Assembly: GCF_003977685.1 (NCBI RefSeq)
Contig: NZ_RYZH01000012.1
Coordinates: 64,778-128,777, forward strand
Reading direction: 5' to 3'
Length of the DNA stretch: 64,000 nt
Source of the DNA: Tautonia sociabilis
GTDB lineage: Bacteria; Planctomycetota; Planctomycetia; Isosphaerales; Isosphaeraceae
The notes beneath the pieces are model-generated. The model saw only the letters and a program-made list of their open reading frames with translations, was not told where the DNA came from and made no database searches. Both the position numbers and the translations under genes were made by a program. Of this stretch, positions 1 through 64,000 are shown piece after piece (position 1 is the first letter of the stretch; every line of letters starts with the position of its first letter).

Positions 1-112
1 AATGCGGATGGCAGAGGGCAGAAGGCTGAATGCGGATGGCAGAGGGCAGAAGGCTGAATGCGGATGGCAGAGGGCAGAAGGCTGAATGCGGATGGCAGAG
101 GGCAGAAGGCAG
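1..112. repeat. 28-bp direct tandem repeat, four copies, cut by window edge
   Basis: Four near-identical 28-bp units lie head to tail (1-28, 29-56, 57-84, 85-112; unit begins AATGCGGATGGCAGAGGGC). They are followed by a degenerate half unit up to about 128. There are no spacers, so it is not a CRISPR array. The array probably continues to the left of the window. The remaining sequence to 273 shows no gene. Confidence 0.9.
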
Positions 113-273
113 AAGCGGATGGCGGATGGACTGGGATCATCACGCGAGGTCGACCCGGGAGGCAGCTCAACGGGCAGGGGCGAACGGCAGGGGCTGGTTC
201 CGGGCCTCGATCGGGGTCGATTCGGCATTCAACAGGATGAAACCTGACGGCCCGGCGGTGCTGGGGATTCGAC

Positions 274-1470
274 TCAGGCCCGGCGGGCCCCGGCCCTCGT
301 CCGGTCGGCCCGGCTGACGACGAGGCAGGAGGGGCTGACCGAGGCCAGCCGGCGGGCCTCCTCGGGGGAGCCGAGGGCGATCATCGAGAGGTCGTCGACC
401 GTGTCGTCGTCCAGGGCGCTGAGCAGGTAGATATCGGCCCAGGCCAGGGCGTCGGCGACGGCAAGCGCGGCGGGGAAGTCGGGCGCCCCTTCGAGGCCCC
501 GGAGGGCCTTCGCCCCCCCCCGGGCGGGGTCGTCGAGCCCGGAGAGCCGGGAGAGGGCCGGGCCGAGCGGCCCTCCGGCCCGGGAGAGCAGGGCGATCTT
601 CCCCCCGCGCCGGACCAGCCCCGCCGCCGTGGCCAGGCCGGCGGCCAGGTCGTCCAGCGAGGTCGGCCGCCCCGGATCGCCGACGCCGGCGATCACCAGG
701 TCGGCCCGATCCTCGGGGCGGAAGGTCCAGGCCCCCTCGATCGCCCGGATCCCCTCCTCCCGCACCGCCCCCGCCTCGCCCGCCACCACCCCGGCCGCTC
801 CCGACCGGCCCGGCAGCACGCCGACGTGGAAGAGGCTGCCGAGCAGCCACGAGACCTCCGCCGACTCCTCCAGCACGCTCCCCCTCCGGCCGACCCCGGC
901 GGGGGACTTCCGCTCGCTGGCCTGAGTCTCGGCGTTGCTCAGCCCCGGGAACAGGGTACTCCAGGGCCCCCGGTACCCGAGGACCGTGTCGAACCCGAGC
1001 ACCCCCACGGAGACGACCACATCCGCCTCGATCAGCTCCCGGTTCAGGTAGATCCGCCGGCCCCCTCCGGTGCTGGCCAGGTAGGCCATCGCCATCGGGT
1101 CGGCCGCTCCCGGATCGTGCTCGCCCAGGGGGACGGACGCCGGCCAGTCGTCCCGCTGCGAGGCGGGGATCGGCCCCAGGCCGACCGCCCGGATCGATTC
1201 CACCCCCGCCCCCGAGAGCACCCCGGCCAGCGTGGCCACCACCCGGGCCAGCTCGGGCACCTCCGAGTCGACCGCCAGCACGACCCGGTCCCCCGGCACG
1301 ACGTTCTGCGCCAGGGGAGGAAACCCCCTCGGCCCGTCCAGCTCGCGCCGGAGCCGGTCGAGGAACGCCCCGACCTCCATCGGCTCCGGCCCCTCCCAGG
1401 AGCCGACGAGCCGGTCGTCGGGCACGTCCAGTTCGAGTCGATCGTCCCGGAAAGCCACCGAGACCCGCAT
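274..1470 (-). CDS. LarA-like (DUF2088) N-terminal domain protein
   Basis: A 398-aa protein related to the nickel-pincer lactate racemase (LarA) superfamily. The N-terminal half resembles the LarA/DUF2088 fold: a short beta start, a VVLAVDSEVPEL strand-loop, then a region around residues 150-185 (NRELIEADVVVSVG, FPGLSNAETQAS) like the LarA segment where planctomycete homologues keep a 'pay no heed to pincer' loop. I do not see the paired histidines of characterised LarA, so racemase activity is doubtful. The ATG at 1470 was chosen over an in-frame start 10 codons upstream because homology begins at MRVSVAF. No signal peptide is seen, so it is likely cytoplasmic. It is transcribed away from the sulfatase cluster, with 366 bp between them. 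Confidence 0.7.
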   Translation of the reverse strand: MRVSVAFRDDRLELDVPDDRLVGSWEGPEPMEVGAFLDRLRRELDGPRGFPPLAQNVVPGDRVVLAVDSEVPELARVVATLAGVLSGAGVESIRAVGLGPIPASQRDDWPASVPLGEHDPGAADPMAMAYLASTGGGRRIYLNRELIEADVVVSVGVLGFDTVLGYRGPWSTLFPGLSNAETQASERKSPAGVGRRGSVLEESAEVSWLLGSLFHVGVLPGRSGAAGVVAGEAGAVREEGIRAIEGAWTFRPEDRADLVIAGVGDPGRPTSLDDLAAGLATAAGLVRRGGKIALLSRAGGPLGPALSRLSGLDDPARGGAKALRGLEGAPDFPAALAVADALAWADIYLLSALDDDTVDDLSMIALGSPEEARRLASVSPSCLVVSRADRTRAGARRA

Positions 1471-1836
1471 GGTTGGTCCTCTTCGGCCGTCGAATCCCAC
1501 CTCATCGTAGGAGCGGGAGGGAGCCGCTTCAAGGAAGGCGGCGCCTCCTCGAGCGACGACAAGACGAGCCTGACCCGATCCGGGGCCTCGGCGGAGCGAT
1601 CACCAAAGCACTCGCGAGCCGAGCAAGGCCGGCGACCCCGATCGGTCCCCCCGGTCCTCTCCCGGTTTGCTTCCGGTTCGCCGATCGTCGCGGCCCGGCC
1701 CTCTGGCCCTCTGGCCCTCTGGCTCTCTGGCCCTCTGGCCCTCTTCCCTGCTGGTCGCGGGCCCCCGTCCCTTTTACACTGAGGCGTTGAGGCGTTCCCC
1801 CTCGACCGTCGCACCGCACATCACCGAGAGGCACCC
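1471..1836. other. Divergent intergenic region
   Basis: 366 bp between the LarA-like gene (minus) and the FGE gene (plus). It must hold promoters in both directions. The only pattern seen is a short 8-bp tandem repeat (1699-1744) and an AT-richer patch, TTTTACACT, at 1772-1780 that could supply a -10 element for the FGE gene; no convincing -35 was found. Confidence 0.5.
1699..1744. repeat. 8-bp tandem repeat CCCTCTGG
   Basis: Five full copies and one partial copy of CCCTCTGG (the fourth is CTCTCTGG), about 90 bp upstream of the FGE start codon. It is a pyrimidine/purine-biased microsatellite. Confidence 0.85.
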
Positions 1837-3036
1837 GTGTCGAAGCCATCGAAGACCAGAGGGGTCGCTCCCGCCCGCTCGGCCGACGGCCGGGCCGCCT
1901 TCTGGATCGTCCCGCTCGCCGCGGCCGTACTCGGAGCCGCCGCCCTTTGGTTCTCCCGAGGGGAGGCCGAGGAGTCCGAGTCCGAGTCCGAGTCCGACCG
2001 GACCCGAACCCAGGCCGCCGCCCTCGCTCCCTCCGCCTCCGATCGCGACACCCCCCCCGCGCCCAAGGCGTCGAACTCAGCCGCCTCCCACCAGATCAAC
2101 GACCTCACTCCCCCCGGCCCTCCCCCCGACGAGGGGATGGTCTGGATCCCCGGCGGCACCTACTGGATGGGCAGCGACGACCCCCAGTTCCCCGACGCCC
2201 AGCCGGTCCACCTCGTCACCGTCGACGGCTTCTGGATGGACCGCACCGAGGTCACCAACGCGCAGTTCCAGGAATTCGTCGACGCCACCGGCTACAAGAC
2301 CGTCGCCGAGCGGCCGATCAACCCCGCCGACTACCCCGGCGTCGCCCCCGAGAACCTCTCCCCCGGCTCGATCGTCTTCAACCCGCCCGACCACCCGGTC
2401 TCCCTCGACAACCACCTCCAGTGGTGGGCCTGGAAACCCGGCGCCAACTGGAGGCACCCCGAGGGGCCCGGCTCGTCGATCGCCGACCGGATGGACCACC
2501 CCGTCGTCCATATCTGCTTCGAGGACGCCGTCGCCTATGCCGAGTGGGCGGGCAAGCGCCTGCCGACCGAGGCCGAGTGGGAGTTCGCCGCCCGAGGGGG
2601 GCTCGACCGCGCCACCTACTCCTGGGGGAACGAACGCCACCCCGACGGCCAGCCCATGGTCAACAACTGGCAGGGGCCCTTCCCCACCGGCGACACCGGC
2701 GAGGACGGCTTCGTCGGCATCGCCCCCGTCGCCCAGTTCCCCCCCAACGGCTTCGGCCTCTTCGACATGGCCGGCAACGTCTGGGAATGGTGCGCCGACT
2801 GGTACCGCCCCGACTACTATCGCTCCAGTCCCCAGGACAACCCCACCGGCCCCTCCGACTCGTTCGACCCCGCCGAGCCCGGCATCCCCAAGCGCGTCCA
2901 GCGCGGGGGCTCGTTCCTGTGCAGCGACCTCTACTGCGTCCGCTATCGCGTCGGCAGCCGAGGCAAGGGGGCCGTCGACAGCGGCAGCCAGCACATCGGC
3001 TTCCGCTGCGTCGCCGACCCGGCCCCGGCCGGCTGA
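1837..3036 (+). CDS. Membrane-anchored formylglycine-generating enzyme (sulfatase maturase, FGE/SUMF1 type)
   Basis: A 399-aa FGE-sulfatase family protein. It converts the Cys of the sulfatase CxPxR motif to C-alpha-formylglycine, using O2 and copper. One N-terminal membrane segment (about residues 21-39) is followed by an acidic Ser-Glu linker (46-54) and the FGE fold from about residue 100 (MVWIPGGTYWMG, NVWEWCADWY). The two catalytic cysteines of true FGE are present as C362-x4-C367 in RGGSFLCSDLYC; most SUMF1-like proteins of this phylum lack them. The positively charged N-terminus suggests an outside-facing catalytic domain. The start is a GTG preceded by GAGAGG 5 nt upstream. It leads a cluster of four sulfatases, which are its probable substrates. 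Confidence 0.9.
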   Translation: MSKPSKTRGVAPARSADGRAAFWIVPLAAAVLGAAALWFSRGEAEESESESESDRTRTQAAALAPSASDRDTPPAPKASNSAASHQINDLTPPGPPPDEGMVWIPGGTYWMGSDDPQFPDAQPVHLVTVDGFWMDRTEVTNAQFQEFVDATGYKTVAERPINPADYPGVAPENLSPGSIVFNPPDHPVSLDNHLQWWAWKPGANWRHPEGPGSSIADRMDHPVVHICFEDAVAYAEWAGKRLPTEAEWEFAARGGLDRATYSWGNERHPDGQPMVNNWQGPFPTGDTGEDGFVGIAPVAQFPPNGFGLFDMAGNVWEWCADWYRPDYYRSSPQDNPTGPSDSFDPAEPGIPKRVQRGGSFLCSDLYCVRYRVGSRGKGAVDSGSQHIGFRCVADPAPAG

Positions 3037-3403
3037 CGCTCCCGGGCCAAGGCGGGCGAGGGGGTCCCGACGCGACCCGGCACCGCGTCTCCTGGCCCCG
3101 ACGGCGGCTCATCCCCGAGGACTCGATGGGCCAGAAGAGCCAGGAGAGCGAGGGGCCGATCCGGGTCGCTCCCGGCTCCCCGAGGCCCAGCCCCTAGGAC
3201 CTCTCCCACCGACGAGGAGACGGCCGGCCCGAGATCGCTCGACCCGAGCCCGTCGCCCAGGGGAAACGCCGAGGCCCCCCGGCGACGGGTGGCCTTCTCG
3301 CGATCGGTCCCCGATAATGGGCCCCGTCGCCCGGCCGCCGAGGCCGGCCGGGCCCTCCTCCTCCGGATCATCCCCCTGTTCGACCGCAGCGAGGATCCGC
3401 CCG
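3037..3403. other. Intergenic region between FGE and first sulfatase
   Basis: 367 bp, GC-rich, without a supportable gene. Open frames here are extensions of neighbouring genes with atypical composition. No clear promoter or hairpin was seen, although the gap is long enough for the sulfatases to have their own promoter. Confidence 0.5.
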
Positions 3404-4942
3404 ATGACGGCCCGAACCGCGCTCTCGACGCTGCTCCTCATGCTGGCCCTGGCCCCCGCCTCCCGGGCCCGGCCGGACGGCCTGGACCTGCCCCGGATCG
3501 GGAACGCGAGGCCGCGCAACGTCGTGTTCATCCTCTCCGATGACCACCGCTTCGACGCGATGGGCTTCCTGGGCCACCCCTTCCTGAAGACCCCGAACAT
3601 GGACCGCATGGCCCGGGAAGGCGTGCACCTGAAGAACGCGTTCGTGACCACCTCGCTCTGCTCCCCCAGCCGAGCGTCGATCCTCACCGGCCGCTACGCG
3701 CACAACCACAAGGTCGTCGACAACAACAACCCCGTCCCCCCCGGCACCGTCTTCTTCCCCCAGTACCTCCAGGCCGCCGGCTACGACACGGCCTTCATCG
3801 GCAAGTGGCACATGGGGGGAGACTCCGACGCCCCCCGCCCCGGCTTCGACCGCTGGGTCAGCTTCCGGGGGCAGGGGACCTACCTCCCCGGCCGCAACGG
3901 CCTGAACGTCGACGGCACCCCCGTCCCCCAGAAGGGGTACATCACCGACGAGCTGACCGACTACGCCGTCGCGTGGCTCGAGGCCCGGCCCGACGACACC
4001 CCCTTCTTCCTCTACCTCTCCCACAAGGGAGTCCACGCCGAGTTCGAGCCCGCCGATCGCCACAAGGGGACCTACGACCACGCCGAGTTCACCCCCCCGG
4101 CCACCATGGACCCCGACTTCGAGGGGTTCCAGGACCGCCCCCTGTGGGCCCAGAACCAGCGCAACAGCTGGCACGGCGTCGAGTTCCCCTACCACAGCAC
4201 GCTCGACGTCGCCGAGTTCTACAAGGACTACTGCGAGACGCTCCTCGGCGTCGACGAAAGCATCGGCCGCGTCCTCGACACGCTCCAGTCCAAGGGCGTC
4301 CTCGACGACACCCTGGTCATCTACATGGGCGACAACGGCTTCGGCTTCGGCGAGCACGGGCTGATCGACAAGCGCGTCGCCTACGAATGGTCGATGCGCG
4401 TTCCGATGCTCATGCGATGCCCCGATCTCTTCGCGCCGGGCACCACGGTCGAGCAGGTCGTCGCCAACATCGACATCGCCCCCACCATCCTCGAGGCCGC
4501 CGGCCTCGCCGCCCCCGAGCACATGGACGGCCGCTCCTTCCTCCAGCTCGCCGCCGGCGAGGAGGTCCAATGGCGCGACGCCCTCCTCTATGAATACTAC
4601 TGGGAGCGCAACTTCCCCCACACTCCCACACTCTTCGCCCTGCGCACCGACCGCTACAAGTTCGTCCGCCCCCACGGGCTCTGGGACCTCGACGAGCTGT
4701 ACGATCTCCAGGCCGACCCGATGGAGGCCAGGAACCTCGTCTTCAGCCCCGAGCACCAGGAGATCCTCCAGCAGCTCAAGCGCCGGCTCTTCGAGATGCT
4801 GACCGAGACCGGCGGGATGACCATCCCGCTCTACCCCGACCGCGGCGGCTCCCAGAACCTCCGCAACGCGGACGGCTCCCCCGCCGCTGAGTTCCCCGAC
4901 TCCCTCCTGCGCCGGGTTCCCCCCAACCAGGGGCGTCCTTGA
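3404..4942 (+). CDS. Exported type I sulfatase
   Basis: A 512-aa arylsulfatase-superfamily enzyme hydrolysing sulfate esters, probably on carbohydrate. A Sec-type signal peptide covers residues 1-22 (hydrophobic TLLLMLALAPAS). The metal-binding DD is at 46-47 (FILSDDH). The formylglycine motif CSPSR is at 86-90 and is followed by the usual ILTGRY. Further family landmarks are FIGKWHMG, the second metal-site strand YMGDNGFGFGEHG and a C-terminal YDLQADPMEARN. The ATG at 3404 is chosen because the signal peptide starts there; the frame is open far upstream but with non-coding composition. General layout resembles N-acetylglucosamine-6-sulfatases, but substrate cannot be fixed from sequence. Confidence 0.9.
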   Translation: MTARTALSTLLLMLALAPASRARPDGLDLPRIGNARPRNVVFILSDDHRFDAMGFLGHPFLKTPNMDRMAREGVHLKNAFVTTSLCSPSRASILTGRYAHNHKVVDNNNPVPPGTVFFPQYLQAAGYDTAFIGKWHMGGDSDAPRPGFDRWVSFRGQGTYLPGRNGLNVDGTPVPQKGYITDELTDYAVAWLEARPDDTPFFLYLSHKGVHAEFEPADRHKGTYDHAEFTPPATMDPDFEGFQDRPLWAQNQRNSWHGVEFPYHSTLDVAEFYKDYCETLLGVDESIGRVLDTLQSKGVLDDTLVIYMGDNGFGFGEHGLIDKRVAYEWSMRVPMLMRCPDLFAPGTTVEQVVANIDIAPTILEAAGLAAPEHMDGRSFLQLAAGEEVQWRDALLYEYYWERNFPHTPTLFALRTDRYKFVRPHGLWDLDELYDLQADPMEARNLVFSPEHQEILQQLKRRLFEMLTETGGMTIPLYPDRGGSQNLRNADGSPAAEFPDSLLRRVPPNQGRP

Positions 4943-5006
4943 GAGGGAGGAGCCTACGCGGCGACGAAACCCGTCCCGATTCATCGAACAACCCCGGAGC
5001 CTTCTG

Positions 5007-5600
5007 ATGACCGCATTTCCCACCTCCTCCTCCTTGCTGGGCGAGGCCGTCCGCCGGGAATTGGGCCGGATCCGCAGAACCTGGATCTGGTTCCTCATCT
5101 TGGGAATCGGCACCATCGCGCTTGGCTTGCTGATCATCGCCACTCCCTGGCTTGGCTCGCTGGCGGCGGTCTGGATGATCAGCCTCCTGTTGGTCGCCAG
5201 CGGGATCCTCCAGTTCGTTGGCGCGTTCTCGACCAAAGGCTGGGGCGGCTTCTTCCTGTCGGTGCTCGCCGGCGTCTTGTATGTCGCGTTGGGAATTCTG
5301 ATCGTCGATCGGCCGATCACGGCTCTCGCGGTCCTCACGATCGTCATCGCCCTCTCGTTGATCATTGGCGGGTTGCTCCGGATCATCCTCGCGGCGAGCG
5401 AGCGGTTCTACGGCTGGGGCTGGATGGTCCTCAACGGTGCGATTTCGCTGCTGCTCGGCGTGTTGATCTGGCAGCAATTGCCCGCCTCGGCCTTCTGGGT
5501 CATCGGTCTGTTCCTGGGAATCGAGATGCTCTTCAACGGACTGTTCTGGGTCATGCTCGCGCTGGGGCTGAAGAGCCTGCCCACCCCGGAGTCACCCTGA
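5007..5600 (+). CDS. HdeD family membrane protein (DUF308)
   Basis: A 197-aa integral membrane protein with six hydrophobic segments in three pairs (about residues 27-46, 50-70, 80-98, 105-127, 136-152, 160-185), the layout of HdeD/DUF308 proteins. In enterobacteria HdeD is an acid-stress membrane protein; the biochemical role is unknown. It sits 64 bp after the first sulfatase and 92 bp before the second. Codon use differs from its neighbours, with many TTG, ATT and GGA codons and lower third-position GC, which suggests later insertion. GGAG lies 9 nt before the ATG. Confidence 0.85.
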   Translation: MTAFPTSSSLLGEAVRRELGRIRRTWIWFLILGIGTIALGLLIIATPWLGSLAAVWMISLLLVASGILQFVGAFSTKGWGGFFLSVLAGVLYVALGILIVDRPITALAVLTIVIALSLIIGGLLRIILAASERFYGWGWMVLNGAISLLLGVLIWQQLPASAFWVIGLFLGIEMLFNGLFWVMLALGLKSLPTPESP

Positions 5601-5647
5601 CGCCTCGGCCGACAGACGATCGCCATCGCACTGGCGATCCGGCCGCC

Positions 5648-5680
5648 GCCACCGCCACCGCCACCGCCACCGCCACCGCC
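5648..5680. repeat. 6-bp tandem repeat GCCACC
   Basis: Five copies of GCCACC plus a partial unit, ending directly against the GGAGGAG ribosome-binding site of the next sulfatase (ATG 5693). On the opposite strand it produces a false poly-Gly frame. Confidence 0.85.
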
Positions 5681-5692
5681 GGAGGAGACCCG

Positions 5693-7180
5693 ATGACGCG
5701 ATTGGCGATCGTCCTGGCATGCTGCCTCGGCCTGACGCTGCCGGGGACGCCCTCCTCGGCGTCCTCGGAGCGGCCGAACGTCCTCTTCATCGCCCTCGAT
5801 GACCTCAACGACTGGGTCGGCGTCCTCGGCGGCCACCCCCAGGCGAAGACGCCGAACCTCGACCGCCTCGCCGCCCGGGGGACCCTCTTCACCAACGCCC
5901 ACTGCCAGGCGCCGCTCTGCAACCCCTCCCGCACCAGCCTGCTCACCGGCCTCCGCCCCTCCACCACCGGCATCTACGGCCTCGCTCCCTGGTTCCGCAC
6001 CGTCGAGGACCTCGCCGACGTCGTCACCCTCCCCCAGCACTTCCGGGAGCACGGCTACACCGCCCTCTCGACCGGCAAGGTCTATCACGGCGGCTATCCT
6101 CCCGGCCCCGACCGCCCCCGAGAGTTCGACTCCTACGGCCCCCCCAGCGGCGTCGGCGCCCGGCCCGACGAGAAGCTCATCGGCCCCACCCCCGGCGGCA
6201 ACAACCCCCTGATGGACTGGGGCACCTTCCCCCACCGAGACGAGGACAAGGGGGACTACCAGGTCGCCAGCTGGGCCGTCGAGCAGCTTCACTCCCTGCC
6301 CGACGACCGCCCCTTCTTCCTCGCCGCCGGCTTCTTCCTGCCGCACGTCCCCTGCTACTCCTCGCCACGCTGGTTCGACCTGCACCCGGACGACACCCTG
6401 ATCCTGCCCCGAGTCTTCCACGGCGACCGGCTCGATACCCCCGAGTTCTCCTGGTACCTCCACTGGTACCTGCCCGAGCCCCGCCTCTCCTGGCTGGAAT
6501 CGAGCGGCACCTGGCGGTCGCTGGTCCGGTCCTACCTCGCCTGCACCAGCTTCGTGGACGCCCAGGTCGGCCGGGTCCTCGACGCCCTGGAGTCCTCCGG
6601 CCACCTCGACGACACGATCGTCGTCCTCTGGTCCGACCACGGCTACCACCTCGGCGAGAAGGAGATCAGCGGCAAGAACACCCTCTGGGAGCCCTCCACC
6701 CGAGTCCCTCTCATCTTCGCCGGCCCCGGCATCCCCGCCGGCCAGGCCTGCGACCGCCCCGTCGAGCTGCTCGACCTCTTCCCCACCCTCATCGACCTCT
6801 GCCGGCTCCCCGACCGCCCCGGCCTCCCACTCGAAGGCCACAGCCTCGCCCCCCTGATCGCCGACCCGACCGCCGATCGCCCCTGGCCCGCCATCACCAC
6901 CCACAACCAGGGCAACCACGGCATCCGCACCGACCGCTGGCGCTACATCCGATACGCCGACGGCTCCGAGGAGCTCTACGACCTCGAGGTCGACCCCGAG
7001 GAATGGACCAACCTCGCCCTCGACCCCTCCTTCGAGCCCGTCCTCGCCGAACACCGCCGCTGGCTCCCCGAGGTCGACGTCCCCCCCGCCCCGGACAGCC
7101 GCCACCGGGTCCTCACCTTCGACGGCAAGACCGCCGTCTGGGAAGGCAAGCCCATCGACCCCGCCGAGGCGATGCGCTGA
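5693..7180 (+). CDS. Exported sulfatase, iduronate-2-sulfatase-like
   Basis: A 495-aa type I sulfatase. Signal peptide residues 1-25; the mature part begins [20 protein letters not shown], the opening typical of the iduronate-2-sulfatase group. The formylglycine motif CNPSR is at 76-80. The second metal site is [12 protein letters not shown] and the C-terminus carries [15 protein letters not shown] strong GGAGGAG lies 5 nt before the ATG. Third gene of the plus-strand sulfatase cluster after the FGE. The iduronate-type assignment describes subfamily resemblance only; planctomycete members act on diverse sulfated glycans. Confidence 0.9.
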
Positions 7181-7310
7181 GCCTGCCGGCGGTCGCCTCG
7201 AACCAGTTGGGCCGAGGACTCCGCCGCCCCCCCTCAATGACCGTCCCGTTCGCCTCGCCCGACGCTCCCGTCTCCCGAGGCGTCCACCGGATCAGCCCTC
7301 GGAGTCTCCC

Positions 7311-8714
7311 ATGACGCTCGCCGCGACCCGCTCCGCCCTGCTCCTCTGCCTGGCGATCTCCCCGCCGCCTCAGGATCGGGACCGCCCGCCGAACGTGGTC
7401 ATCATCTTCACCGACGACCAGGGCTACGCCGACGTCGGCGTCTTCGGCGCGAAGGGCTTCACCACCCCGAACCTCGACCGGATGGCCGCCGAGGGCCGCC
7501 TCTTCACCGACTTCTACGCCGCCCAGGCCGTCTGCTCCGCCTCCCGGACCGCCCTGCTGACCGGCTGCTATCCCAACCGAGTCGGCATCCTCGGCGCCCT
7601 TGGGCCGAACTCGAAGATCGGCATCAACGACGACGAGACGACGATCGCCGAGATGCTCAAGCCCCTCGGCTACGCCACCGCCATCTTCGGCAAGTGGCAC
7701 CTCGGCGACTCCCCGAAGTTCCTCCCCACCCGACACGGCTTCGACCGCTACTTCGGCCTGCCCTACTCGAACGACATGTGGCCGAAGCACCCCACCAACC
7801 CCAACGCCTACCCGCCGCTGCCCCTCATCGACGGCGAGGAGATCGTCCAGACGAACCCCGACCAGCGGAACCTCACGACCTGGTACACCGAGCGCGCCGT
7901 CTCCTTCATCGATGAGAACGCGGATCGGCCCTTCTTTCTCTACGTCCCCCACAGCATGCCCCACGTCCCCCTTTTCGTCTCCGACAAATTCGCCGGCAAG
8001 TCGGAGCAGGGGATGTACGGCGACGTGATCATGGAGATCGACTGGTCCGTCGGCCAGATCCTCGAGGCCCTCCGCCGCAACGGGCTGGACGAGGAGACGC
8101 TCGTCGTCTTCACGTCCGACAACGGCCCCTGGCTCTCCTACGGCGACCACGCCGGCTCCGCCGGCCCCCTCCGCGAAGGCAAGGGGACCACGTTCGACGG
8201 CGGCCAGCGCGAGCCCACCCTCATGCGATGGCCCGGCCGCATCCCCGCCGGCACCTCCTGCTCCGAGCCGGCCATGACGATCGACCTGCTCCCCACCATC
8301 GCCGCCATCACCGGCGCCCCCCTTCCGGAACTCCCCATTGACGGCCTCGACATCTCCCCGCTCCTCTTCGGAGAAGACGGCGCCGAGTCCCCCCACGACG
8401 CCCTCTACTTCTACTGGGGCCGAGAACTCCAGGCCGTCCGCTCCGGCCGCTGGAAGCTCCACTTCCCGCATTCGTACCGCAGCCTGGAGGGTGAAGGAGG
8501 CACCGGAGGCCGCCCCGCCCCCTACGTCCAGCGCGAGACCGGGCTCGCCCTCTTCGACCTCCGAACCGACGTCGGCGAGACGACCGACGTGAAGGAGCAA
8601 CACCCCGAAATCGTCGCCCGCCTCCAGCGGCTCGCCGACCGCGCCCGGGACGATCTCGGCGACTCCCGCACCGGCCAGGACGGCTCCGGCGTCCGCCCTC
8701 CCGGCCGCTTGTGA
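7311..8714 (+). CDS. Exported type I sulfatase (arylsulfatase A-like)
   Basis: A 467-aa sulfatase with a short signal peptide (residues 1-18, LLLCLAIS). Metal-binding residues are in [13 protein letters not shown] (29-43). The formylglycine motif is CSASR at 75-79, with Ala instead of Pro at the third position, an accepted variant. FGKWHLGD and [26 protein letters not shown] follow the cerebroside/arylsulfatase A pattern. GGAG precedes the ATG by about 6 nt. It is 130 bp from the upstream and 63 bp from the downstream sulfatase, so co-transcription is likely. Confidence 0.9.
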
Positions 8715-8777
8715 GTTGCATCGCCGAGGCCGCCAAGTCATCCTCGGGGGCATCTCCGTCCCCGAGGAGGCCTTCCG

Positions 8778-10193
8778 ATGACCCGACTGGCGACCGCCCT
8801 CGCCCTGCTCGCCCTGATCCCGACCGCGGCCCACGCCGGCGCCGGGAAGGACGACCGCCCTCGGCCTCCCAGCATCGTCGTCTTCCTCGCCGACGACGTT
8901 TCCGCCGGCGATTTCGGCTGCTACGGCCACCCCACCATCCGCACGCCGAACATCGACGCCCTCGCCGCCGGCGGCCTCCGCTTCGACAACGCCTTCCTCA
9001 CCACCTCCTCGTGCAGCCCGACCCGCATCAGCGTACTCACCGGGAAGTACCCGCACGCCACCGGGGCCGAAGACCTGCACATGACGCTCCCCGATCATCA
9101 GGTGTTCGTCTCCTCGATGCTGAGGAGAGCCGGCTACCACACCGGCCACATGCTCAAGACCCACTACGGCCCCGCCGGCAATGCGCAGTTCGACTGGTAC
9201 GGCAAGGCCGTCGACCAGTTCCCCTGCTTCCTCGACGAGGCCGGCGACCGCCCCTTCTTCCTCTGGGTCGGCTTCACCGACGCCCATCGCCCGTACCAGG
9301 AAGGGGCCATCGCCAATCCCCACACCGCCGACGACGCCGTCGTTCCCCCCTTCCTCGCCGACACCCCCGAGACCCGGGCCGACCTCGCCCTCTACTACGA
9401 CGAGATCGCCCGCATGGACGGCGACATCGGCCGCATGGTCGCCGAGCTGAAAGCCCGAGGCCGCTTCGACGACACCCTCGTCATCTTCTTCGCCGACAAC
9501 GGCATGCCCTTCCCCCGAGCCAAGGGCACCCTCTACGACTCCGGCATCGCCACCCCACTGATCGCCTCCTGGCCCGATCGCATCCCCCCCGGCTCGACCC
9601 ACTCCGGCCTCGCCAGCGTCATCGACCTCGCCCCCACCTTCCTCGACATCGCCGGCCTCCGATCCCCCGCCGACCTGCAGGGCCGCAGCATGCTCCCCGT
9701 CCTCGACGACCCGGCCCTCCCCGGCCTCGACGCCGTCTTCAGCGAGCGCAACTGGCACAACTGCGACGAGCACATGCGCAGCATCCGAACCGAACAGTAC
9801 AAGCTCATCCGCAACGCCTACCTCGACCTCCCCCTCGGCAACCCCTCCGACGTCAGCAGTTGCCCCTCCTGGGACGCCCTCCTCGAACTGAAGGCCCGGG
9901 GCGCCCTTTCCCCCTCCCAGGCCCAGCTCTTCCAGGCTCCCCGCCCGCCGGTCGAGCTCTACGACGTCCAGGCCGACCCCGCCGAGTTCGTCAACCTCGC
10001 CTCCCTTCCCGAGTACGCCGCCGTCGTCGCCGAACTCTCCGGGCGCCTCGACGACTGGATCGCCGCGACCGGCGACTTCCCTCCCCGCTACCGCCGCCGA
10101 GCCGACAACTGCGACCGCCTCTCCGGCGAGAAGTTCACCTCCGAGATCGCCCCCATGACCGACCCCCTCCCTCCCGGCTTCGGCCGCCGCTGA
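8778..10193 (+). CDS. Exported sulfatase, heparan N-sulfatase-like
   Basis: A 471-aa sulfatase. Signal peptide 1-20 ends AHA-G. The sequence VVFLADDVSAGDFGCYG (34-50) contains the metal-binding Asp pair, and CSPTR is at 79-83. The motif is followed by ISVLTGKYPHATGA, and later segments (FFLWVGFTDAHRPY, ADNGMPFPRAKGTLYDSGIATPLI) match the sulfamidase/SGSH group, which cleaves N-sulfate from glucosamine. GAGGAGG is 7 nt before the ATG. Last sulfatase of the cluster, 70 bp before the dimethylformamidase-beta-like gene. Confidence 0.9.
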   Translation: MTRLATALALLALIPTAAHAGAGKDDRPRPPSIVVFLADDVSAGDFGCYGHPTIRTPNIDALAAGGLRFDNAFLTTSSCSPTRISVLTGKYPHATGAEDLHMTLPDHQVFVSSMLRRAGYHTGHMLKTHYGPAGNAQFDWYGKAVDQFPCFLDEAGDRPFFLWVGFTDAHRPYQEGAIANPHTADDAVVPPFLADTPETRADLALYYDEIARMDGDIGRMVAELKARGRFDDTLVIFFADNGMPFPRAKGTLYDSGIATPLIASWPDRIPPGSTHSGLASVIDLAPTFLDIAGLRSPADLQGRSMLPVLDDPALPGLDAVFSERNWHNCDEHMRSIRTEQYKLIRNAYLDLPLGNPSDVSSCPSWDALLELKARGALSPSQAQLFQAPRPPVELYDVQADPAEFVNLASLPEYAAVVAELSGRLDDWIAATGDFPPRYRRRADNCDRLSGEKFTSEIAPMTDPLPPGFGRR

Positions 10194-10263
10194 CCCAACC
10201 GACTGACCCGGCCGGCCGCCCCGATCGGCCGCTCCGCCTCTCCTCCCCGGAGCTCCCTCCCCC

Positions 10264-11871
10264 ATGCTCATCGGCTTCGTCAGCGACGAGCGCTACGTCG
10301 CCCTGCCCGGCGTCTCGCTCGAGTTCCTCGGCCCTTCCGGTTCCGTCTCCTCCCGGTCCCGGGCCGACGGCTCCGTCCACGCCGCCCTCGTGCCCGGCCC
10401 CTACGTCGTCACCCTCGCCGCCTCCGGCTTCGGCGCCAAGCGCGTCCTCCTGGACGTTCCCCCGGGCCGCCCCCACCACTTCCGCCTCCTGTCCGACCGG
10501 CTCCTGGGCTACGCCTGGCCGAAGTGGGTCCGCTCCGGCGAGGAGTCCGAGTTCCGCGTCCACGCTCCCGAGCCCTACCGCCTGGACCTCTGGCGGTACG
10601 GCCTCCAGGTCGAACACGTCCGCAACCTCGGCTGGCACGACGAGCACGGCCCCCGCGCCACCGCCCAGATCACCCCCGACGGCGACTACTCTCAGACGGG
10701 GGTCCGCTGGAACAGCGTCGGCTACCCGAGCCGGGTCCACCGGCAATTCGTCGCCGGGCCCGAGCGGTCGGGGCTCTATTACTTCCTCGCGAGCACGCGA
10801 TCGGGGCTCCGATTCGGGTTCCCCTGGGTCGTCGCCCCGGCCCGGCCGACGGCGCCGGTCGCCTACCTCGCCGGCACAATCACCTGGAACGCCTACAACA
10901 ACTTCGGCGGCCGGAGCAACTACATCAGCCCCGACCGGCTCCCCTCCGAGCCCACCGTCAACGCCCGCCAGGAACTCCGCCGCTACACCGACCCGAACTT
11001 CGTCACCTACGACGCCGACTCCTACGCCCCGCTCTCCTTCGACCGCCCCGACCCGAACACCGACATTGATCCCGACGAGCGGGCGACCGACCCCATCCAG
11101 GGCCGCGCCGCGTGCCACCTCGCCCCGGCCGAGTGGCGAATCCTCGCCTGGCTCGAACGGGAGGGGGTTCCCCACGACGTCTACGCCGAGAACCAGCTCC
11201 ACGACGGCACCCTCGACCTCGACTCCTACCGCGTCCTCGTCCTCGGCCCCCACCCCGAGTACTGGACGAAGGTCATGTATGATCGCGTGAACGACTGGGT
11301 CGAGCACCGAGGAGGCCGGCTCCTCTACCTCGGCGGCAACGGGATCGACTGCGAGGTCTCGCTGCCGACCCCCGACGCGATGATCGTCCACAACGGCCGG
11401 GAATCCCTCGTCTACCCCCAGGGTTTCGAGAGCCGGTTCCACCGGAGCACCGGCGTCTCCCAGGCCGAGCTGCTCGGCGTCGCCTTCTCCTACGCCGGCA
11501 TCATGACCGCCGCCCCCTTCCGAGTGCTCGACGCCCGCCACTGGGCCTTCGCCGGCACCGGGCTGCAGGACGGCGACCGCTTCGGCACCCGCAGCCTGCA
11601 CATGCGCTGCGAAGGCGGAGCCTCCGGCCACGAAACCGACAAGGTTACGCCCCATTCTCCTCCCGACGTCGTCGTGCTCGCCCGAGGCGAGAACCCTGAC
11701 GAGGGCGGAGCCCATCTCGCTCTGCGAGCCACTGCCTCCGGCGGCGCCGTCTTCGCCGCCGGCTCGATCACCTTCCCGGCGTGCCTGCTCGTCGACGAAA
11801 CCGTCTCGACGCTGACCGCCAACATCCTCCGCCGGTTCCTCGACGAGGGGCCGGTCTCGACCCGACCGTAA
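10264..11871 (+). CDS. N,N-dimethylformamidase beta-subunit-like protein (cytoplasmic form)
   Basis: A 535-aa protein without signal peptide. Residues 1-75 look like a beta-sandwich of carboxypeptidase-regulatory type. The remainder is the conserved large-subunit domain of N,N-dimethylformamidase: ITWNAYNNFGG (206-216), LGPHPEYW (327-334) and LLYLGGNGI (353-361). In the characterised enzyme this domain carries a mononuclear iron bound by Tyr and Glu and hydrolyses a formamide; I cannot assign the ligands here residue by residue. It lies between the fourth sulfatase and an enolase-superfamily gene (11 bp gap), so an amide or N-formyl product of glycan breakdown is a possible substrate. That substrate is inference. 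Confidence 0.75.
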   Translation: MLIGFVSDERYVALPGVSLEFLGPSGSVSSRSRADGSVHAALVPGPYVVTLAASGFGAKRVLLDVPPGRPHHFRLLSDRLLGYAWPKWVRSGEESEFRVHAPEPYRLDLWRYGLQVEHVRNLGWHDEHGPRATAQITPDGDYSQTGVRWNSVGYPSRVHRQFVAGPERSGLYYFLASTRSGLRFGFPWVVAPARPTAPVAYLAGTITWNAYNNFGGRSNYISPDRLPSEPTVNARQELRRYTDPNFVTYDADSYAPLSFDRPDPNTDIDPDERATDPIQGRAACHLAPAEWRILAWLEREGVPHDVYAENQLHDGTLDLDSYRVLVLGPHPEYWTKVMYDRVNDWVEHRGGRLLYLGGNGIDCEVSLPTPDAMIVHNGRESLVYPQGFESRFHRSTGVSQAELLGVAFSYAGIMTAAPFRVLDARHWAFAGTGLQDGDRFGTRSLHMRCEGGASGHETDKVTPHSPPDVVVLARGENPDEGGAHLALRATASGGAVFAAGSITFPACLLVDETVSTLTANILRRFLDEGPVSTRP

Positions 11872-11882
11872 CGGACCCTCGC

Positions 11883-12998
11883 ATGAAGATCGCCCGCCTC
11901 GAAGCCATCCCCGTCTCCGTCCCCCTCAAGGCCGGCCTCACCACCCGAACGGCCCACGGCGACCACGTCACCTCCGACTACGCGATCGTCCGCGTCCACT
12001 CGGATGACGGCCTGGTCGGTCTCGGCGAGGCCACCGTCTCCGCCATCTGGAGCGGCGAGACGAACCGATCGACCGTCTTCGCCGTCGAGCAAGTGCTGGC
12101 CCCCGCGCTTGTCGGCCAGGATCCGACCCGGATCCACGCCTGCCGATTCGCGATGGACCGCGCCCTGAAGAACAATCCCTTCACCAAGGCCGCCGTCGAA
12201 ATGGCCCTGTGGGACCTTTTCGGCAAGTCGCTCGGGGTCCCCGTCCATCAGCTGCTCGGCGGGAAGCTCCGCGACCGCATCCGCACCAAGATGATGATCG
12301 GAGCCTTCGACCCTCCCCAGGCGGTCGCCCTCGCCGAACGCTTCCTCGGCTGGGGAGTCACCTGCCTGAAGGTCAAGGTCGGCCTCGACCCCGACGGCGA
12401 CGTCTCCCGGGTCCGGGCCGTCCGAGAGGCCGCCGGCCCGGACCTACCCATCACCGTCGACGCCAACTGCGGCTGGGACGTCCCCGCCGCCCGCTCCGCC
12501 CTGGAACGCCTCCGCCCCTTCAACCTGCTCGTCGCCGAGCAACCGCTGATGCCCGGCCTCGACGACGCCACCCGGGATCTCCGCCGCATCGGCCTGGCCA
12601 TCATGGCGGATGAGAGCGTCTGGACCGCCGCCGACGCCCTCCGCGTCTGCTCCGCCCGAGCCGCCGACGTCATCAGCCTCTACCCCGGCAAGAACGGCGG
12701 CCTGCTCGCCTCGCTGGAGGTCGCCCACGTCGCCGCCGCCGCCGGCCTGCCCTGCCACATGGGCAGCAACCTGGAGCTCGGCATCGCCAGCGCCGCCATG
12801 CTCCACCTCGCCGCCGCTTGCCCCAACATCCAGAGCGACCGCTTCCCCGCCGACATCCTCGGCCCCAACTACCACGAGGCCGACCTGCTCACCACCCCCC
12901 TCGACCTCCGCGCCGACTCCGCCCTCGTCCCCGACGCCCCCGGCCTCGGCGTCGAGCTGGACGAGGAGCAACTGAAACGCTTCCGCGCCGATCGCTGA
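11883..12998 (+). CDS. Enolase-superfamily enzyme, muconate-lactonizing subgroup
   Basis: A 371-aa mandelate racemase/muconate lactonizing enzyme homologue. Catalytic layout by eye: K163-x-K165 (KVK), metal ligands D193 (VDANCGW), E219 (AEQP) and D243 (ADES), and a second acid/base K270 in YPGKNGG. This is the muconate cycloisomerase/dipeptide epimerase arrangement, not the His-Asp dyad of mandelate racemase. It abstracts an alpha-proton of a carboxylate; candidate reactions are cycloisomerisation, racemisation or dehydration. ATG 11883 is preferred over upstream starts because the fold begins at MKIARLEAIPV. It follows the dimethylformamidase-like gene by 11 bp and converges with the next operon. 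Confidence 0.85.
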   Translation: MKIARLEAIPVSVPLKAGLTTRTAHGDHVTSDYAIVRVHSDDGLVGLGEATVSAIWSGETNRSTVFAVEQVLAPALVGQDPTRIHACRFAMDRALKNNPFTKAAVEMALWDLFGKSLGVPVHQLLGGKLRDRIRTKMMIGAFDPPQAVALAERFLGWGVTCLKVKVGLDPDGDVSRVRAVREAAGPDLPITVDANCGWDVPAARSALERLRPFNLLVAEQPLMPGLDDATRDLRRIGLAIMADESVWTAADALRVCSARAADVISLYPGKNGGLLASLEVAHVAAAAGLPCHMGSNLELGIASAAMLHLAAACPNIQSDRFPADILGPNYHEADLLTTPLDLRADSALVPDAPGLGVELDEEQLKRFRADR

Positions 12999-13046
12999 CC
13001 CCTCGCCCGACCCCTTGGGGCAACGATCGTCCCGGAGCCAAGGCGG

Positions 13047-14000
13047 TCAGCCGATGCGGGCAAAGGCCCTCCTCATCGCCTCGGCGACCGCCTCGATCGC
13101 TTCCTCGTCGTCCATCGCGTTGAGCGTCGCGTTGAACGGCTCGGCCCGGACGGGCCCGTCGTAGCCGATCGCCACCAGGGCCTCCAAGAACGCCTCCACG
13201 TCAATCACTCCCGTGCTGGCAGGCAATTCTCTTTGATTATCGATCTGCTCATCCACCGGGATCCCGGCCGGCGCGTCGTTCAAATCACAGGCGACCACAT
13301 CCTCATTCGAGAGCGAGCGGATCTCATCGGCCGACTCTCCCGCGGTGTACCAGTGCCAGCTATCGAGGACCAGCCCCACGTTCTCGCGGTCGATCGCGGC
13401 GATCAGCTCCCTCGCCTCGGCCATCGTATGAACGAACGGGTAGCGGCCCGAGGACCACAGCGTCTTCGGCCCCACGTATTCGAGCCCGAACCGAAGGCCC
13501 CGATCCCCCAGCACCGAGGCCACCTCGCGCAGCCTCCGCACATGCTGCTTGAAGTTGGCCAGATACGTCAATTCGTCGCTCCGGGGCATCAGCCAGGTCC
13601 CCACCCGGGTCACGCCCGCACGTCTTAGGACGTCAGCGAACCCGGGAAGCGCCGCCATGCCCTCGCGGAACGCCTCGTCGTCCTTCCGGAAGTCGACCGG
13701 CAATCCCGAGGCGCCGAACACCAGGCCGTGCTCCCGCATGTGCTCGATCAGCGCGGCCATCCCCTCGTCGTCCAGCGACCCGAGGTCGCCCGCGTCCGGC
13801 GCCACCGACTCGAACCCCGCCCTCGAGGCCAGCTCGACCAGCCGGGGGAACGGCAGGTCGACCCCGACCATCCCGGGAACCAGATCCATCGTGAACGTCC
13901 GCCCTCCCTGCGGCGAGGGAGCGGCCACGCCCGGGACCCGGCCGGCCAGGGCCGATGCTCCCGAGGCGGCGGCGAGGAACTCGCGGCGACGCATCATCAT
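13047..14000 (-). CDS. Tat-exported TIM-barrel sugar isomerase/epimerase-like protein
   Basis: A 317-aa xylose-isomerase-like TIM barrel (AP endonuclease 2 family). The N-terminus MMMRRREFLAAAS carries the twin-arginine RRxFL signature. Metal-binding positions of the family are visible in FGLEYVG (Glu), LVLDSWHW (Asp, His) and RAEPF (Glu). Planctomycetes have many such exported paralogues of unknown substrate. The first ATG overlaps the stop of the upstream gene as ATGA (13997-14000), so translation is coupled; two more in-frame ATGs follow immediately. Confidence 0.85.
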   Translation of the reverse strand: MMMRRREFLAAASGASALAGRVPGVAAPSPQGGRTFTMDLVPGMVGVDLPFPRLVELASRAGFESVAPDAGDLGSLDDEGMAALIEHMREHGLVFGASGLPVDFRKDDEAFREGMAALPGFADVLRRAGVTRVGTWLMPRSDELTYLANFKQHVRRLREVASVLGDRGLRFGLEYVGPKTLWSSGRYPFVHTMAEARELIAAIDRENVGLVLDSWHWYTAGESADEIRSLSNEDVVACDLNDAPAGIPVDEQIDNQRELPASTGVIDVEAFLEALVAIGYDGPVRAEPFNATLNAMDDEEAIEAVAEAMRRAFARIG

Positions 14001-15505
14001 TGATCTTCCTCCGGTTCGGGATCGCCGATCGCCCGGTCGAGCAGATTCTTCGTGATGCGCTGCACCCTCGGGTCCGGCCCGTGCGGCCGGCTCCAGTGCG
14101 ACCACGGCAAGACATGCCCCGGCGGCGTCGAGAGCCCCTGGGCCCAGAAGATCGTCGCCGCGTTGAAGACGAAGTTTCCGTTCGGGCCGGGATAGATCGT
14201 CGCCGTCCAGCGCTGGGGCCTCACGCCGCCGACCCACGCCGTCCCCCTGGCCACCACTTCCAGGCCCGGGATGTCGGCCGGATCCCCGTGATATTCCCAG
14301 CCGACCAGGCCCGGGATACGGTCGCCGGCCTTCACGCCGGTTCCCTCGAAGATCCAGTGGTCCGGCCTTGTGATCACCCAGTCGCCACCGCCGTTGACGG
14401 GCTCCACGTTGCGAGCGCCGATTAGCAGCCCTTCATCCGGCCCGCGCTCGGGGAAGGGGCCGTGGTCCCGTTCCCGGTTGACGGCGTAGTCGTTCTCGGC
14501 CCCGTATGGCCCTCCCCGGAAGAAGATCCGGTTCGGCCTCCCGTCTGAGCTGGGGGAGTACGGCGACACCCAACACACGCTGTTCCCCGACAGGAACAGC
14601 AGGTCCACTCCCGCGTCCCGCATCGCCGACACGCTGCGGAACTGGCGGATATCCCAGTACTCGTCGTGGCCGACGCTGATGAACGCCTTGCACTTCAGTC
14701 CCCGATCGGGCGAGAGCATGTCGCTGTTCGAGCAGTACGACACGTCGTACCCCTGCTGCTCCAGCCAGTACGCCAGCGGGAATTCCAGCGGCAGGAACTC
14801 CCCTGAGCCGAACGTGAGCGGGTCGTTCACCACGCCCTCGTACTGCGCCTCCCTGCCGTAAGGCCGGTCGAAGCTCACCGCCGCCCACGGGCCCTGCGTT
14901 CCCTTCGGATGCGTATACACGGAATCGTCATTCGGCCAGCGGTTGTACGCCTGCCACGTGTTGTCCGAGCACTGAAAGAGGATGTCCGCCGGCCGGTCGT
15001 CCCGGACGATGAACACCACGTAGCTCTGCCAGTACGGCTCGTCCTCGTCTCCGGGCACGGTCGTCAGCCGGCCGAGGTAGACGCCGCTGACCCAGTCGTC
15101 GGGGATCGTCAGCGTCGTCGACGGCGTCCAGTCGCATTCGTGCAAATTCTTCTCGCCCGGTGTCGGGACGGGCTGGGCCTTGCCCGGCAGCGGGCCGATC
15201 GTCGTCATCAGCCGGGCGCCGAGCCCGTCGTAGTAGCCCATCCGGAAGATCTCGATCGTGAATGGCCGAGGAGGGTCGGTCGAGACCATCAGGTCGATCG
15301 ATTCTCCCGCCGCCACGCTCTGCTTCGAGCAGTATCCCTCGATCCAGGGGGACCGGAAGCCGTCGCCGTCGGGCCGGACCCGAGTGAGCTGCCAGTCCAA
15401 GGTGCCGGGCCGGGCGTTCTCCTCTTGGATCACCGACCCGCCCTCGGCCGGGGCCGGGGCCACGGCCAGCAACAGCCCCGCGACCATCATCGTCGACATG
15501 CTCAT
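13997..15505 (-). CDS. Exported N,N-dimethylformamidase beta-subunit-like protein
   Basis: A 502-aa paralogue of the product at 10264-11871, with a signal peptide (residues 1-20). Matching landmarks are DNTWQAYNRW (181-190), SVGHDEYW (277-284) and LLFLSGNSVCW. After the signal peptide it has an N-terminal beta domain (FTIEIFRMGYYDG) typical of longer family members. Its ATG lies 1 nt after the stop of the upstream haem protein, and its stop overlaps the next start, so the three genes form one coupled operon. No small DMFase subunit gene is nearby. The reaction is likely amide or formamide hydrolysis, but that is family inference. Confidence 0.8.
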   Translation of the reverse strand: MSMSTMMVAGLLLAVAPAPAEGGSVIQEENARPGTLDWQLTRVRPDGDGFRSPWIEGYCSKQSVAAGESIDLMVSTDPPRPFTIEIFRMGYYDGLGARLMTTIGPLPGKAQPVPTPGEKNLHECDWTPSTTLTIPDDWVSGVYLGRLTTVPGDEDEPYWQSYVVFIVRDDRPADILFQCSDNTWQAYNRWPNDDSVYTHPKGTQGPWAAVSFDRPYGREAQYEGVVNDPLTFGSGEFLPLEFPLAYWLEQQGYDVSYCSNSDMLSPDRGLKCKAFISVGHDEYWDIRQFRSVSAMRDAGVDLLFLSGNSVCWVSPYSPSSDGRPNRIFFRGGPYGAENDYAVNRERDHGPFPERGPDEGLLIGARNVEPVNGGGDWVITRPDHWIFEGTGVKAGDRIPGLVGWEYHGDPADIPGLEVVARGTAWVGGVRPQRWTATIYPGPNGNFVFNAATIFWAQGLSTPPGHVLPWSHWSRPHGPDPRVQRITKNLLDRAIGDPEPEEDQ

Positions 15506-15506
15506 C

Positions 15507-18500
15507 TCAACGTCCCTCTCCCTTGGTCTCTTCCCCGACCGGCACCAGCTCGACCGCCTTCAGGTCCATCAGCGGCGCCCGGTGCTGACCGTCCATCCGG
15601 ACTTCCAGCCGGTGCCGACCCGGCCCGAGCGAGACGGTGCCGACTGTGTCCGTCCGGTAATCGTCCCAGGTCCCCGTTCCGGGCACGGTGCCCGAGATCC
15701 GGTCGGCGCCGACCTCGATCGCGAACGGCCCGCCGCTCGCCTCGTCCTGGCAGGCCCATTCCACCCGGACCTCGAACCGCCCGCCTCGCGCCGCCTCGAA
15801 GGTCCACGCCGCCCGGTCGTCGGGACGGAGCCACCAGCCGAGGTTCTCGTGCGTCGGCTCGAACGTCAGGCGATTCCCGAAGATCTCCGCCAAGGCCGCC
15901 GGCAGCCGGATCGCGCCGTCGGGCGACGGCTTGACCAGCTCCGGCCGGTTTCCCGGCACCTCCTTCGGCCGGAGCCCTAGCTCTCGGAGGAAGGCGATCA
16001 GGTGGGCGAGTTCCTGCGCGGAGATGTCCTGTTCCAATCCTTCCGGCATCAGCGACTTGCCCGACCCGGCGATCTCCTCGATCTCCGACCGCAGCAAGAC
16101 GTCCCGCTCTCCCCCTTGCCGGAGCAGGGCGACGGCGTTCGACGTCTCCTCGGCGATCAGCCCCGTCACCACTCGCCCGTCCACCGTGGCGGCGGTATAC
16201 GAGGCATACTTCGCCTCGACGGCCCGATTCGGGTCCAGGATCGCGACGAGCAGCGCTTCGGGAGAGCGGTCCGACAGGCTCGCCAGGTCCGGCCCCACGT
16301 CGAACCCCTCCCCCTCGAGCCGGTGGCACGGGGCGCACGACTTCGAGAACACGGCCCGCCCCGCCTTGGGGTCGCCGCCGAGCGCCAGGGCCGATCGGAG
16401 CCTCGCCACCACCTCGGCCCGCTCTCCTCCCGTCTTCCCGAACAGCGCCGCCGCCCGATCTCGGGCCGGGGCGTCCCGGCTTCCCAGCAGCCGCTCCCGA
16501 TGCGACGGCCCCACCTCCGACGCCGGCACCTTCCCCCCTTCGATCGCGTCGAGCAAGGCGTCCCGCCAGGAGTCCCGAGTCAGCAGCGTGTCCAGGATCG
16601 CGAGCCGGAGTGCCGGGCCGTGCCCTCGCCAGCCGTCGAGCAGCAGCGCCGGCACGCGGTCATCCCCCAGCCGGGAGATCGCGGCCACCGCCTCCCGCTG
16701 GACCGACGACGCCTCCTGAGGCCGAAGCAGCTGGGCCAGCACCCCCGAGTCCCGGCCGGCTCCTCCCGGCTCCCGGCCCAGCAGCCGCACGGCCGCCGCC
16801 CGAGCCTCCTCGTCGCGTTCCTCGTCTCCGGCGATCTCCCGGGCGGCCTCGAAGAACGGCGAGAGCCGAGCCGACAGGGCTCGGAGTCCCGGATCGGCGT
16901 CGGCCTCGACCCAGCGATCGACCGGAACCCCCGCTCGGGCCGCCTCGTCGAGCAGCGCGGCCACGGCCGACAGCCGGGCCGGGCCCGCATCCTCCGCCGA
17001 GCCGATCGCCGCCAGCACCTCTCGGACGATCCCCGACACCGCCTCCGGTCCGCTCCCCGACACCGCCGAGGCGAACAGCGGCGCAATCATTTCCTCGGCC
17101 GTCGACGCGTCAATCCTGTCTCCCCCCAGCAGCGAAGCCAGCAGCGCCGAGGCGTGGGGCCTCGCCGAGCTGAGCACCGCCGCCCGCATCCAGGGGTCGT
17201 CCCCGTCGGCCTTCGCGATCGTTGCCAGCGCCTCGGCCGCCCTCGGGTCCGGCCAGTCTCCCATCGCCAGCGCCGAGGCGAACCGCACGCGAGGCTCCGG
17301 GTCCTCCGCCCCGGCCCGCATCAGCCCCCCGGCCTCGGCGTCTTCCGGCAGCAGCGAGCGGCCCGCCAGGATCGCCGCCCGACGGACCTCCGGATGCTCA
17401 TCCTCCAATCCGACGCGCACCGCCTCCGCGTCCAGCCCCCCCAGGCAGGCCAGCGTCCACAACGCCTGCACCCGGGCCTCCGGATACCCGGACGACGCCG
17501 CCAGCCCGCGCAGCGGGACGATGGCCGACGGATCCGGCTCGTGGATCAACAATCGCTGGCACGTATCCCTCACCCACCCGTTTGGGCTGTCCATCGCCGC
17601 GACCAGGCCCGGCCCGTCGAGCCCGTCCAGCCGGGGGATCCCCCTCGGGCGGCTCCCCGACGGCACGACCCGATAGATCCTCCCCCGATCCGACCCGGCC
17701 CTCAGATCAATCCGAGCCTCCCAATCGTCCGGGATCCACTCCGGGTGCTCGATCACCGCCCGGTTCATATCCGCCACCCACAGCGCCCCGTCGGGGCCGG
17801 TGCGCACCGACACCGGCCGGAACCAATGCTCGGTCGACGCGAGAAATTCCGAAGTCTCCTCCCCCTCCGCCCGACGGCCGGCATACGAGGCGCCGTCCGG
17901 CCTGAGCACCATCCGATGGACGAGATTATGAACCGGCTCGCAGATGAACAGATTGGATCGAAAGGACGATCCCAGCAACTCGTCCCGGTACGGGCTCGGG
18001 CTGCACGCGGATGTGGCCCGGTTGGCGGCGCCGGGGTCGTTGAAGCGAGCGACCGTACGGCTGGCGGGATACAACGCGGTGTCGGGCTCCAGCAATTGAA
18101 GAACCCCCGAGGCCGCGAACGACGGATTCCTCCTCAGGTCCTCGTCGGCGAGCACAACATGCCACGCCCAGACCGAGTTGTTGTTGAGGAACCAGTCCCC
18201 CCAGTCGTCCCGAAGCCGGCCGTACTGCGACCGTCCGCTCGCCGGCTCGATCTCCCCCGAGTCCGGCCTTAGCCTCAGATCGCGGCCTCTCACTTCCACC
18301 GAGTCCCCCGATCTCGTCGAGCGCACCCGGCCCCCGTCGGCGTCGGCCGCGTAGACCCAGCCGTCCAGCCCCAGGGAGAACCCGTTGAGCCGGTGTTGCG
18401 GGTTCGCCTCGGCGAATCCGGAGTACAGCACCTCGCGCCGGTCGCACCGGCCATCGCCGTCCGAGTCCTCGGCGTACAGGATCTCCGGCGCCGAGGAGAT

Positions 18501-18902
18501 GAGCACCCCTTCGCGCCAGGGCATAATTCCATTCGGATACGAGAGTCCGTCCAGGAACACGGTCGACCGATCGTACCGGCCGTCGCCGTCCTCGTCCTCC
18601 AGCACCCGGACCCGGCCTCCCCCCTCCACGCCGAGCGGGTAATCCGCCATCTCCACCACCCAGAGCCGGCCGTCGGCCGACCAGTCGAACGCCACCGGGT
18701 CCATCACCAGCGGCTCGCTCACCACCAGCTCCACCTCGAACCCGTCCGGCACCCGAATCGCCTCCCTCGCCTCGGCCGGCGCGAGCCCCTCCGGAGGGAC
18801 CTCCTCGGGGAGACGCTCTTGCCCCCGAACCAATCCCGGGACGAGGCTGGCGATCAGGGCGAGCGCGCCAATCGGCGCGACCGGCAGGCGGCGGGGCCTC
18901 AT
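15507..18902 (-). CDS. PVC-type haem-binding dehydrogenase-like protein
   Basis: A 1131-aa exported protein of the planctomycete/verrucomicrobia membrane-bound dehydrogenase family. Domains: signal peptide (1-26); beta-propeller rich in DGD repeats (about 45-370, for example EDEDGDGRYDR and EDSDGDGRCDRR, calcium-loop-like); HEAT-like helical repeats (about 400-830); cytochrome c domain with CAPCH at 856-860 and an axial Met candidate in KSLMPEG; a C-terminal carbohydrate-binding-like beta sandwich (about 1000-1131). Probable role is periplasmic oxidation of sugars or alcohols with electron transfer to haem. The ATG at 18902 was chosen because the signal peptide begins there. Confidence 0.85.
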   Translation of the reverse strand: MRPRRLPVAPIGALALIASLVPGLVRGQERLPEEVPPEGLAPAEAREAIRVPDGFEVELVVSEPLVMDPVAFDWSADGRLWVVEMADYPLGVEGGGRVRVLEDEDGDGRYDRSTVFLDGLSYPNGIMPWREGVLISSAPEILYAEDSDGDGRCDRREVLYSGFAEANPQHRLNGFSLGLDGWVYAADADGGRVRSTRSGDSVEVRGRDLRLRPDSGEIEPASGRSQYGRLRDDWGDWFLNNNSVWAWHVVLADEDLRRNPSFAASGVLQLLEPDTALYPASRTVARFNDPGAANRATSACSPSPYRDELLGSSFRSNLFICEPVHNLVHRMVLRPDGASYAGRRAEGEETSEFLASTEHWFRPVSVRTGPDGALWVADMNRAVIEHPEWIPDDWEARIDLRAGSDRGRIYRVVPSGSRPRGIPRLDGLDGPGLVAAMDSPNGWVRDTCQRLLIHEPDPSAIVPLRGLAASSGYPEARVQALWTLACLGGLDAEAVRVGLEDEHPEVRRAAILAGRSLLPEDAEAGGLMRAGAEDPEPRVRFASALAMGDWPDPRAAEALATIAKADGDDPWMRAAVLSSARPHASALLASLLGGDRIDASTAEEMIAPLFASAVSGSGPEAVSGIVREVLAAIGSAEDAGPARLSAVAALLDEAARAGVPVDRWVEADADPGLRALSARLSPFFEAAREIAGDEERDEEARAAAVRLLGREPGGAGRDSGVLAQLLRPQEASSVQREAVAAISRLGDDRVPALLLDGWRGHGPALRLAILDTLLTRDSWRDALLDAIEGGKVPASEVGPSHRERLLGSRDAPARDRAAALFGKTGGERAEVVARLRSALALGGDPKAGRAVFSKSCAPCHRLEGEGFDVGPDLASLSDRSPEALLVAILDPNRAVEAKYASYTAATVDGRVVTGLIAEETSNAVALLRQGGERDVLLRSEIEEIAGSGKSLMPEGLEQDISAQELAHLIAFLRELGLRPKEVPGNRPELVKPSPDGAIRLPAALAEIFGNRLTFEPTHENLGWWLRPDDRAAWTFEAARGGRFEVRVEWACQDEASGGPFAIEVGADRISGTVPGTGTWDDYRTDTVGTVSLGPGRHRLEVRMDGQHRAPLMDLKAVELVPVGEETKGEGR

Positions 18903-19172
18903 GGGCAGGACTCCTCGGCGGCTCGGAGCAGGGCGGGGCTGGGCGGCAAGTCCCCGGAGTATAACCGGCGCGCACCGGGCGGAGCGAGCGCCCTGCAACG
19001 CCCCCCCCGATCGCATCCCCCGCTGGCCCCCCGACCCCTCGAACCCCGAGCCGCCGAAACCTCCAGACGCCGAAACGCCAAACCACCGAGTCTCCGAGGC
19101 GACCGAGGACGAAGCAACGGAGGGAGAGCCGCGACCTCGGACGTCCTCCGCTTCTCTTCTCCTCCTCTCCTC

Positions 19173-19298
19173 CGCGTCTCCTCCTCTTCGTCTCCTCCTC
19201 TTCGTCTCCTCCTCTTCGTCTCCTCCTCTTCGTCTCCTCCTCTTCGTCTCCTCCTCCGCGTCTCCTCCTCCGCGTCTCCTCCTCCGCGTCTCCTCCTC
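19173..19298. repeat. 14-bp polypyrimidine tandem repeat, nine copies
   Basis: Nine exact-length units of pattern YKCGTCTCCTCCTC-like sequence: one CGCGTCTCCTCCTC, five TTCGTCTCCTCCTC, three CGCGTCTCCTCCTC. The unit length is not a multiple of 3, so copy-number change would shift any frame through it. The strand is almost purely pyrimidine, with triplex potential. Confidence 0.9.
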
Positions 19299-19484
19299 TG
19301 CGTCTCTGTTCTTCCTCCCTCTGCTCCTCCTTTCGAGATCCGTTCTCCCTCCCCCCAGGCCAGGATCCCCCGCCAGGATCCTGCCGTCCCTCACCCTCCG
19401 GGCCGGCTCGCGTTCCACACGCAATCACGTAAGCCAAACGCTCAAAACCTCTTGCGCCATCCGACACCCCGACTCTCCCTCATT

Positions 19485-19500
19485 TGGCACGCTCCTTGAA
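19485..19500 (+). promoter_or_regulatory. Possible sigma-54-type promoter
   Basis: TGGCACGCTCCTTGAA matches the sigma-54 consensus TGGCACG-N4-TTGCW except that the -12 GC is GA. It lies 146 nt upstream of the ATG at 19646. The mismatch falls at a key base, so this is tentative. Confidence 0.3.
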
Positions 19501-19645
19501 TTCACTCCGATCGTGTCCGGCCCCAACGGTCGCACCCGGGTGCCGGACGCGAGCCCGATCCCATCGAGTCTGCACCGGCCCGAGGCCCGAGCGATTCCCG
19601 TCCGAGCCGACGGCCGCCGCGATCGCATCGCGAGAGGAGCGCACC

Positions 19646-20413
19646 ATGTTGACGTCCACGATTCGAGCGGCGGCCCTGGCCCCCCTGGTCGCCCTGACGA
19701 TGCTCGGCACGTCGGCCCATTCCCAGACGATCGACCTCCGCCTCCCCCCCTTCGGCCGAGGGGCGATGGTCCACCGCGGCCCGTCGCACCTCTCCGGCCG
19801 ATCGGCCCCGCACCTTGCCGACCGAGGAGTTCGCCCGGCTCGGCACGTCGACCACGACCACGACCTCAACCCCAACCTCAACCTCAACCACGGCTTCGGC
19901 CTCGTCTCGCCGGGGCCGGGGCGGTTCCCCGGCGTGTTGCCCCCCGTCGAGGCGGCCCTGGGATACGGGGGGGGGCCCCTCCCGGGCGGGCCGGGAGGCT
20001 TCCCGATCGGCGCCGTTCCGCCGGCCGCCGGAGTTTATCCGCTGGTGCTGGGCCCGGGGCTGGGGGGAGGCTGCGTGCCGGGGGCCTCGCCGGTGATCGG
20101 AGCGGTCGACACGCTGATCGGCCAGGTGGCCGCCTTCCTCCAGGTGTTCGGGCCGACGGTGCGCTGCGTCCCCCAGGGGGAGCGGATCTACGCCGACGCG
20201 CTGGCCCTCTACGAGTCGTCCCTCGCCTTCCGGCAGGCCGCGCTGGCCGGGGCGCCGCCGTGCGACCTGCGCCGGCTCCATGCCGCGATGGAGGCCTCCT
20301 GCGGCCGGCTGGTCAACCGGGTCAATTGCATCGCCCGAGGCCGCACCGGACCAAACATCGAGCAGGTCCGGCTCATCGGCGCCCTGTGCCGGCAGATCGG
20401 GGCCGTGATCTGA
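19646..20413 (+). CDS. Exported protein of unknown function, His/Asn-rich N-terminus
   Basis: A 255-aa protein I do not recognise. A signal peptide (1-26, ending AHSQ) is followed by a basic and His/Asp/Asn-rich stretch (about 60-85, including DHDHDLNPNLNLNHG), a Gly/Pro-rich linker (90-140) and a C-terminal helical domain with five cysteines (CVPG, RCVPQ, PPCDL, ASCGR, NCIAR, ALC). The even spread of Cys suggests disulfides outside the cytoplasm. GAGAGGAGC precedes the ATG. It converges with the iron-uptake operon, sharing the hairpin at 20434-20460. Confidence 0.7.
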   Translation: MLTSTIRAAALAPLVALTMLGTSAHSQTIDLRLPPFGRGAMVHRGPSHLSGRSAPHLADRGVRPARHVDHDHDLNPNLNLNHGFGLVSPGPGRFPGVLPPVEAALGYGGGPLPGGPGGFPIGAVPPAAGVYPLVLGPGLGGGCVPGASPVIGAVDTLIGQVAAFLQVFGPTVRCVPQGERIYADALALYESSLAFRQAALAGAPPCDLRRLHAAMEASCGRLVNRVNCIARGRTGPNIEQVRLIGALCRQIGAVI

Positions 20414-20424
20414 CCGGGATCAGC

Positions 20425-20667
20425 TCAGTCGTCGCCGGGCGAGCCCTTGGCTCGCCCGGCCTTGCCCGGGGGCGGGCCGATCGAGAGCGAAACCAGAGGC
20501 GCTGCCCGCCCGCCCGACTCCCCCGACGACGGGCAGCCCCCGCATCCGGAGCCGCACCCCGACGCCGGCAGACGGCCCGCCACCGCCCGGTAGCCCGACC
20601 TCGCCAGGAAGCCCGCCGCCGCCACCGCCAGGCCGATCGCCGCGATGTCCTGCCCGCCGATCCCCAT
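20425..20667 (-). CDS. FeoB-associated Cys-rich small membrane protein
   Basis: An 80-aa protein with one N-terminal transmembrane helix (about 8-22, IAAIGLAVAAAGFLA) followed by GCGSGCGGCPSSG, a C-x3-C-x2-C cluster. This is the pattern of the short FeoB-associated Cys-rich proteins that often follow feoB and may handle iron or redox during Fe(II) uptake. It starts 63 bp after the feoB stop on the same strand. Its last codons encode a perfect 12-bp hairpin (20434-20460). Confidence 0.8.
   Translation of the reverse strand: MGIGGQDIAAIGLAVAAAGFLARSGYRAVAGRLPASGCGSGCGGCPSSGESGGRAAPLVSLSIGPPPGKAGRAKGSPGDD
20434..20460. terminator. Hairpin, likely bidirectional terminator inside a coding end
   Basis: GCCGGGCGAGCC (20434-20445), loop CTT, GGCTCGCCCGGC (20449-20460): a perfect 12-bp stem between two convergent genes. 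It lies within the last codons of the Cys-rich gene and 20 nt past the stop of the 255-aa gene. There is no T-tract. Confidence 0.65.
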
Positions 20668-20730
20668 CCGATCGGTCCTCCTCGATGGCGACGCCCGGCC
20701 CTCCCGTCGCGTCGGGCCCGCTCGAGCCCA

Positions 20731-22959
20731 TCAAGCGGCCAGCAGCGAGCCGAGCTGATAAGCGAGCAACGCCCCCAGATACGCCAGCGCCGTCATGTAG
20801 GCGAAGCTGAACGCCGGCCAGGCCCAGGAATTCGTCTCGCGACGGATCACGGCCAGCGTCGAGACGCACTGGGCGCACAACGCGAAGAAGACCATGATCG
20901 ACAGCGCCACCGGCACCGAGAACAGCGGCCTGCCGTCCGGCCATCGAGCCTCCCGGAGCGCGGACTGGAGCCGGCTGGCCCCCTCCTCGCCCTCCACGTC
21001 GGTGCCGATGTCGAAGACCACTCCCAGCGTGGCGACCACCACTTCCCGGGCCGGGAACGAGGCCAGCGCCGCCGCCCCGATCCGCCAGTCCCACCCCAGG
21101 GGCCTCACGGCCGGCTCGATCATCCTCCCGGCCCGGCCGAGCAGGCTGTTCCGCTGCTGTTCCCCCAGCGCCCGGGCCTCGATCGCGGCGATCCTCGCCT
21201 GCAGCTCCGCCACCCGATCCGGGTCGTCGGCCCGCTCCCGGGCCGCTTCCAGGGCGAAGACCTCCTGCTCGTACCGATCGGCCTCCCGTTCCGGCAGCCT
21301 CGGGTAGTAGAGCAACGCCCACATCACGACCGAGACGGCCACGATGATCGTCCCCGCCCTCCTCACGAACGACCAGCCGCGGTCGAGCATCCGGAAGATC
21401 ACCACCCGGGGAGAGGGCCACTTGTAGGCCGGCAATTCCATCACGAACGGCGGCGTCGGCCCCCGGAAGACCGTCCGCTTCAGCGCCCAGGCCACGCCCG
21501 CCGCCGCGACGACGCCCACCGAGTACAGCCCCACCATCGTCGCCGCCTGCACGCTGAGCACCCCTCCGATCGCCGCCGGAGGAATGAACGCCGCGATCAG
21601 CAGCGTGTACACCGGCAGTCGGGCCGAGCAGCTCATCAGCGGAGCCACCAGGATCGTCGTCATCCGGTCCCGACGGTCCTCGATCACCCGGGTCGCCATC
21701 ACGCCGGGAATCGCGCAGGCAAACGACGACAGCAGCGGGATGAACGACTTGCCGCTCAGGCCCAGCCTCGTCATCAGGCGGTCCATCAGGTAGGCCGCCC
21801 TCGCCAGGTAGCCGCAGTCTTCCAGGATGCCCAGGAAGAAGAAGAGGATGAAGATCTGAGGAAGGAACACGATCACCCCGCCGACGCCGGCAATCACGCC
21901 GTCGACGACCAGGCTCCGCAACGCCCCCTCGGCCATCGCCCCCTCGACCGCCTCGGCCAGCCAGCCGACCCCGGCGTCGATCAGGTCCATCGCCGGCCCG
22001 GCCCAGGTGAAGACGGCCTGGAACATCATCGCCATCAGGGCCACGAAGATCACCGTGCCCCAGACCCGGTGCGTCAGCACCCGGTCCACGCGGTCGCCGG
22101 TCGTCATCCTCGGCTGGTCCGGCCGGGAGACCACCCCGTCGAGCACCCCAGCGGCCCAGCCATACCGGGCCATCGCCTCCACCGCCGGCACCGGGCAGCC
22201 AGCCTCGGCCAGCCGGGCCCGGCTCGAGACGACCCGGTCGTGCAGCTCGGCCGGGTCGACCTGCGCAACGACCCCCTCCAGGTACCCGCTCAGATCCAGC
22301 AAGAGCCGCTCGACCAGATAGCGGGGCAGGGGGGGGCCCCCCGGGCGTCTCTCCGCCAGCCAGGCCTCCAGCGCGGCCACTTCCTCCCGGAACGGCTCGG
22401 GGAACGGGCTCTCGACGACCGCCGGAGGCCGATCCGCCGCCTCGGCCAGCGCCGCCTTCAGCGCGTCGAGCCCCTTGCGACGGTGCGCCTGCACCGGAAC
22501 GACGGGAACGCCGCCAAGCCGATCGCGCAGCCGATCCAGGTCGATCGCCACCCCGCGCTCCTCGGCCAGATCCGTCATCGTCAGCGCGACGACCGCCGGC
22601 CGGCCCAGCTCGAGCACCTGGCTGACGAGGTAGAGGTTCCGCTCCAGGTTGGTCGCGTCGACGACGCAGAGCACCGCGTCCGGCCCCGGCGTGTCGGCCC
22701 GCCGCCCGAGCAGCACATCGACGGCCACCATCTCGTCCGGCGACCTCGGCGCCAGGCTGTACGTCCCCGGTAGGTCGATCAGCGTCCAGCGCCGATCGCC
22801 GATCGTCATTCTCCCCGTCTTCTTCTCGACCGTCACGCCCGGGTAGTTCCCCACCCGCTGCTGCACCCCCGACAGGGCGCCGAAGACGGTCGACTTCCCC
22901 GTGTTCGGGTTGCCGATCAGGGCCACGGTGCGGGTCTGCGGGTCTGCGGCGATGGCCAT
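20731..22959 (-). CDS. feoB: Ferrous iron transporter FeoB
   Basis: A 742-aa FeoB. The N-terminal G domain has G1 GNPNTGKST (16-24) and G3 DLPGTY (62-67). The G4 position reads TMTD (127-130) where FeoB normally has NxxD. A helical GDI-like region follows, then the transport domain with two gate modules (ALMAMMFQAVFTWAGPAMD; CAIPGVMATRVIEDRRDR; PLMSCSARLPVYTLL) and a cytoplasmic insertion around residues 590-650. Start: ATG 22959 (MAIAADPQTR) immediately before the G domain; a longer in-frame form from GTG 23097 is possible but lacks conservation. It sits 178 bp downstream of feoA2 and is part of an iron-regulated operon. Confidence 0.92.
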   Translation of the reverse strand: MAIAADPQTRTVALIGNPNTGKSTVFGALSGVQQRVGNYPGVTVEKKTGRMTIGDRRWTLIDLPGTYSLAPRSPDEMVAVDVLLGRRADTPGPDAVLCVVDATNLERNLYLVSQVLELGRPAVVALTMTDLAEERGVAIDLDRLRDRLGGVPVVPVQAHRRKGLDALKAALAEAADRPPAVVESPFPEPFREEVAALEAWLAERRPGGPPLPRYLVERLLLDLSGYLEGVVAQVDPAELHDRVVSSRARLAEAGCPVPAVEAMARYGWAAGVLDGVVSRPDQPRMTTGDRVDRVLTHRVWGTVIFVALMAMMFQAVFTWAGPAMDLIDAGVGWLAEAVEGAMAEGALRSLVVDGVIAGVGGVIVFLPQIFILFFFLGILEDCGYLARAAYLMDRLMTRLGLSGKSFIPLLSSFACAIPGVMATRVIEDRRDRMTTILVAPLMSCSARLPVYTLLIAAFIPPAAIGGVLSVQAATMVGLYSVGVVAAAGVAWALKRTVFRGPTPPFVMELPAYKWPSPRVVIFRMLDRGWSFVRRAGTIIVAVSVVMWALLYYPRLPEREADRYEQEVFALEAARERADDPDRVAELQARIAAIEARALGEQQRNSLLGRAGRMIEPAVRPLGWDWRIGAAALASFPAREVVVATLGVVFDIGTDVEGEEGASRLQSALREARWPDGRPLFSVPVALSIMVFFALCAQCVSTLAVIRRETNSWAWPAFSFAYMTALAYLGALLAYQLGSLLAA

Positions 22960-23137
22960 GGCGAGGGTCGGCTCGGGCGGCGGGATCGGGAGGAGGAGGG
23001 CGGCGAGCCGAACCCGGTCGGTCGGGCGGGCGGGCGGGGCGGCCGCCATCTCGGCTCGGCTCGGCACGTCGAGGGGAGACGAAACGAGGCGAGGCACCGC
23101 ATCGCGACCCGACGCCGGGGGAGGAGACGAGCCGAGG

Positions 23138-23374
23138 CTACGACACCGAGACCTCGACCCCGGCCGCCTCGGCCTTCCTCAGGCTCAGGCGGTAGCCGCG
23201 CAGCTCGAAGACCAGCGGGTCCCCCAGCGGGGCGACAGCGACGAGCGTGACCTCGGTGCCGGGGATCAGCCCCATCTCCATCGCGCGGACGCCGGCGTCC
23301 CCGGTCGCGTCGACGGCCACGACCCGGGCCGACTGCCCCACCGTCAGGTCCGAGAGCCGGGCCGTCGTCGTCAT
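23138..23374 (-). CDS. feoA: FeoA-domain protein (second)
   Basis: A 78-aa SH3-like FeoA domain: LSDLTVGQSARV, RAMEMGLIPGTEVTLV and FELRGYRLSLRKAEA are the family landmarks. FeoA binds FeoB and supports Fe(II) uptake. Its ATG overlaps the stop of the preceding feoA as ATGA (23371-23374), indicating translational coupling. Confidence 0.9.
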   Translation of the reverse strand: MTTTARLSDLTVGQSARVVAVDATGDAGVRAMEMGLIPGTEVTLVAVAPLGDPLVFELRGYRLSLRKAEAAGVEVSVS

Positions 23375-23640
23375 GCCACCGGCACTCCGGATCGGACCAG
23401 CACGCCGGACAGCTCGTCGGAGCGGACCCCCAGCTTGTGGCCGTCCAGCCGGAGGATGCACGGGCTCCCCGGGCGGATCATCTCCACCTCGGCCCCGCGG
23501 CGCAGGCCCATCTCCCGCAGGCGGTGCACCAGCGCGCCGCCCCCGAGCACCTGGTCGACCCGAGCCACCTGGCCCGGCCGCAACAGGGTCAGGGGGATCA
23601 GCTCGGCCTCCGTCGAGGGCATCGCGGCGATGACCGACAT
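23371..23640 (-). CDS. feoA: FeoA-domain protein (first)
   Basis: An 89-aa FeoA domain (LTLLRPGQVARV, RLREMGLRRGAEVEMI, LDGHKLGVRSDE). First gene of the feo operon. Start ATG 23640 is preferred; ATG 23670 is in frame and possible. The untranslated leader from the predicted start of transcription near 23752 would be about 110 nt. Two different FeoA paralogues in one operon are common in planctomycetes; the pair may form a heteromeric partner for FeoB. Confidence 0.88.
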   Translation of the reverse strand: MSVIAAMPSTEAELIPLTLLRPGQVARVDQVLGGGALVHRLREMGLRRGAEVEMIRPGSPCILRLDGHKLGVRSDELSGVLVRSGVPVA

Positions 23641-23734
23641 CGGGGCGCTCCGTCGTTGGGCGGTGGGCATCGGCGGGGGGGCCCGATCCAGGGCGTCCCG
23701 GGCACGTCCGGGCCACCTTCGGGCGGGCTGCGTA

Positions 23735-23751
23735 TTGAGATTCAATCTCAA
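23735..23751. promoter_or_regulatory. Fur-type operator of the feo operon
   Basis: TTGAGATTCAATCTCAA is a perfect inverted repeat of 8-bp arms around a single C. It has the 7-1-7 geometry of Fur boxes (TGATAATNATTATCA). It sits at about +1 to +17 of the promoter at 23759-23788, so bound repressor would block initiation. It is one of few AT-rich spots in the region. Confidence 0.75.
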
Positions 23752-23758
23752 CACCCGA

Positions 23759-23788
23759 ATTATAGAGGAACCGGCCGAGGGCCGTCAA
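23759..23788 (-). promoter_or_regulatory. Sigma-70-type promoter of the feo operon
   Basis: Read on the minus strand: TTGACG (23788-23783), 18-nt spacer, TATAAT (23764-23759). Both hexamers are near-consensus, which is striking in DNA of this GC content. It points towards feoA1. The divergent methyltransferase gene starts at 23818. Confidence 0.75.
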
Positions 23789-23817
23789 ACCTTTTGTGAA
23801 AGCGGGTCGGGGGGATC

Positions 23818-24528
23818 ATGTCGACAGCCGAGCCGGATTCCTGTTACCAAGGGCCCGAGGCGATCTCCGACCTCCGTGTCGGCGGCCGATCGCTCCGACT
23901 GTGCCGGCCCGCCGAGCCGGAGCGATTGCTGGACGACCCGGTCGTCCTCTCCTGGAACGCCCGAGACGACTACATGCCCTACTGGGCCTTCCTCTGGCCC
24001 GGCGCCTTCCTGCTGGCCGAGGCCGTCGCCGCCGAGCCCTGGGCCCCCGGCCTGACCGCCCTGGAGCTGGGCTGCGGCCTCGGCCTCGCCGGCCTGGTCG
24101 GCCTCGACGCCGGGCTCTCCCGGGTCGTCTTCACCGACTACGACCGCGCCCCCCTCCGCTTCGTCGCCGCCAGCGCCGAGATCAACGGCTTCTCCTCCGA
24201 TCGGTTCGCCGTCGACCTGCTCGACTGGCGCCTCCCTCCCGAGGACCGCTTCCCCGTGATCCTCGGCGCCGATGTGCTCTATGAGCGCCGCCTCATCCCC
24301 CTGGTCGTTGGCGTCCTCCGCGCCATGCTCGACCCCGACGGGTTCGCCCTGGTCTCCGGCCCCTACCGCGTCGCCACCGAGGACCTCGAGCCCGCCCTCG
24401 CCGCCGCCGGCCTCCGGTTCGAGTCCTCCCCGATCTGCTCCCGAGACGAAACCGGCAAACCCCTGCGCGGGACGTTGCACCGCATCTGGCCCCGATCGAG
24501 CCCTGGTCGTCGGCTCCCCTCGGCCTGA
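23818..24528 (+). CDS. Class I SAM-dependent methyltransferase (METTL21/Nnt1-like)
   Basis: A 236-aa methyltransferase. SAM motif I is ELGCGLG (83-89), followed by VFTDYDRAPLRF (acidic motif II) and the ILGADVLYERRL strand. The N-terminal part (DDYMPYWAFLWPGAFLLAEAV) resembles family-16 protein-lysine methyltransferases and nicotinamide N-methylase-like proteins. Substrate is unknown. No signal peptide. It is divergent from the feo operon and may share its control region, but no operator copy lies on its side of the promoter. Confidence 0.85.
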   Translation: MSTAEPDSCYQGPEAISDLRVGGRSLRLCRPAEPERLLDDPVVLSWNARDDYMPYWAFLWPGAFLLAEAVAAEPWAPGLTALELGCGLGLAGLVGLDAGLSRVVFTDYDRAPLRFVAASAEINGFSSDRFAVDLLDWRLPPEDRFPVILGADVLYERRLIPLVVGVLRAMLDPDGFALVSGPYRVATEDLEPALAAAGLRFESSPICSRDETGKPLRGTLHRIWPRSSPGRRLPSA

Positions 24529-24563
24529 CTCGCCCCGGAGACGCTGGCGATCTCCGGGGCGAG
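24529..24563. terminator. Bidirectional hairpin terminator
   Basis: CTCGCCCCGGAGA (24529-24541), 9-nt loop, TCTCCGGGGCGAG (24551-24563): a perfect 13-bp stem starting directly after the methyltransferase stop and 27 bp from the end of the convergent acyltransferase gene. No T-tract. Confidence 0.7.
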
Positions 24564-24589
24564 GGCCCCCCGAGGCCCTCCCTGCGTCC

Positions 24590-25900
24590 TCAGTGAGCCG
24601 CCGGCGCCTCGGGCAACGCCGCGGAGGCCTCCTCGGGCCGGGCCCGCCGTCCCAGCCGGGCCGGAGGGTAGGTCCGGCCGTTGAGGAACCGGCCGAGGAA
24701 CGTTGGCCGCACCATCAGGTCGTAGCTGGCGAACAGCAGCGCCGAGGCGACCACCAGGATGATCGCGGCCTTCGCCAGGGCGGGGATCGGCAGGTCGAAC
24801 ATCAGCCCTTGCATCCAGTAGATCAGCGGCAGGTGCGCCAGGTACACCCAGTACGCCGAGTCCGACACATAGCGCATCGCCGGGCTCGGGCGATCGAAGA
24901 GCCGCTGGAACAGCCCGATGAAGCCGAAGACGCAGAGCCAGGCGACCAGGGCGCCGGTGATCGCCAGCTCCGGCTTCCTCACAACCTGCCCGTTCTCACC
25001 GAAGGCCGAGCCGAGGACGCCGAGATCGACCACCAGCACCCCCAGCGCCGCCACCAGCGTCAGGCCCGGCCGACGGCCGAGCAGGGGCAGCAGGTCGACG
25101 TTCCGATACAGCATCCAGCCGAACCCGAAGAACGGGGCGTAGGCCAGCAGCGCCAGCGGGTTCGGCAGGAACAGCGGGAACTCCTGCGCGAACAGCCCCG
25201 AGGAGAACGGCACCATGAGCGTCAGGAACGACATCCCGACCGCCGTCGGCAGCAGCAGGTGCCACCGCGCCAGCCTCCGGAACAGGCCGCTCCAGGCCCG
25301 GCCGATCGCCCCCCCTCCGGCCCGGGCGACGAACCGGAAGACGACCGCCCCCAGGTAGAACCAGAGCAAGGCGTACAGGAACCACAGGTGTAGCGGGGAG
25401 ATCAGGAACAGGTTGTACCAGGGCTGCCAGTCCTCGGCCCAGGGGATGATTCCGGTCGACCACCAGCCCCGCAGCACCTCCCAGCCCGGCAAGCCCTCGT
25501 GCTTGGCCACGCCGAAGACGAAGGCGGACATCGTGATCGGGAACAGGATCGGCCAGCCGACCAGCAGCGGCAGGCCCACCCGCTTCATCCGGTTCGACCA
25601 CATCCCCCTCACCCCTCGCTTCGCGCAGAGCAGCGCGGCGAAGAAGCCGGCCATCACGAAGAAGACCTGCATCCGGAAGGCGTGGATGCCGAAGAAGACC
25701 GGCCCCGCCAGCTCCGAGGTGCGGACGTCCCGGAAGTCGAACCCGGGGAACAGCGGATTGGGCAGGTAGAACTGGAACGTGTGCAGAACCACGCCCAGCA
25801 GCATCATCACGGCCCTCAGGGCGTCGAAGCCGTGATACCGGGTCTGGGGCTCCGGTGCGCCCTCGGTTGTGATTGGGTTGGCGGTCGCGTCGGTCATCAT
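24590..25900 (-). CDS. Acyltransferase 3 family membrane protein (OpgC-like)
   Basis: A 436-aa multi-pass membrane O-acyltransferase. The start RYHGFDALRAVMMLLGVVLHT contains the family Arg and the catalytic-type His; a second landmark is VFFGIHAFRMQVFFVMAGFF. About ten transmembrane segments follow. The closest named type is MdoC/OpgC, which succinylates periplasmic glucans, but many relatives acylate other surface polysaccharides. ATG 25900 is followed at once by a second ATG. It is 285 bp downstream of pyrD on the same strand, with nothing recognisable in that gap. Confidence 0.85.
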   Translation of the reverse strand: MMTDATANPITTEGAPEPQTRYHGFDALRAVMMLLGVVLHTFQFYLPNPLFPGFDFRDVRTSELAGPVFFGIHAFRMQVFFVMAGFFAALLCAKRGVRGMWSNRMKRVGLPLLVGWPILFPITMSAFVFGVAKHEGLPGWEVLRGWWSTGIIPWAEDWQPWYNLFLISPLHLWFLYALLWFYLGAVVFRFVARAGGGAIGRAWSGLFRRLARWHLLLPTAVGMSFLTLMVPFSSGLFAQEFPLFLPNPLALLAYAPFFGFGWMLYRNVDLLPLLGRRPGLTLVAALGVLVVDLGVLGSAFGENGQVVRKPELAITGALVAWLCVFGFIGLFQRLFDRPSPAMRYVSDSAYWVYLAHLPLIYWMQGLMFDLPIPALAKAAIILVVASALLFASYDLMVRPTFLGRFLNGRTYPPARLGRRARPEEASAALPEAPAAH

Positions 25901-26185
25901 CGCTTCGCCCGGTTCGGGTGATCGTCGTCGGCCCGACCCCGCCCGATCCCTTCCGATCGGCCCGAGCGTCGGCCCGGTCCATCCCTCCGGGTGGTGGATT
26001 CGCGACCCCGCCCCCCATATTGACCGACCCCTTGACCGCCCCCGCCCGGTCCTCCTCTCCTGCCGGCTCGACCGAGGACGGACCGCCCCGGTCATCCCCC
26101 CCGAGGGCGCCCCTTGGCCCGCCGGCCCGTCCGGTGGAGCGAGGAGCCGGGGAGTTCGTCCCCGGGCTTCCTGCTCCCCGAGGGA

Positions 26186-27097
26186 TCAGTCCTTGTTCGA
26201 TCTCAGCGTGCCGATGAACGCATTGACGTCCGACACTCCCGCCTCCGCCAGCTTCGCCGGCAGTTCGTCGACCATCCTCCCGGCCAGCGTCGGATCCGCG
26301 AAGGTCGCCGTGCCGACCTGGATGGCCGAGGCCCCGGCGACGAGGAACTCCATCGCGTCGTCGCTGGAGCAGATGCCGCCGATGCCGATGATCGGTAGCC
26401 CGGGGACCGCGCGATGGACCTGCCAGACCATCCGCAGCGCGATCGGCTTGATCGCCGGGCCGCTCAGGCCGCCGATGTCGTTGGCCAGGATCGGCCGGCG
26501 ACGGCGCCAGTCGACGACCAGGCCGACCACCGTGTTGATCAGGCTCACCGCGTCGGCCCCGGCTTCGTGGGCGGCCTTCGCGACCGTCGCGACGCTCGTC
26601 ACGTTCGGCGTCAGCTTGGCGATGATCGGATGCGGGCACTCCTGCCGGCACCGCGAGACGACCCGCCCCACGGCCGCCGGGTCCACCCCCAGGTCCAGCC
26701 CGTGACTCACGTTCGGGCACGACAGGTTCAGCTCCACCGCCGCCAGCCCCGGCTCCTCTCCCAGGTCGGCGGCCATCCGGACGAACTGGTCCTCGTCCTC
26801 GCCGGCGATGTTGGCGATGACCTTCGTCCCCACCGAACGGAGGTACGGCAGGTGATGGGCCCGGAAGTGCTCGATCCCGTCGTTGTCCAGGCCGATCGCG
26901 TTGAGCAGGCCCGAGGCCGTCTCCACCGTCCGGGGTGTCGGGTTGCCGGCTCGGGGCTTCGCCGTGACGGTCTTGGGGATCACCCCCCCGAGCCTCGCCA
27001 GCGGCACGAACCCGGCCATCTCCCGGACGTAGCCGAACGTCCCCGAGGCCACCAGCACCGGGTTCTCCAGCTCCAGTCTCCCCAGCCTCACCCGCAT
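26186..27097 (-). CDS. pyrD: Dihydroorotate dehydrogenase, class 1B catalytic subunit
   Basis: A 303-aa FMN enzyme oxidising dihydroorotate to orotate in pyrimidine synthesis. Landmarks: NPVLVASGTFGYV (12-24), GGVIPKTVT with Lys42, NLSCPN with catalytic Cys127 (class 1, not the Ser of class 2), and the FMN-phosphate-binding GIGGICSSDDAMEFLVAGASAIQVGT near the C-terminus. Class 1B enzymes usually pair with PyrK; no pyrK is seen adjacent. ATG 27097 is preferred over GTG 27106, three codons upstream. Confidence 0.92.
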   Translation of the reverse strand: MRVRLGRLELENPVLVASGTFGYVREMAGFVPLARLGGVIPKTVTAKPRAGNPTPRTVETASGLLNAIGLDNDGIEHFRAHHLPYLRSVGTKVIANIAGEDEDQFVRMAADLGEEPGLAAVELNLSCPNVSHGLDLGVDPAAVGRVVSRCRQECPHPIIAKLTPNVTSVATVAKAAHEAGADAVSLINTVVGLVVDWRRRRPILANDIGGLSGPAIKPIALRMVWQVHRAVPGLPIIGIGGICSSDDAMEFLVAGASAIQVGTATFADPTLAGRMVDELPAKLAEAGVSDVNAFIGTLRSNKD

Positions 27098-27241
27098 CGC
27101 CACCACGGCTCGACCCCTCCCGTCCCCGATCCCCCCGCCCAGCCCTGGAATTGCCCCGGGGCGTGCCTCCCATTAGGGTAGCAGGAACCCGAAGGCCCCG
27201 GAGCGCCCGTCTTGGACGCCCCCCGATCCCGGAGCCCGCCC

Positions 27242-29065
27242 ATGCCCCTGCCGCTGGAAGATTATGCCCTGATCGGCGACTGCCAGACCGCCGCCCTCGT
27301 CGGCCGCGACGGCTCGATCGACTGGCTTTGCTTCCCCCGATTCGACTCCGGCGCCGTCTTCGCCGCGCTGCTCGGCGACGAGGAGAACGGCCACTGGCGT
27401 ATCGCCCCCCAGGGAGAGATCCGAGCCTGCCGACGCCGATACCGCCCCGGCACCCTCGTGCTGGAAACCGAGTTCGACGTCGACGGCGGCACCGTCCGCC
27501 TCACCGACTGCATGCCCCCCCGAGACGCCCTGCCCGACGTCCTCCGCCTGGTCGAATGCCGTCGCGGCTCGGTCAAGATGCGCATGGACCTGGTCATCCG
27601 CTTCGACTACGGCTCGATCGTCCCCTGGGTCCAGCGCACCGACCACGGCATCTCCGCCATCGCCGGGCCCGACATGCTCCGACTCCGCACCGACGTCCCC
27701 GTCCACGGCGAGAACTTCCGCACCGTCGCCGAGTTCGAACTCCAGGCCGGGCAGTCCGCCTCCTTCGATCTCACCTGGTATCCCTCCCATGAGCGAGAGC
27801 CCCGGCAGATCGACCACTCCGGCGCGATCCACGACACCGAGCGCTGGTGGCGCGAGTGGTCCGACCGCTGCTCCTTCGGCGAGGGCTCCTGCGACGGGGC
27901 CTTCGACCGCGAGCACTGGGCGGAGGCCGTCCGACGCTCCCTGATCACGCTGAAGGCCCTCACCTACGCCCCCACCGGCGGCATCGTCGCCGCTCCCACC
28001 ACCAGCCTGCCCGAGCACCTCGGCGGCGTCCGCAACTGGGACTACCGCTTTTGCTGGCTCCGAGACGCCACCTTCACCCTCTACGCCATGATGATCGCCG
28101 GCTACCACGAGGAAGCCCGCTCTTGGCGCGAATGGCTGCTCCGGGCCGTCGCCGGCAAGCCGTCGCAGATGCAGATCATGTACGGCCTGGCCGGCGAGCG
28201 CCGACTCCCCGAGTTGCAGCTCCCCTGGCTCCCCGGCTACGAGGGCTCCTCTCCCGTCCGCATCGGCAACGCCGCCTACGACCAGTTCCAGCTCGACGTC
28301 CTCGGCGAGGTCATGGATGCACTTCATATGTGCCGACGTGTCGGACTGGAACCGATGGGCATCTCCTGGAACCTCCAGAAAGAGCTGATGGACTTCCTCG
28401 AAGGTGTCTGGGACCAGCCCGACGAGGGGATCTGGGAGGTCCGCGGCCCCCGTCGCCACTTCACCCACTCCAAGGTCATGGCCTGGGTCGCCTTCGACCG
28501 CGCCGTCAAGGCCGTCGAGCACTTCGGCCGGGACGGCAACGTCGACCGCTGGCGATCCCTCCGCGACCAGATCCACCGGGAGATCCTCGACCGCTCCTAC
28601 GACCCCGAGGTCGGCGCCTTCATGCAAAGCTACGGCTCCAAGCTCCTCGACGCCAGCGTCCTGATGATGCCCCTGGTCGGCTTCATCTCCCCGAGGGATC
28701 CCCGCATGGTCGGCACCGTCCGAGCCATCGAGCGCCGCCTGAAACGCGACGGCTTCGTCGACCGCTACGAGTCGGATCCCCGCGTCGACGGCCTGCCCCC
28801 CGGCGAAGGCTCCTTCCTCCCCTGCTCCTTCTGGCTGGCCGACAACTACGCCATGATGGGCCGGCGCGACGACGCCATCGAGCTGTTCGAGAATCTGCTC
28901 TCGATCCGAAACGACCTCGGCCTGCTCTCCGAGGAGTACGACGTCGCCGCCGGCCGCCTCGTGGGCAACTTCCCCCAGGCCTTCACTCACATCGGCCTCA
29001 TCAACACCGCCTACAACCTCAGCGCCGCCACCGAGCACCCCGCCGAGCACCGCCAGCACAGTTAA
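27242..29065 (+). CDS. Glycoside hydrolase family 15 protein (glucoamylase/trehalase type)
   Basis: A 607-aa GH15 enzyme. N-terminal beta domain: YALIGDCQTAALVGRDGSIDWLCFPRFDS. The (alpha/alpha)6 barrel follows from about residue 225, with RNWDYRFCWLRDA (264-276), the probable acid Glu399 in DEGIWE and the probable base Glu564/565 in LLSEEYD. Bacterial members of this layout without signal peptide include intracellular trehalases and glucoamylases; sequence alone does not separate them. ATG 27242 is chosen; a TTG 10 codons upstream is also in frame. Divergent from pyrD, 144 bp apart. Confidence 0.88.
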   Translation: MPLPLEDYALIGDCQTAALVGRDGSIDWLCFPRFDSGAVFAALLGDEENGHWRIAPQGEIRACRRRYRPGTLVLETEFDVDGGTVRLTDCMPPRDALPDVLRLVECRRGSVKMRMDLVIRFDYGSIVPWVQRTDHGISAIAGPDMLRLRTDVPVHGENFRTVAEFELQAGQSASFDLTWYPSHEREPRQIDHSGAIHDTERWWREWSDRCSFGEGSCDGAFDREHWAEAVRRSLITLKALTYAPTGGIVAAPTTSLPEHLGGVRNWDYRFCWLRDATFTLYAMMIAGYHEEARSWREWLLRAVAGKPSQMQIMYGLAGERRLPELQLPWLPGYEGSSPVRIGNAAYDQFQLDVLGEVMDALHMCRRVGLEPMGISWNLQKELMDFLEGVWDQPDEGIWEVRGPRRHFTHSKVMAWVAFDRAVKAVEHFGRDGNVDRWRSLRDQIHREILDRSYDPEVGAFMQSYGSKLLDASVLMMPLVGFISPRDPRMVGTVRAIERRLKRDGFVDRYESDPRVDGLPPGEGSFLPCSFWLADNYAMMGRRDDAIELFENLLSIRNDLGLLSEEYDVAAGRLVGNFPQAFTHIGLINTAYNLSAATEHPAEHRQHS

Positions 29066-29157
29066 CCAGCGAGCACGCCCTCCGGTGACGCTCGGCTGCT
29101 CGGATCGGGGACCGTCCGAGGATCGGGGAGGCCGGAATCGAGCCGCCCCCGCCTCCG

Positions 29158-29727
29158 TCACTCCTCCGACAACGGCTCGATGGGAGGCCCGAGCAGGCCG
29201 GGCACAACCCCGGCCTCCGGGCCCGGCCCGACCGGGGGACGAGCCGCGACCCGCAGCGCGACCGCCTCCAGCCCGACCAGGTCGATCCCCAGCAGCCGGT
29301 CCCGGCCGGTCCGCTCCCGGGAGGCCCGGAACAGCACGGCGGCCCGACCGGCGTGGGTCGCCACGCCCCGGGGCTGCCCCTGCCGGACCTTCACCCCGGC
29401 CGCGGCCAGCGTGATCAGCCCCTTCAGCACATCGGCCGTCGGCCCGGTACGCCCGATCGCATGCCAGAGCGTCTCCCAGGCCTCGTGAGCCTCCCAGTAA
29501 TAGCCGGCGTTGTACAGCCGGACCCCGAGCCGGAAGGCCGGCGACGACGCCCCGTGCTCCTCCCCGATCGGGGGAATCTCCCCCCTCGGCGACTTCCCGG
29601 CCAGGAGGCCGGCGGCGCCGAGGCTCGGGCGAGGCCAGGGCCCCCCGGGAATGTACGTGAAGGGGGGCATCGGCTCGCCGACACCGCCGAGGAGGTCATC
29701 GGGTTCGGCTTCGGATTCGGCTCGCAT
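29158..29727 (-). CDS. DUF309 domain protein
   Basis: A 189-aa protein with the DUF309 helical motif FRLGVRLYNAGYYWEAHEAWETLWHA (about 65-90) and a following helix LKGLITLAAAGVKVRQG. The motif's two HE/WE pairs suggest a metal-binding helical bundle; function is unknown. ATG 29727 is used, but many relatives begin near MPPFTYIPGG, which here would be the ATG at 29670. Convergent with the GH15 gene; 92 bp between them show no clear hairpin. Confidence 0.75.
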   Translation of the reverse strand: MRAESEAEPDDLLGGVGEPMPPFTYIPGGPWPRPSLGAAGLLAGKSPRGEIPPIGEEHGASSPAFRLGVRLYNAGYYWEAHEAWETLWHAIGRTGPTADVLKGLITLAAAGVKVRQGQPRGVATHAGRAAVLFRASRERTGRDRLLGIDLVGLEAVALRVAARPPVGPGPEAGVVPGLLGPPIEPLSEE

Positions 29728-29796
29728 CTCGGGCGCGACGCTCCGATGGCCCGGCAGGAGGCCACGCCCCTCCCGGGCCCCGGTGCTCTCCTCCGA

Positions 29797-30948
29797 TCAA
29801 TCCGGGCTCCCCGGCGCGGGGGAGCCCCCCGCCGCGTCCCGGACCCAGAGCAGGATGACGCCCGGCCGCTCCGGCTCGGCTCCCGAGTCGGGCCCGGTCG
29901 GCTCCGGCGCCGTCCCCTCCGGGAGGGGGGAAACCGGAGCGGCCGGCGGGGCCACCGACACCGGAGGCAGGCCGCCGGGGAGCGGCCTCCCGAGTTCGCC
30001 GGGCTCCGGAGAGGTTGCCGAGTCTTGCGGGAAGACGGGGATGGCGTGGATCCGGTCGGGCAGCTCCCGGCGCATCGGCACGCCGGTCGTCGCGGTCGAG
30101 AGGGTCAGCCCCCCGGCCTCGGCCACCAGCATCCCGGCCGCCTCCTCCCGGTCGGCCCAGCCGGCCTTCCGGGGGCGGGCGCCAAGGGCTTCCTCGATCA
30201 GACTGAGCAGCGTCTGCCGCTCCGACGGCCGGGCCACCAGCGCGAAGGCGATCGCCCCCGGCCCGGGGGATGTTCCGGTATGGATCAGGGCGTATCGGGG
30301 ATCGAGGCGGACGATCTGCTCTCGGAGGAGGACGTCGAGCCCGGCGGCCAGCTCCTCGGCCGAGGTGCCGGGGGCCGGCTCGATCTCGAATTGCTCACCC
30401 TCGGGGTAGTCGATCAGGTCCAGCACGAAGCCCAGGAGGCCGCCGTCGCCGGCACCGGCGCGGTCGGCGTCGCCGACCGCCGGCCCCCCCTCGGCCACCT
30501 CGGGGAATCCGGCCAGCCCCTCGGCCGAGTCGTCCCGGTCGGGGACGCTGGCGATGGCGACCGTTCCCGATCCGCTCTGCTCCGGGACGTCCGCCCCGGC
30601 GACCTCAACCGGCCCTCCCCTCGGCGGCTCGGCCCGGTGGGGCCGGCTCCCAAGGAAGAACAGCACGAGCAGCGCCGCGGCGGCCAGCGCCGAGGCGGCA
30701 GCAATCGGCGGGAGGGCCCGCGTCGGGGCCCGCTCGAGGGCGATCCGGGCCAGCACCTCCCCGGAGACGTCGGGCGCCTCCAGAGGCCGGCGCAGCCCCT
30801 CCACCAGCCCCCGCACCCGAGCCAGCTCCCCCAGCTCCCGAGAGAGCCGGGGATCGGCCCGCATCGCCTCCTCGACCTCCCGGCGAGACTCGGGATCGAG
30901 CTCGTCGTCGAGGTAGGCGCTCAGCAGGGTTTCGTCAAACTGTGACAT
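29797..30948 (-). CDS. Anti-sigma-like membrane protein with large periplasmic domain
   Basis: A 383-aa protein. Residues 1-60 form an anti-sigma type helical domain (LSAYLDDELDPESRREVE) without the HxxxCxxC zinc motif of ZAS factors. One transmembrane segment lies at about 80-100 (ALAAAALLVLFFLG). The outer 280 residues are unlike known anti-sigma domains: an acidic linker, then an alpha/beta-looking part (about 165-310) and a Pro-rich tail. It starts 150 bp downstream of the ECF sigma gene on the same strand, so it is inferred to sequester that sigma factor. Confidence 0.75.
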   Translation of the reverse strand: MSQFDETLLSAYLDDELDPESRREVEEAMRADPRLSRELGELARVRGLVEGLRRPLEAPDVSGEVLARIALERAPTRALPPIAAASALAAAALLVLFFLGSRPHRAEPPRGGPVEVAGADVPEQSGSGTVAIASVPDRDDSAEGLAGFPEVAEGGPAVGDADRAGAGDGGLLGFVLDLIDYPEGEQFEIEPAPGTSAEELAAGLDVLLREQIVRLDPRYALIHTGTSPGPGAIAFALVARPSERQTLLSLIEEALGARPRKAGWADREEAAGMLVAEAGGLTLSTATTGVPMRRELPDRIHAIPVFPQDSATSPEPGELGRPLPGGLPPVSVAPPAAPVSPLPEGTAPEPTGPDSGAEPERPGVILLWVRDAAGGSPAPGSPD

Positions 30949-31097
30949 CTCGGATCGATTCGGAAAGATGAGGAAGATGGAGAGCTCTCGGACACGGGCC
31001 CGCGACGCACCCCGGTTTCCGGGTATCCGGGAACCGGCGCAATGCCTCGCGATGCGATGCGATGCGACGCGAGCGGCGATCGGCCGAATTCTCGGGA

Positions 31098-31706
31098 TCA
31101 TTCGGCGTCGGGGGTGCCCTGGCGCACGGCCGGCTCGTCGACGATCCCCGAGAGCCGGTCCCGGAGCTCGCGGCGGGCGCGGTGCAGCCGGCTGCGAACC
31201 GTGCCGACCGGCACCCCAAGAGTCGCGGCGATCTCCTCGTACCGCAGGCCGTCGAACTCCTTGAGGACCACCACGGCCCGGTGGTCGGGTGCCAGGGCAT
31301 CCAGGGCGGCCTGGATGATCGCCTCCCGCTCGGCCTGTTCGGCCGGCAGGGTGGGGTCGGATCGTGTCGGGTCGGCCGGGGGTTCGAGAGGGGCGGCCCC
31401 CTCGCCCCGCAGCTCCGAGAGCCGCACCGGCCCCTTCCGGCGGCGCCGGTGGCTGAGCGCCAGGTTGACGGCCAGCCGGTAGAGCCACGTGTAGAACGAA
31501 CTCCCGCCCCGGAACCGTCCGAGCTTCTTGTAGGCGCGGAGGAACGACTCCTGGAGCAGGTCCTGGGCGTCCTCGGCCGATCCGGTCAGCCGCAGCAAGG
31601 TCGGGTAGAGCCGATCCTGGTGCCGCTTGACCAGTTCGCCGAAGGCCTCCGCCCGGCCCGCCCGGGCCGCCTCGACCAACGGCTGGTCGTCATCGGTCCC
31701 GGTCAT
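31098..31706 (-). CDS. ECF-type RNA polymerase sigma factor
   Basis: A 202-aa RpoE-like sigma factor. Region 2: AEDAQDLLQESFLRAYKKLGRF and SFYTWLYRLAVNLALSHRRRR (promoter melting and -10 contact). Region 4: YEEIAATLGVPVGTVRSRLHRARREL, the -35 helix-turn-helix. The linker (about 90-125) is Pro-rich. ATG 31706 (MTGTDDDQ) is used; an upstream extension lacks homology. Its cognate partner is probably the membrane protein encoded 150 bp downstream. Confidence 0.9.
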   Translation of the reverse strand: MTGTDDDQPLVEAARAGRAEAFGELVKRHQDRLYPTLLRLTGSAEDAQDLLQESFLRAYKKLGRFRGGSSFYTWLYRLAVNLALSHRRRRKGPVRLSELRGEGAAPLEPPADPTRSDPTLPAEQAEREAIIQAALDALAPDHRAVVVLKEFDGLRYEEIAATLGVPVGTVRSRLHRARRELRDRLSGIVDEPAVRQGTPDAE

Positions 31707-31858
31707 CGTACGCCCTTGGACGCCCCCGGGACCCGGGAGGTTCCCGCCAAATCTCGCCGCACCGCCCGTCCCTCCGGGCGGCCCACGCATGCTCCATCAT
31801 AGTCAACCCCCCCCGGATCGGATGCGCCCGGACGCTCCGGAGGTGCCCGGGCCTCCCG

Positions 31859-33529
31859 TCACGGAACCGCCGGATCCGGGGGCATCGGCGGCCGGGAGAG
31901 CTCCGGGTGCAGCTCCAGCGAGGCCGGCGCGGGGGCGTCCCTCGGCTGGAGATCAAACAGCAGCGAGACGCGGTCCGGGTCCGGCCTCGGCGACAGCAGG
32001 CTGCCGACCACTCCCGCCAGCAGCGAGCCGCCCAGCCCCCAGACGCACGGATCCAGGCCCAGCAGGTAATACGGCGCGATCGCCGAGCCGGGGCCGACCG
32101 CCGGCTCGTAACCGAACGCGTTCCTCGCGATGATCCCGGCCGCATACAGGCCGATCACCGTCGCGGCCCCGGCGACCATCGCCGCCATCGCCCCGGCGGC
32201 CGTCCCCCTCCTCCAGAAGCAGGCCATCGCCGCCGGAATCAAAAACGCCGAGGCCATCCCCGCGCTGGAGAAGACGATCACCAACTGGAGGAAGTCCGGC
32301 GGCCGGGTCGCCACCAGCGCCGCCAGCACTCCCACCCCCACCGTCCCCGCGTACCCGGCCGTGGCGATCTCCCCCTCCGACGCCCTCGGCCTCAGGAACC
32401 GCTGGTAGACGTCCCGCACCAGGCCGGAGGAGATCACCAGCAAGAACCCGCTGATCGTGCTCATCACCGCCCCGTACGGCGCGGCCATGATCAGCCCCGA
32501 GACGTACGGGTTGGTCAGCCGCCGCACCAGCGCCGGCATCGCCTCGTCGGGCTTCTCCAGCTCCGGCAGAATCCCCCTGGCCGCCACAAAGATAAGGATC
32601 AGCGGCACATAGATCACCACGTTATACAGCGTCACCCAGAGGATCGCGTACCGCAGCGTCCTCGAGTCCTTGAACGCCATCAGCCGAACCAGCGTCGAGG
32701 GCTGGCCGATCCCGGTGATCGCCCACATGAAGAAGAACGACACCGCCAGGCCGATCGGGTGGAAGGCCCGTCCCGCTCCCGGGCCGAAGGCGTAGTTGAC
32801 GTCCGTCTGCGCGATCCCCGCCTCGGTCGCCGCCGACAGCCCCCCGGCGGCCACCAGCGCCAGCGGCAGCAGGATCATCACCCCCACCGCCATCACCAGG
32901 CTCTGGAACACGTCGGTCCAGACCGCCGCCAGGAAGCCGCCGTAGGCCGTGTAGGCGATCACCGTCGTCGCGAAGATCACCAGCCCCAGCAGGTAGCCGG
33001 GGTCCTCCACCGGCCCGGGGAGCATCCCCGAGAACGACGCGATCCACGACGTCGGCAGGCTCGTCTTCAGGATGATCGCCCCCCCCTTGAACTGGGGGAT
33101 CAGATTCACCGACAGGAACGCGATGATCAGCAGGCTCGTCACCACGCCCAGCGCCGGGCTGCCGAACCGCTCCCGGAGCAGGTCGGGCAGCGTGATCGCC
33201 CCGGTCCTCCTCGAAAGCTGGCCGATCCGCTTTCCCAGCAGCCCGAAGACCGTCAGCGGCGCCACCATGTAGCTGGCGATCCACAGGGCCACCACCCAGC
33301 CGAAGGCGTAGACGAACCCCGGGAAGCCCAGGAACGTCCCCCCGCTCATCACCGCGGCCGTCAGCGCCACCGAGAGCGGCCCGAGCGACCGATTGCCCAG
33401 GAAGTAGCGGCGGAGGAAGGCGCCTCGCTCCGCCCAGCGCGCCACCACGCCGAGGCCGAGCGAAACCATCGTGAACAGCACCAGCGCCACCAGCGGGGCG
33501 CCGGTCGAGGGGGCGTCAAGCTCGGGCAT
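31859..33529 (-). CDS. Sodium:solute symporter (SSS family)
   Basis: A 556-aa transporter with about 13 transmembrane helices, starting LVALVLFTMVSLGLGVVARW, then YFLGNRSLGPLSVALTAAVMSGGTFLGFPG, the typical unwound TM1 of the sodium/solute symporter fold. FLAAVWTDVFQSLVM is another family landmark. The closest groups are pantothenate/organic-acid symporters. It overlaps by 14 bp with a small membrane protein upstream, the arrangement seen for PanF and its DUF997 partner. Substrate unknown. Confidence 0.88.
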   Translation of the reverse strand: MPELDAPSTGAPLVALVLFTMVSLGLGVVARWAERGAFLRRYFLGNRSLGPLSVALTAAVMSGGTFLGFPGFVYAFGWVVALWIASYMVAPLTVFGLLGKRIGQLSRRTGAITLPDLLRERFGSPALGVVTSLLIIAFLSVNLIPQFKGGAIILKTSLPTSWIASFSGMLPGPVEDPGYLLGLVIFATTVIAYTAYGGFLAAVWTDVFQSLVMAVGVMILLPLALVAAGGLSAATEAGIAQTDVNYAFGPGAGRAFHPIGLAVSFFFMWAITGIGQPSTLVRLMAFKDSRTLRYAILWVTLYNVVIYVPLILIFVAARGILPELEKPDEAMPALVRRLTNPYVSGLIMAAPYGAVMSTISGFLLVISSGLVRDVYQRFLRPRASEGEIATAGYAGTVGVGVLAALVATRPPDFLQLVIVFSSAGMASAFLIPAAMACFWRRGTAAGAMAAMVAGAATVIGLYAAGIIARNAFGYEPAVGPGSAIAPYYLLGLDPCVWGLGGSLLAGVVGSLLSPRPDPDRVSLLFDLQPRDAPAPASLELHPELSRPPMPPDPAVP

Positions 33530-33857
33530 CGGCGTCCCCCTCCCCGGCGGCCTCTCGGATGTCCCGGTCCAGCTCGGCGGCGTGGTCGAGCCCCAGGTCG
33601 TCGTCGGCCATCTTCCAGCCGGCGAACCAGACCGTGAACACCGAGCACACCAGCCAAGGCGCCATCACCCCCCAGAAGACCCAGGAGGGGATCCCCAGCA
33701 CCGGCCGGATGTCCCCAACGCCGAGCGGATGTCCCGAGCGCTGGTAGCCGGCGAAATACGCGTAGACGCAGCAGTAGACGGTGCTCGCCAACCACACCGA
33801 GAGGATGACGATCGCCTCGCGACGGGCATTGCGGTAGGTCGGGTCGGGGGGGGGCAA
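33516..33857 (-). CDS. DUF997/YhdT-like small membrane partner of symporter
   Basis: A 113-aa protein with two transmembrane helices (about 16-37, IVILSVWLASTVYCCVYAYFA; 58-80, WVFWGVMAPWLVCSVFTVWFAGW) and an acidic tail. The layout matches YhdT/DUF997 proteins next to pantothenate-type symporters. The only in-frame start is a TTG at 33857, directly after two G-runs (9 and 7 nt). An ATG at 33909 with RBS-distance open sequence lies in another frame, so either the TTG is used or the G-tract marks a frameshift or sequencing slip. Confidence 0.65.
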   Translation of the reverse strand: MPPPDPTYRNARREAIVILSVWLASTVYCCVYAYFAGYQRSGHPLGVGDIRPVLGIPSWVFWGVMAPWLVCSVFTVWFAGWKMADDDLGLDHAAELDRDIREAAGEGDADARA

Positions 33858-33971
33858 GGGGGGGCGGCTCCGCGTCGAAACAGCCGGAGGGGCCCGGTGG
33901 AGGCGTCATCGCCCCAGGGGCCCGGGGCCCCGATCGGGTATTCAGGCTATCCCGGCGGCCGTCGCGCGCCA

Positions 33972-34003
33972 ATCGCCCGGGGGAGGGACCTCCCCCGGGC
34001 GAT
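33972..34003 (-). terminator. Strong hairpin after pilT
   Basis: ATCGCCCGGGGGAG, GGAC, CTCCCCCGGGCGAT: a perfect 14-bp stem with 4-nt loop, 10 bp past the pilT stop codon. The following minus-strand bases begin TTGG, so there is no real T-tract. Confidence 0.7.
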
Positions 34004-34012
34004 CAGCCCCGA

Positions 34013-35518
34013 TCAGCGGTGCAGCATCGAGTCGAGCGACGGAATCACGTACGTCCCCATCTTCATCTGGTCGAAGATCGCCGGCTCCGAGGCGTAATCC
34101 CGAGCGTCATCCAGCGAGATTAGATCCTTCTTGTACAGGTCGTACAAGTACTTCTCGAAGATGAACGACGCCGAGGCGTCCTGCTGCATCCCGATCTTGA
34201 TGCCGATGGTGTTCCCCGCCAGGATGCTGTCGGCGATCGCCTTCGTGTCGTTGAAGAGGAACTCCAGGGCCGGGATCCGGCCGCCCCCGGTCCTCGGCAG
34301 CAGCCGCTGGCAGATGACGCACTTCAAGGCGTCCCGCAGTTGCAGCTTCACCAGGTCCCGCTCCACCGGGTCGAAGAAGCTGACGATCCGGTTGACCACC
34401 TCGTAGGCCGTCCCCGAGTGCAACGTGCTGATGACCAGGTGCCCGGTGGCCGCCGCGTTGATCGCCGACCGGATCGTGTCCGGGTCGCGCATCTCCCCCA
34501 CGACGATCACGTCCGGGTCGTGCCGCAAGGCCCCCCGCACCGCCTCGTGGAAGCTGCCGATGTCCTCCCCCACGTCCCGCTGCGAGACGACGCTCTTCTT
34601 GCTCTTGTGCACGTACTCGACCGGCTCCTCGATGCTCAGGATGTGCAGCGACTTGTGCGTGTTGATCCAGTCGACCAGCGACGCCACCGTCGTCGACTTC
34701 CCGCTGCCGGTCATCCCCGTCACCAGGATCAGCCCGAAGTGCAACGCCCCCAGACGCTCCATCGCCCCCCGAGGGATGTTCAGGTCCTCGAACGACGGAA
34801 TCGTCTCGGGCAAAAACCGCATCGTCAGGTGCGGAACGCTCGCCTTGATGAACGCCGACACCCGAGCGTACCCCAGCCCCACCTGGTGATAGATGAAGCT
34901 GCACTGCTGCCGATCGGCGAACTCCTGGGCGTGCTTCTCCGGCGCGATCGCGGAGAGGAACTCCAGGATCTGCTCCGACGAGAGCGTGTCGAACGCCTGG
35001 ACCCGCCGCAGCACGTTGTCCACTCGGAACACCGGCGGCGCTCCCGGATACAGGTGCACGTCGCTGGACCGAAACTTGATCATCGCCTTGAACAGCGTCT
35101 CGGGGCTCAGCGGCGTCGAGCGGTACTCCTCCCCGTGCACCCGCCAAACCTCCGGCAGCGGGAAGGCCCCGGAGATCAGGTCGCAGGCATCGTGCAACTG
35201 CTGCACGTTCTCCCCCGACGGCGCCGAGCAGTGCAGCACCAGCGCCCCGTCCACCTCGGCCAGCTCGCAAGACACCGGGCTTCGCCCGGCAAACTCCCGA
35301 AGCGAACCGGCCAGGTGCACCCCCGGCTGAGGGAAGCGCACCGTGAAGTCGTGGAACTCGCCGTCGAAGTTCGGCCGAGACGCCACAATCTCGATCCCCG
35401 GCGACCGGGCGACCATCCTCCTCGGCGCCCCGTGGATCGACCTCAGTTGCTCGTCGGCTAACTGCACGATCGACCAGAAGCTCTTCTGGTGGCCGAGGCC
35501 GAGTACGACCTCTTTCAT
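34013..35518 (-). CDS. PilT-type secretion ATPase with N-terminal extension
   Basis: A 501-aa GspE/PilT superfamily ATPase. Walker A GMTGSGKST (268-276), Asp box around IEEPVEYVH, Walker B VIVVGEMRD (337-345) and His box TLHSG (365-369) place it in the PilT retraction-ATPase group. PilT proteins are usually about 350 aa; here the PilT core starts near residue 135 and is preceded by about 130 residues of unknown alpha/beta sequence. No other pilus gene lies nearby. The product is cytoplasmic, acting at a type IV pilus or related machine. Confidence 0.88.
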   Translation of the reverse strand: MKEVVLGLGHQKSFWSIVQLADEQLRSIHGAPRRMVARSPGIEIVASRPNFDGEFHDFTVRFPQPGVHLAGSLREFAGRSPVSCELAEVDGALVLHCSAPSGENVQQLHDACDLISGAFPLPEVWRVHGEEYRSTPLSPETLFKAMIKFRSSDVHLYPGAPPVFRVDNVLRRVQAFDTLSSEQILEFLSAIAPEKHAQEFADRQQCSFIYHQVGLGYARVSAFIKASVPHLTMRFLPETIPSFEDLNIPRGAMERLGALHFGLILVTGMTGSGKSTTVASLVDWINTHKSLHILSIEEPVEYVHKSKKSVVSQRDVGEDIGSFHEAVRGALRHDPDVIVVGEMRDPDTIRSAINAAATGHLVISTLHSGTAYEVVNRIVSFFDPVERDLVKLQLRDALKCVICQRLLPRTGGGRIPALEFLFNDTKAIADSILAGNTIGIKIGMQQDASASFIFEKYLYDLYKKDLISLDDARDYASEPAIFDQMKMGTYVIPSLDSMLHR

Positions 35519-35895
35519 GGCGGCACCCCTCGAAGGTCCGGTCGGCCCCCCGGGGCAGCCCGGCCTCGTGAGCGGGGTGCTCGCGATCGGAGACCCGCGG
35601 CCGCTTCAGGTCCGGCATGCCGACCTCGCCCCAGCATACCCCGCGCACCAGGCCGGGGGTACAGGCGAACGGCGGGCTCGCTCCCAGTCCATCGCCTCCT
35701 CGATCCTCCTCCCGGCCTCGGCGTCGGCACCGACCGCGACAATCCGGGCCTCGGGATGGGCCCCCCCGATCGCTCCCGGGGCCCTCGAACGATCGTTCCG
35801 GACCACCAGCCCAGGTGTCCGCCCGGACCTTCTCCCGCCCGGTAGGATGGAGCATCCCCGAGACCGGCCGAACCGACCCCGGGCGGGGCGTGTCC

Positions 35896-35965
35896 GGATC
35901 GGATCGGATCGGATCGGATCGGATCGGATCAGATCGGATCGGATCAGATCGGATCGGATCAGATC
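35896..35965. repeat. 5-bp tandem repeat RGATC, fourteen units
   Basis: Fourteen consecutive RGATC units: seven GGATC, then AGATC-GGATC-GGATC in a repeated pattern of period 15, ending AGATC. GATC occurs every 5 bp. It lies about 50 bp upstream of the MATE gene start and downstream of nothing coding on the plus strand. Confidence 0.92.
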
Positions 35966-36015
35966 GGGCGGGATTCCGGCGCGCCCGCAACCCGGGCGAA
36001 TCAGGGGAAAGGACG

Positions 36016-37476
36016 ATGCCTCGGGAGAATTCGCAAGCGACGCCTCGGCCTGGGCTTCGGGGGAGGATCGCCGGCCCGAGGTTTCGGGAGGCGGGCAGAG
36101 CCCTGCGGGCCGAGTTGCCGCCGATGGCCCGCCTGGCCGGGCCGGTCGTGCTCGCCGAGCTGGGCTGGATGGCCATGGGCATCGTCGACACGATGTGCGT
36201 CGGCCGGCTCAGCGCCGAGGCGATCGGAGCCGTCGCCCTCGGCCACGCCGTCTTCTTCGCCAGCACCATCGCCGGCCTCGGCCTCTTGCTGGGGCTGGAC
36301 ACCCTGATCTCCCACGCCTTCGGCGCCGGCCGTCCCGACGACTGCCGTCGGTGGCTCCGGCACGGCGTCTACCTGGCGATCGCCCTCTGCCCTCCGCTGA
36401 TGGCCCTCTCCTGGACGGTCGGCGGGCGGCTCGAGGCCCTCGGCGTCGCGCCGAGCGTCCTCCCCGGGGCCGAGTCGTACGTCCGCCTGGTGACGCTCAG
36501 TCTTCCGTCCCTGCTGCTCTACTTCACCTTCCGGCGCTACCTCCAGGCCCAGGACCGCACGGTCGCGATCGTCTTCGCCCTGGTCTCGGCCAACCTCGTG
36601 AACCTGGCGGTCAACTGGCTGCTAATCTTCGGCAACCTCGGCTTCCCCCGGCTCGGTGTCGCCGGAGCCGCCTGGGCGACGGTCCTCTCGCGATCCTGGA
36701 TGGCCCTCGTCCTGCTCGCCGAGATCGTCCGAGTCGACCGCCGGGCCGGCCCGGCCGCCTGGCGGGGAGGCTGGGCCCCCGAGCTCCGGCGCTTCCGCTC
36801 CCTGATCGCCCTTGGCCTGCCCGCCGCCGGTCAGCTCCTGCTGGAGATGGGGGCCTTCGCCACCGCCACCATGCTCATCGGACGGCTCGACGCCCCCTCC
36901 CTGGCCGCCCACCAGATCGCCCTGAACGTCGCGAGCCTGACGTTCATGGTCCCCCTCGGCATCAGCTCCGCCGGAGCCGTCCGGGTCGGCCAGGCGATGG
37001 GCCGGCAGGACCCGGCCGGAGCCGGCCGGGCGGGCTGGTCGGCCCTGGCCCTGGGCACCGCCTTCATGGCCCTGGCGGCGGTTGCCTTCGTCCTGGTCCC
37101 CCGGGCGATCCTCTCCGCCTTCACCGACCAGCCGGCAGTGCTCGCCGTCGGCGTGATCCTGCTCGCCGCCGCCGCCGTCTTCCAGCTCTTCGACGGCGTG
37201 CAGGTGATCGCCACCGGCATCCTCCGGGGAGCCGGAGACACCCGGACCCCCATGCTCGCCAACCTCGCCTCGCACTGGCTCGTCGGCCTGCCCACCGGCG
37301 TGCTCCTGTGCTTCGTCCTCGGCCGGGGGGTGATCGGCATGTGGATCGGCCTGGCCCTCGGCCTGATCGTCGCCGGCCTGCTCCTGCTCTGGGCCTGGTC
37401 TCGCCGAGTCTCCGCGCTCTCCCCCCAGAACGAGCCGACCGTCGAGCCCTCCCCCGTGCCCGCCTTCGAGCCCTGA
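36016..37476 (+). CDS. MATE family efflux transporter
   Basis: A 486-aa multidrug/toxic compound extrusion antiporter with 12 predicted helices in two homologous halves: half 1 begins MARLAGPVVLAELGWMAMGIVDTMCVGRL, half 2 around LIALGLPAAGQLLLEMGAFATATMLIGRL. Family landmarks include AFGAGRPDDCRRWLRHG after TM2 and the matching VRVGQAMGRQDPAGAGRAGW. ATG 36016 follows GGGGAAAGG. The RGATC repeat lies in its upstream region. Substrate unknown. Confidence 0.9.
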   Translation: MPRENSQATPRPGLRGRIAGPRFREAGRALRAELPPMARLAGPVVLAELGWMAMGIVDTMCVGRLSAEAIGAVALGHAVFFASTIAGLGLLLGLDTLISHAFGAGRPDDCRRWLRHGVYLAIALCPPLMALSWTVGGRLEALGVAPSVLPGAESYVRLVTLSLPSLLLYFTFRRYLQAQDRTVAIVFALVSANLVNLAVNWLLIFGNLGFPRLGVAGAAWATVLSRSWMALVLLAEIVRVDRRAGPAAWRGGWAPELRRFRSLIALGLPAAGQLLLEMGAFATATMLIGRLDAPSLAAHQIALNVASLTFMVPLGISSAGAVRVGQAMGRQDPAGAGRAGWSALALGTAFMALAAVAFVLVPRAILSAFTDQPAVLAVGVILLAAAAVFQLFDGVQVIATGILRGAGDTRTPMLANLASHWLVGLPTGVLLCFVLGRGVIGMWIGLALGLIVAGLLLLWAWSRRVSALSPQNEPTVEPSPVPAFEP

Positions 37477-37626
37477 GGCCCTCTCCCGGGAATCTTCCCC
37501 CTCGGTTCGGTTCCCGAGCTCAATGTCGAATCCCTCCCCTCCCGATCGTCGATCTCTCAGGAGGGGTGGCTCGACGGGAGCTCGCCCGATCCTCCCCGCC
37601 ACCCTCCTCCCCGGAAGGAGGTCCTC

Positions 37627-38055
37627 ATGGCCGAGACAGCCCTCACCCCCTACCTGTTCTTCGGCGGCCGATGCGCCGAAGCCCTGGAGTTCTACCGCTC
37701 GGCCCTCGGCGCCGAGGTCGAGCTGGTCATGCGCCACGACGAGAGCCCCGACCCTCACCCTCCCGGCCTGCTCGCCCCCGGCTTCGAGTCGAAGATCATG
37801 CACGCTTCGATTCGCGTGTGGGGCCAGCGGTTGATGGCCTCCGACGGCTGCGACGCCTCCTCCCGGTTCGACGGCTTCCGCCTCTCCCTCACCCTGCCCA
37901 CCGAGGCCGACGCCCGACTCGCCTTCGACGCCCTCGCCGACGGCGGCACCGTCCAGATGCCGCTGACCCGGACGTTCTGGTCCCCCTGCTTCGGCATGGT
38001 AACCGACCGCTTCGGGATCGGCTGGATGATCACCACCCCCGGCCCGTCCTCCTGA
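37627..38055 (+). CDS. VOC family (PhnB-like) protein
   Basis: A 142-aa glyoxalase-fold protein of the PhnB/3-demethylubiquinone methyltransferase-like group: LTPYLFFGGRCAEALEFYRSALGAEVE at the start, IMHASIRVWGQRLMASD in the middle and WSPCFGMVTDRFGIGWMI at the end. Such proteins usually form dimers; biological role is not established. An excellent Shine-Dalgarno GGAAGGAGG lies just upstream of the ATG. Confidence 0.88.
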   Translation: MAETALTPYLFFGGRCAEALEFYRSALGAEVELVMRHDESPDPHPPGLLAPGFESKIMHASIRVWGQRLMASDGCDASSRFDGFRLSLTLPTEADARLAFDALADGGTVQMPLTRTFWSPCFGMVTDRFGIGWMITTPGPSS

Positions 38056-39081
38056 TCCGATCCTGCGCCGGCCCCCCTCCGACCTCTCCGGTTTTCCTGA
38101 CCAGGAGCGCGTCCTTCCCCGATGATTCCAAGAAAAGGGGAGAACGCGCTCCCGGGCCGTTCTCCGTCCGTCTCGGCCGCCTCGAACGCCGACCGATCGC
38201 TCTCGAACTCGATTCCCCCTCTTTGACAATCAGGAGCGCACCGGAGCGAACGGAGCCGGCGAGTCTGGCCGGCCCGAATCCTCGGGGAGCCCCGGCGGGG
38301 AGAATCCAGACCGCGGCGTCCTCGGCAACGGAACGAACCCATTCCGACCCAGAACGATCGACACAACCGACGACCACTTCACGAGATCGGCCGATCCCGC
38401 CACAGCGCACCGCAGCGCACCGCCCCGATGATCGCGGCGTTCCGGCAGGCGGCGCCCGCTCCTCGGCCGTCTCGGCCATCCGAGCGACTCCCCCACCGAC
38501 CACGGCGGGCCGGCCCCGAGTCCGGCGGCCCGCTCTCGGAGCGAAGGGAGGGTCGCGTTCCCTGGCCTTCCCCTGGTGGTCGGCCTTGCCCGTCCCGGTC
38601 GAGCGACCGTGACGTTCCCCGAGGCAGAACTCCTTGCTCTCTGCTCTGTTGTGACCAAACACCGTGCTCGTTCGTCCCGGTCGGAACCCTCAACAGCGAG
38701 GCCAGCCAATGCGGAACGTTCGACCGAACGAAGCCAAGCCATCCGACGCAAAACCTAACCATTCCATGAGATCGGGAAAATCGCCTACGCGCACCGGAAG
38801 CGCACCGAGAGCGCACCAGGAGCGCACCGGAAGCGCACCGATCGGCCTGCCCTGGGCTCCCGAGCGGGGAGGAGCCGAGGCCGGTCCCCGCCCTGCCGGA
38901 AGGATCCAGGGGCCGGAGGGAGTGATTCAAGTCGGCCTGGGGGGAGGGCTTGGAGGGTGGGGGAGGGGGGGCGGAGCCCCGTCGGGCCCGGGGAGTGCGT
39001 CGACTGGTCAGGGGAGGTCGGGCGGGATAGCATACAACCCTCGCGTCGTCGAACGTCGCCGAGGACGGGAGTAGGTGGACG
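38056..39081. other. 1 kb intergenic region with repeat remnants
   Basis: No supportable gene. Composition is less GC-rich than the surroundings in several patches (38100-38240, 38620-38790). The motif AGCGCACCG recurs at about 38231, 38404-38422 and as an 11-bp array at 38789-38843. A small perfect hairpin CGTTCG-AC-CGAACG lies near 38720. It could hold an untranslated RNA or a decayed gene; nothing was identified with confidence. Confidence 0.5.
38789..38843. repeat. 11-bp tandem repeat GCGCACCGGAA, five copies
   Basis: Units: GCGCACCGGAA, GCGCACCGAGA, GCGCACCAGGA, GCGCACCGGAA, GCGCACCGATC. The period is close to one helical turn. It lies about 240 bp upstream of the 1236-aa membrane-protein gene. 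Confidence 0.85.
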
Positions 39082-42000
39082 ATGGTCAGCCAGTCGGGCG
39101 GTCGCGGTGGCCAGAGCGGGGCGATGTCGCTGGAGGAGCTGCGGGACGCGATGCGGGCGGCCGACCCGAACGCGGTCCTCGTGCCGGCGCGCGTCCTGAG
39201 GAGGGTCATCAAGCACGACCGGAAGATGGCGACCCTCGGCATCCAGGTGCCGCACCGCAAGTCGTATGTCCTCGACGCGGCCACCGCCACAACGATCGTC
39301 GAGCGCGACGAGCTCCGGCTGGACGTCGAGGCCGAGGCCGCCCTCAGCGGCCCGGTCTTCCTGCTGGCCGAGCCGACCCCCGAGCGGCTCGCCTCGATGA
39401 CCAGGGGGCAGGCGCTGCTCCGCTACTGGCGGCTGCTCTTCCACGCCCGGGTCGACGAGGCCCTGGAGCGCCGGCGATCCGCCGGCCGGCTGACCGACGC
39501 CGACCTCCGGGCCCGGGTCGACCGGATCGGCCAGGGGGTCTTCGACGAGGCGAGGCTGGTCCTCCGGGTCGAGGACTACCTGCTCCCCCCCCGAGACCTC
39601 TGGGAGCACTACCGGGAGTTCGCCGCCGTCTACCTGGAGGTGCGGCACTTCGCCCCCCGGCTGCTGGGCAGCTACTTCCCCTCGATCGAGGACCCCGAGG
39701 CGGTCGACGCGGTGCTGGCCGAGGACGTCGACGCCCCGGCCCTCTTCTCCCGGACCCGCCCCCCCGGCGCCCCGGAGCCCTCGGCCCTGGGGGCCCTGAT
39801 CGAAGCGGCCGACTTCGCCCCTCCCCCCGACGAGGCGGTGGGCACCTACCCGCTCCCCTCCCCCCAGCCGGCCCGGCAGCTCGCCGAGCGGCTGGTCCGG
39901 CGCTCGGAGCGGTCCATGCGCCGCGGCAACGTCGTCCGGGCGGCGATCCAACTGGCCCGATCGACCAAGTTCCTCGACCCGCTCGGCCCCCCCTCGGCCT
40001 CGCACCCCTGGCCCCGGGCCCGGCTGGCGCTGGGGCTGCTGGGGGAGCGGCTGGTCGAGGCGCTGGGGCTCGACCCGGCCGAGGCCGACGACTGGAGGCG
40101 AGCCCTGCCGGCCCTGCTGGCGCCGGCGTCGGAGGGGATCTACGCCGTCGAGGCCCGCCTGCTGTTCGACCTCCAGCGCCTTTGCGTCGACTACGAGCGG
40201 CCGATCTACACCGTTGACCTCGTCGAGTGGTTCCTCACGCTGGGCAAGCGGCCGATCAAGCGGCTGCTGCCCTACCAGCGGGAGCTGCTGGCGGTCAAGC
40301 ACCTGCGGTCGGCCCAGCGTCGCCTGCGTCGGGCCCGGATCTCGGAGCCGGACCGCCGTCAGCTCGGCCGCCTGATCGCCGGCGCCCGGCACCGGGCCGA
40401 GGTCACCCTCCGAGACCGTTGCCGGGAGCCCCTGGCCGAAGCCCTCCGCCACACCGGCCTGGAGGCCGGCAACGTGGCCGAGCGCGTCTCCTTCGACAAG
40501 ATCGTCGAGGAGCTGCTCGACAAGGTCGTCTCCCAGGGGTTCCTCACCATGGGGGACCTCCGGGACGCCGTGGCCCGCAACCAGGTCAAGCTGCCGGACC
40601 TCTCCGGCCCCCGAGAGTTCTTCCGGGGAGACCGCCTGCTGATGGCCAACCGCCGGATCTCGGTGGCGCTGGACGGCATCTACCGCCGGGGGGAGGTCTA
40701 CCTCCGGTGGCTCCAGCGGTTCAGCTCGCTGGCCTTCGGCACCCCGGGCGGCCGGTTCCTCACGCAGTTCGTGGTGCTGCCCTTCGGCGGGGCGTTCGTG
40801 GTGCTGTTCTTCGTCGACCACCTGTTCGCGGTCGTCACCAAGCAGCTCGGCTACGGGATCGACCCCGAGGAGGCGGCCCGGGCGGCCCGGGCGGCGGCGG
40901 CCGGGGCGGCGGGCCTGGTCGAGGCGGCCGGGGCGGCCGGGGCGGCGGCCTCGGCCTCGGGGGGGGGGCTTGGCAGCGCCTCGGCGATGCTCGCCGGCAC
41001 GGCGACCGACGCCGCCGCGCTGGCCGAGGCCGAACGGCTGGTCGGCGAGCGGCTGGCCGCCGAGCAGGCCGGCACGCCCCCCGAGGCCGCCGAGCACGAG
41101 GGGGGCCTGCACCTGATCCCCCACGACCTGGAGAGCTGGGTCTGGGTCACGCTCGTCGCCGGCCTCGTCCTGATGGGCCTGCTGCACGCCCCCCGCTTCC
41201 GCCGCCAGGTCGGCTGGCTGCTGCGGGCCTTCTACGACGTGGCCAAGGGGTTCGTCTTCGACTTCCCCCGCTGGATCCTCCGGCAGCACTACGTCCGGAT
41301 GCTGATCTCGACCCGGGGCTTCGTGCTGCTCTGGCGGATGCTCGTCAAGCCGATCGGGCCGGCGCTGCTGGCCTGGCTCGTCCTGGCCCTGGCGGGGGTC
41401 CGCCCCGACGACGCCCGGCAGCTCGCCCTGCTGACCTTCGTCCTCGTCGGCCTGGTGCTCAACCTCCGCATCGGCCGGGACATGGAGGAGATCACCTCGG
41501 ATTATCTCGTGCACACCTGGCGAGTCATCCGGGTGAACATCTTTGGGGATCTGTTCCGGTTCATCGTGGACTTCTTCGCCACCGTGCTGGAGAACGTCGA
41601 CCGGCTGCTCTACACCGTCGACGAGTGGCTCCGCTTCCGAGGCGGCGAGAGCCGCGGCTCGGCCGTCGGCAAGGCGGTCCTCGGCGTCTTCTGGTTCTAC
41701 ATCACCTATGCCGTCCGGTTCGTCATCAACCTGCTGGTCGAGCCGCAGCTCAACCCGATCAAGCACTTCCCGGTGGTCACCGTCTCCCACAAGGTGATGG
41801 CGCCGATCCTCATCCTGATGATCCCTCCGCTGGCCGAGTGGCTCGACGACAAGGAGCTGGCCACGACCATCTGGTTCCTCACCCAGTTGCTGCTGCCGGG
41901 GGTCTTTGGCTTCCTCGTCTGGGAGCTGAAGGAGAACTGGCGGCTGTACCGGGCCAACCGGCCGGAGCACCTGCCCACGGTGCTCATTGGCGGCCACGGC

Positions 42001-42792
42001 GAGACGATGCCCCGGCTGCTCCGGCCCGGCTTCCACTCCGGCACGCTTCCCCGGCTCTTCAATCGCATGCGGCGGGCCGGCCGTCGCCGGCGCCGCCCCC
42101 TGGAGGCCGACGCCCGCCTGGAGCGCTTGCGCGAGGGCCGCCACCACGTCGAGGAGGCGGTCGCCGACTTCATCCGCCGGGAACTGCTCAACCTGCTGGC
42201 CCACACCCGGGCCTGGGGGGATCTGCCCGGCGAGGTCGCCGGGGTGGAAACCAGCTCCAACCGCATCCGGATCGCCCTCCGCTTCCCCGAGCTGGGGGAC
42301 GAGCCGCTCTGGCTGGCCTTTGAGCACGCCTCCGGCTGGATCCTGTCCGACGTCCGGGCGCCGAGCTGGATCGACCGCCTCTCCGACGACCGCCGCCGGG
42401 TCCTCCAGGCCGCCCTGGCCGGGCTCGACCGGATGGCCGACGCCGACCTCTCCCGGCCGCAACTGGAGCACCTGCTGCCTCCCCAGGTCCGCTCCTTCGG
42501 CTTCAACGACCAGGGGATGGTCGCCTGGGTCGGCGACCGCCTCCAGACCGAGGCGACCTACGACCTGACGACCGACGCCCGCCTGAGCTACCCCCAGATC
42601 TCCGGCCCCCGCCCCGTGCCTCCCCTGCCTCCGCTGGAGCTCGACCGCCTGCTGCTGCGGCTCGACCCGATCTCCTGGTCCCGATGGGTCGAGACCTGGG
42701 AGGCCGAGCGCGACGGCCTGGCCCCCCCCGAGCCCTTCACTCGCTCCAGCCGGTTTCTCTCCGACCCCGAGCCCACCGAGGCCACCGCCTGA
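39082..42792 (+). CDS. Large multi-pass membrane protein of unknown function
   Basis: A 1236-aa protein I do not recognise. Residues 1-555 are soluble, charged and mostly helical. Transmembrane segments occur at about 560-586, 686-702, 757-771, 779-796, 862-886, 905-915 and 928-947. Between the first two lies an Ala/Gly-rich insertion (597-660). The C-terminal 280 residues are soluble and include VLIGGHGETMPRLLRPGF (968-985), a motif that looks conserved. The layout suggests an inner-membrane protein with large cytoplasmic ends. Composition and codon use match the neighbouring genes, and the frame is open throughout, so it is a real gene. ATG 39082 is preceded by GGGAGTAGGTGG. Confidence 0.8.
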   Translation: MVSQSGGRGGQSGAMSLEELRDAMRAADPNAVLVPARVLRRVIKHDRKMATLGIQVPHRKSYVLDAATATTIVERDELRLDVEAEAALSGPVFLLAEPTPERLASMTRGQALLRYWRLLFHARVDEALERRRSAGRLTDADLRARVDRIGQGVFDEARLVLRVEDYLLPPRDLWEHYREFAAVYLEVRHFAPRLLGSYFPSIEDPEAVDAVLAEDVDAPALFSRTRPPGAPEPSALGALIEAADFAPPPDEAVGTYPLPSPQPARQLAERLVRRSERSMRRGNVVRAAIQLARSTKFLDPLGPPSASHPWPRARLALGLLGERLVEALGLDPAEADDWRRALPALLAPASEGIYAVEARLLFDLQRLCVDYERPIYTVDLVEWFLTLGKRPIKRLLPYQRELLAVKHLRSAQRRLRRARISEPDRRQLGRLIAGARHRAEVTLRDRCREPLAEALRHTGLEAGNVAERVSFDKIVEELLDKVVSQGFLTMGDLRDAVARNQVKLPDLSGPREFFRGDRLLMANRRISVALDGIYRRGEVYLRWLQRFSSLAFGTPGGRFLTQFVVLPFGGAFVVLFFVDHLFAVVTKQLGYGIDPEEAARAARAAAAGAAGLVEAAGAAGAAASASGGGLGSASAMLAGTATDAAALAEAERLVGERLAAEQAGTPPEAAEHEGGLHLIPHDLESWVWVTLVAGLVLMGLLHAPRFRRQVGWLLRAFYDVAKGFVFDFPRWILRQHYVRMLISTRGFVLLWRMLVKPIGPALLAWLVLALAGVRPDDARQLALLTFVLVGLVLNLRIGRDMEEITSDYLVHTWRVIRVNIFGDLFRFIVDFFATVLENVDRLLYTVDEWLRFRGGESRGSAVGKAVLGVFWFYITYAVRFVINLLVEPQLNPIKHFPVVTVSHKVMAPILILMIPPLAEWLDDKELATTIWFLTQLLLPGVFGFLVWELKENWRLYRANRPEHLPTVLIGGHGETMPRLLRPGFHSGTLPRLFNRMRRAGRRRRRPLEADARLERLREGRHHVEEAVADFIRRELLNLLAHTRAWGDLPGEVAGVETSSNRIRIALRFPELGDEPLWLAFEHASGWILSDVRAPSWIDRLSDDRRRVLQAALAGLDRMADADLSRPQLEHLLPPQVRSFGFNDQGMVAWVGDRLQTEATYDLTTDARLSYPQISGPRPVPPLPPLELDRLLLRLDPISWSRWVETWEAERDGLAPPEPFTRSSRFLSDPEPTEATA

Positions 42793-43153
42793 ACCCTCCC
42801 CTCAGCGCCCAGGACGCCAGGAACCCGACCGCCGGGCTCGAAAAGATCAGGAACCACGGCCCCCCCGGCAACCTCCCGGTGCCGGCCAGGTGGATCAGGG
42901 AGAACTCCGACACCCCGAGCACCGTCACCAGCCCCCCCCACCCCTCCCGCCACCAGGCCAGCACCATTCCCAACGCGGTCGCGACCGGGAAGCACAGCAC
43001 CAGCGCCCCCTCCAGCGGCGACAGCCGCCACGGCCAAGGCGGCTCCGCGGCCACGAACAGCGACAGCAGCCCCAGCGACAGCAGACTCGCGATCCTCCCG
43101 GCCCATCGGGCCAGGACGGCCCCCGGCCCCGGGGCCTCGACGACGGTGGACAT
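42737..43153 (-). CDS. Small four-helix membrane protein, antisense overlap
   Basis: A 138-aa hydrophobic protein with four likely transmembrane segments (about 17-35, 46-65, 75-93, 100-118) and a basic C-terminus. The sequence includes PWPWRLSPLEGALVLCFPVA and LAWWREGWGG. I do not recognise the family beyond a general membrane protein. Its last 56 bp overlap, antisense, the end of the 1236-aa gene. ATG 43153 (MSTVVEAP) is chosen; an extension to 43258 is open but Arg/Gly-rich. Confidence 0.7.
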   Translation of the reverse strand: MSTVVEAPGPGAVLARWAGRIASLLSLGLLSLFVAAEPPWPWRLSPLEGALVLCFPVATALGMVLAWWREGWGGLVTVLGVSEFSLIHLAGTGRLPGGPWFLIFSSPAVGFLASWALRGGFRRWPRWARGRRETGWSE

Positions 43154-43303
43154 CGGCCTCTCCTCCCTCCCGGTCGGTCCGAGGGCTCCCCGCCCGCCTC
43201 GGCCGGCGGGCGCGGCCCCCTTCCCAATCCCTGCGAATCGGCGGGAGCGGCGTGCCACCGAAGTCCAGAGCCCGACCGCCCGAACGCCCCGAGGGCCGAG
43301 GGC

Positions 43304-44734
43304 TCAGGCGATCAGGTCGGCCACAGGGCGGCCGAGGCCGTCCCGGGTGACGTAGAAGGGCCGCTCCTCGGTGATGATCCCGAAGCGGGGGGAGATCCCG
43401 AGCAGGTGATAGATCGTCGCGTGCAGATCCGTCACCGTCACCGGGGGAGTGATCGAGGTGTACGGCTTTTCGTCCGACGTCTCGCCGTGGACGTGGCCCC
43501 GCCGCACTCCCCCGCCGAACAGCAGGACCGAGCCGGCCCCGGTGAAGTGCCGATGGTGGCCGAAGTGGGCCAGCTCCTGGAGCTCGTCCGGCTGCTCGAC
43601 CTGGTTGGGCACGCGGCGGTCGGCCTTCCCCTCGACGAGCACCGACCGGCTGAACTCGCTGGCCAGCACAACCAGCGTCCGATCCAGCAGCCCTCGCTCC
43701 TCCAGGTCGAGCACGAGCCGGGCGACCGGGGCGTCGATCTGCCGCTTCATGTCAGCCGCCCGGGTGTGGCCGTTGTCGTGGGTGTCCCAGTTGAGGAACG
43801 GGATGTACTCGGTGGTGACCTCCACGTAGCGGGCTCCCGCCTCGACCAGGCGGCGGGCCAGCAGGCAGCCCAGGCCGAATCGGCCGGTGTTGTACTCCTT
43901 GGAGCTGGCCTCGGGCTCGGTGGCGAGGTCGAAGGCGCCGGCGGCCTCCGAGTTGAGCAGGCGGTCGGCGTTCTCCAGCGACCGGAGCATTGATTCCTTC
44001 TGATAATCCGATCCGAACGTGCCGATCGGGCTGGCGGCCAGCAGCGCCTCGTAGGCGGCCCGACGGGCCCGGAACCGGCTCGGGGTCATGCCGGCGGGGG
44101 GACGGACGACCGAGACGGCGTCGGCCGGGTCGGGGACGCGGAAGGGGCCGAACTCGGCGCCCAGGACGCCGCCGGTCTGGAAGGCCTTCAGCTCCTCGGC
44201 CTCGCCGTTGCCCTCGTAGCGCTGGCCGATATCAATATAAGCGGGCACCGCCGGGTTCCTCGGCCCCAGCGCGTAGGCAATCCAGGCGCCGAGATGAGGG
44301 GCCGCCACGCTCACCGGCGGCTCGTAGCCGGTGTGCCAGTGGAACTGGTGACGGGAATGCAGGATCGCGCCGAGGTCGGCGGCGGTGTGGGTCCGGATCA
44401 GGGTCCCCCGGTCCATCACCCGGCCGATCCGCTCCAGGCCGGCGGAGAAGGAGAGGCCGTCGACGACCGTGGGCACGCTGGGGAAGGTGCTCTCGACCTC
44501 GGCGGCCTTCATCCCGGGGCGGAAGGGGGTGTGCCGCTTGGGGTCGAAGGTCTCGGCGTGGGCCATGCCGCCTCCCATCCAGAGGACGATCACGGCGTCG
44601 GCCGTCGCGGCTCGGCGGGCGGTGTCCAGCTCCTCCTGGCCGAGCACCGGCTCGGGGCGGTTGGCCAGCAGGGCGGAGAGGGTGGCGGCGGAAGCGGTTC
44701 GGAGGAAGTCTCGGCGGTGGGAGGGGCGGTTCAT
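43304..44734 (-). CDS. DUF1501 protein (Tat-exported)
   Basis: A 476-aa DUF1501 protein, distantly related to alkaline phosphatase/sulfatase folds. The Tat signal reads RRDFLRTASAATLSALLA. Landmarks: VIVLWMGGGMAHAETFDPK near the start, LNWDTHDNGH in the middle and VVLASEFSRS. DUF1501 genes in this phylum almost always follow a DUF1549/DUF1553 cytochrome gene, as here (81 bp upstream). The molecular role is unknown; a joint extracytoplasmic complex is inferred. Confidence 0.88.
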   Translation of the reverse strand: MNRPSHRRDFLRTASAATLSALLANRPEPVLGQEELDTARRAATADAVIVLWMGGGMAHAETFDPKRHTPFRPGMKAAEVESTFPSVPTVVDGLSFSAGLERIGRVMDRGTLIRTHTAADLGAILHSRHQFHWHTGYEPPVSVAAPHLGAWIAYALGPRNPAVPAYIDIGQRYEGNGEAEELKAFQTGGVLGAEFGPFRVPDPADAVSVVRPPAGMTPSRFRARRAAYEALLAASPIGTFGSDYQKESMLRSLENADRLLNSEAAGAFDLATEPEASSKEYNTGRFGLGCLLARRLVEAGARYVEVTTEYIPFLNWDTHDNGHTRAADMKRQIDAPVARLVLDLEERGLLDRTLVVLASEFSRSVLVEGKADRRVPNQVEQPDELQELAHFGHHRHFTGAGSVLLFGGGVRRGHVHGETSDEKPYTSITPPVTVTDLHATIYHLLGISPRFGIITEERPFYVTRDGLGRPVADLIA

Positions 44735-44764
44735 CGTGCTCGTCCTCGGCTCGGCGGGCCTGGC

Positions 44765-44787
44765 GGGGGCGGGGGCGGGGGCGGGGG
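44765..44787 (+). repeat. G-quadruplex-forming G5 repeat
   Basis: Four runs of five G separated by single C. This is an ideal short-loop quadruplex motif on the plus strand (template strand for the flanking minus-strand genes), in the 81-bp gap between the DUF1549/1553 and DUF1501 genes. Confidence 0.85.
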
Positions 44788-44815
44788 CAAGAGGCGGCGG
44801 CGGGCCCGGGAGGGC

Positions 44816-47371
44816 TCAGGGGATCAGCTGGAATTCCGGAAGCATCAGGAGCGCCCAGAGCAGGTCCTCGACCCCTTCGGGGGCGGCCGGATCGCCGAGC
44901 AGGCCTCGGGAGATCTCCCGCTCCTCGGGAGCGGGGGGACGGCCGAAGCAGCGGAGGAAGAGGTCGGAGATGATGGCGTCCGGGTCGTCGCCGAGCCGGT
45001 CGAGGACGAAGGCGGCCCCCTCGGCGAGCCGGCCCGAGAGGACCTCGCCGTTGGTCAGCTCCAGCGCCTGGATCGTGGAGGCGACCGGATCGCGCCGGGT
45101 GACGACCTGCTCCCGGCTCGGGCGGCCGAGGGCGGACGACAGGGGGTCGCTGAAGGCGAGGGCGGCCCGGATCGGCCCTCCGGCGTCTCCGGTCGCCTCG
45201 AGCAGGGCGGCGGAGAGGTCGATGCCGGGATACGTGCGTCCGGCCAGGGGGAGGGAGACGGCGTGCTGCCAGCCGGCGTCATCGAAGCCGGGAAGGGCCC
45301 AGCCCTCGGCGTCGGAGGAGGACCAGAGCCAGGTTTCGTCGGTGCCGAAGCCCCAGGAGGGGGCATCCCCCTCGAAGCCGCCGACCCAGGCGATGAAGGC
45401 GGCGGGGTTCGGCCCCGCCGCCGTTCGGACGCCTCGGCCTCGGGCCGGGTCGGGCCAGTTGGTCGCCTCGGCGGCGATCACGTTCTCCCCCGGGCGGAGC
45501 AGCGCCGTGACGTCGGCCGAGACGGGCCGGCTCCAGTCGCTCCCCCGGGCGACGGGGGTGCCGTTGACAAGGAGAACCAGCTCGTTGTCGCACGTCCCGG
45601 CGATCAGGGCCCGATCGGGGACCTGGTCGAGCCGGATCACCTTGCGGAGGAAGATCGTCCCGCCGGGGTCCTTCAACGCATCGGCATGGTTCCAGATCCA
45701 GGACGCCTCGACGCGAGCGGGCCTTGGGCCTTCGGCCGGGGCGGCCCCCTCGGCCTCGGCGATGGCGGCTCGAACCGCCTGAAGCTGGCCCCCCTGGCCT
45801 CGGCCGTCGACCTTGAGCATGGCGCCGGAGGGCTCGGGCCACGAGCCGGTGACGGTCGAAAACGCGTCGAGGAACTGCTCGGCGGTCATCCGCTTGACCA
45901 GAGGCCCTCGGAAGGAATACGGCTCTCCCGGCGACGGCGGGGAGTCGAGGTGGTCGGCGGGGAGCTGGTAGGCGCCCGAGGAGGCGATCAACGCCAGAGT
46001 ATGCTTGAGATCGTAACCGTGGGAGACGAGGTCGGCGGCCAGCCAGTCGAGCAGGTCCTGGCTCCAGGGCTCTCGGTCGAGGTCGTCGAGCGGCTCGACG
46101 AGCCCCCGGCCCATGAGCTGGGCCCACAGGCGGTTGACGATGGTGCGGGCGAACCGGCCGTTGTCCGGGGAGGTGAGCAGCTCGGCCAGGCGGGCCATGC
46201 GGTCGACCCGGGGGGCGTCCGGGTCGATCGCTCCCAGCTCGGGGTAGATGAAGCCGGGCTCGGCGATCCGGCCGACCGGCTGGTCGCAGCGGTGGATCTC
46301 CAGCGACTCCTCCGAGAAGACGGCGGCCAGGGCATACGCCTCGTCCAGGGTCCAGTGGTTGACGAAGCTATCGTGGCAACTGGCGCACTTGAGGTTCGTG
46401 GCGAGGAAGACCTGGGAGACGTTCTGCGCCGCCTGGACCGGGGGGGTCTGGCTGGCGTTGACGACCCCTCGCCAGATGATCCCCTTGGTGAACCCCTCGG
46501 CGCCGGAGCCGGGGACGGGGCTGACGAGCTCCCGGGCGAAGCGGTCGTAGGGGAGGTTCTCGAAGAGGGCCCGGTAGAGCCATCGGGTGATCGAGGACCG
46601 GCCGTCGTCAATGAATCCGGTGCCGCGGTACTCGTTGCGGAGGGCGTCGTTCCAGAAGGTGAGCCAGTGGTCGGCGTAGGAGCGGCGGTTGGCGAGCAGG
46701 CGGGCGACGAGGCGATCGCGCTTGTCGGGGAGGCGGTCGCGGTCGAAGGCGTCGAGGTCCTCGGGGGAGGGGAGAAGGCCGACGAGGTCGAGGGAGGCCC
46801 TCCGGTAGAAGGCGCGGTCGGAGACGGGCTCCCAGTCGATGGCGACTCCTCGGTCGGCCAGGAATCGGGCGATGAAGCGATCGATCGGGTTGTCGAGCGG
46901 GAGGCCGGCGGGGGGAGGAGGGATCTCGGGAGATCGGGGGGCGATCGGCGCTCGTCGGAACCCGAAGTCGACGGCGTCAGGCCAGGGCATCCCGCGATCG
47001 ATCCAGGCCCGCAGCGTCTCGACCTCGTCGGGAGGCAGGGGGTCGGCGTTGGCGGGCATCCGGAGAAGCGGGTCGGGCTCGGTGATGCGCTCGACGATCA
47101 GGCTGGCGGCGGCGTCTCCTGGCTCGGCGGCCGGGCCGCCCTCGCCTCCCCGGAGCAGGGCCGCTCGGTTCTCCAGCGAAAGGCCCCCCTTGTACTTCCC
47201 CCGACCGTGGCACTTCAGGCAGCGCCCTTCCAGGATGGGGCGGATCTCTCGGTCGAACGCGGCCGAGACCGGGTCGACCTCCTGGCCGGCGGCCCCCGGC
47301 GTCTCGGCGCCAAGGAGCAAGAGAAAGAGAAGGGCGATCAGTCGGGAGGCCAGGGGAGGGCTGGGGGTCAT
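44816..47371 (-). CDS. PSCyt1/DUF1549/DUF1553 cytochrome-like protein
   Basis: An 851-aa exported protein of the planctomycete-specific cytochrome family. Signal peptide 1-29; a PSCyt1 haem c site CLKCHG near residue 52; DUF1549 from about 160 to 350 with a second CASCHD site; DUF1553 from about 400, here split by a CBM-like insertion (about 540-700, IWNHADALKDPGG, TWLWSSSDAEGWALPGF) before the C-terminal LFLRCFGRPPAPEERE. The insertion makes it unlike the commonest layout. Likely periplasmic, possibly linked to polysaccharide oxidation. Operon with DUF1501 downstream. Confidence 0.87.
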   Translation of the reverse strand: MTPSPPLASRLIALLFLLLLGAETPGAAGQEVDPVSAAFDREIRPILEGRCLKCHGRGKYKGGLSLENRAALLRGGEGGPAAEPGDAAASLIVERITEPDPLLRMPANADPLPPDEVETLRAWIDRGMPWPDAVDFGFRRAPIAPRSPEIPPPPAGLPLDNPIDRFIARFLADRGVAIDWEPVSDRAFYRRASLDLVGLLPSPEDLDAFDRDRLPDKRDRLVARLLANRRSYADHWLTFWNDALRNEYRGTGFIDDGRSSITRWLYRALFENLPYDRFARELVSPVPGSGAEGFTKGIIWRGVVNASQTPPVQAAQNVSQVFLATNLKCASCHDSFVNHWTLDEAYALAAVFSEESLEIHRCDQPVGRIAEPGFIYPELGAIDPDAPRVDRMARLAELLTSPDNGRFARTIVNRLWAQLMGRGLVEPLDDLDREPWSQDLLDWLAADLVSHGYDLKHTLALIASSGAYQLPADHLDSPPSPGEPYSFRGPLVKRMTAEQFLDAFSTVTGSWPEPSGAMLKVDGRGQGGQLQAVRAAIAEAEGAAPAEGPRPARVEASWIWNHADALKDPGGTIFLRKVIRLDQVPDRALIAGTCDNELVLLVNGTPVARGSDWSRPVSADVTALLRPGENVIAAEATNWPDPARGRGVRTAAGPNPAAFIAWVGGFEGDAPSWGFGTDETWLWSSSDAEGWALPGFDDAGWQHAVSLPLAGRTYPGIDLSAALLEATGDAGGPIRAALAFSDPLSSALGRPSREQVVTRRDPVASTIQALELTNGEVLSGRLAEGAAFVLDRLGDDPDAIISDLFLRCFGRPPAPEEREISRGLLGDPAAPEGVEDLLWALLMLPEFQLIP

Positions 47372-47466
47372 CGAGGCACCTCGGGGCTCAGATCCGGGCG
47401 GGCCGACGGGGGGCGGGGCCGGCCGCCTCCGGAGAGGGGGCGGCCGGTCGAGGGGGGGAGGGGGGG

Positions 47467-47910
47467 TTACTGGAGGTCGAAGTCGAAGGTGTTGCGCCCG
47501 CGCTCGACGGTCCGGGTAAGGCCGGAGGTGGACGGGTCCTGGTACTTCTGGGGAAGCTTCGAGGTCAGTGGGACGGGCTCCCCCGGCAGCGCGGAGTTCA
47601 TGGCTTCGGGGTCGATGTCGCTGATGGCGATCTTGTATTCCCCCAGCTCGGCGCCGTCGTTGGGCTCGCGGGTCTGGAGCTCGTAGGAGCCGTCCGGGCC
47701 GATGGTCCCCACGGCGTTCGCCCGCTCGGGGTCGGTGGAGATGAAGGAGACCGACCCCGATTCGAGCGGCTGTCCCTGGTAGGTCACCGTGCCCGAGACG
47801 CGGGCCATCTCCGGGCCGGAACTGCCGCAGCCCGGGGCGACGACCGCCAGGGCGACGGCAAGGCCGAGCTTCGAGAACGATCGCCGGATTCCGATTCGAT
47901 CAATCACCAC
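47467..47910 (-). CDS. Small transthyretin-like lipoprotein
   Basis: A 147-aa exported protein. The N-terminus (LAVALAVVAPGC) carries a weak lipobox with Cys28. The mature part ARVSGTVTYQGQPLESGSVSFIS is the carboxypeptidase-regulatory/transthyretin-like beta sandwich that planctomycetes encode next to DUF1559 genes. It starts 84 bp downstream of the DUF1559 gene and precedes the DUF1549/1553 gene by 95 bp. Function unknown; probably surface or envelope binding. Confidence 0.85.
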   Translation of the reverse strand: MVIDRIGIRRSFSKLGLAVALAVVAPGCGSSGPEMARVSGTVTYQGQPLESGSVSFISTDPERANAVGTIGPDGSYELQTREPNDGAELGEYKIAISDIDPEAMNSALPGEPVPLTSKLPQKYQDPSTSGLTRTVERGRNTFDFDLQ

Positions 47911-47994
47911 CCGATGTCTCCCAGGAGGGGGCCCCGCCGCGGCCCGGGCCGGAGGGCGCCGGGTCGCGGCGGGGCCGGTTCCGTGACGTTCGGA

Positions 47995-49050
47995 TCAGTA
48001 GGCGTCCGCGGAGATGATCTCGCCCTGCTTCCGGGTGCTCAGGGCCTGGTAGATGTTGAAGTTGATCGTCTCCTTGATGAACTTCACCGAGCCGTCGGCC
48101 ATGGCGAAGTTGGCGCCGCCGGGATGGAGGCTCCGGAAGGTGATCTGCTTGGTCCAGTTGCCGACGTCCGGGTAGGTGCCGTTGGAGGCGACCCGCTTGA
48201 AGTTCAACGGGACGGCCGTCGAGCCGACCGACTGGTTGGCGTGGCACCAGGAGTTCCACCGGGTGACCCGGCGGATCTGCTCGCCGGCGAGGAACGTGTT
48301 CGAGGTGCCGTCTCGGATGCTGTCGATGCCGACGTTGGACCCCCAGGCCCAGAAGATGCCGCTGCCGGCGGTGGTGCCGTTGTCATGCTGCTCGTTGGAG
48401 AGCCGATTGTGGCCCAACTGCGGCAGCCGGCAGTAGCGCCCGGTGTCGGAGCAGAGGATCAACTGGCCGTTGCGCGGATCGCCCAGGCTGCCGGAGCAGG
48501 CCAGGCAGTTGTCGCCCATGTTGCCGACGTAGGAGGTGCCAGCGGCGGGGCTGTCCCAGATCTCGTCGGCGTTGGTGGTGTCGATGGGATCGCTGTCGTC
48601 GCTGGGGCAGATCAGCGAGTTGATCACCGTCTCGCGAACCGTGGCGTTCTGATGACCCATGTACTGGGGGTTCCAGCGCCAGCCGCCGCCGAGGTTGGTG
48701 CCCCACATGATGCTGAAATTGACGGCGTTGTACAGGGACTGCTGCTCCATCTGGGGAGTCAGCAACACCAGCCAGCTGGAATTGTTCCAGGCCAGGCCCG
48801 TGGCCGGCCCGAAGACCGGGTGGAGATACATGCCCGTGGGGAATTTGCCCACGACGTCATGGTAGTTGTGGCAGGCCAGCGCGAGCTGCTTGAGATTGTT
48901 GGTGCACTGAGCGCGTCGGGCGGCCTCTCGGGCCGACTGCACCGCCGGGAGCAGCAGGGCGATGAGCACACCGATAATGGCGATGACGACCAGCAATTCG
49001 ATGAGCGTGAAGCCGAGCCGGCGCGATCGCGTCCGGATCTCCTGATTCAT
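47995..49050 (-). CDS. DUF1559 pseudopilin-like protein
   Basis: A 351-aa protein with a type IV prepilin N-terminus: basic leader, cleavage between G13 and F14 (RRLGFTLIELLVV), then a hydrophobic helix to about residue 38. The DUF1559 domain (SBP_bac_10) follows, with TNNLKQLALACHNYHD, DGTSNTFLAGEQ, the HPGGANFAMADGSVKF box and the C-terminal STRKQGEIISADAY. Planctomycetes hold dozens of these; the role is unknown, probably envelope-associated fibres or scaffolds. First gene of a four-gene minus-strand set. ATG 49050 is fixed by the prepilin leader. Confidence 0.92.
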   Translation of the reverse strand: MNQEIRTRSRRLGFTLIELLVVIAIIGVLIALLLPAVQSAREAARRAQCTNNLKQLALACHNYHDVVGKFPTGMYLHPVFGPATGLAWNNSSWLVLLTPQMEQQSLYNAVNFSIMWGTNLGGGWRWNPQYMGHQNATVRETVINSLICPSDDSDPIDTTNADEIWDSPAAGTSYVGNMGDNCLACSGSLGDPRNGQLILCSDTGRYCRLPQLGHNRLSNEQHDNGTTAGSGIFWAWGSNVGIDSIRDGTSNTFLAGEQIRRVTRWNSWCHANQSVGSTAVPLNFKRVASNGTYPDVGNWTKQITFRSLHPGGANFAMADGSVKFIKETINFNIYQALSTRKQGEIISADAY

Positions 49051-49697
49051 GGTCGGATCCCCTTGCCCTTGGGAGTGAACGGACCGAAGCGGACCATTCA
49101 GACCGAGTTGGGCCTCGACGTGTCCCTCCCCGGCGCCGAGCACGCTCGGGCCGGACACCGAATCCCCTCCCCGGCAATCCCTCCGAGGACATCGAAGATT
49201 TGGTGACGAAACACATTTGTTTGACCCAAGAGCGATTACACGGAAGAACCGCATCGATTGCAAGAACCAAAAACGCGCAAGGCCCGTCCCTTATTCCGAT
49301 CGCGACGGCCCAGCCGGCGGGGCTCGGCTCGGCCCGGCCGCGATCCGGAGCGTCCGGCACGCGCACGCGATCCCCGCTCCCACCCTCCCCAGGTCCGGCA
49401 TCAGGCCGGGGCGATCCGATCACAAGAGCGACTCGGGCGATCCGACCTGGCGGCCGACGCCCCCCTCGCCGAGATCCTCCGCCCCCCGGCCTGTCCCTCC
49501 CCTGGCCGTCGGCGAAGAACAGCGGTCCTGCAATTCCTGATCGCAGGATTGCCACGGCGACCGGCGCCGGCGATGATGATCGCGCCGATCGCGGGCCGGG
49601 TCCCCGGCTCGGGTCGTGTCGATCCGGGGTCACGACACCTCTTCCGCAACTCGGCCCGCGACCCGGCGTTCCCCCATCAGATCCAAGGGAGGCTGCG
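49051..49697. other. Divergent intergenic region
   Basis: 647 bp between the DUF1559 gene (minus) and a small exported-protein gene (plus). 49195-49290 is unusually AT-rich and holds the candidate promoter for the minus operon. The rest (49300-49690) is GC-rich without a supportable gene. Confidence 0.55.
49235..49263 (-). promoter_or_regulatory. Candidate sigma-70 promoter for the DUF1559 operon
   Basis: On the minus strand: TTGCAA (49263-49258), 17-nt spacer, TGTAAT (49240-49235). The leader to ATG 49050 would be about 180 nt. Confidence 0.45.
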
Positions 49698-50096
49698 GTG
49701 AAGCGACGAACGGACACTCCTCGGCGAATGATGGTCGCGGTGTTGCTGGCGTTCCTGTCCCTGGGGTCTTCGGCCCTCGCGGCGGACGCGACCGGGACCT
49801 GGACCTGGACGGTCCAGCGCGGCGACAACACGATCGAGCAGACCCTGAAGCTCAAGCAGGACGGGGAGAAGCTGACCGGCACCATCAGCGGACGCCAGGG
49901 CGGCGAAACCGAGATCGAGGACGGCAAGGTCTCGGAAGACACGATCACCTTCAAGGTGACTCGAGAATTCAACGGCAACCGGTTCGTGATCTCGTATCAG
50001 GGCAAGGTGGACGACGAGACGATCAAGGGGGAAATCTCGTTCGATCGCCAGGGAGAGACGGTCAAGCGTCCCTGGGAAGCGAAGCGAGCCGAGTGA
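49698..50096 (+). CDS. Small exported beta-rich protein, planctomycete-type
   Basis: A 132-aa protein with a signal peptide (to about residue 29, SSALAAD). The mature part TGTWTWTVQRGDNTIEQTLKLKQDGEKLTGTISGR is a repeated up-down beta pattern ending VKRPWEAKRAE, a lipocalin-like look. Similar small proteins are frequent in planctomycetes without known role. The start is a GTG at 49698, supported by AAGGGAGG 6 nt upstream; ATG 49728 is the alternative. Convergent with the RidA gene. Confidence 0.8.
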   Translation: MKRRTDTPRRMMVAVLLAFLSLGSSALAADATGTWTWTVQRGDNTIEQTLKLKQDGEKLTGTISGRQGGETEIEDGKVSEDTITFKVTREFNGNRFVISYQGKVDDETIKGEISFDRQGETVKRPWEAKRAE

Positions 50097-50233
50097 TCGC
50101 CCTCGCCCCTGACCTCATCCTCGACCGGCGATGATCGCCCGCCCCCCACCGCCGCCGGGCCCCGTTGGGTCGGGTCCGCCCGCCGGTGAGGGCTCGACGA
50201 CCTCTTCTCCGGCTTCATCGCCCGAATCGCCCA

Positions 50234-50277
50234 ACGGCCCAGGTCGACCGCCGGTTCTCGGGATCGACCTGGGCCGT
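50234..50277. terminator. Bidirectional hairpin, 14-bp perfect stem
   Basis: ACGGCCCAGGTCGA (50234-50247), 16-nt loop, TCGACCTGGGCCGT (50264-50277). It lies between convergent genes ending at 50096 and 50359. No T-tract; an RNA-level role other than termination is possible. Confidence 0.6.
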
Positions 50278-50358
50278 AGGGGTTGGTCGGCAACCGCAAC
50301 AACAACGGCGACGACCGAGGCGACGACCGCCGTCGCCGGGCCGTCGCCGTCCGATGGC

Positions 50359-51567
50359 CTATCGCGTCCGAGCCGCGATGAACGACGCCACCACCCGACC
50401 GCCGATCTCCCCCGAGCCGGAGTTCGGCATCAGGCAGGTTCGGACCCCCGGTCCCCGGGAGAAGTACTCGCGATAGATCGCGTTCATCGGTTGATAATCC
50501 TCCATGTCCTGGAGGTAGACGCAGCCCGAGACGATGTTCTCGAGCCCCAGGCCCGCCTCCCGGAGGATCGAGGAGTGGCGGCGGGCCATCCGGTGCACCT
50601 GGTCCCCGAGGTCCTCCCCGGGATCGGGCCCGATCCCGGAGAGGCCGGAGAGATAGAGCGTGTCGCCGGCCCAGACGGCGGGGCTGGCGACCACCGCCCC
50701 GTCCAGCCCCTCCTCCGCCTCGACGACCCGGACCACCGCTCGACCGTCGAGGTCGGTGGTGGCGATGCAGGTGATCTCGACGTGGGACCCGCCGGGGATC
50801 CAGTCGACCGCCACGGTGGCGCAGGCGGGCTCATTCCCGTCGTCGAAGAACTCGCCGTAGACCGCGCTGGCCGCCGCGACGTTGGCGGGATCATCCAGGA
50901 ACACGTGGCTCATGACCACGTGCTCGAAGCCCAGGCCCGCCTGGCGGAGCGTCGCCTCGACGTTCCGCATCGCCTGGCGGACCTGTTCCTCGAACCCTTC
51001 GGGGTGGCCGCCGCCGGGGAGCTGGTCCCCCTTGCCCGAGATGTAGAGGGTGTCGCCGGCCAGGATCCCCGGGCTGAACGGGAACCCGCCGGGGGGATCG
51101 CCGATGCGACGTCGTTCCGAGGGGTCGCTGTAGGCGATGCAGGTGATCTCCAGCCGGGACTCTCCCGGGACCTGCGCGACGCCAAGCGTGGTCCGAGCCG
51201 GGGGGTCTTCCGGGAAGAATTTTGCATATTCCGTGTTGAATTCGTCATACATCTCGGGATCTTCGAGATAGACGAACGACTTGACGACGTCCCCCAGATC
51301 GAGGCCGGCCTGTTGCAAGGTCCCCCGGACCTCGTTGAGGCAGTTGGCGACCTTCTCCGGGAAGTCCTCGTTGGGGCGGTAGTCTCCCTTGCCCGCGACA
51401 TAGACGGTCTTGCCCACCATGATCCCGGGGGCGAAGAGGCCCGTCGGGCGTGCTCCGTCCCGAGTGAGGAACCGCTTCTCGGGGGGCTGGGCCGCGGCCG
51501 GATCGCCCGATCCGAGGGCGATCGCGATCGCGATGACGGGGAGCACGATGATTCCGGATCGTTCCAT
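50359..51567 (-). CDS. Exported protein with three tandem RidA domains
   Basis: A 402-aa protein: signal peptide (1-26, AIAIALGSGDPAAA) followed by three RidA/YjgF folds at about 38-147, 161-272 and 290-400. Each repeat has the pattern GxTxYxSGKG, helix with AGL..VV, and a closing strand EITCIA-like. RidA proteins are normally single-domain homotrimers that hydrolyse enamines/imines released by PLP enzymes, with substrate bound by an Arg. By eye that Arg is kept in domain 1 (R125, PARTT) and domain 3 (R376, VRTC) but is Cys249 in domain 2. The protein may thus be a single-chain trimer. ATG 51567. Divergent from the amidohydrolase and PLP-enzyme genes. Confidence 0.85.
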   Translation of the reverse strand: MERSGIIVLPVIAIAIALGSGDPAAAQPPEKRFLTRDGARPTGLFAPGIMVGKTVYVAGKGDYRPNEDFPEKVANCLNEVRGTLQQAGLDLGDVVKSFVYLEDPEMYDEFNTEYAKFFPEDPPARTTLGVAQVPGESRLEITCIAYSDPSERRRIGDPPGGFPFSPGILAGDTLYISGKGDQLPGGGHPEGFEEQVRQAMRNVEATLRQAGLGFEHVVMSHVFLDDPANVAAASAVYGEFFDDGNEPACATVAVDWIPGGSHVEITCIATTDLDGRAVVRVVEAEEGLDGAVVASPAVWAGDTLYLSGLSGIGPDPGEDLGDQVHRMARRHSSILREAGLGLENIVSGCVYLQDMEDYQPMNAIYREYFSRGPGVRTCLMPNSGSGEIGGRVVASFIAARTR

Positions 51568-51818
51568 GCCGCTTCCTCTCCTTCGACGAGGCTGGAGGGA
51601 TCATCCGACGACTCGGAGGGCGAGTCTAGCAGCCCGACCGGCCTCGAGCCATCGTTCCCCCCGGGGCCGGGGGATCACCGTCACGGGCCGGACGACGACG
51701 CCTCGGGCCCTCCCCCGTCCCCCGACGATCTCCCAGTCGATTGACCCGGGGGGTCCCATGACGCAGCATAGCGGGGGCCGGGATGGACCACCAAGACTCT
51801 TGTCGCACCGAGGGCTCC

Positions 51819-53180
51819 ATGAGACCGCTGCTCGCCTTGCTGCTCCTCTTGATCGCGGGGACGGCTCCCGCCCAGGAGCCATTCGACCTGGTGCTCCGCG
51901 GCGGACACGTGATCGACCCGGCGAACGCGATCGACGCGGTCCGCGACGTGGCGATCCGGGACGGCGTCATCGCGGCCGTCGCTCCGGAGATCGACCCGAA
52001 GGCGGCCCTGAAGAGCGTCGACGTCTCCGGCCTCTACGTGACCCCCGGCCTGATCGACCTGCACGTCCACGTCTTCACCGGGACGGGGGAGCCCGGCTCG
52101 TTCACCGGGGACAGCAGTGTCCATCCGGACGTCGTCTCGATCCGAAGCGGCGTCACGACCGTGGTGGACGCCGGCTGCGCCGGCTGGCGGAACTTCGAGG
52201 AGTTCCGCCGGCTCGTCATCGACCGCTCCCGCACCCGGGTTCTCGCCTTTTTGAACATCGTCGGCCACGGCATGCGGGGACGCCGCTATGAAGGCGACCT
52301 GGACGACATGCAGCCCGAGCCCGCCGCCGAGATGGCCCGGCGCCACCCCGACCTTATCGTCGGGATCAAGACCGCCCACTACATGGGCCGGGAATTCACC
52401 GCGGTCGAGCGGGCCGTCGAGGCCGGGACGCTGGCCGGCCTCCCCGTGATGGTCGACTTCGGCCGGGTCTATCCCGAGAAGTCCCTCGAGGCCCTGCTGA
52501 CCGAGAAGCTCCGGCCCGGAGACATCTACACCCACGTCTACTCCGGCCTCCGGGGCGAACTGACCCCGGACGGGCACGCCAACCCGGCGCTGTTCGAGGG
52601 CCGATGCCGGGGGATCCTCTTCGACGTCGGCCACGGCGGGGGAAGCTTCGTCTGGGGGGTGGCCGTGCCGATCATCAGCGAGGGCTTCCCCCCCGACACG
52701 ATCTCGACCGACCTGCATTCCGCCAGCATCAACGAGGGGATGAAGGACATGCTCAACGTTATGAGCAAATTCCTCGCCCTCGGCATGCCGCTCGACGAGG
52801 TGATCCTCCGATCGACCTGGAATTCCGCCCGGGCGATCGGGAGGGAGCGGCTCGGGAATCTCTCCGTCGGCGCTCCGGCCGATGTGGCCGTCCTGAGGCT
52901 GGAGGAGGGGAACTTCGGCTTCCTCGACTCGTACAACGCCCGCCTCAACGGCGACCGGAAGCTGACCTGCGAGATGACCCTCAGAGACGGCAAGGTCGTC
53001 TACGAGCTGAACGGGCTGACCCGGCCGGACTGGACCACGCTGCCCCCCGGTTATCGGGACACCGGCGACCCGCGCTGGGACGGAACCCTGGGCCGCCGCA
53101 ATCGCCGGCTCCAGCCCCCTCGGGACCCGGGGCCCCCGGCCGGGCCCTCGGAAGAAGACGAACCGGACCAGAGGCCGTAG
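51819..53180 (+). CDS. Exported amidohydrolase, cog3964/dihydroorotase-like
   Basis: A 453-aa amidohydrolase-superfamily enzyme with signal peptide (1-18, ending APAQ). Metal ligands by eye: H82-x-H84 (LHVHVF), carboxylated Lys184 (VGIKTAHY), H239 (THVYSG), H272 (GHGGGSF) and catalytic D298 (STDLH). This matches the group once annotated dihydroorotase that includes EF0837/Atu3266, for which deacetylase activity on an N- or O-acetyl alpha-hydroxy acid type substrate has been reported. Those genes also neighbour SelA-like PLP enzymes, as here (51 bp downstream). Start: ATG 51819 with GAGGG; ATG 51783 is possible. Confidence 0.85.
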   Translation: MRPLLALLLLLIAGTAPAQEPFDLVLRGGHVIDPANAIDAVRDVAIRDGVIAAVAPEIDPKAALKSVDVSGLYVTPGLIDLHVHVFTGTGEPGSFTGDSSVHPDVVSIRSGVTTVVDAGCAGWRNFEEFRRLVIDRSRTRVLAFLNIVGHGMRGRRYEGDLDDMQPEPAAEMARRHPDLIVGIKTAHYMGREFTAVERAVEAGTLAGLPVMVDFGRVYPEKSLEALLTEKLRPGDIYTHVYSGLRGELTPDGHANPALFEGRCRGILFDVGHGGGSFVWGVAVPIISEGFPPDTISTDLHSASINEGMKDMLNVMSKFLALGMPLDEVILRSTWNSARAIGRERLGNLSVGAPADVAVLRLEEGNFGFLDSYNARLNGDRKLTCEMTLRDGKVVYELNGLTRPDWTTLPPGYRDTGDPRWDGTLGRRNRRLQPPRDPGPPAGPSEEDEPDQRP

Positions 53181-53231
53181 CCAACCCCCGTGCGCATGAC
53201 GATCGACCCGAGGACCATTCGGAGACCGACG

Positions 53232-54461
53232 ATGATCCAACCCTTCCGCACCCGGCGACGGACGTTCTTCGCCTCGCTCGCCGGCCTGCCCGGCCTCCAC
53301 CTGCTGGCTTCCGAAGGCCGGGCGGCGCCCCGGGAAGACGCCCGGACGCCCGCCGCCGGCCGAGACGTGATCGGCGAGCTGGGCGTCCGCTCGTTCATCA
53401 ACGCGGCCGGCACGTTCACGGCGCTGACCGGCTCGCTGATGCCGCCGGAAGTGGTTTCGGCGATCCAGGTCGCCGCGCGCAAGTATGTCCGCCTGGAGGA
53501 CCTGCACAACGCCGTCGGGGCCCGGATCGCCGAGCTGCTCGGCTGCGAGGCCGCCCTGGTGACCGCCGGCTGCGCCTCGGCCCTGTCGCTGGCCACCGCG
53601 GCCTGCGTCGCCGGCGACGACCCGGAGCGAATCCGACGCCTCCCGGACACCCAGGGCATGAAGGACGAGGTCCTCGTCCAGCGGACCCACCGCGTCGGCT
53701 ACGACCACGCCATCCGCAACGCCGGCGTCCGCATGATCGAGGTCGAAACCCGAGAGGAGCTGGAGCGAGCGATCAGCGACCGGACCGCCATGATGTTCTT
53801 CTTCAACGCGGCCGACCCGAGAGGTCAGATCCACCGCGAGGAGTTCATCGAGATCGGCAAGAGCCACGGCATCCCCACGCTGCTCGACGCCGCCGCCGAC
53901 GTTCCCCCGGTCGACAACCTCTGGAAGTACACGAAGATGGGGTTCGACCTCGTCGGCTTCTCCGGGGGCAAGGGGCTCCGGGGGCCGCAGTCCTCGGGGC
54001 TGCTGCTCGGCCGCAAGGACCTGATCGAGGCCGCCAAGCTCAACAACAGCCCCAATTCAGACTCCCTCTGCCGCACCAACAAGGTGAACAAGGAGGAGAT
54101 CGTCGGCATGCTCGTCGCCCTGGAACGCTACCTCCAGCTCGACCATGACGCGATCTGGAAGGAGTGGGAGGGGCGCTGCCATCGGATCATCGAGGCCCTC
54201 TCGGAATTCGACGACGTCCAGACCGAGATCTACGTCCCCGAGATTGCCAACGCCGTCCCCCACCTCCGCATCCGGTGGGACTCCGAGAAGCGGGGGATCC
54301 GGCCCAGCGAGGCGGTCGAGAAGCTCCGCAACGGCGACCCCAGCATCGAGCCCAGCCCCGGCTCCGGCCGTCGCGACGTGGTCATCGGCGTCTGGATGAT
54401 GGAGCCCGGCGACGACGCGATCGTCGGCGACCGGCTCCGCGAGATCCTCGCCGGCGCGTGA
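53232..54461 (+). CDS. Exported SelA/DgaE-like PLP-dependent enzyme
   Basis: A 409-aa fold-type I PLP enzyme of the SelA-like group that contains D-glucosaminate-6-phosphate ammonia-lyase (DgaE) and EF0838. The probable Schiff-base Lys247 is in FSGGKGLRGPQSSG; LLDAAADVPP (217-226) is the cofactor-binding Asp strand. The N-terminus has RTRRRTFFASLAG, a Tat-type twin-arginine signal, fitting export of a folded PLP protein. It follows the amidohydrolase by 51 bp on the same strand. The reaction is likely an alpha,beta-elimination of an amino acid or amino-sugar acid; exact substrate unknown. Confidence 0.85.
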   Translation: MIQPFRTRRRTFFASLAGLPGLHLLASEGRAAPREDARTPAAGRDVIGELGVRSFINAAGTFTALTGSLMPPEVVSAIQVAARKYVRLEDLHNAVGARIAELLGCEAALVTAGCASALSLATAACVAGDDPERIRRLPDTQGMKDEVLVQRTHRVGYDHAIRNAGVRMIEVETREELERAISDRTAMMFFFNAADPRGQIHREEFIEIGKSHGIPTLLDAAADVPPVDNLWKYTKMGFDLVGFSGGKGLRGPQSSGLLLGRKDLIEAAKLNNSPNSDSLCRTNKVNKEEIVGMLVALERYLQLDHDAIWKEWEGRCHRIIEALSEFDDVQTEIYVPEIANAVPHLRIRWDSEKRGIRPSEAVEKLRNGDPSIEPSPGSGRRDVVIGVWMMEPGDDAIVGDRLREILAGA

Positions 54462-54493
54462 CCGGGCCCGAGCCCCCAGCAGGGCGCCGAGGA

Positions 54494-54519
54494 CGCCGAG
54501 GGCCCCGAGGCCCTCGGCG
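54494..54519. terminator. Bidirectional hairpin terminator
   Basis: CGCCGAGGGCC (54494-54504), loop CCGA, GGCCCTCGGCG (54509-54519): a perfect 11-bp stem between the convergent PLP-enzyme and RraA-like genes. Confidence 0.65.
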
Positions 54520-54531
54520 GGCGAGGCCGCG

Positions 54532-55485
54532 TCAGAGCAGGGGCTCGATCACCGCTCGAGGGATCGGAGGCTTCTCCGGCCTCTGGTCGAGCCACTTGTA
54601 GAAGTCGGCCTTGATCTCTTCCGTCCAGGGGATATCGATCTGCCCGGGGGTGTAAACGCCGTCTCGGAGCCGGATGTGGCCGAACTCGTCCTTCAGCGCG
54701 ATGACCTCGGACGTGACCACGACCTCCTCCGCCAGGTGGGGGGGGATGATTATCACCCCCTCCCGCTTGGCCAGGACCACATCGCCGGGCAGGACCGTCA
54801 CCGCGCCGATCCGGATCGGCCGGTTGATCGAGGTCAGGACCATCCCCTTCAAGAACGACGGATCCCAGCCGCGCACGAAGGCGTTGAACCCCTCGATCTG
54901 GCTCAGCCCGTCCAGGTCCCGGGCGCCGGCGTTGAACACGACGCCGTTGCCGGAGCGCGCGTAGATGGCGTTGCCGAGGTTGTCGCCGATGAGCGTCCCA
55001 TCGGCCACCTTGCCGCAGCCGTCGGCAATGTAGACGTCCCCCGGCTGCAACTGGTCGATCGGCCAGGAATTCGACGGGCCGATCCGGCCCTCGGCCTGCC
55101 CGGTTCGGTTGACCTGCTCGACGAGATCGGGGCGAGCCGGCAGGTAGGCGGCCGTCAGCGCCCGGCCGACCACCGGCCGGTCCGGGTGGATCGTCTGCCA
55201 GCCTCCCTCAAACTGGTGCTCGTAACCGTGCCGGCGGAGGACGTCCCAGGCCTCCTCGATCGAAACCTTCTCCATCCGCCGGAGGAGGTTGTCGGGGACC
55301 ATCGGCCTGCCGTCGGGGGATCGGTCGCCGGTCCACTGACTCGTCATCGCCAGTAGGTCGGCCTTCGACGCGGCGATCCCGGACGGCGACTCCTGGGCCA
55401 CCGCCTCCCGGGTGGTCGACATCCCGAGGACGAGAACCGCGGCGATCGCGGCCCTCCCGGTAGCTCGGTCGAGGAGAGAAAGCAT
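54532..55485 (-). CDS. Exported RraA-like (HMG/CHA aldolase superfamily) protein
   Basis: A 317-aa protein: signal peptide (about 1-30, ending AVAQE), then the RraA/4-hydroxy-4-methyl-2-oxoglutarate aldolase fold. Landmarks: GDNLGNAIYARSGNGVVFNAGARD, the active-site strand that normally reads xDGxxRD and keeps the RD pair here, and GDVVLAKREGVIIIPP. Superfamily members are divalent-metal pyruvate aldolases/decarboxylases or the cytoplasmic RNase E inhibitor RraA; export excludes the latter role. It is convergent with the PLP-enzyme gene and divergent from the PQQ dehydrogenase. Confidence 0.83.
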   Translation of the reverse strand: MLSLLDRATGRAAIAAVLVLGMSTTREAVAQESPSGIAASKADLLAMTSQWTGDRSPDGRPMVPDNLLRRMEKVSIEEAWDVLRRHGYEHQFEGGWQTIHPDRPVVGRALTAAYLPARPDLVEQVNRTGQAEGRIGPSNSWPIDQLQPGDVYIADGCGKVADGTLIGDNLGNAIYARSGNGVVFNAGARDLDGLSQIEGFNAFVRGWDPSFLKGMVLTSINRPIRIGAVTVLPGDVVLAKREGVIIIPPHLAEEVVVTSEVIALKDEFGHIRLRDGVYTPGQIDIPWTEEIKADFYKWLDQRPEKPPIPRAVIEPLL

Positions 55486-55734
55486 CAGAGGACGACTCCG
55501 CTTCTGGAAGAAACCAGGGCGCGACCCAACGCCCCGGAAGCCGCGTCGTTCGTCGAGGAGGACGGCTCGTCGAGCGGCCTGAACCGACCCTGAATAGCCC
55601 GCCGCGGGGCGATCGTCAACACACCCCCGCCCCCGGCCCCGGTTCTCCCCTCGGTGGGATCGGAACCTCCCTCCCCGGGGCCCCGGCAGGTAGACTGGGG
55701 GCCTCTTCTCCTGAGTGACATCCGGAACCGAACC

Positions 55735-57624
55735 ATGCGACCTGACCCGATCGCCCTCGTCGTCCTCCTGGCCTGCTCCGGGATCGCTGGCGGCCAGCCA
55801 TCGAGGACCGTCGACTGGCCCGCCGTCGGAAACGACCCCGGCTGCATGCGCTACTCGGAGCTGGACCAGATCAACCGGAGCAACGTCCAGCTGCTCGAGC
55901 CCGCCTGGACCTACCGCACCGGGGAGCTCGAGGGCCGGGTCGGAAAGACGATCGAATGCACACCGATCATCATTGACGGCGTGATGTATGTCACCACGGG
56001 ATACCTCCGGGTCGTCGCCCTCGACGCGGCGTCCGGCGAGGCGCTCTGGGAGGTCGATCCCCTGAACGAGCATCCCTGGGAGCATGCTCCCGCCTCGGGC
56101 GGCGTCAACCGGGGCTGCGCCTACTGGAGCGACGGGGATCCCGACGGCCAGCGGCGGATCATCCACGGCACGTCGGACGGCCGCCTGTTCTCGATCGACG
56201 CGAGGACCGGAGCGCTCGACCCGGCGTTCGGGAACGGCGGGATCGTCAACCTCCGCGAGGGCCTGGAGCCGAGGTTCGCCCGGCTCAGCTACGGCCCGAC
56301 CTCCGCGCCGGCGATCTGGGAGGACACGATCATCGTCGGCGTCTCCTGCGGGGAGGGACCGGGAATCGCCGCCCCCGGAGACATCCGGGCGTTCGACGTC
56401 CGCTCGGGAGCGGAGCGCTGGCGATTCCACACCGTCCCCGAGCCGGGAGAGTTCGGGATCGAAACCTGGGAAGGGGACTCATGGAAGGACCGAGGGGCCG
56501 CGAACGCCTGGGGAGGGTTCAGCGTCGACACCGATCGCGGGATGGTCTTCGCCGGGCTCGGCTCGGCGGCGTTCGACTTCTACGGCGGCGACCGCCTCGG
56601 CGCGAACCTCTTCGCCAATTGCACCATCGCCCTCGACGCCCGGACCGGCGAACGGATCTGGCACTTCCAGACCCTTCACCATGACCTCTGGGACCACGAC
56701 CTGCCGGTGTACCCGAACCTCGTGACCGTGACTCGGGACGGCCGGCCGGTCGATGCCGTGGCCCAGGTCACCAAGACCGGATTCGTTTATCTGTTCGACC
56801 GAGAGACGGGAACACCGCTGTTCGAGATCGAGGAGCGCCCGGTCCCCGCCTCCGACGTCCCCGGCGAGCGGGCCTTCCCGACGCAGCCGATCCCGGTCAA
56901 GCCGCCGCCGATCTCCGCGCAGCACCTCGACGAGTCGAACATCACCACCATCGGCGAGGCCAACCGCGAGTCGGTCCTCCGGCAACTGCGGCAGCTCCGC
57001 AGCGGTCCCGCCTTCCTTCCCCCCAGCCTCCAGGGAACGGTCGTGATTCCGGGCTACCACGGCGGGGCGAACTGGTCCGGGGCCTCGTTCGACCCGGAGA
57101 CGGGGCTGCTCTACGTCAACTCGAACAACGTCCCGAACATCATCACCCTGGTCGAGGAGTCGGGGGACCAATCGCGTCGCTACGGGCCGTTCGGCCACCT
57201 CGGCTACGTCCAGTTCCGGGACCTCGAGGGCTACCCGGCGATCGAGCCCCCGTGGGGCGTCCTGAACGCGATCGACCTGAACTCGGGAGCGTTCGCCTGG
57301 CGGGTGCCCCTCGGGGAACACCCCGAGCTGACCGCCCGGGGCATCCCCCGGACCGGCACCGAAACCTTCGGAGGCTCAATCGTGACCGCCGGCGGCCTGG
57401 TGTTCATCGCCGGCACGAAGGACGAACGGATCCACGCCTTCGACAAGGCGACCGGCGAGCTGCTCTGGGAGCACCCCCTGCCGGCCGGCGGCTATGCGAC
57501 CCCGTCGACCTACATGGTCGACGGCCGCCAGTACCTGGTCATCGCCGCCGGAGGGGCCGGCAAGCTCGGCACGAAGGCCGGCGACTCGTTCGTGGCCTTC
57601 GCCCTCCCGGTCGACGGGGAGTGA
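55735..57624 (+). CDS. PQQ-dependent dehydrogenase (glucose dehydrogenase-like)
   Basis: A 629-aa quinoprotein. Signal peptide 1-20; eight-bladed PQQ propeller with repeated tryptophan-docking pattern (LDAASGEALWEVD, IDARTGALDP, LDARTGERIWHFQ, FDRETGTPLFEI, FDKATGELLWEH). FQTLHHDLWDHDLP and YHGGANWSGASFDPETGLLYVNSNN are landmarks of membrane-type glucose and polyol dehydrogenases. No haem c domain or N-terminal membrane anchor is present. It oxidises a sugar or alcohol in the periplasm. ATG 55735 is chosen by the signal peptide. 250 bp from the RraA-like gene, divergent. Confidence 0.87.
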   Translation: MRPDPIALVVLLACSGIAGGQPSRTVDWPAVGNDPGCMRYSELDQINRSNVQLLEPAWTYRTGELEGRVGKTIECTPIIIDGVMYVTTGYLRVVALDAASGEALWEVDPLNEHPWEHAPASGGVNRGCAYWSDGDPDGQRRIIHGTSDGRLFSIDARTGALDPAFGNGGIVNLREGLEPRFARLSYGPTSAPAIWEDTIIVGVSCGEGPGIAAPGDIRAFDVRSGAERWRFHTVPEPGEFGIETWEGDSWKDRGAANAWGGFSVDTDRGMVFAGLGSAAFDFYGGDRLGANLFANCTIALDARTGERIWHFQTLHHDLWDHDLPVYPNLVTVTRDGRPVDAVAQVTKTGFVYLFDRETGTPLFEIEERPVPASDVPGERAFPTQPIPVKPPPISAQHLDESNITTIGEANRESVLRQLRQLRSGPAFLPPSLQGTVVIPGYHGGANWSGASFDPETGLLYVNSNNVPNIITLVEESGDQSRRYGPFGHLGYVQFRDLEGYPAIEPPWGVLNAIDLNSGAFAWRVPLGEHPELTARGIPRTGTETFGGSIVTAGGLVFIAGTKDERIHAFDKATGELLWEHPLPAGGYATPSTYMVDGRQYLVIAAGGAGKLGTKAGDSFVAFALPVDGE

Positions 57625-57760
57625 TCCCGCTCACACTCGTCGGCGACGCGGCGCGGGCAAGGCGAGCGCAGCGTCCCCGGACGTCGACCCTCCCGGCGGG
57701 CAGCGCTCGCCTCGTCTCCCTGGGGCTCGATCGAACTCGCGATCCGAGGAACTGACCGTC

Positions 57761-59527
57761 ATGATCTCCGCGACCCTGATCTCGATCGGCCTGACCCTCT
57801 CGTCCGGCGAGGCCCCCTCGGAGCAGGCTCCCTCGCCGTCCGGGGTCCGGCCCGAGGGAACAATCGCCTTCGCCTCCCTCGCGCCGAGGGGCTGGGACCT
57901 CTATGCGGTCGAACCGGCCTCCGGTCGCGAGCGTCGCGTGACCGACCACCCCCTCCTGGACTACAACGCGGCCCCCTCTCCCGACGGCCGCCACATCGCC
58001 TTCGTCACCGAGCGCGACGGCAACCCGGAACTCGCCCTGCTCGACCTCGACACCGGCAAGGTTGAGCGGCTCACCAGCGCCTTCGCCCTGGACGACCACC
58101 CGGCCTGGTCTCCCGACGGTCGGATGCTGGCCTTCTCCAGCACTCGGGAGCCGGCCGAGGAGCCGGGGAGGCCGTGGAACGCCATCTACCTCCTGGACCT
58201 GGAGGATCGGTCGATCCGGCGCCTCTCGCCGCCGGGGGCGGCCGACTTCTCCCCGTCCTGGTCTCCCCGGGGGGACCTGATCGCCGTGGCCTCCGGAGAC
58301 GGCCGCCCCGGGGGGACGGACGTCTGGGTCATGTCCCCGGACGGGAAGGATCGCCGGCTGGTCGTCGAGAACGCCGGCTGGCCGTGCTTCTCGACCGATG
58401 GCGAGTCGCTGTTCGTCCATCGCCGGGAGGACGAGTGGGGCATCTGGAAGGTCGGGCGGGACGGCTCGGACCCGGAACGGATCACCCCGGCCGGCGTCTC
58501 GGCCTTCACTCCCCACGCCTCGGCCGACGGCAAGGCGGTGTTCGCCGGCATCGAACGGGAAGGCCACCGCCAGATCGCGCGGATCGACCTCGAGTCTCGA
58601 GCGATCGCGTACCTGACCGACAGCCCGACCGACCACTGGAACCCCCGCAGCGCTCCCGATGGCTCGCTCGTCTACTATCACCGCCAAGCCCCCGACACCT
58701 CCCCTCCGAACGTCGAGGAGTGGGGTTCCCCCGACGAGGCTCGCGTCCGGATGCTCCGGCTCGACGGAGCATTCCCGGCCTTCTCCCCCGACGGGACTCG
58801 CCTGGCGCTGGTCGGCGGCAGCTTCGATCGCCTGGACGTGATGGGGGTCGACGGGAGCGATCGCAAGACGCTCTATCAAGGATCGCGTCGCGCGCTGTTC
58901 AGCACCTCCTGGTCGCGAGTCGGGGACCGGATCGCCTTCGCCCGGGGCCCGGTCTTCCAGGGCCCCGAGGGCGACGTGGACATCCTGCTCATCTCTCCCG
59001 AAGGGGGAGAGGCCGTCCCTCTGACCGACTCCCCAGGCAACGACGGCTTCCCAGCCTTCTCCCCCGACGGCGAGCGGCTGGTCATCCGGTCGGGACGGGA
59101 TGGCCGGAAGAACCTCGACCTCATCGGCCGGGATGGGACCGGCGTGACCCGGCTGACCGAGGGGGACTGGACCGACTCGATGGCCGACTGGTCCCCGGAC
59201 GGGCGCTGGATCGTCTTCGCCAGCGACCGAGACGGCGACTTCGACCTCTGGATGGTCCGGCCGGATGGGTCGGGCCTGAAGAAGCTGCTCGGCGGCGGGG
59301 GCCGGGACAACCACCCCCACTTCTCCCCCGACGGGGAGTGGGTGGTCTTCACCAGCCAGCGAGCCGGCCAGTCGGCCGAGGAGGCCTCCTTGCCCGATCA
59401 GCCGCAGCCCTACGGGGAGCTGTTCGCGATCCGGGTCGACGGGACGGGGCTGATCCGCCTGACGCACAACGGGTTCGAAGAGGGAACCCCCGCCTGGGGA
59501 CCCCGGTCAACCGCTGTTGGACAGTGA
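57761..59527 (+). CDS. Exported TolB-like beta-propeller protein
   Basis: A 588-aa protein of repeated PD40/TolB-type blades: recurring SPDGR-xIAF and DRDGDFDLW patterns, more than ten in all, enough for two propellers. The N-terminal segment ISATLISIGLTLSSGEA is a short signal peptide. Such proteins in planctomycetes are binding or scaffold proteins without demonstrated enzyme activity. It follows the PQQ dehydrogenase by 136 bp; GAGGA precedes the ATG by 11 nt. C-terminal peptidase domain of the DPP-IV type is absent. Confidence 0.82.
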   Translation: MISATLISIGLTLSSGEAPSEQAPSPSGVRPEGTIAFASLAPRGWDLYAVEPASGRERRVTDHPLLDYNAAPSPDGRHIAFVTERDGNPELALLDLDTGKVERLTSAFALDDHPAWSPDGRMLAFSSTREPAEEPGRPWNAIYLLDLEDRSIRRLSPPGAADFSPSWSPRGDLIAVASGDGRPGGTDVWVMSPDGKDRRLVVENAGWPCFSTDGESLFVHRREDEWGIWKVGRDGSDPERITPAGVSAFTPHASADGKAVFAGIEREGHRQIARIDLESRAIAYLTDSPTDHWNPRSAPDGSLVYYHRQAPDTSPPNVEEWGSPDEARVRMLRLDGAFPAFSPDGTRLALVGGSFDRLDVMGVDGSDRKTLYQGSRRALFSTSWSRVGDRIAFARGPVFQGPEGDVDILLISPEGGEAVPLTDSPGNDGFPAFSPDGERLVIRSGRDGRKNLDLIGRDGTGVTRLTEGDWTDSMADWSPDGRWIVFASDRDGDFDLWMVRPDGSGLKKLLGGGGRDNHPHFSPDGEWVVFTSQRAGQSAEEASLPDQPQPYGELFAIRVDGTGLIRLTHNGFEEGTPAWGPRSTAVGQ

Positions 59528-59901
59528 TCGGGCTCTCGGGAGTCCGGCCAGTCCGGGCGGGGAGGCCGCCCAGGCGGAGGCCAGGGCCGGGGCCGGGGCC
59601 GTTCGAGTCGGCCAGGAGCGGCGAACGGAGGGCCGCTCGCTCCGATCTCCGATCGCCACGGAGCCGGCCTGGCGTCTCCCTCCGATCAACGGGACGCGAT
59701 CTCCCGGGGCACCCCCCCGTCGTCAGAAACCTGGAAACCATGTTTGCGAAACGTTAAACTCACGCTGAGATCATTCTGGTCGGAGCCTCCTCCTCCCACC
59801 CGCAGGTTCCCCAGCAATCCTCCTCACCGCGATGATCCGGCCCCGTGGCGGCCCCCGCCTCGCGGGTCGGAGGCGATGACCCGGTTTCTGAGGTGAGCCC
59901 C
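59528..59901. other. Intergenic region upstream of DUF1592 gene
   Basis: 374 bp without a gene. It contains a short GGGGCC triplet repeat near 59590-59604. An AT-richer patch around 59740-59780 (TTTGCGAAACGTTAAACTC) is the likely promoter zone for the next two genes, though no clear -35/-10 pair was found. Confidence 0.5.
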
Positions 59902-61794
59902 ATGTCCCTGGCGACTCCCGCCCTGATCTTGCTCGCCCTCGCCGCGAGCCCCGACGACCAGGGCGACGGGCCCGCCACGTTCGCCGGAGACGTCCGACCG
60001 GTCCTCGAACGGTCCTGCTCCCGGTGTCACGGGCCCGAGGTCTCGAAGGCCGGCATCGACCTCTCGGTGCTGGCCGACGAGGAGGCGTCCCGACGCTTCA
60101 TCGACCTCTCCCTCCAGGTTCTTGACGCCGTCGAATTGCGGACGATGCCCCCTCCCGACGAGCCGGGTCCGACCGAGCTCGAGCGTCAGCGGCTCGTCGA
60201 GGCCCTGGGGGAGGTGCTCGACGCCGTCGGAGAGCCGACCGACCCGGGCCGAGAACCGATTCAGCGCCTGACTCATGAACAGTACAACAACTCGATCCGA
60301 GACCTGCTCGGCGTCGACCTCCGGCCCGCCGACGACTTCCCGACCGATGGCAGCGGGGGAGAGGGGTTCGACAACAACGGCTCGACCCTGTTCATCCCGC
60401 CGATCCTGATGGAGAAGTACCTCGCGGCGGCCGGCAAGGTCCTCGACGCCGCCGCTCCCGAGGCCTTCCTCGTCGCAAGGCCCTCCGACGACGGCCTCTC
60501 CCCCGACGAGGCGGCCCGACGCTGCCTGGAGCGGTTCGCCACACGAGCCTTCCGACGCCCGGCGACCGCCGAGGAGATCGATCGCCTGATGCTCCTCGTC
60601 CGCCGAGCGATCGATCGGGGAGACTCGTTCGAGGACGCCGTGAAGCTCGCCTTGAAGGCGGTGCTCGTCTCTCCCAGCTTCCTCTTCCTCGGCGAGCGCC
60701 AGAGAGAGGCCGGGACCGAGGACGGGGCCGAGGCCGAGGGCCCCTACCGGATCGACCCCTTCGAGATGGCCGCCCGGCTCTCGTACTTCCTCTGGTCGAG
60801 CATCCCCGACGACGAGCTCCTGGAGCTGGCCGCGTCGGGACGGATCTTCGAACCGGAGGAGATCGACGCCCAGGTCCGCCGGATGCTCGCCGACCCGAAG
60901 TCGCGCGCCCTGGCCGAGCAATTCGCCGGCCAGTGGTTCCGCCTCGAGCTGCTGAAAAGCGGGGCCGAGCCGAGCCGGAGGCGGTTCCCCGAGTATTCTT
61001 CCGACCTGCGCGACGCGATGATCGAGGAGCCGATCGCCTTCTTCCACGCCCTGCTGCGCGAGGACCGCTCCCTGCTCGATCTGATCGACGCCGACTACAC
61101 CTTCGCCAACCATCGGCTCGCCGAGTTCTACGGGATCCCGGGAGTCTCCGGCGACGAGTTCCGCCGCGTGGCCCTGGAGGACGCGAACCGAGGGGGCGTG
61201 CTGGGCATGGCCGGCATCCTGACGCTGACCTCCTACCCGGGCCGGACCAGCCCCGTCCTGCGCGGCAAGTGGGTGCTCGAGGAACTGCTCGGCACCCCCC
61301 CGCCCCCCCCTCCGCCGGACGTCGACACCCTCTCGCAGGACGACCGGCCCATCGACGGCCTGACCTTCCGCCAGCGGCTGGAGCGGCATCGCGAGCAGCG
61401 CCGCTGCGCCTCCTGCCACGCCAAGCTCGACCCGCTCGGCTTCGGACTGGAGAACTTCGACGCGATCGGCCGATGGCGGGACGAGATCGCCGGCGTTCCG
61501 GTCGACTCCTCGGGCCGACTGACCTCCGGCGAGGAGTTCACCGGCCCGGCCGAGTTGAAGCGGATCCTCAAGGAGTCGAAGCGCGACCTGATCGTCCGCA
61601 ACCTGATCGAGCGCATGCTCTCCTACGCGCTCAGACGAGGCGTCGAGTATTACGACGCGCCGACCATCGAGGCGATCGCCGTCGCCCTGGACGAGCAGGG
61701 CGACCGCAGCCAGACGCTCATCTCGGAAGTCGCCAAGAGCTACCCGTTCCAGTATCGCCGCGACGAGCCGATCGCGGCCGAGGAGGAGAACTGA
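59902..61794 (+). CDS. DUF1592/DUF1588/DUF1585 cytochrome-type protein
   Basis: A 630-aa exported planctomycete protein. Signal peptide 1-16; haem c site CSRCH at 39-43 (PSCyt domain); then the ordered DUF1587 (RLTHEQYNNSIRDLLGVD), DUF1595 (AARRCLERFATRAFRRPATAEE), DUF1592 (FEMAARLSYFLWSSIPDDELL), DUF1588 (GGVLGMAGILTLTSYPGRTSPVLRGKW; CASCHAKLDPLGFGLENFD) and DUF1585 (LIVRNLIERMLSYALRRGVEYYD) modules. Its partner DUF1552 starts 3 nt after its stop, so the two are translated together. Function unknown; presumably a periplasmic redox complex. Confidence 0.9.
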   Translation: MSLATPALILLALAASPDDQGDGPATFAGDVRPVLERSCSRCHGPEVSKAGIDLSVLADEEASRRFIDLSLQVLDAVELRTMPPPDEPGPTELERQRLVEALGEVLDAVGEPTDPGREPIQRLTHEQYNNSIRDLLGVDLRPADDFPTDGSGGEGFDNNGSTLFIPPILMEKYLAAAGKVLDAAAPEAFLVARPSDDGLSPDEAARRCLERFATRAFRRPATAEEIDRLMLLVRRAIDRGDSFEDAVKLALKAVLVSPSFLFLGERQREAGTEDGAEAEGPYRIDPFEMAARLSYFLWSSIPDDELLELAASGRIFEPEEIDAQVRRMLADPKSRALAEQFAGQWFRLELLKSGAEPSRRRFPEYSSDLRDAMIEEPIAFFHALLREDRSLLDLIDADYTFANHRLAEFYGIPGVSGDEFRRVALEDANRGGVLGMAGILTLTSYPGRTSPVLRGKWVLEELLGTPPPPPPPDVDTLSQDDRPIDGLTFRQRLERHREQRRCASCHAKLDPLGFGLENFDAIGRWRDEIAGVPVDSSGRLTSGEEFTGPAELKRILKESKRDLIVRNLIERMLSYALRRGVEYYDAPTIEAIAVALDEQGDRSQTLISEVAKSYPFQYRRDEPIAAEEEN

Positions 61795-61797
61795 CCG

Positions 61798-63225
61798 ATG
61801 AGCCAGCCGTTCCGACGGATCACGCGGCGGACGATGCTCCGGGGCCTCGGCGTCGCGATGGGCCTGCCCTGGCTGGAGGCCATGCAGCCCGCGGCCGCCC
61901 GGGCCATCGAGGGAGGAGGCGCCTGGCGTCCTCCCGTGCGCATGGCCTGCCTCTTCGTCCCCAACGGCGTCAACCCGCACGCCTGGACCCCCGAAGGGAT
62001 CGGCCGGGACTTCGAGCTCTCTCCGATCCTCGCTCCGCTGGCCGAGCACAAGGATGACCTGCTCGTCCTGACCAACCTGATGAACCGGGCGACCGACACC
62101 GGAGACGGCCACTACGTCAAGACCGCCGGCTGGCTGACCGGCACGACGATCACCCGGACCACCGGCTCCGACCTGGATTCCGGCGGCGTCTCGATCGACC
62201 AGCTCGCCGCCTCCCGGATCGGGCACATGACGCCGCTGCCCTCGCTCGAGCTGGGGGTGGATCCCGTGACCCGGGGCGTGGACACCAACGTCGGCTACAC
62301 CCGGCTCTACGGCTCCCACATCTCGTGGTCGACCCCCACCACCCCCCTGGCCAAGGAGATCAACCCGAAGCTCGCCTTCGATCGCCTCTTCCGCTCCCAG
62401 GCCGCCGAGTCGTCCGGCAACATCGAGGACGACCGCAGCGTGCTCGACCTGGTGATGGAGGACGCCCGAGCCCTCCGCTCCCGGGTCGGCCACGCCGATC
62501 GCCTGAAGATCGACGAATACCTCGACTCGGTCCGGGCCGTCGAAACCCGGATCGCCTTCGACGCCGAGGGACGCCGCGCCCGATACCTCGACGACCCCGA
62601 CGCCCGGCGCGACATCGAGGCCCTCGGCGGCCGCATCGACACCTACGTCCACGACGCCGGCCACCTCCAGGAACGGGAGCTGGACCACACCGAGCACGTC
62701 CGCCTGATGCTCGACCTGCTCGTCCTGGCCTTCCAGACCGACTCGACGCGCATCGGCACGTTCATGTTCGGCAACGCGGTCAGCGGCAAGGACTTCTCGT
62801 TCCTCGACGGCGTCCGGGGAGGCTTCCACCAGCTCTCCCACCACGAGAACGACGACGAGAAGCTCGAACAATACAAGCGGATCAACGCCTGGCACAGCGC
62901 CCAGCTCTCCTACATGCTCGGCCGGATGCGGCAGGTCCGCGAGGGGGACGGCACGCTGCTGGACAACGCGATGGTCCTCTTCGGCTCCGGCCTCCGAGAC
63001 GGCAACCGGCACGACCCGCACAACCTCCCCATCCTCCTGGCCGGCCGGGGAGGGGGCACTCTGGCAACGGGTCGCCACCTGCGCTTCGGCAAGGACACGC
63101 CGCTGTGCAACCTCTTCGTGTCGATGCTCGATCGCGTCGGCACCCCCGTGGAGCGCTTCGCCGACAGCACCGGCCCGCTGCCCGGCCTGGACAACCCGGA
63201 CTTCGTCCCCGTCGTCTCCGGCTGA
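61798..63225 (+). CDS. DUF1552 protein (Tat-exported)
   Basis: A 475-aa DUF1552 protein with the twin-arginine signal FRRITRRTMLRGLGVAMGLPWLEAM. The domain begins RMACLFVPNGVNPHAWTP and contains LVLTNLMNRA, GHYVKTAGWLTG, SVSIDQ-like segment GGVSIDQLAA and FGSGLRDGNRHDPHNLPILLAG, which resembles the DUF1501/alkaline phosphatase superfamily end. Always paired with DUF1592 genes in this phylum. Start 3 nt after the upstream stop. Confidence 0.9.
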   Translation: MSQPFRRITRRTMLRGLGVAMGLPWLEAMQPAAARAIEGGGAWRPPVRMACLFVPNGVNPHAWTPEGIGRDFELSPILAPLAEHKDDLLVLTNLMNRATDTGDGHYVKTAGWLTGTTITRTTGSDLDSGGVSIDQLAASRIGHMTPLPSLELGVDPVTRGVDTNVGYTRLYGSHISWSTPTTPLAKEINPKLAFDRLFRSQAAESSGNIEDDRSVLDLVMEDARALRSRVGHADRLKIDEYLDSVRAVETRIAFDAEGRRARYLDDPDARRDIEALGGRIDTYVHDAGHLQERELDHTEHVRLMLDLLVLAFQTDSTRIGTFMFGNAVSGKDFSFLDGVRGGFHQLSHHENDDEKLEQYKRINAWHSAQLSYMLGRMRQVREGDGTLLDNAMVLFGSGLRDGNRHDPHNLPILLAGRGGGTLATGRHLRFGKDTPLCNLFVSMLDRVGTPVERFADSTGPLPGLDNPDFVPVVSG

Positions 63226-63352
63226 ATCGCCCGCCCCTCCCCGCCGGCTCGGACTCGCAGACGACCCCGGAGCCGACCTCCTCACCCACGGCCTGGCCTT
63301 CGCCCGGGTGTCGAGCCCTCCCCTGACCGTCGCCGGATGCGACGCCGCCGGC

Positions 63353-63628
63353 GCCGGCTGGCTGTTCAACAAGGGGGTGGGGTAATGGGACGACAATTAC
63401 CTCAACACCCGTTACAACCACCACGAGACGGCCAACGCTTCTCGGCCGGACTGCATCACCGATCACAATCCCGGCTGGAAGGCCGCTCGCAGCCTCCATC
63501 CGGGAGGGGTCAACGTGCTCTTCTGTGATGGGCATGTCGATTTCATTCAAGAAACCGTCGACCCGACCGTCTGGCGAGGGCTCTCCACCCGATCCCGGGG
63601 GGAAGTGATCTCGTCGGAAGCCTATTGA
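63353..63628 (+). pseudogene. DUF1559 gene remnant (C-terminal end)
   Basis: A reading frame ending TGA at 63626-63628 encodes WDDNYLNTRYNHHETA, then PGWKAARSLHPGGVNVLFC, DGHVDFIQETV and STRSRGEVISSEAY. It aligns with the C-terminus of the intact DUF1559 protein at 47995-49050 (SLHPGGANFAMADGSVKF; STRKQGEIISADAY). The frame is interrupted by TAA at 63383-63385, between GWLFNKGVG and WDDN, and the N-terminal two thirds, including the prepilin helix, are absent: the DUF1552 gene ends at 63225. It is a decayed fragment, unlikely to be expressed. Confidence 0.85.
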
Positions 63629-63718
63629 CCGGCCGGCGGTCGCATGCTTTCCCCTCGGAGGCGCCGGCGTCCCGCCGTCCGAGGGGAACACTCGAGCAAA
63701 ACAAAACGTCCGCACCGG

Positions 63719-64000
63719 TCAGTCTTTGGAAAGCCCCCGCAGCGGCCAGGCGGGCGACTCGGTCCGGGCGATGCTCAGATATGCTTCGATCCGAGCGACG
63801 ATCTCCGGGTGCTCGGCCGCCTGGTCCTTCTCCTCGCCGAGATCGGTTTCGAGGTCGTACAATTCGAGCGGCCCGTCGGGAGCCAGCCGCACGCCCTTCC
63901 ATCGACCCATGCGAACTGCTTGCTTGGATGCCCGGCCCTCGTGGAACTCCCAGTAGAGGAACTCGTGTTCCTCCTGGGTTCTCCCGGCCGCCTCGGGGCC
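63719..64000 (-). CDS. Sulfatase, C-terminal part (runs off window)
   Basis: The last 93 codons of an arylsulfatase gene whose start lies to the right of the window; the frame is open to base 64000. Landmarks: EHEFLYWEFHEGRASKQAVR, then MGRWKGVRLAP, LELYDLETDLGEEKDQAAEHPEIVARIEAYL, the standard C-terminal substrate-side strand and YDL...DP-like ending of type I sulfatases. The formylglycine motif lies outside the window. Convergent with the DUF1559 remnant. The internal ATG at 63910 is not the start. Confidence 0.88.
   Translation of the reverse strand, partial: GPEAAGRTQEEHEFLYWEFHEGRASKQAVRMGRWKGVRLAPDGPLELYDLETDLGEEKDQAAEHPEIVARIEAYLSIARTESPAWPLRGLSKD

Follow-up and report, generated by a model that had tools for sequence, protein, structure and literature searches.

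A predicted exported module for the breakdown of N-acylated hydroxy-amino acids in a planctomycete and in Acidobacteriota

Four neighbouring genes of the planctomycete Tautonia sociabilis may encode consecutive steps of one catabolic route that would operate outside the inner membrane, a reading to which we assign, from sequence comparison, a probability of roughly 0.7. They specify an amidohydrolase (AHS), a SelA/DgaE-like PLP enzyme, a protein with triple RidA domains (RidA3) and an RraA-like aldolase. The genes travel together, their products have signal-like N-termini, and the majority of the catalytic residues checked are kept; that the four form one exported module is supported. The substrate is likely an N-acylated beta-hydroxy-alpha-amino acid, maybe an amino-sugar acid. 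Some of the neighbouring genes favour a sugar-derived amino acid, the class considered most likely, of which an N-acetyl-2-amino-2-deoxy-aldonic acid would be an example.

Five reading frames with exported-type N-termini had been proposed in the window, by which we mean the whole 64,000-nucleotide stretch of DNA analysed. All are present, with family matches far above chance and signal-like N-termini in 5/5. RidA3 (402 aa, 50359..51567, minus strand) matches Ribonuc_L-PSP (Pfam, 2.7e-58; three stretches in Pfam/NCBIfam) and carries a Sec-type signal. On the plus strand lie AHS (453 aa, 51819..53180), a cog3964 amidohydrolase/deacetylase that matches NF006689 and has a signal-like N-terminus, and the SelA/DgaE-like enzyme (409 aa, 53232..54461; TIGR01437, 1.1e-55), which has the twin-arginine motif TRRRTFF. 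The RraA-like aldolase (317 aa, 54532..55485, minus strand; PF03737, 2.9e-18) has a Sec-type signal, and the fifth gene (55735..57624, plus strand; PF01011, 3.2e-201) encodes a PQQ beta-propeller dehydrogenase with a signal-like N-terminus, which we judge to be a neighbour outside the module. A single operon in the window was rejected, because the genes run on differing strands (- + + - +).

Among 59 relatives, a close SelA orthologue (at least 71%) was found in 3, and any match at E <= 1e-20 in 9. RidA3 and RraA were present in 3/3 genomes with the block and in 0/56 others; AHS was found in the same three and in one further genome. The order and relative orientation of RidA3-AHS-SelA-RraA are the same in G007 and G023, the two other block genomes, at 66-73% identity. 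Across Planctomycetota, SelA (E <= 1e-60) occurs in 5/392 genomes and RidA3 (E <= 1e-50) in 1/392; the block is therefore rare in this phylum. In a quick tree with SH-aLRT support only, the planctomycete SelA clade lies among Acidobacteriota, from which the planctomycete block was probably acquired.

In Acidobacteriota, SelA (E <= 1e-60) was found in 40/396 genomes, and regions were fetched for 36 of these 40 (G437, G441, G540 and G747 were left out). Nineteen of the 36 have the complete set of four genes, spread over 4.2-10.9 kb. Thirteen of the 19 full sets are of a Granulicella type, nine of them in the order RraA-SelA-RidA-SelA2-AHS on the same strand. After removal of duplicates, short stretches and PQQ regions (L001-L010, L020, L061, L097-L106, L114), 60 fetched regions were counted: RraA was present in 19, every one a full-set region, AHS in 28 and RidA in 31. 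Further genes in the 13 loci of Granulicella type, their families named from one representative each, encode a propeller hybrid sensor (13 loci), an outer-membrane barrel (12), a lactonase (8), a D-galactonate-type MFS transporter (8), an FAD (BBE) oxidase (4) and also a beta-galactosidase. In Granulicella tundricola MP5ACTX9, the set is carried on a plasmid, pACIX902, with lactonase and FAD-oxidase genes adjoining.

Signals were called with our own hydrophobicity script, not with SignalP. In controls, it called 10/50 proteins of cytoplasmic families signal-like, 0/50 with a twin arginine (RR), and 4/15 rows of cytoplasmic-type relatives, without RR. Because the script calls some cytoplasmic proteins signal-like, but never with RR, Sec-type calls are less reliable than Tat-type calls. 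Over 22 distinct loci (the Granulicella duplicate L117/L129 being counted once), signals were called for RraA in 22/22, AHS in 23/23, SelA in 35/38 (33 with RR) and RidA in 26/27 (18 with RR); in three RidA calls (L126, L133 and L150) the script picked an internal start. In the SelA clade, 58/85 rows passed with RR, some of the others being cut off or having a wrong start. A check of co-occurrence and signals had been suggested by the sequence-only reading, and its outcome was mostly favourable: the block in 3/3 against 0/56, the acidobacterial full set in 19/36, and signals in most proteins.

TatC is present in the source genome. The PLP enzyme would cross by Tat, folded and with its cofactor. 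For such passage there is a precedent in PvdN and PtaA, which are described, in the sections of the source available, as periplasmic PLP enzymes exported by Tat with PLP bound (PMC6206403). They differ from the module in serving pyoverdine maturation, a biosynthetic tailoring, and in that an amidohydrolase, RidA or RraA partner goes unmentioned in those sections (PMC6206403).

The first step would fall to AHS, which may take the acyl group off an N-acylated 2-amino-3-hydroxy acid. It scores 436.6 bits against NF006689, above the cut-off of 371, and its nearest solved relatives are 8wzy, 2ogj, 8je0 and 2ics. We take 2ogj to be Atu3266 and 2ics to be EF0837, which is linked to a SelA-like gene (EF0837-EF0839). 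AHS shares the cog3964 amidohydrolase family with these two and differs in being exported and in having Asp213, where 2ogj and 8wzy have His. H82, H84, K184, H239 and D298 are invariant in 56/56 rows; position 213 is Asp in 54/56 and His in two, both cytoplasmic-type. The metal-ligand set, with ligand roles assigned from general knowledge, thus differs from that of the cytoplasmic members at position 213. H272 is conserved in just 11/23 rows.

The PLP enzyme would then eliminate water to give an enamine/imine. It reaches 189 bits against TIGR01437 (cut-off 385.3) and 170.9 bits against NF047797 (cut-off 600), and is therefore a relative of DgaE and no equivalog. In a structural alignment of its model (pLDDT below 50 over residues 1-40), the closest solved fold is DgaE (7lc0; TM 0.78/0.86, 27% identity), with Cap15 (8t7j; TM 0.77/0.86) second and nearly level. 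The PLP lysine K247 and D219 are kept in 38/38 rows. The enzyme thus shares with DgaE of the dga pathway the PLP fold, the nearest subfamily and the catalytic Lys; unlike DgaE, the window protein is exported, and no PTS gene was found among its annotated neighbours.

RidA3 would convert the enamine/imine to a 2-keto-3-deoxy acid and ammonia. As expected of the Rid family, it has three Ribonuc_L-PSP domains, with the Arg that we take to be the carboxylate-binding residue in domains 1 and 3 and not in 2: domain 1 retains both R125 and E140, domain 2 has C249 in place of Arg and retains E264, and domain 3 retains R376 and has no Glu. A fold search with its model (pLDDT 78.6, pTM 0.82) returned chorismatases at the top (TM 0.55/0.66) and single RidA domains next; we read this as no more than compatible with RidA-like domains arranged in one chain. 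In the last step the 2-keto-3-deoxy acid would be split by RraA into pyruvate and an aldehyde, or else decarboxylated. Besides the PF03737 match, RraA has the Arg-Asp pair presumed to be the functional pair of the RraA/HMG aldolase family (R189-D190, in 22/22 rows; D168 in 4/22 only), so that it belongs to this family by sequence, with a predicted activity. The products would afterwards be imported into the cell, and the oxidation that forms the acid would vary by lineage, the PQQ enzyme of the window being no conserved part.

The sequence-only reading had named the dga pathway and EF0837-EF0839 as cytoplasmic analogues. DgaE is indeed nearest in fold and subfamily; the closest precedent found, however, is one that it did not name, the ong cluster for oxidative chitin use in Pseudoalteromonas prydzensis. 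There, according to the available part of the report, N-acetylglucosaminate is converted to 2-keto-3-deoxygluconate (KDG), acetate and ammonia, by way of the deacetylase OngB, the PLP lyase OngC and a RidA protein, OngD, which is needed for growth (PMC9537276). The same three classes of protein are found here in one block, with activities that are predicted. The two systems differ in several respects: OngB and OngC are predicted to be cytoplasmic in that account, whereas the module proteins have signal-like N-termini; the PLP enzymes have different folds, type III in OngC and DgaE/SelA-like in the module; OngB is closest to D-aminoacylase and AHS belongs to cog3964; and KDG is phosphorylated by KdgK, with RraA unmentioned for ong in the part of the paper available (PMC9537276).

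Other arrangements of these genes were also encountered. G163 has a RidA-SelA fusion without signal, with RraA starting 16 nt past its stop codon and an NAD-epimerase-family gene (PF01370) upstream; a fusion with RraA next to it supports one route. Among nine genomes of the same taxonomic order, a relative of the fusion was found in 1/9, the fusion genome itself. In Sinorhizobium sp. B11, AHS-RidA-SelA lies downstream of an ABC importer, likewise in favour of one route, and this rhizobial form has no signals. A survey of the broader SelA clade covered 82 loci (63 of them with 5 kb on both sides; the signal-less fusion L112 was included, and L061, a duplicate of G007, dropped). Within 5 kb of SelA, AHS was present in 25/82, RidA in 14/82 and RraA in 5/82. 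Partners are thus often absent, and SelA therefore also acts elsewhere or alone.

It is possible, though we think it rather unlikely, that the same exported module acts on N-acylated beta-hydroxy-amino acids that are not sugars (serine, threonine, 3-hydroxyaspartate or peptide-derived), with RidA clearing enamines of the 2-aminoacrylate type and RraA being an oxaloacetate decarboxylase or a hydroxy-keto-acid aldolase. Some SelA-like loci, a part of them with AHS, contain genes for an amidase, a PatB-like C-S lyase (just under cut-off), S10, S15, M14 and M20 peptidases or gamma-glutamyltranspeptidase, neighbours that fit amino acids better than sugars; L-threonine 3-dehydrogenase lies close by in L130-L132, and D-serine and D-threonine are also given as OngC substrates in the available part of the ong study (PMC9537276). 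Against this stand the lactonase, FAD oxidase, galactonate-type transporter and beta-galactosidase of the Granulicella-type loci, and the GH20 hexosaminidase found, with a D-aminoacylase, near a haloarchaeal SelA-like gene. Moreover, the characterised fold neighbours both take sugar-bearing amino acids: glucosaminate-6-phosphate for DgaE, by its chain name, and glycyluridine for Cap15, as far as its sources were available. An early clustering of gene contexts pointed to a peptide setting, and this reading was kept among the alternatives once the larger survey was complete.

The nearly equal match to Cap15, an oxygen-dependent PLP monooxygenase-decarboxylase, makes elimination by the SelA-like enzyme less certain. 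Cap15 shares the SelA-like fold and acts on a sugar-linked beta-hydroxy-amino acid, but in the biosynthesis of capuramycin in Streptomyces, as stated in the portions of the sources available (PMC7497351, PMC6384614). The enzyme could likewise use oxygen, plentiful outside the cell, to oxidise an amino acid, with RidA hydrolysing the imine; PvdN, also a Tat-exported PLP enzyme, uses oxygen according to one partly available source (PMC7497351). We consider this improbable. The top sequence model, although below its cut-off, is the DgaE ammonia-lyase subfamily; RraA as a following step requires a keto-deoxy or similar acid; and the signal-less fusion and rhizobial forms are also paired with RidA.

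The claim that all five genes form a single route was supported for AHS, the SelA-like enzyme, RidA3 and RraA, which are a co-inherited block, and not for the PQQ dehydrogenase as step one. Inclusion of this enzyme is very improbable. In its favour, the five genes adjoin in the window, and a PQQ-type gene accompanies SelA at no more than 5 kb in L151, L155 and L174 and at a greater distance in L140. Against it, a search at E <= 1e-100 found the enzyme in neither G007 nor G023 but in 16 genomes that lack the block, and the stretches covering the 13 Granulicella-type loci showed none. The same search found it in 17/59 relatives, the window genome being the only one of these with the block. Of the 82 SelA loci, one, that of the window, has a PQQ gene at 5 kb or less from SelA, and of the 60 acidobacterial regions three do. 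The protein scores 483.6 bits against TIGR03074 (PQQ glucose/quinate dehydrogenase), below the cut-off of 832.65, and no PqqE above cut-off was found in the genomes searched, control genomes being likewise all below, so that this absence carries little weight. Because it lacks a counterpart in the two other block genomes, the enzyme was dropped as a conserved member, and it is probably a mere neighbour.

Returning to the four-gene exported route, we tentatively propose, at somewhat less than even odds, that it represents a whole extracytoplasmic breakdown of amino-sugar acids in Acidobacteriota and, by transfer, in some Planctomycetota, in which deacylation and PLP-dependent elimination of ammonia would be followed by hydrolysis of the imine and an aldol cleavage. 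In its Granulicella-type version the route would come with a two-component sensor of its own, an outer-membrane barrel as the way in and, in many cases, a galactonate-type importer that takes up the products. It would be a self-contained system of soil bacteria, undescribed as far as we searched: no exported set of such enzymes was found in the open-licence literature consulted. The plasmid copy in G. tundricola MP5ACTX9 makes direct testing possible. If the route is true, PLP elimination with a dedicated imine hydrolase, known from the cytoplasm, would gain a new setting outside the inner membrane, and several proteins of soil Acidobacteriota called 'RraA family', 'RidA family' or 'deacetylase' would be given a function.

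The five genes that the sequence-only reading had joined into one extracytoplasmic route are all real and in place. RidA3, encoding a triple RidA (50359-51567, minus strand), diverges from AHS, a cog3964 amidohydrolase gene (51819-53180, plus strand). The gene for a SelA/DgaE-like PLP enzyme with a twin-arginine motif (SelA-like; 53232-54461, plus strand) converges with that of an RraA-like aldolase (RraA; 54532-55485, minus strand), from which a PQQ dehydrogenase gene diverges (55735-57624, plus strand). All five have signal-like N-termini according to our own script, and TatC was found in the 6.76 Mb genome. A TolB-like beta-propeller gene (57764-59527, plus strand; TIGR02800 match below the cut-off) adjoins the PQQ gene, with tRNA-Leu(gag) (59531-59622, plus strand) directly 3' of it.

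The order RidA3-AHS-SelA-RraA and the relative orientations were kept in two genomes of the same family, G007 and G023, at 66 to 73% identity; the PQQ gene was missing from both blocks. Among 59 relatives, a close SelA orthologue was present in three (some SelA match at E <= 1e-20 in nine), RidA3 and RraA in the identical three genomes, and AHS in these three plus one. PQQ dehydrogenases (E <= 1e-100) occurred in 17 of the 59, a distribution that overlaps that of the block in the window genome only. This gene was therefore dropped from the module, and its proposed role as a pathway step is not supported. What stands of the five-gene route is an exported four-enzyme module, well supported by co-inheritance and signals. 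No PqqE passed the cut-off in the window genome, G007 or G023, nor in any of 14 control genomes, so that this search has little weight.

In Acidobacteriota, SelA (E <= 1e-60) was detected in 40 of 396 genomes; 36 of these were represented among the 60 stretches that were fetched. All four components together (the full set) lay within 4.2 to 10.9 kb in 19 of these 36; several of the genomes look closely related, so independent events would be fewer than 19. Thirteen of the 19 loci were of the Granulicella type, nine of them arranged on a single strand exactly as RraA-SelA-RidA-SelA2-AHS; three (L140-L142) carry RraA, AHS, a triple RidA and SelA, and L150, L155 and L169 are the remaining ones. 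RraA occurred in 19 of the 60 stretches, every one full-set; AHS was found in 28 and RidA in 31, and three stretches had a PQQ gene no more than 5 kb from SelA. Each Granulicella-type locus (L117:9701-11299, L122-L134) has at least two SelA-like genes, the second being a Tat-type paralogue. Families around these 13 loci, each named from a single representative, comprise a hybrid sensor with propeller (13), an outer-membrane barrel (12), a response regulator (11), a D-galactonate-type MFS (8, scores below the family cut-off), a lactonase (8, seven by profile search) and a BBE oxidase (4). One full set (L129) lies, to judge from its gene content, on plasmid pACIX902 of Granulicella tundricola MP5ACTX9, in whose annotated record RraA, SelA, RidA, SelA2, AHS and the lactonase all have signal-like N-termini; a BBE-type FAD oxidase without visible signal is next in line.

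Over 22 distinct full-set loci (one duplicate excluded), N-termini were called signal-like for RraA in 22/22, AHS in 23/23, SelA in 35/38 (33 with the twin-arginine motif) and RidA in 26/27 (18 with the motif). In controls, 10/50 proteins of cytoplasmic families (mostly one ABC-ATPase family) and 4/15 rows of cytoplasmic-type relatives were signal-like, and 0/50 and 0/15 had the motif. Since the controls gave no twin-arginine motif yet some signal-like calls, the Tat calls are firm, those for Sec less firm. Export, as had been proposed, is what the N-termini of the five window genes and of most full-set proteins point to. Of the clustered-clade SelA rows, 66/85 were signal-like, 58/85 with the motif as well; the cytoplasmic DgaE-like relatives L013-L016 and L018 begin directly at the core.

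Within 5 kb of SelA at 82 loci, we found AHS 25 times, RidA 14, RraA 5 and PQQ once; at seven loci of cytoplasmic-type genes, none of the four was found within this distance. Because 14 picked genomes hold 56 AHS copies, about four each, chance adjacency is expected, by our own estimate, at less than 1% per locus, the loci not being independent. A 12 kb segment of one acidobacterial contig (L040) contains four SelA-like paralogues as well as two RidA genes and an AHS gene that is cut off.

Linked arrangements in other genomes speak for a single route. In genome G163, a RidA domain and a SelA/DgaE-like domain are fused in one frame (L112:9173-10699, contig G163:C308), and RraA starts 16 nt past the fusion stop codon. 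Upstream lie genes for an NAD-dependent epimerase-family protein, a regulator of the GntR type and a DUF4962 protein, together with a weak 3-keto-disaccharide-hydrolase match below the cut-off. The script found no signal peptide on the fusion, RraA or epimerase-family product (0/3); in the fusion, SelA is the internal part. In Sinorhizobium sp. B11 the gene order is ABC importer-AHS-RidA-SelA-ABC ATPase; R. leguminosarum and R. phaseoli have a RidA-SelA pair amid ABC genes. A role in the module is not common to all SelA-like genes, since one such domain, annotated hypothetical, lies within a phosphonate gene cluster, alongside aepX, on a Rhizobium indigoferae plasmid (L121:6932-8536).

The predicted SelA-like fold (pLDDT 88.3) is closest to DgaE (7lc0), then Cap15 (8t7j), and K247 and D219 are kept in 38/38 rows. 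In AHS, H82, H84, K184, H239 and D298 are unchanged in 56/56 rows. Position 213 is Asp in 54 and His in two, like the solved relatives 2ogj and 8wzy; Asp marks the exported cog3964 branch, versus His in cytoplasmic-type members, and an altered metal site is possible. RraA has R189-D190 in 22/22 rows and D168 in just 4/22. RidA3 retains Arg in domains 1 and 3 and Glu in domains 1 and 2; as domain 1 keeps both, at least one site looks complete. Single-chain triple RidA proteins (window 50359-51567, with catalytic residues partly lost; L140:8050, L141:7873, L142:6067) may represent the RidA trimer in covalently joined form.

The module would proceed by deacylation, elimination, imine hydrolysis and aldol cleavage. 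This stepwise chemistry parallels that of the ong pathway, in which OngB, OngC and the RidA OngD (needed for growth) process N-acetylglucosaminate in the cytoplasm (PMC9537276); OngB and OngC are predicted to be cytoplasmic, whereas the module is predicted to be exported. PLP enzymes can act outside, as seen for PvdN and PtaA, which are exported through Tat carrying their PLP (PMC6206403). Literature searches of open-licence papers found no published description of this exported four-enzyme set.

We favour a sugar-derived substrate, at about even odds: lactonase, FAD oxidase, galactonate-type importer and beta-galactosidase genes are neighbours, a Natrinema locus has GH20 and D-aminoacylase, and DgaE and Cap15 substrates are sugar-linked. 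Plain amino acids, the less favoured option, would fit the amidase, C-S lyase and peptidase neighbours of other loci and the threonine dehydrogenase close to L130-L132, but not the sugar-type neighbours, GH20 included.

A scan of named genomes yielded 76 SelA-like loci. A quick tree built from 96 rows, with SH-aLRT support only, showed further lineages in Bacteroidota, Alphaproteobacteria and one Actinomycetota record, and put four planctomycete rows (L110-L113) elsewhere on long branches. The window row and four further planctomycete rows formed one clade (99), nested in a group of 18 rows (97) that is acidobacterial apart from them. The simplest reading is that the planctomycete block would have been acquired by transfer from Acidobacteriota.
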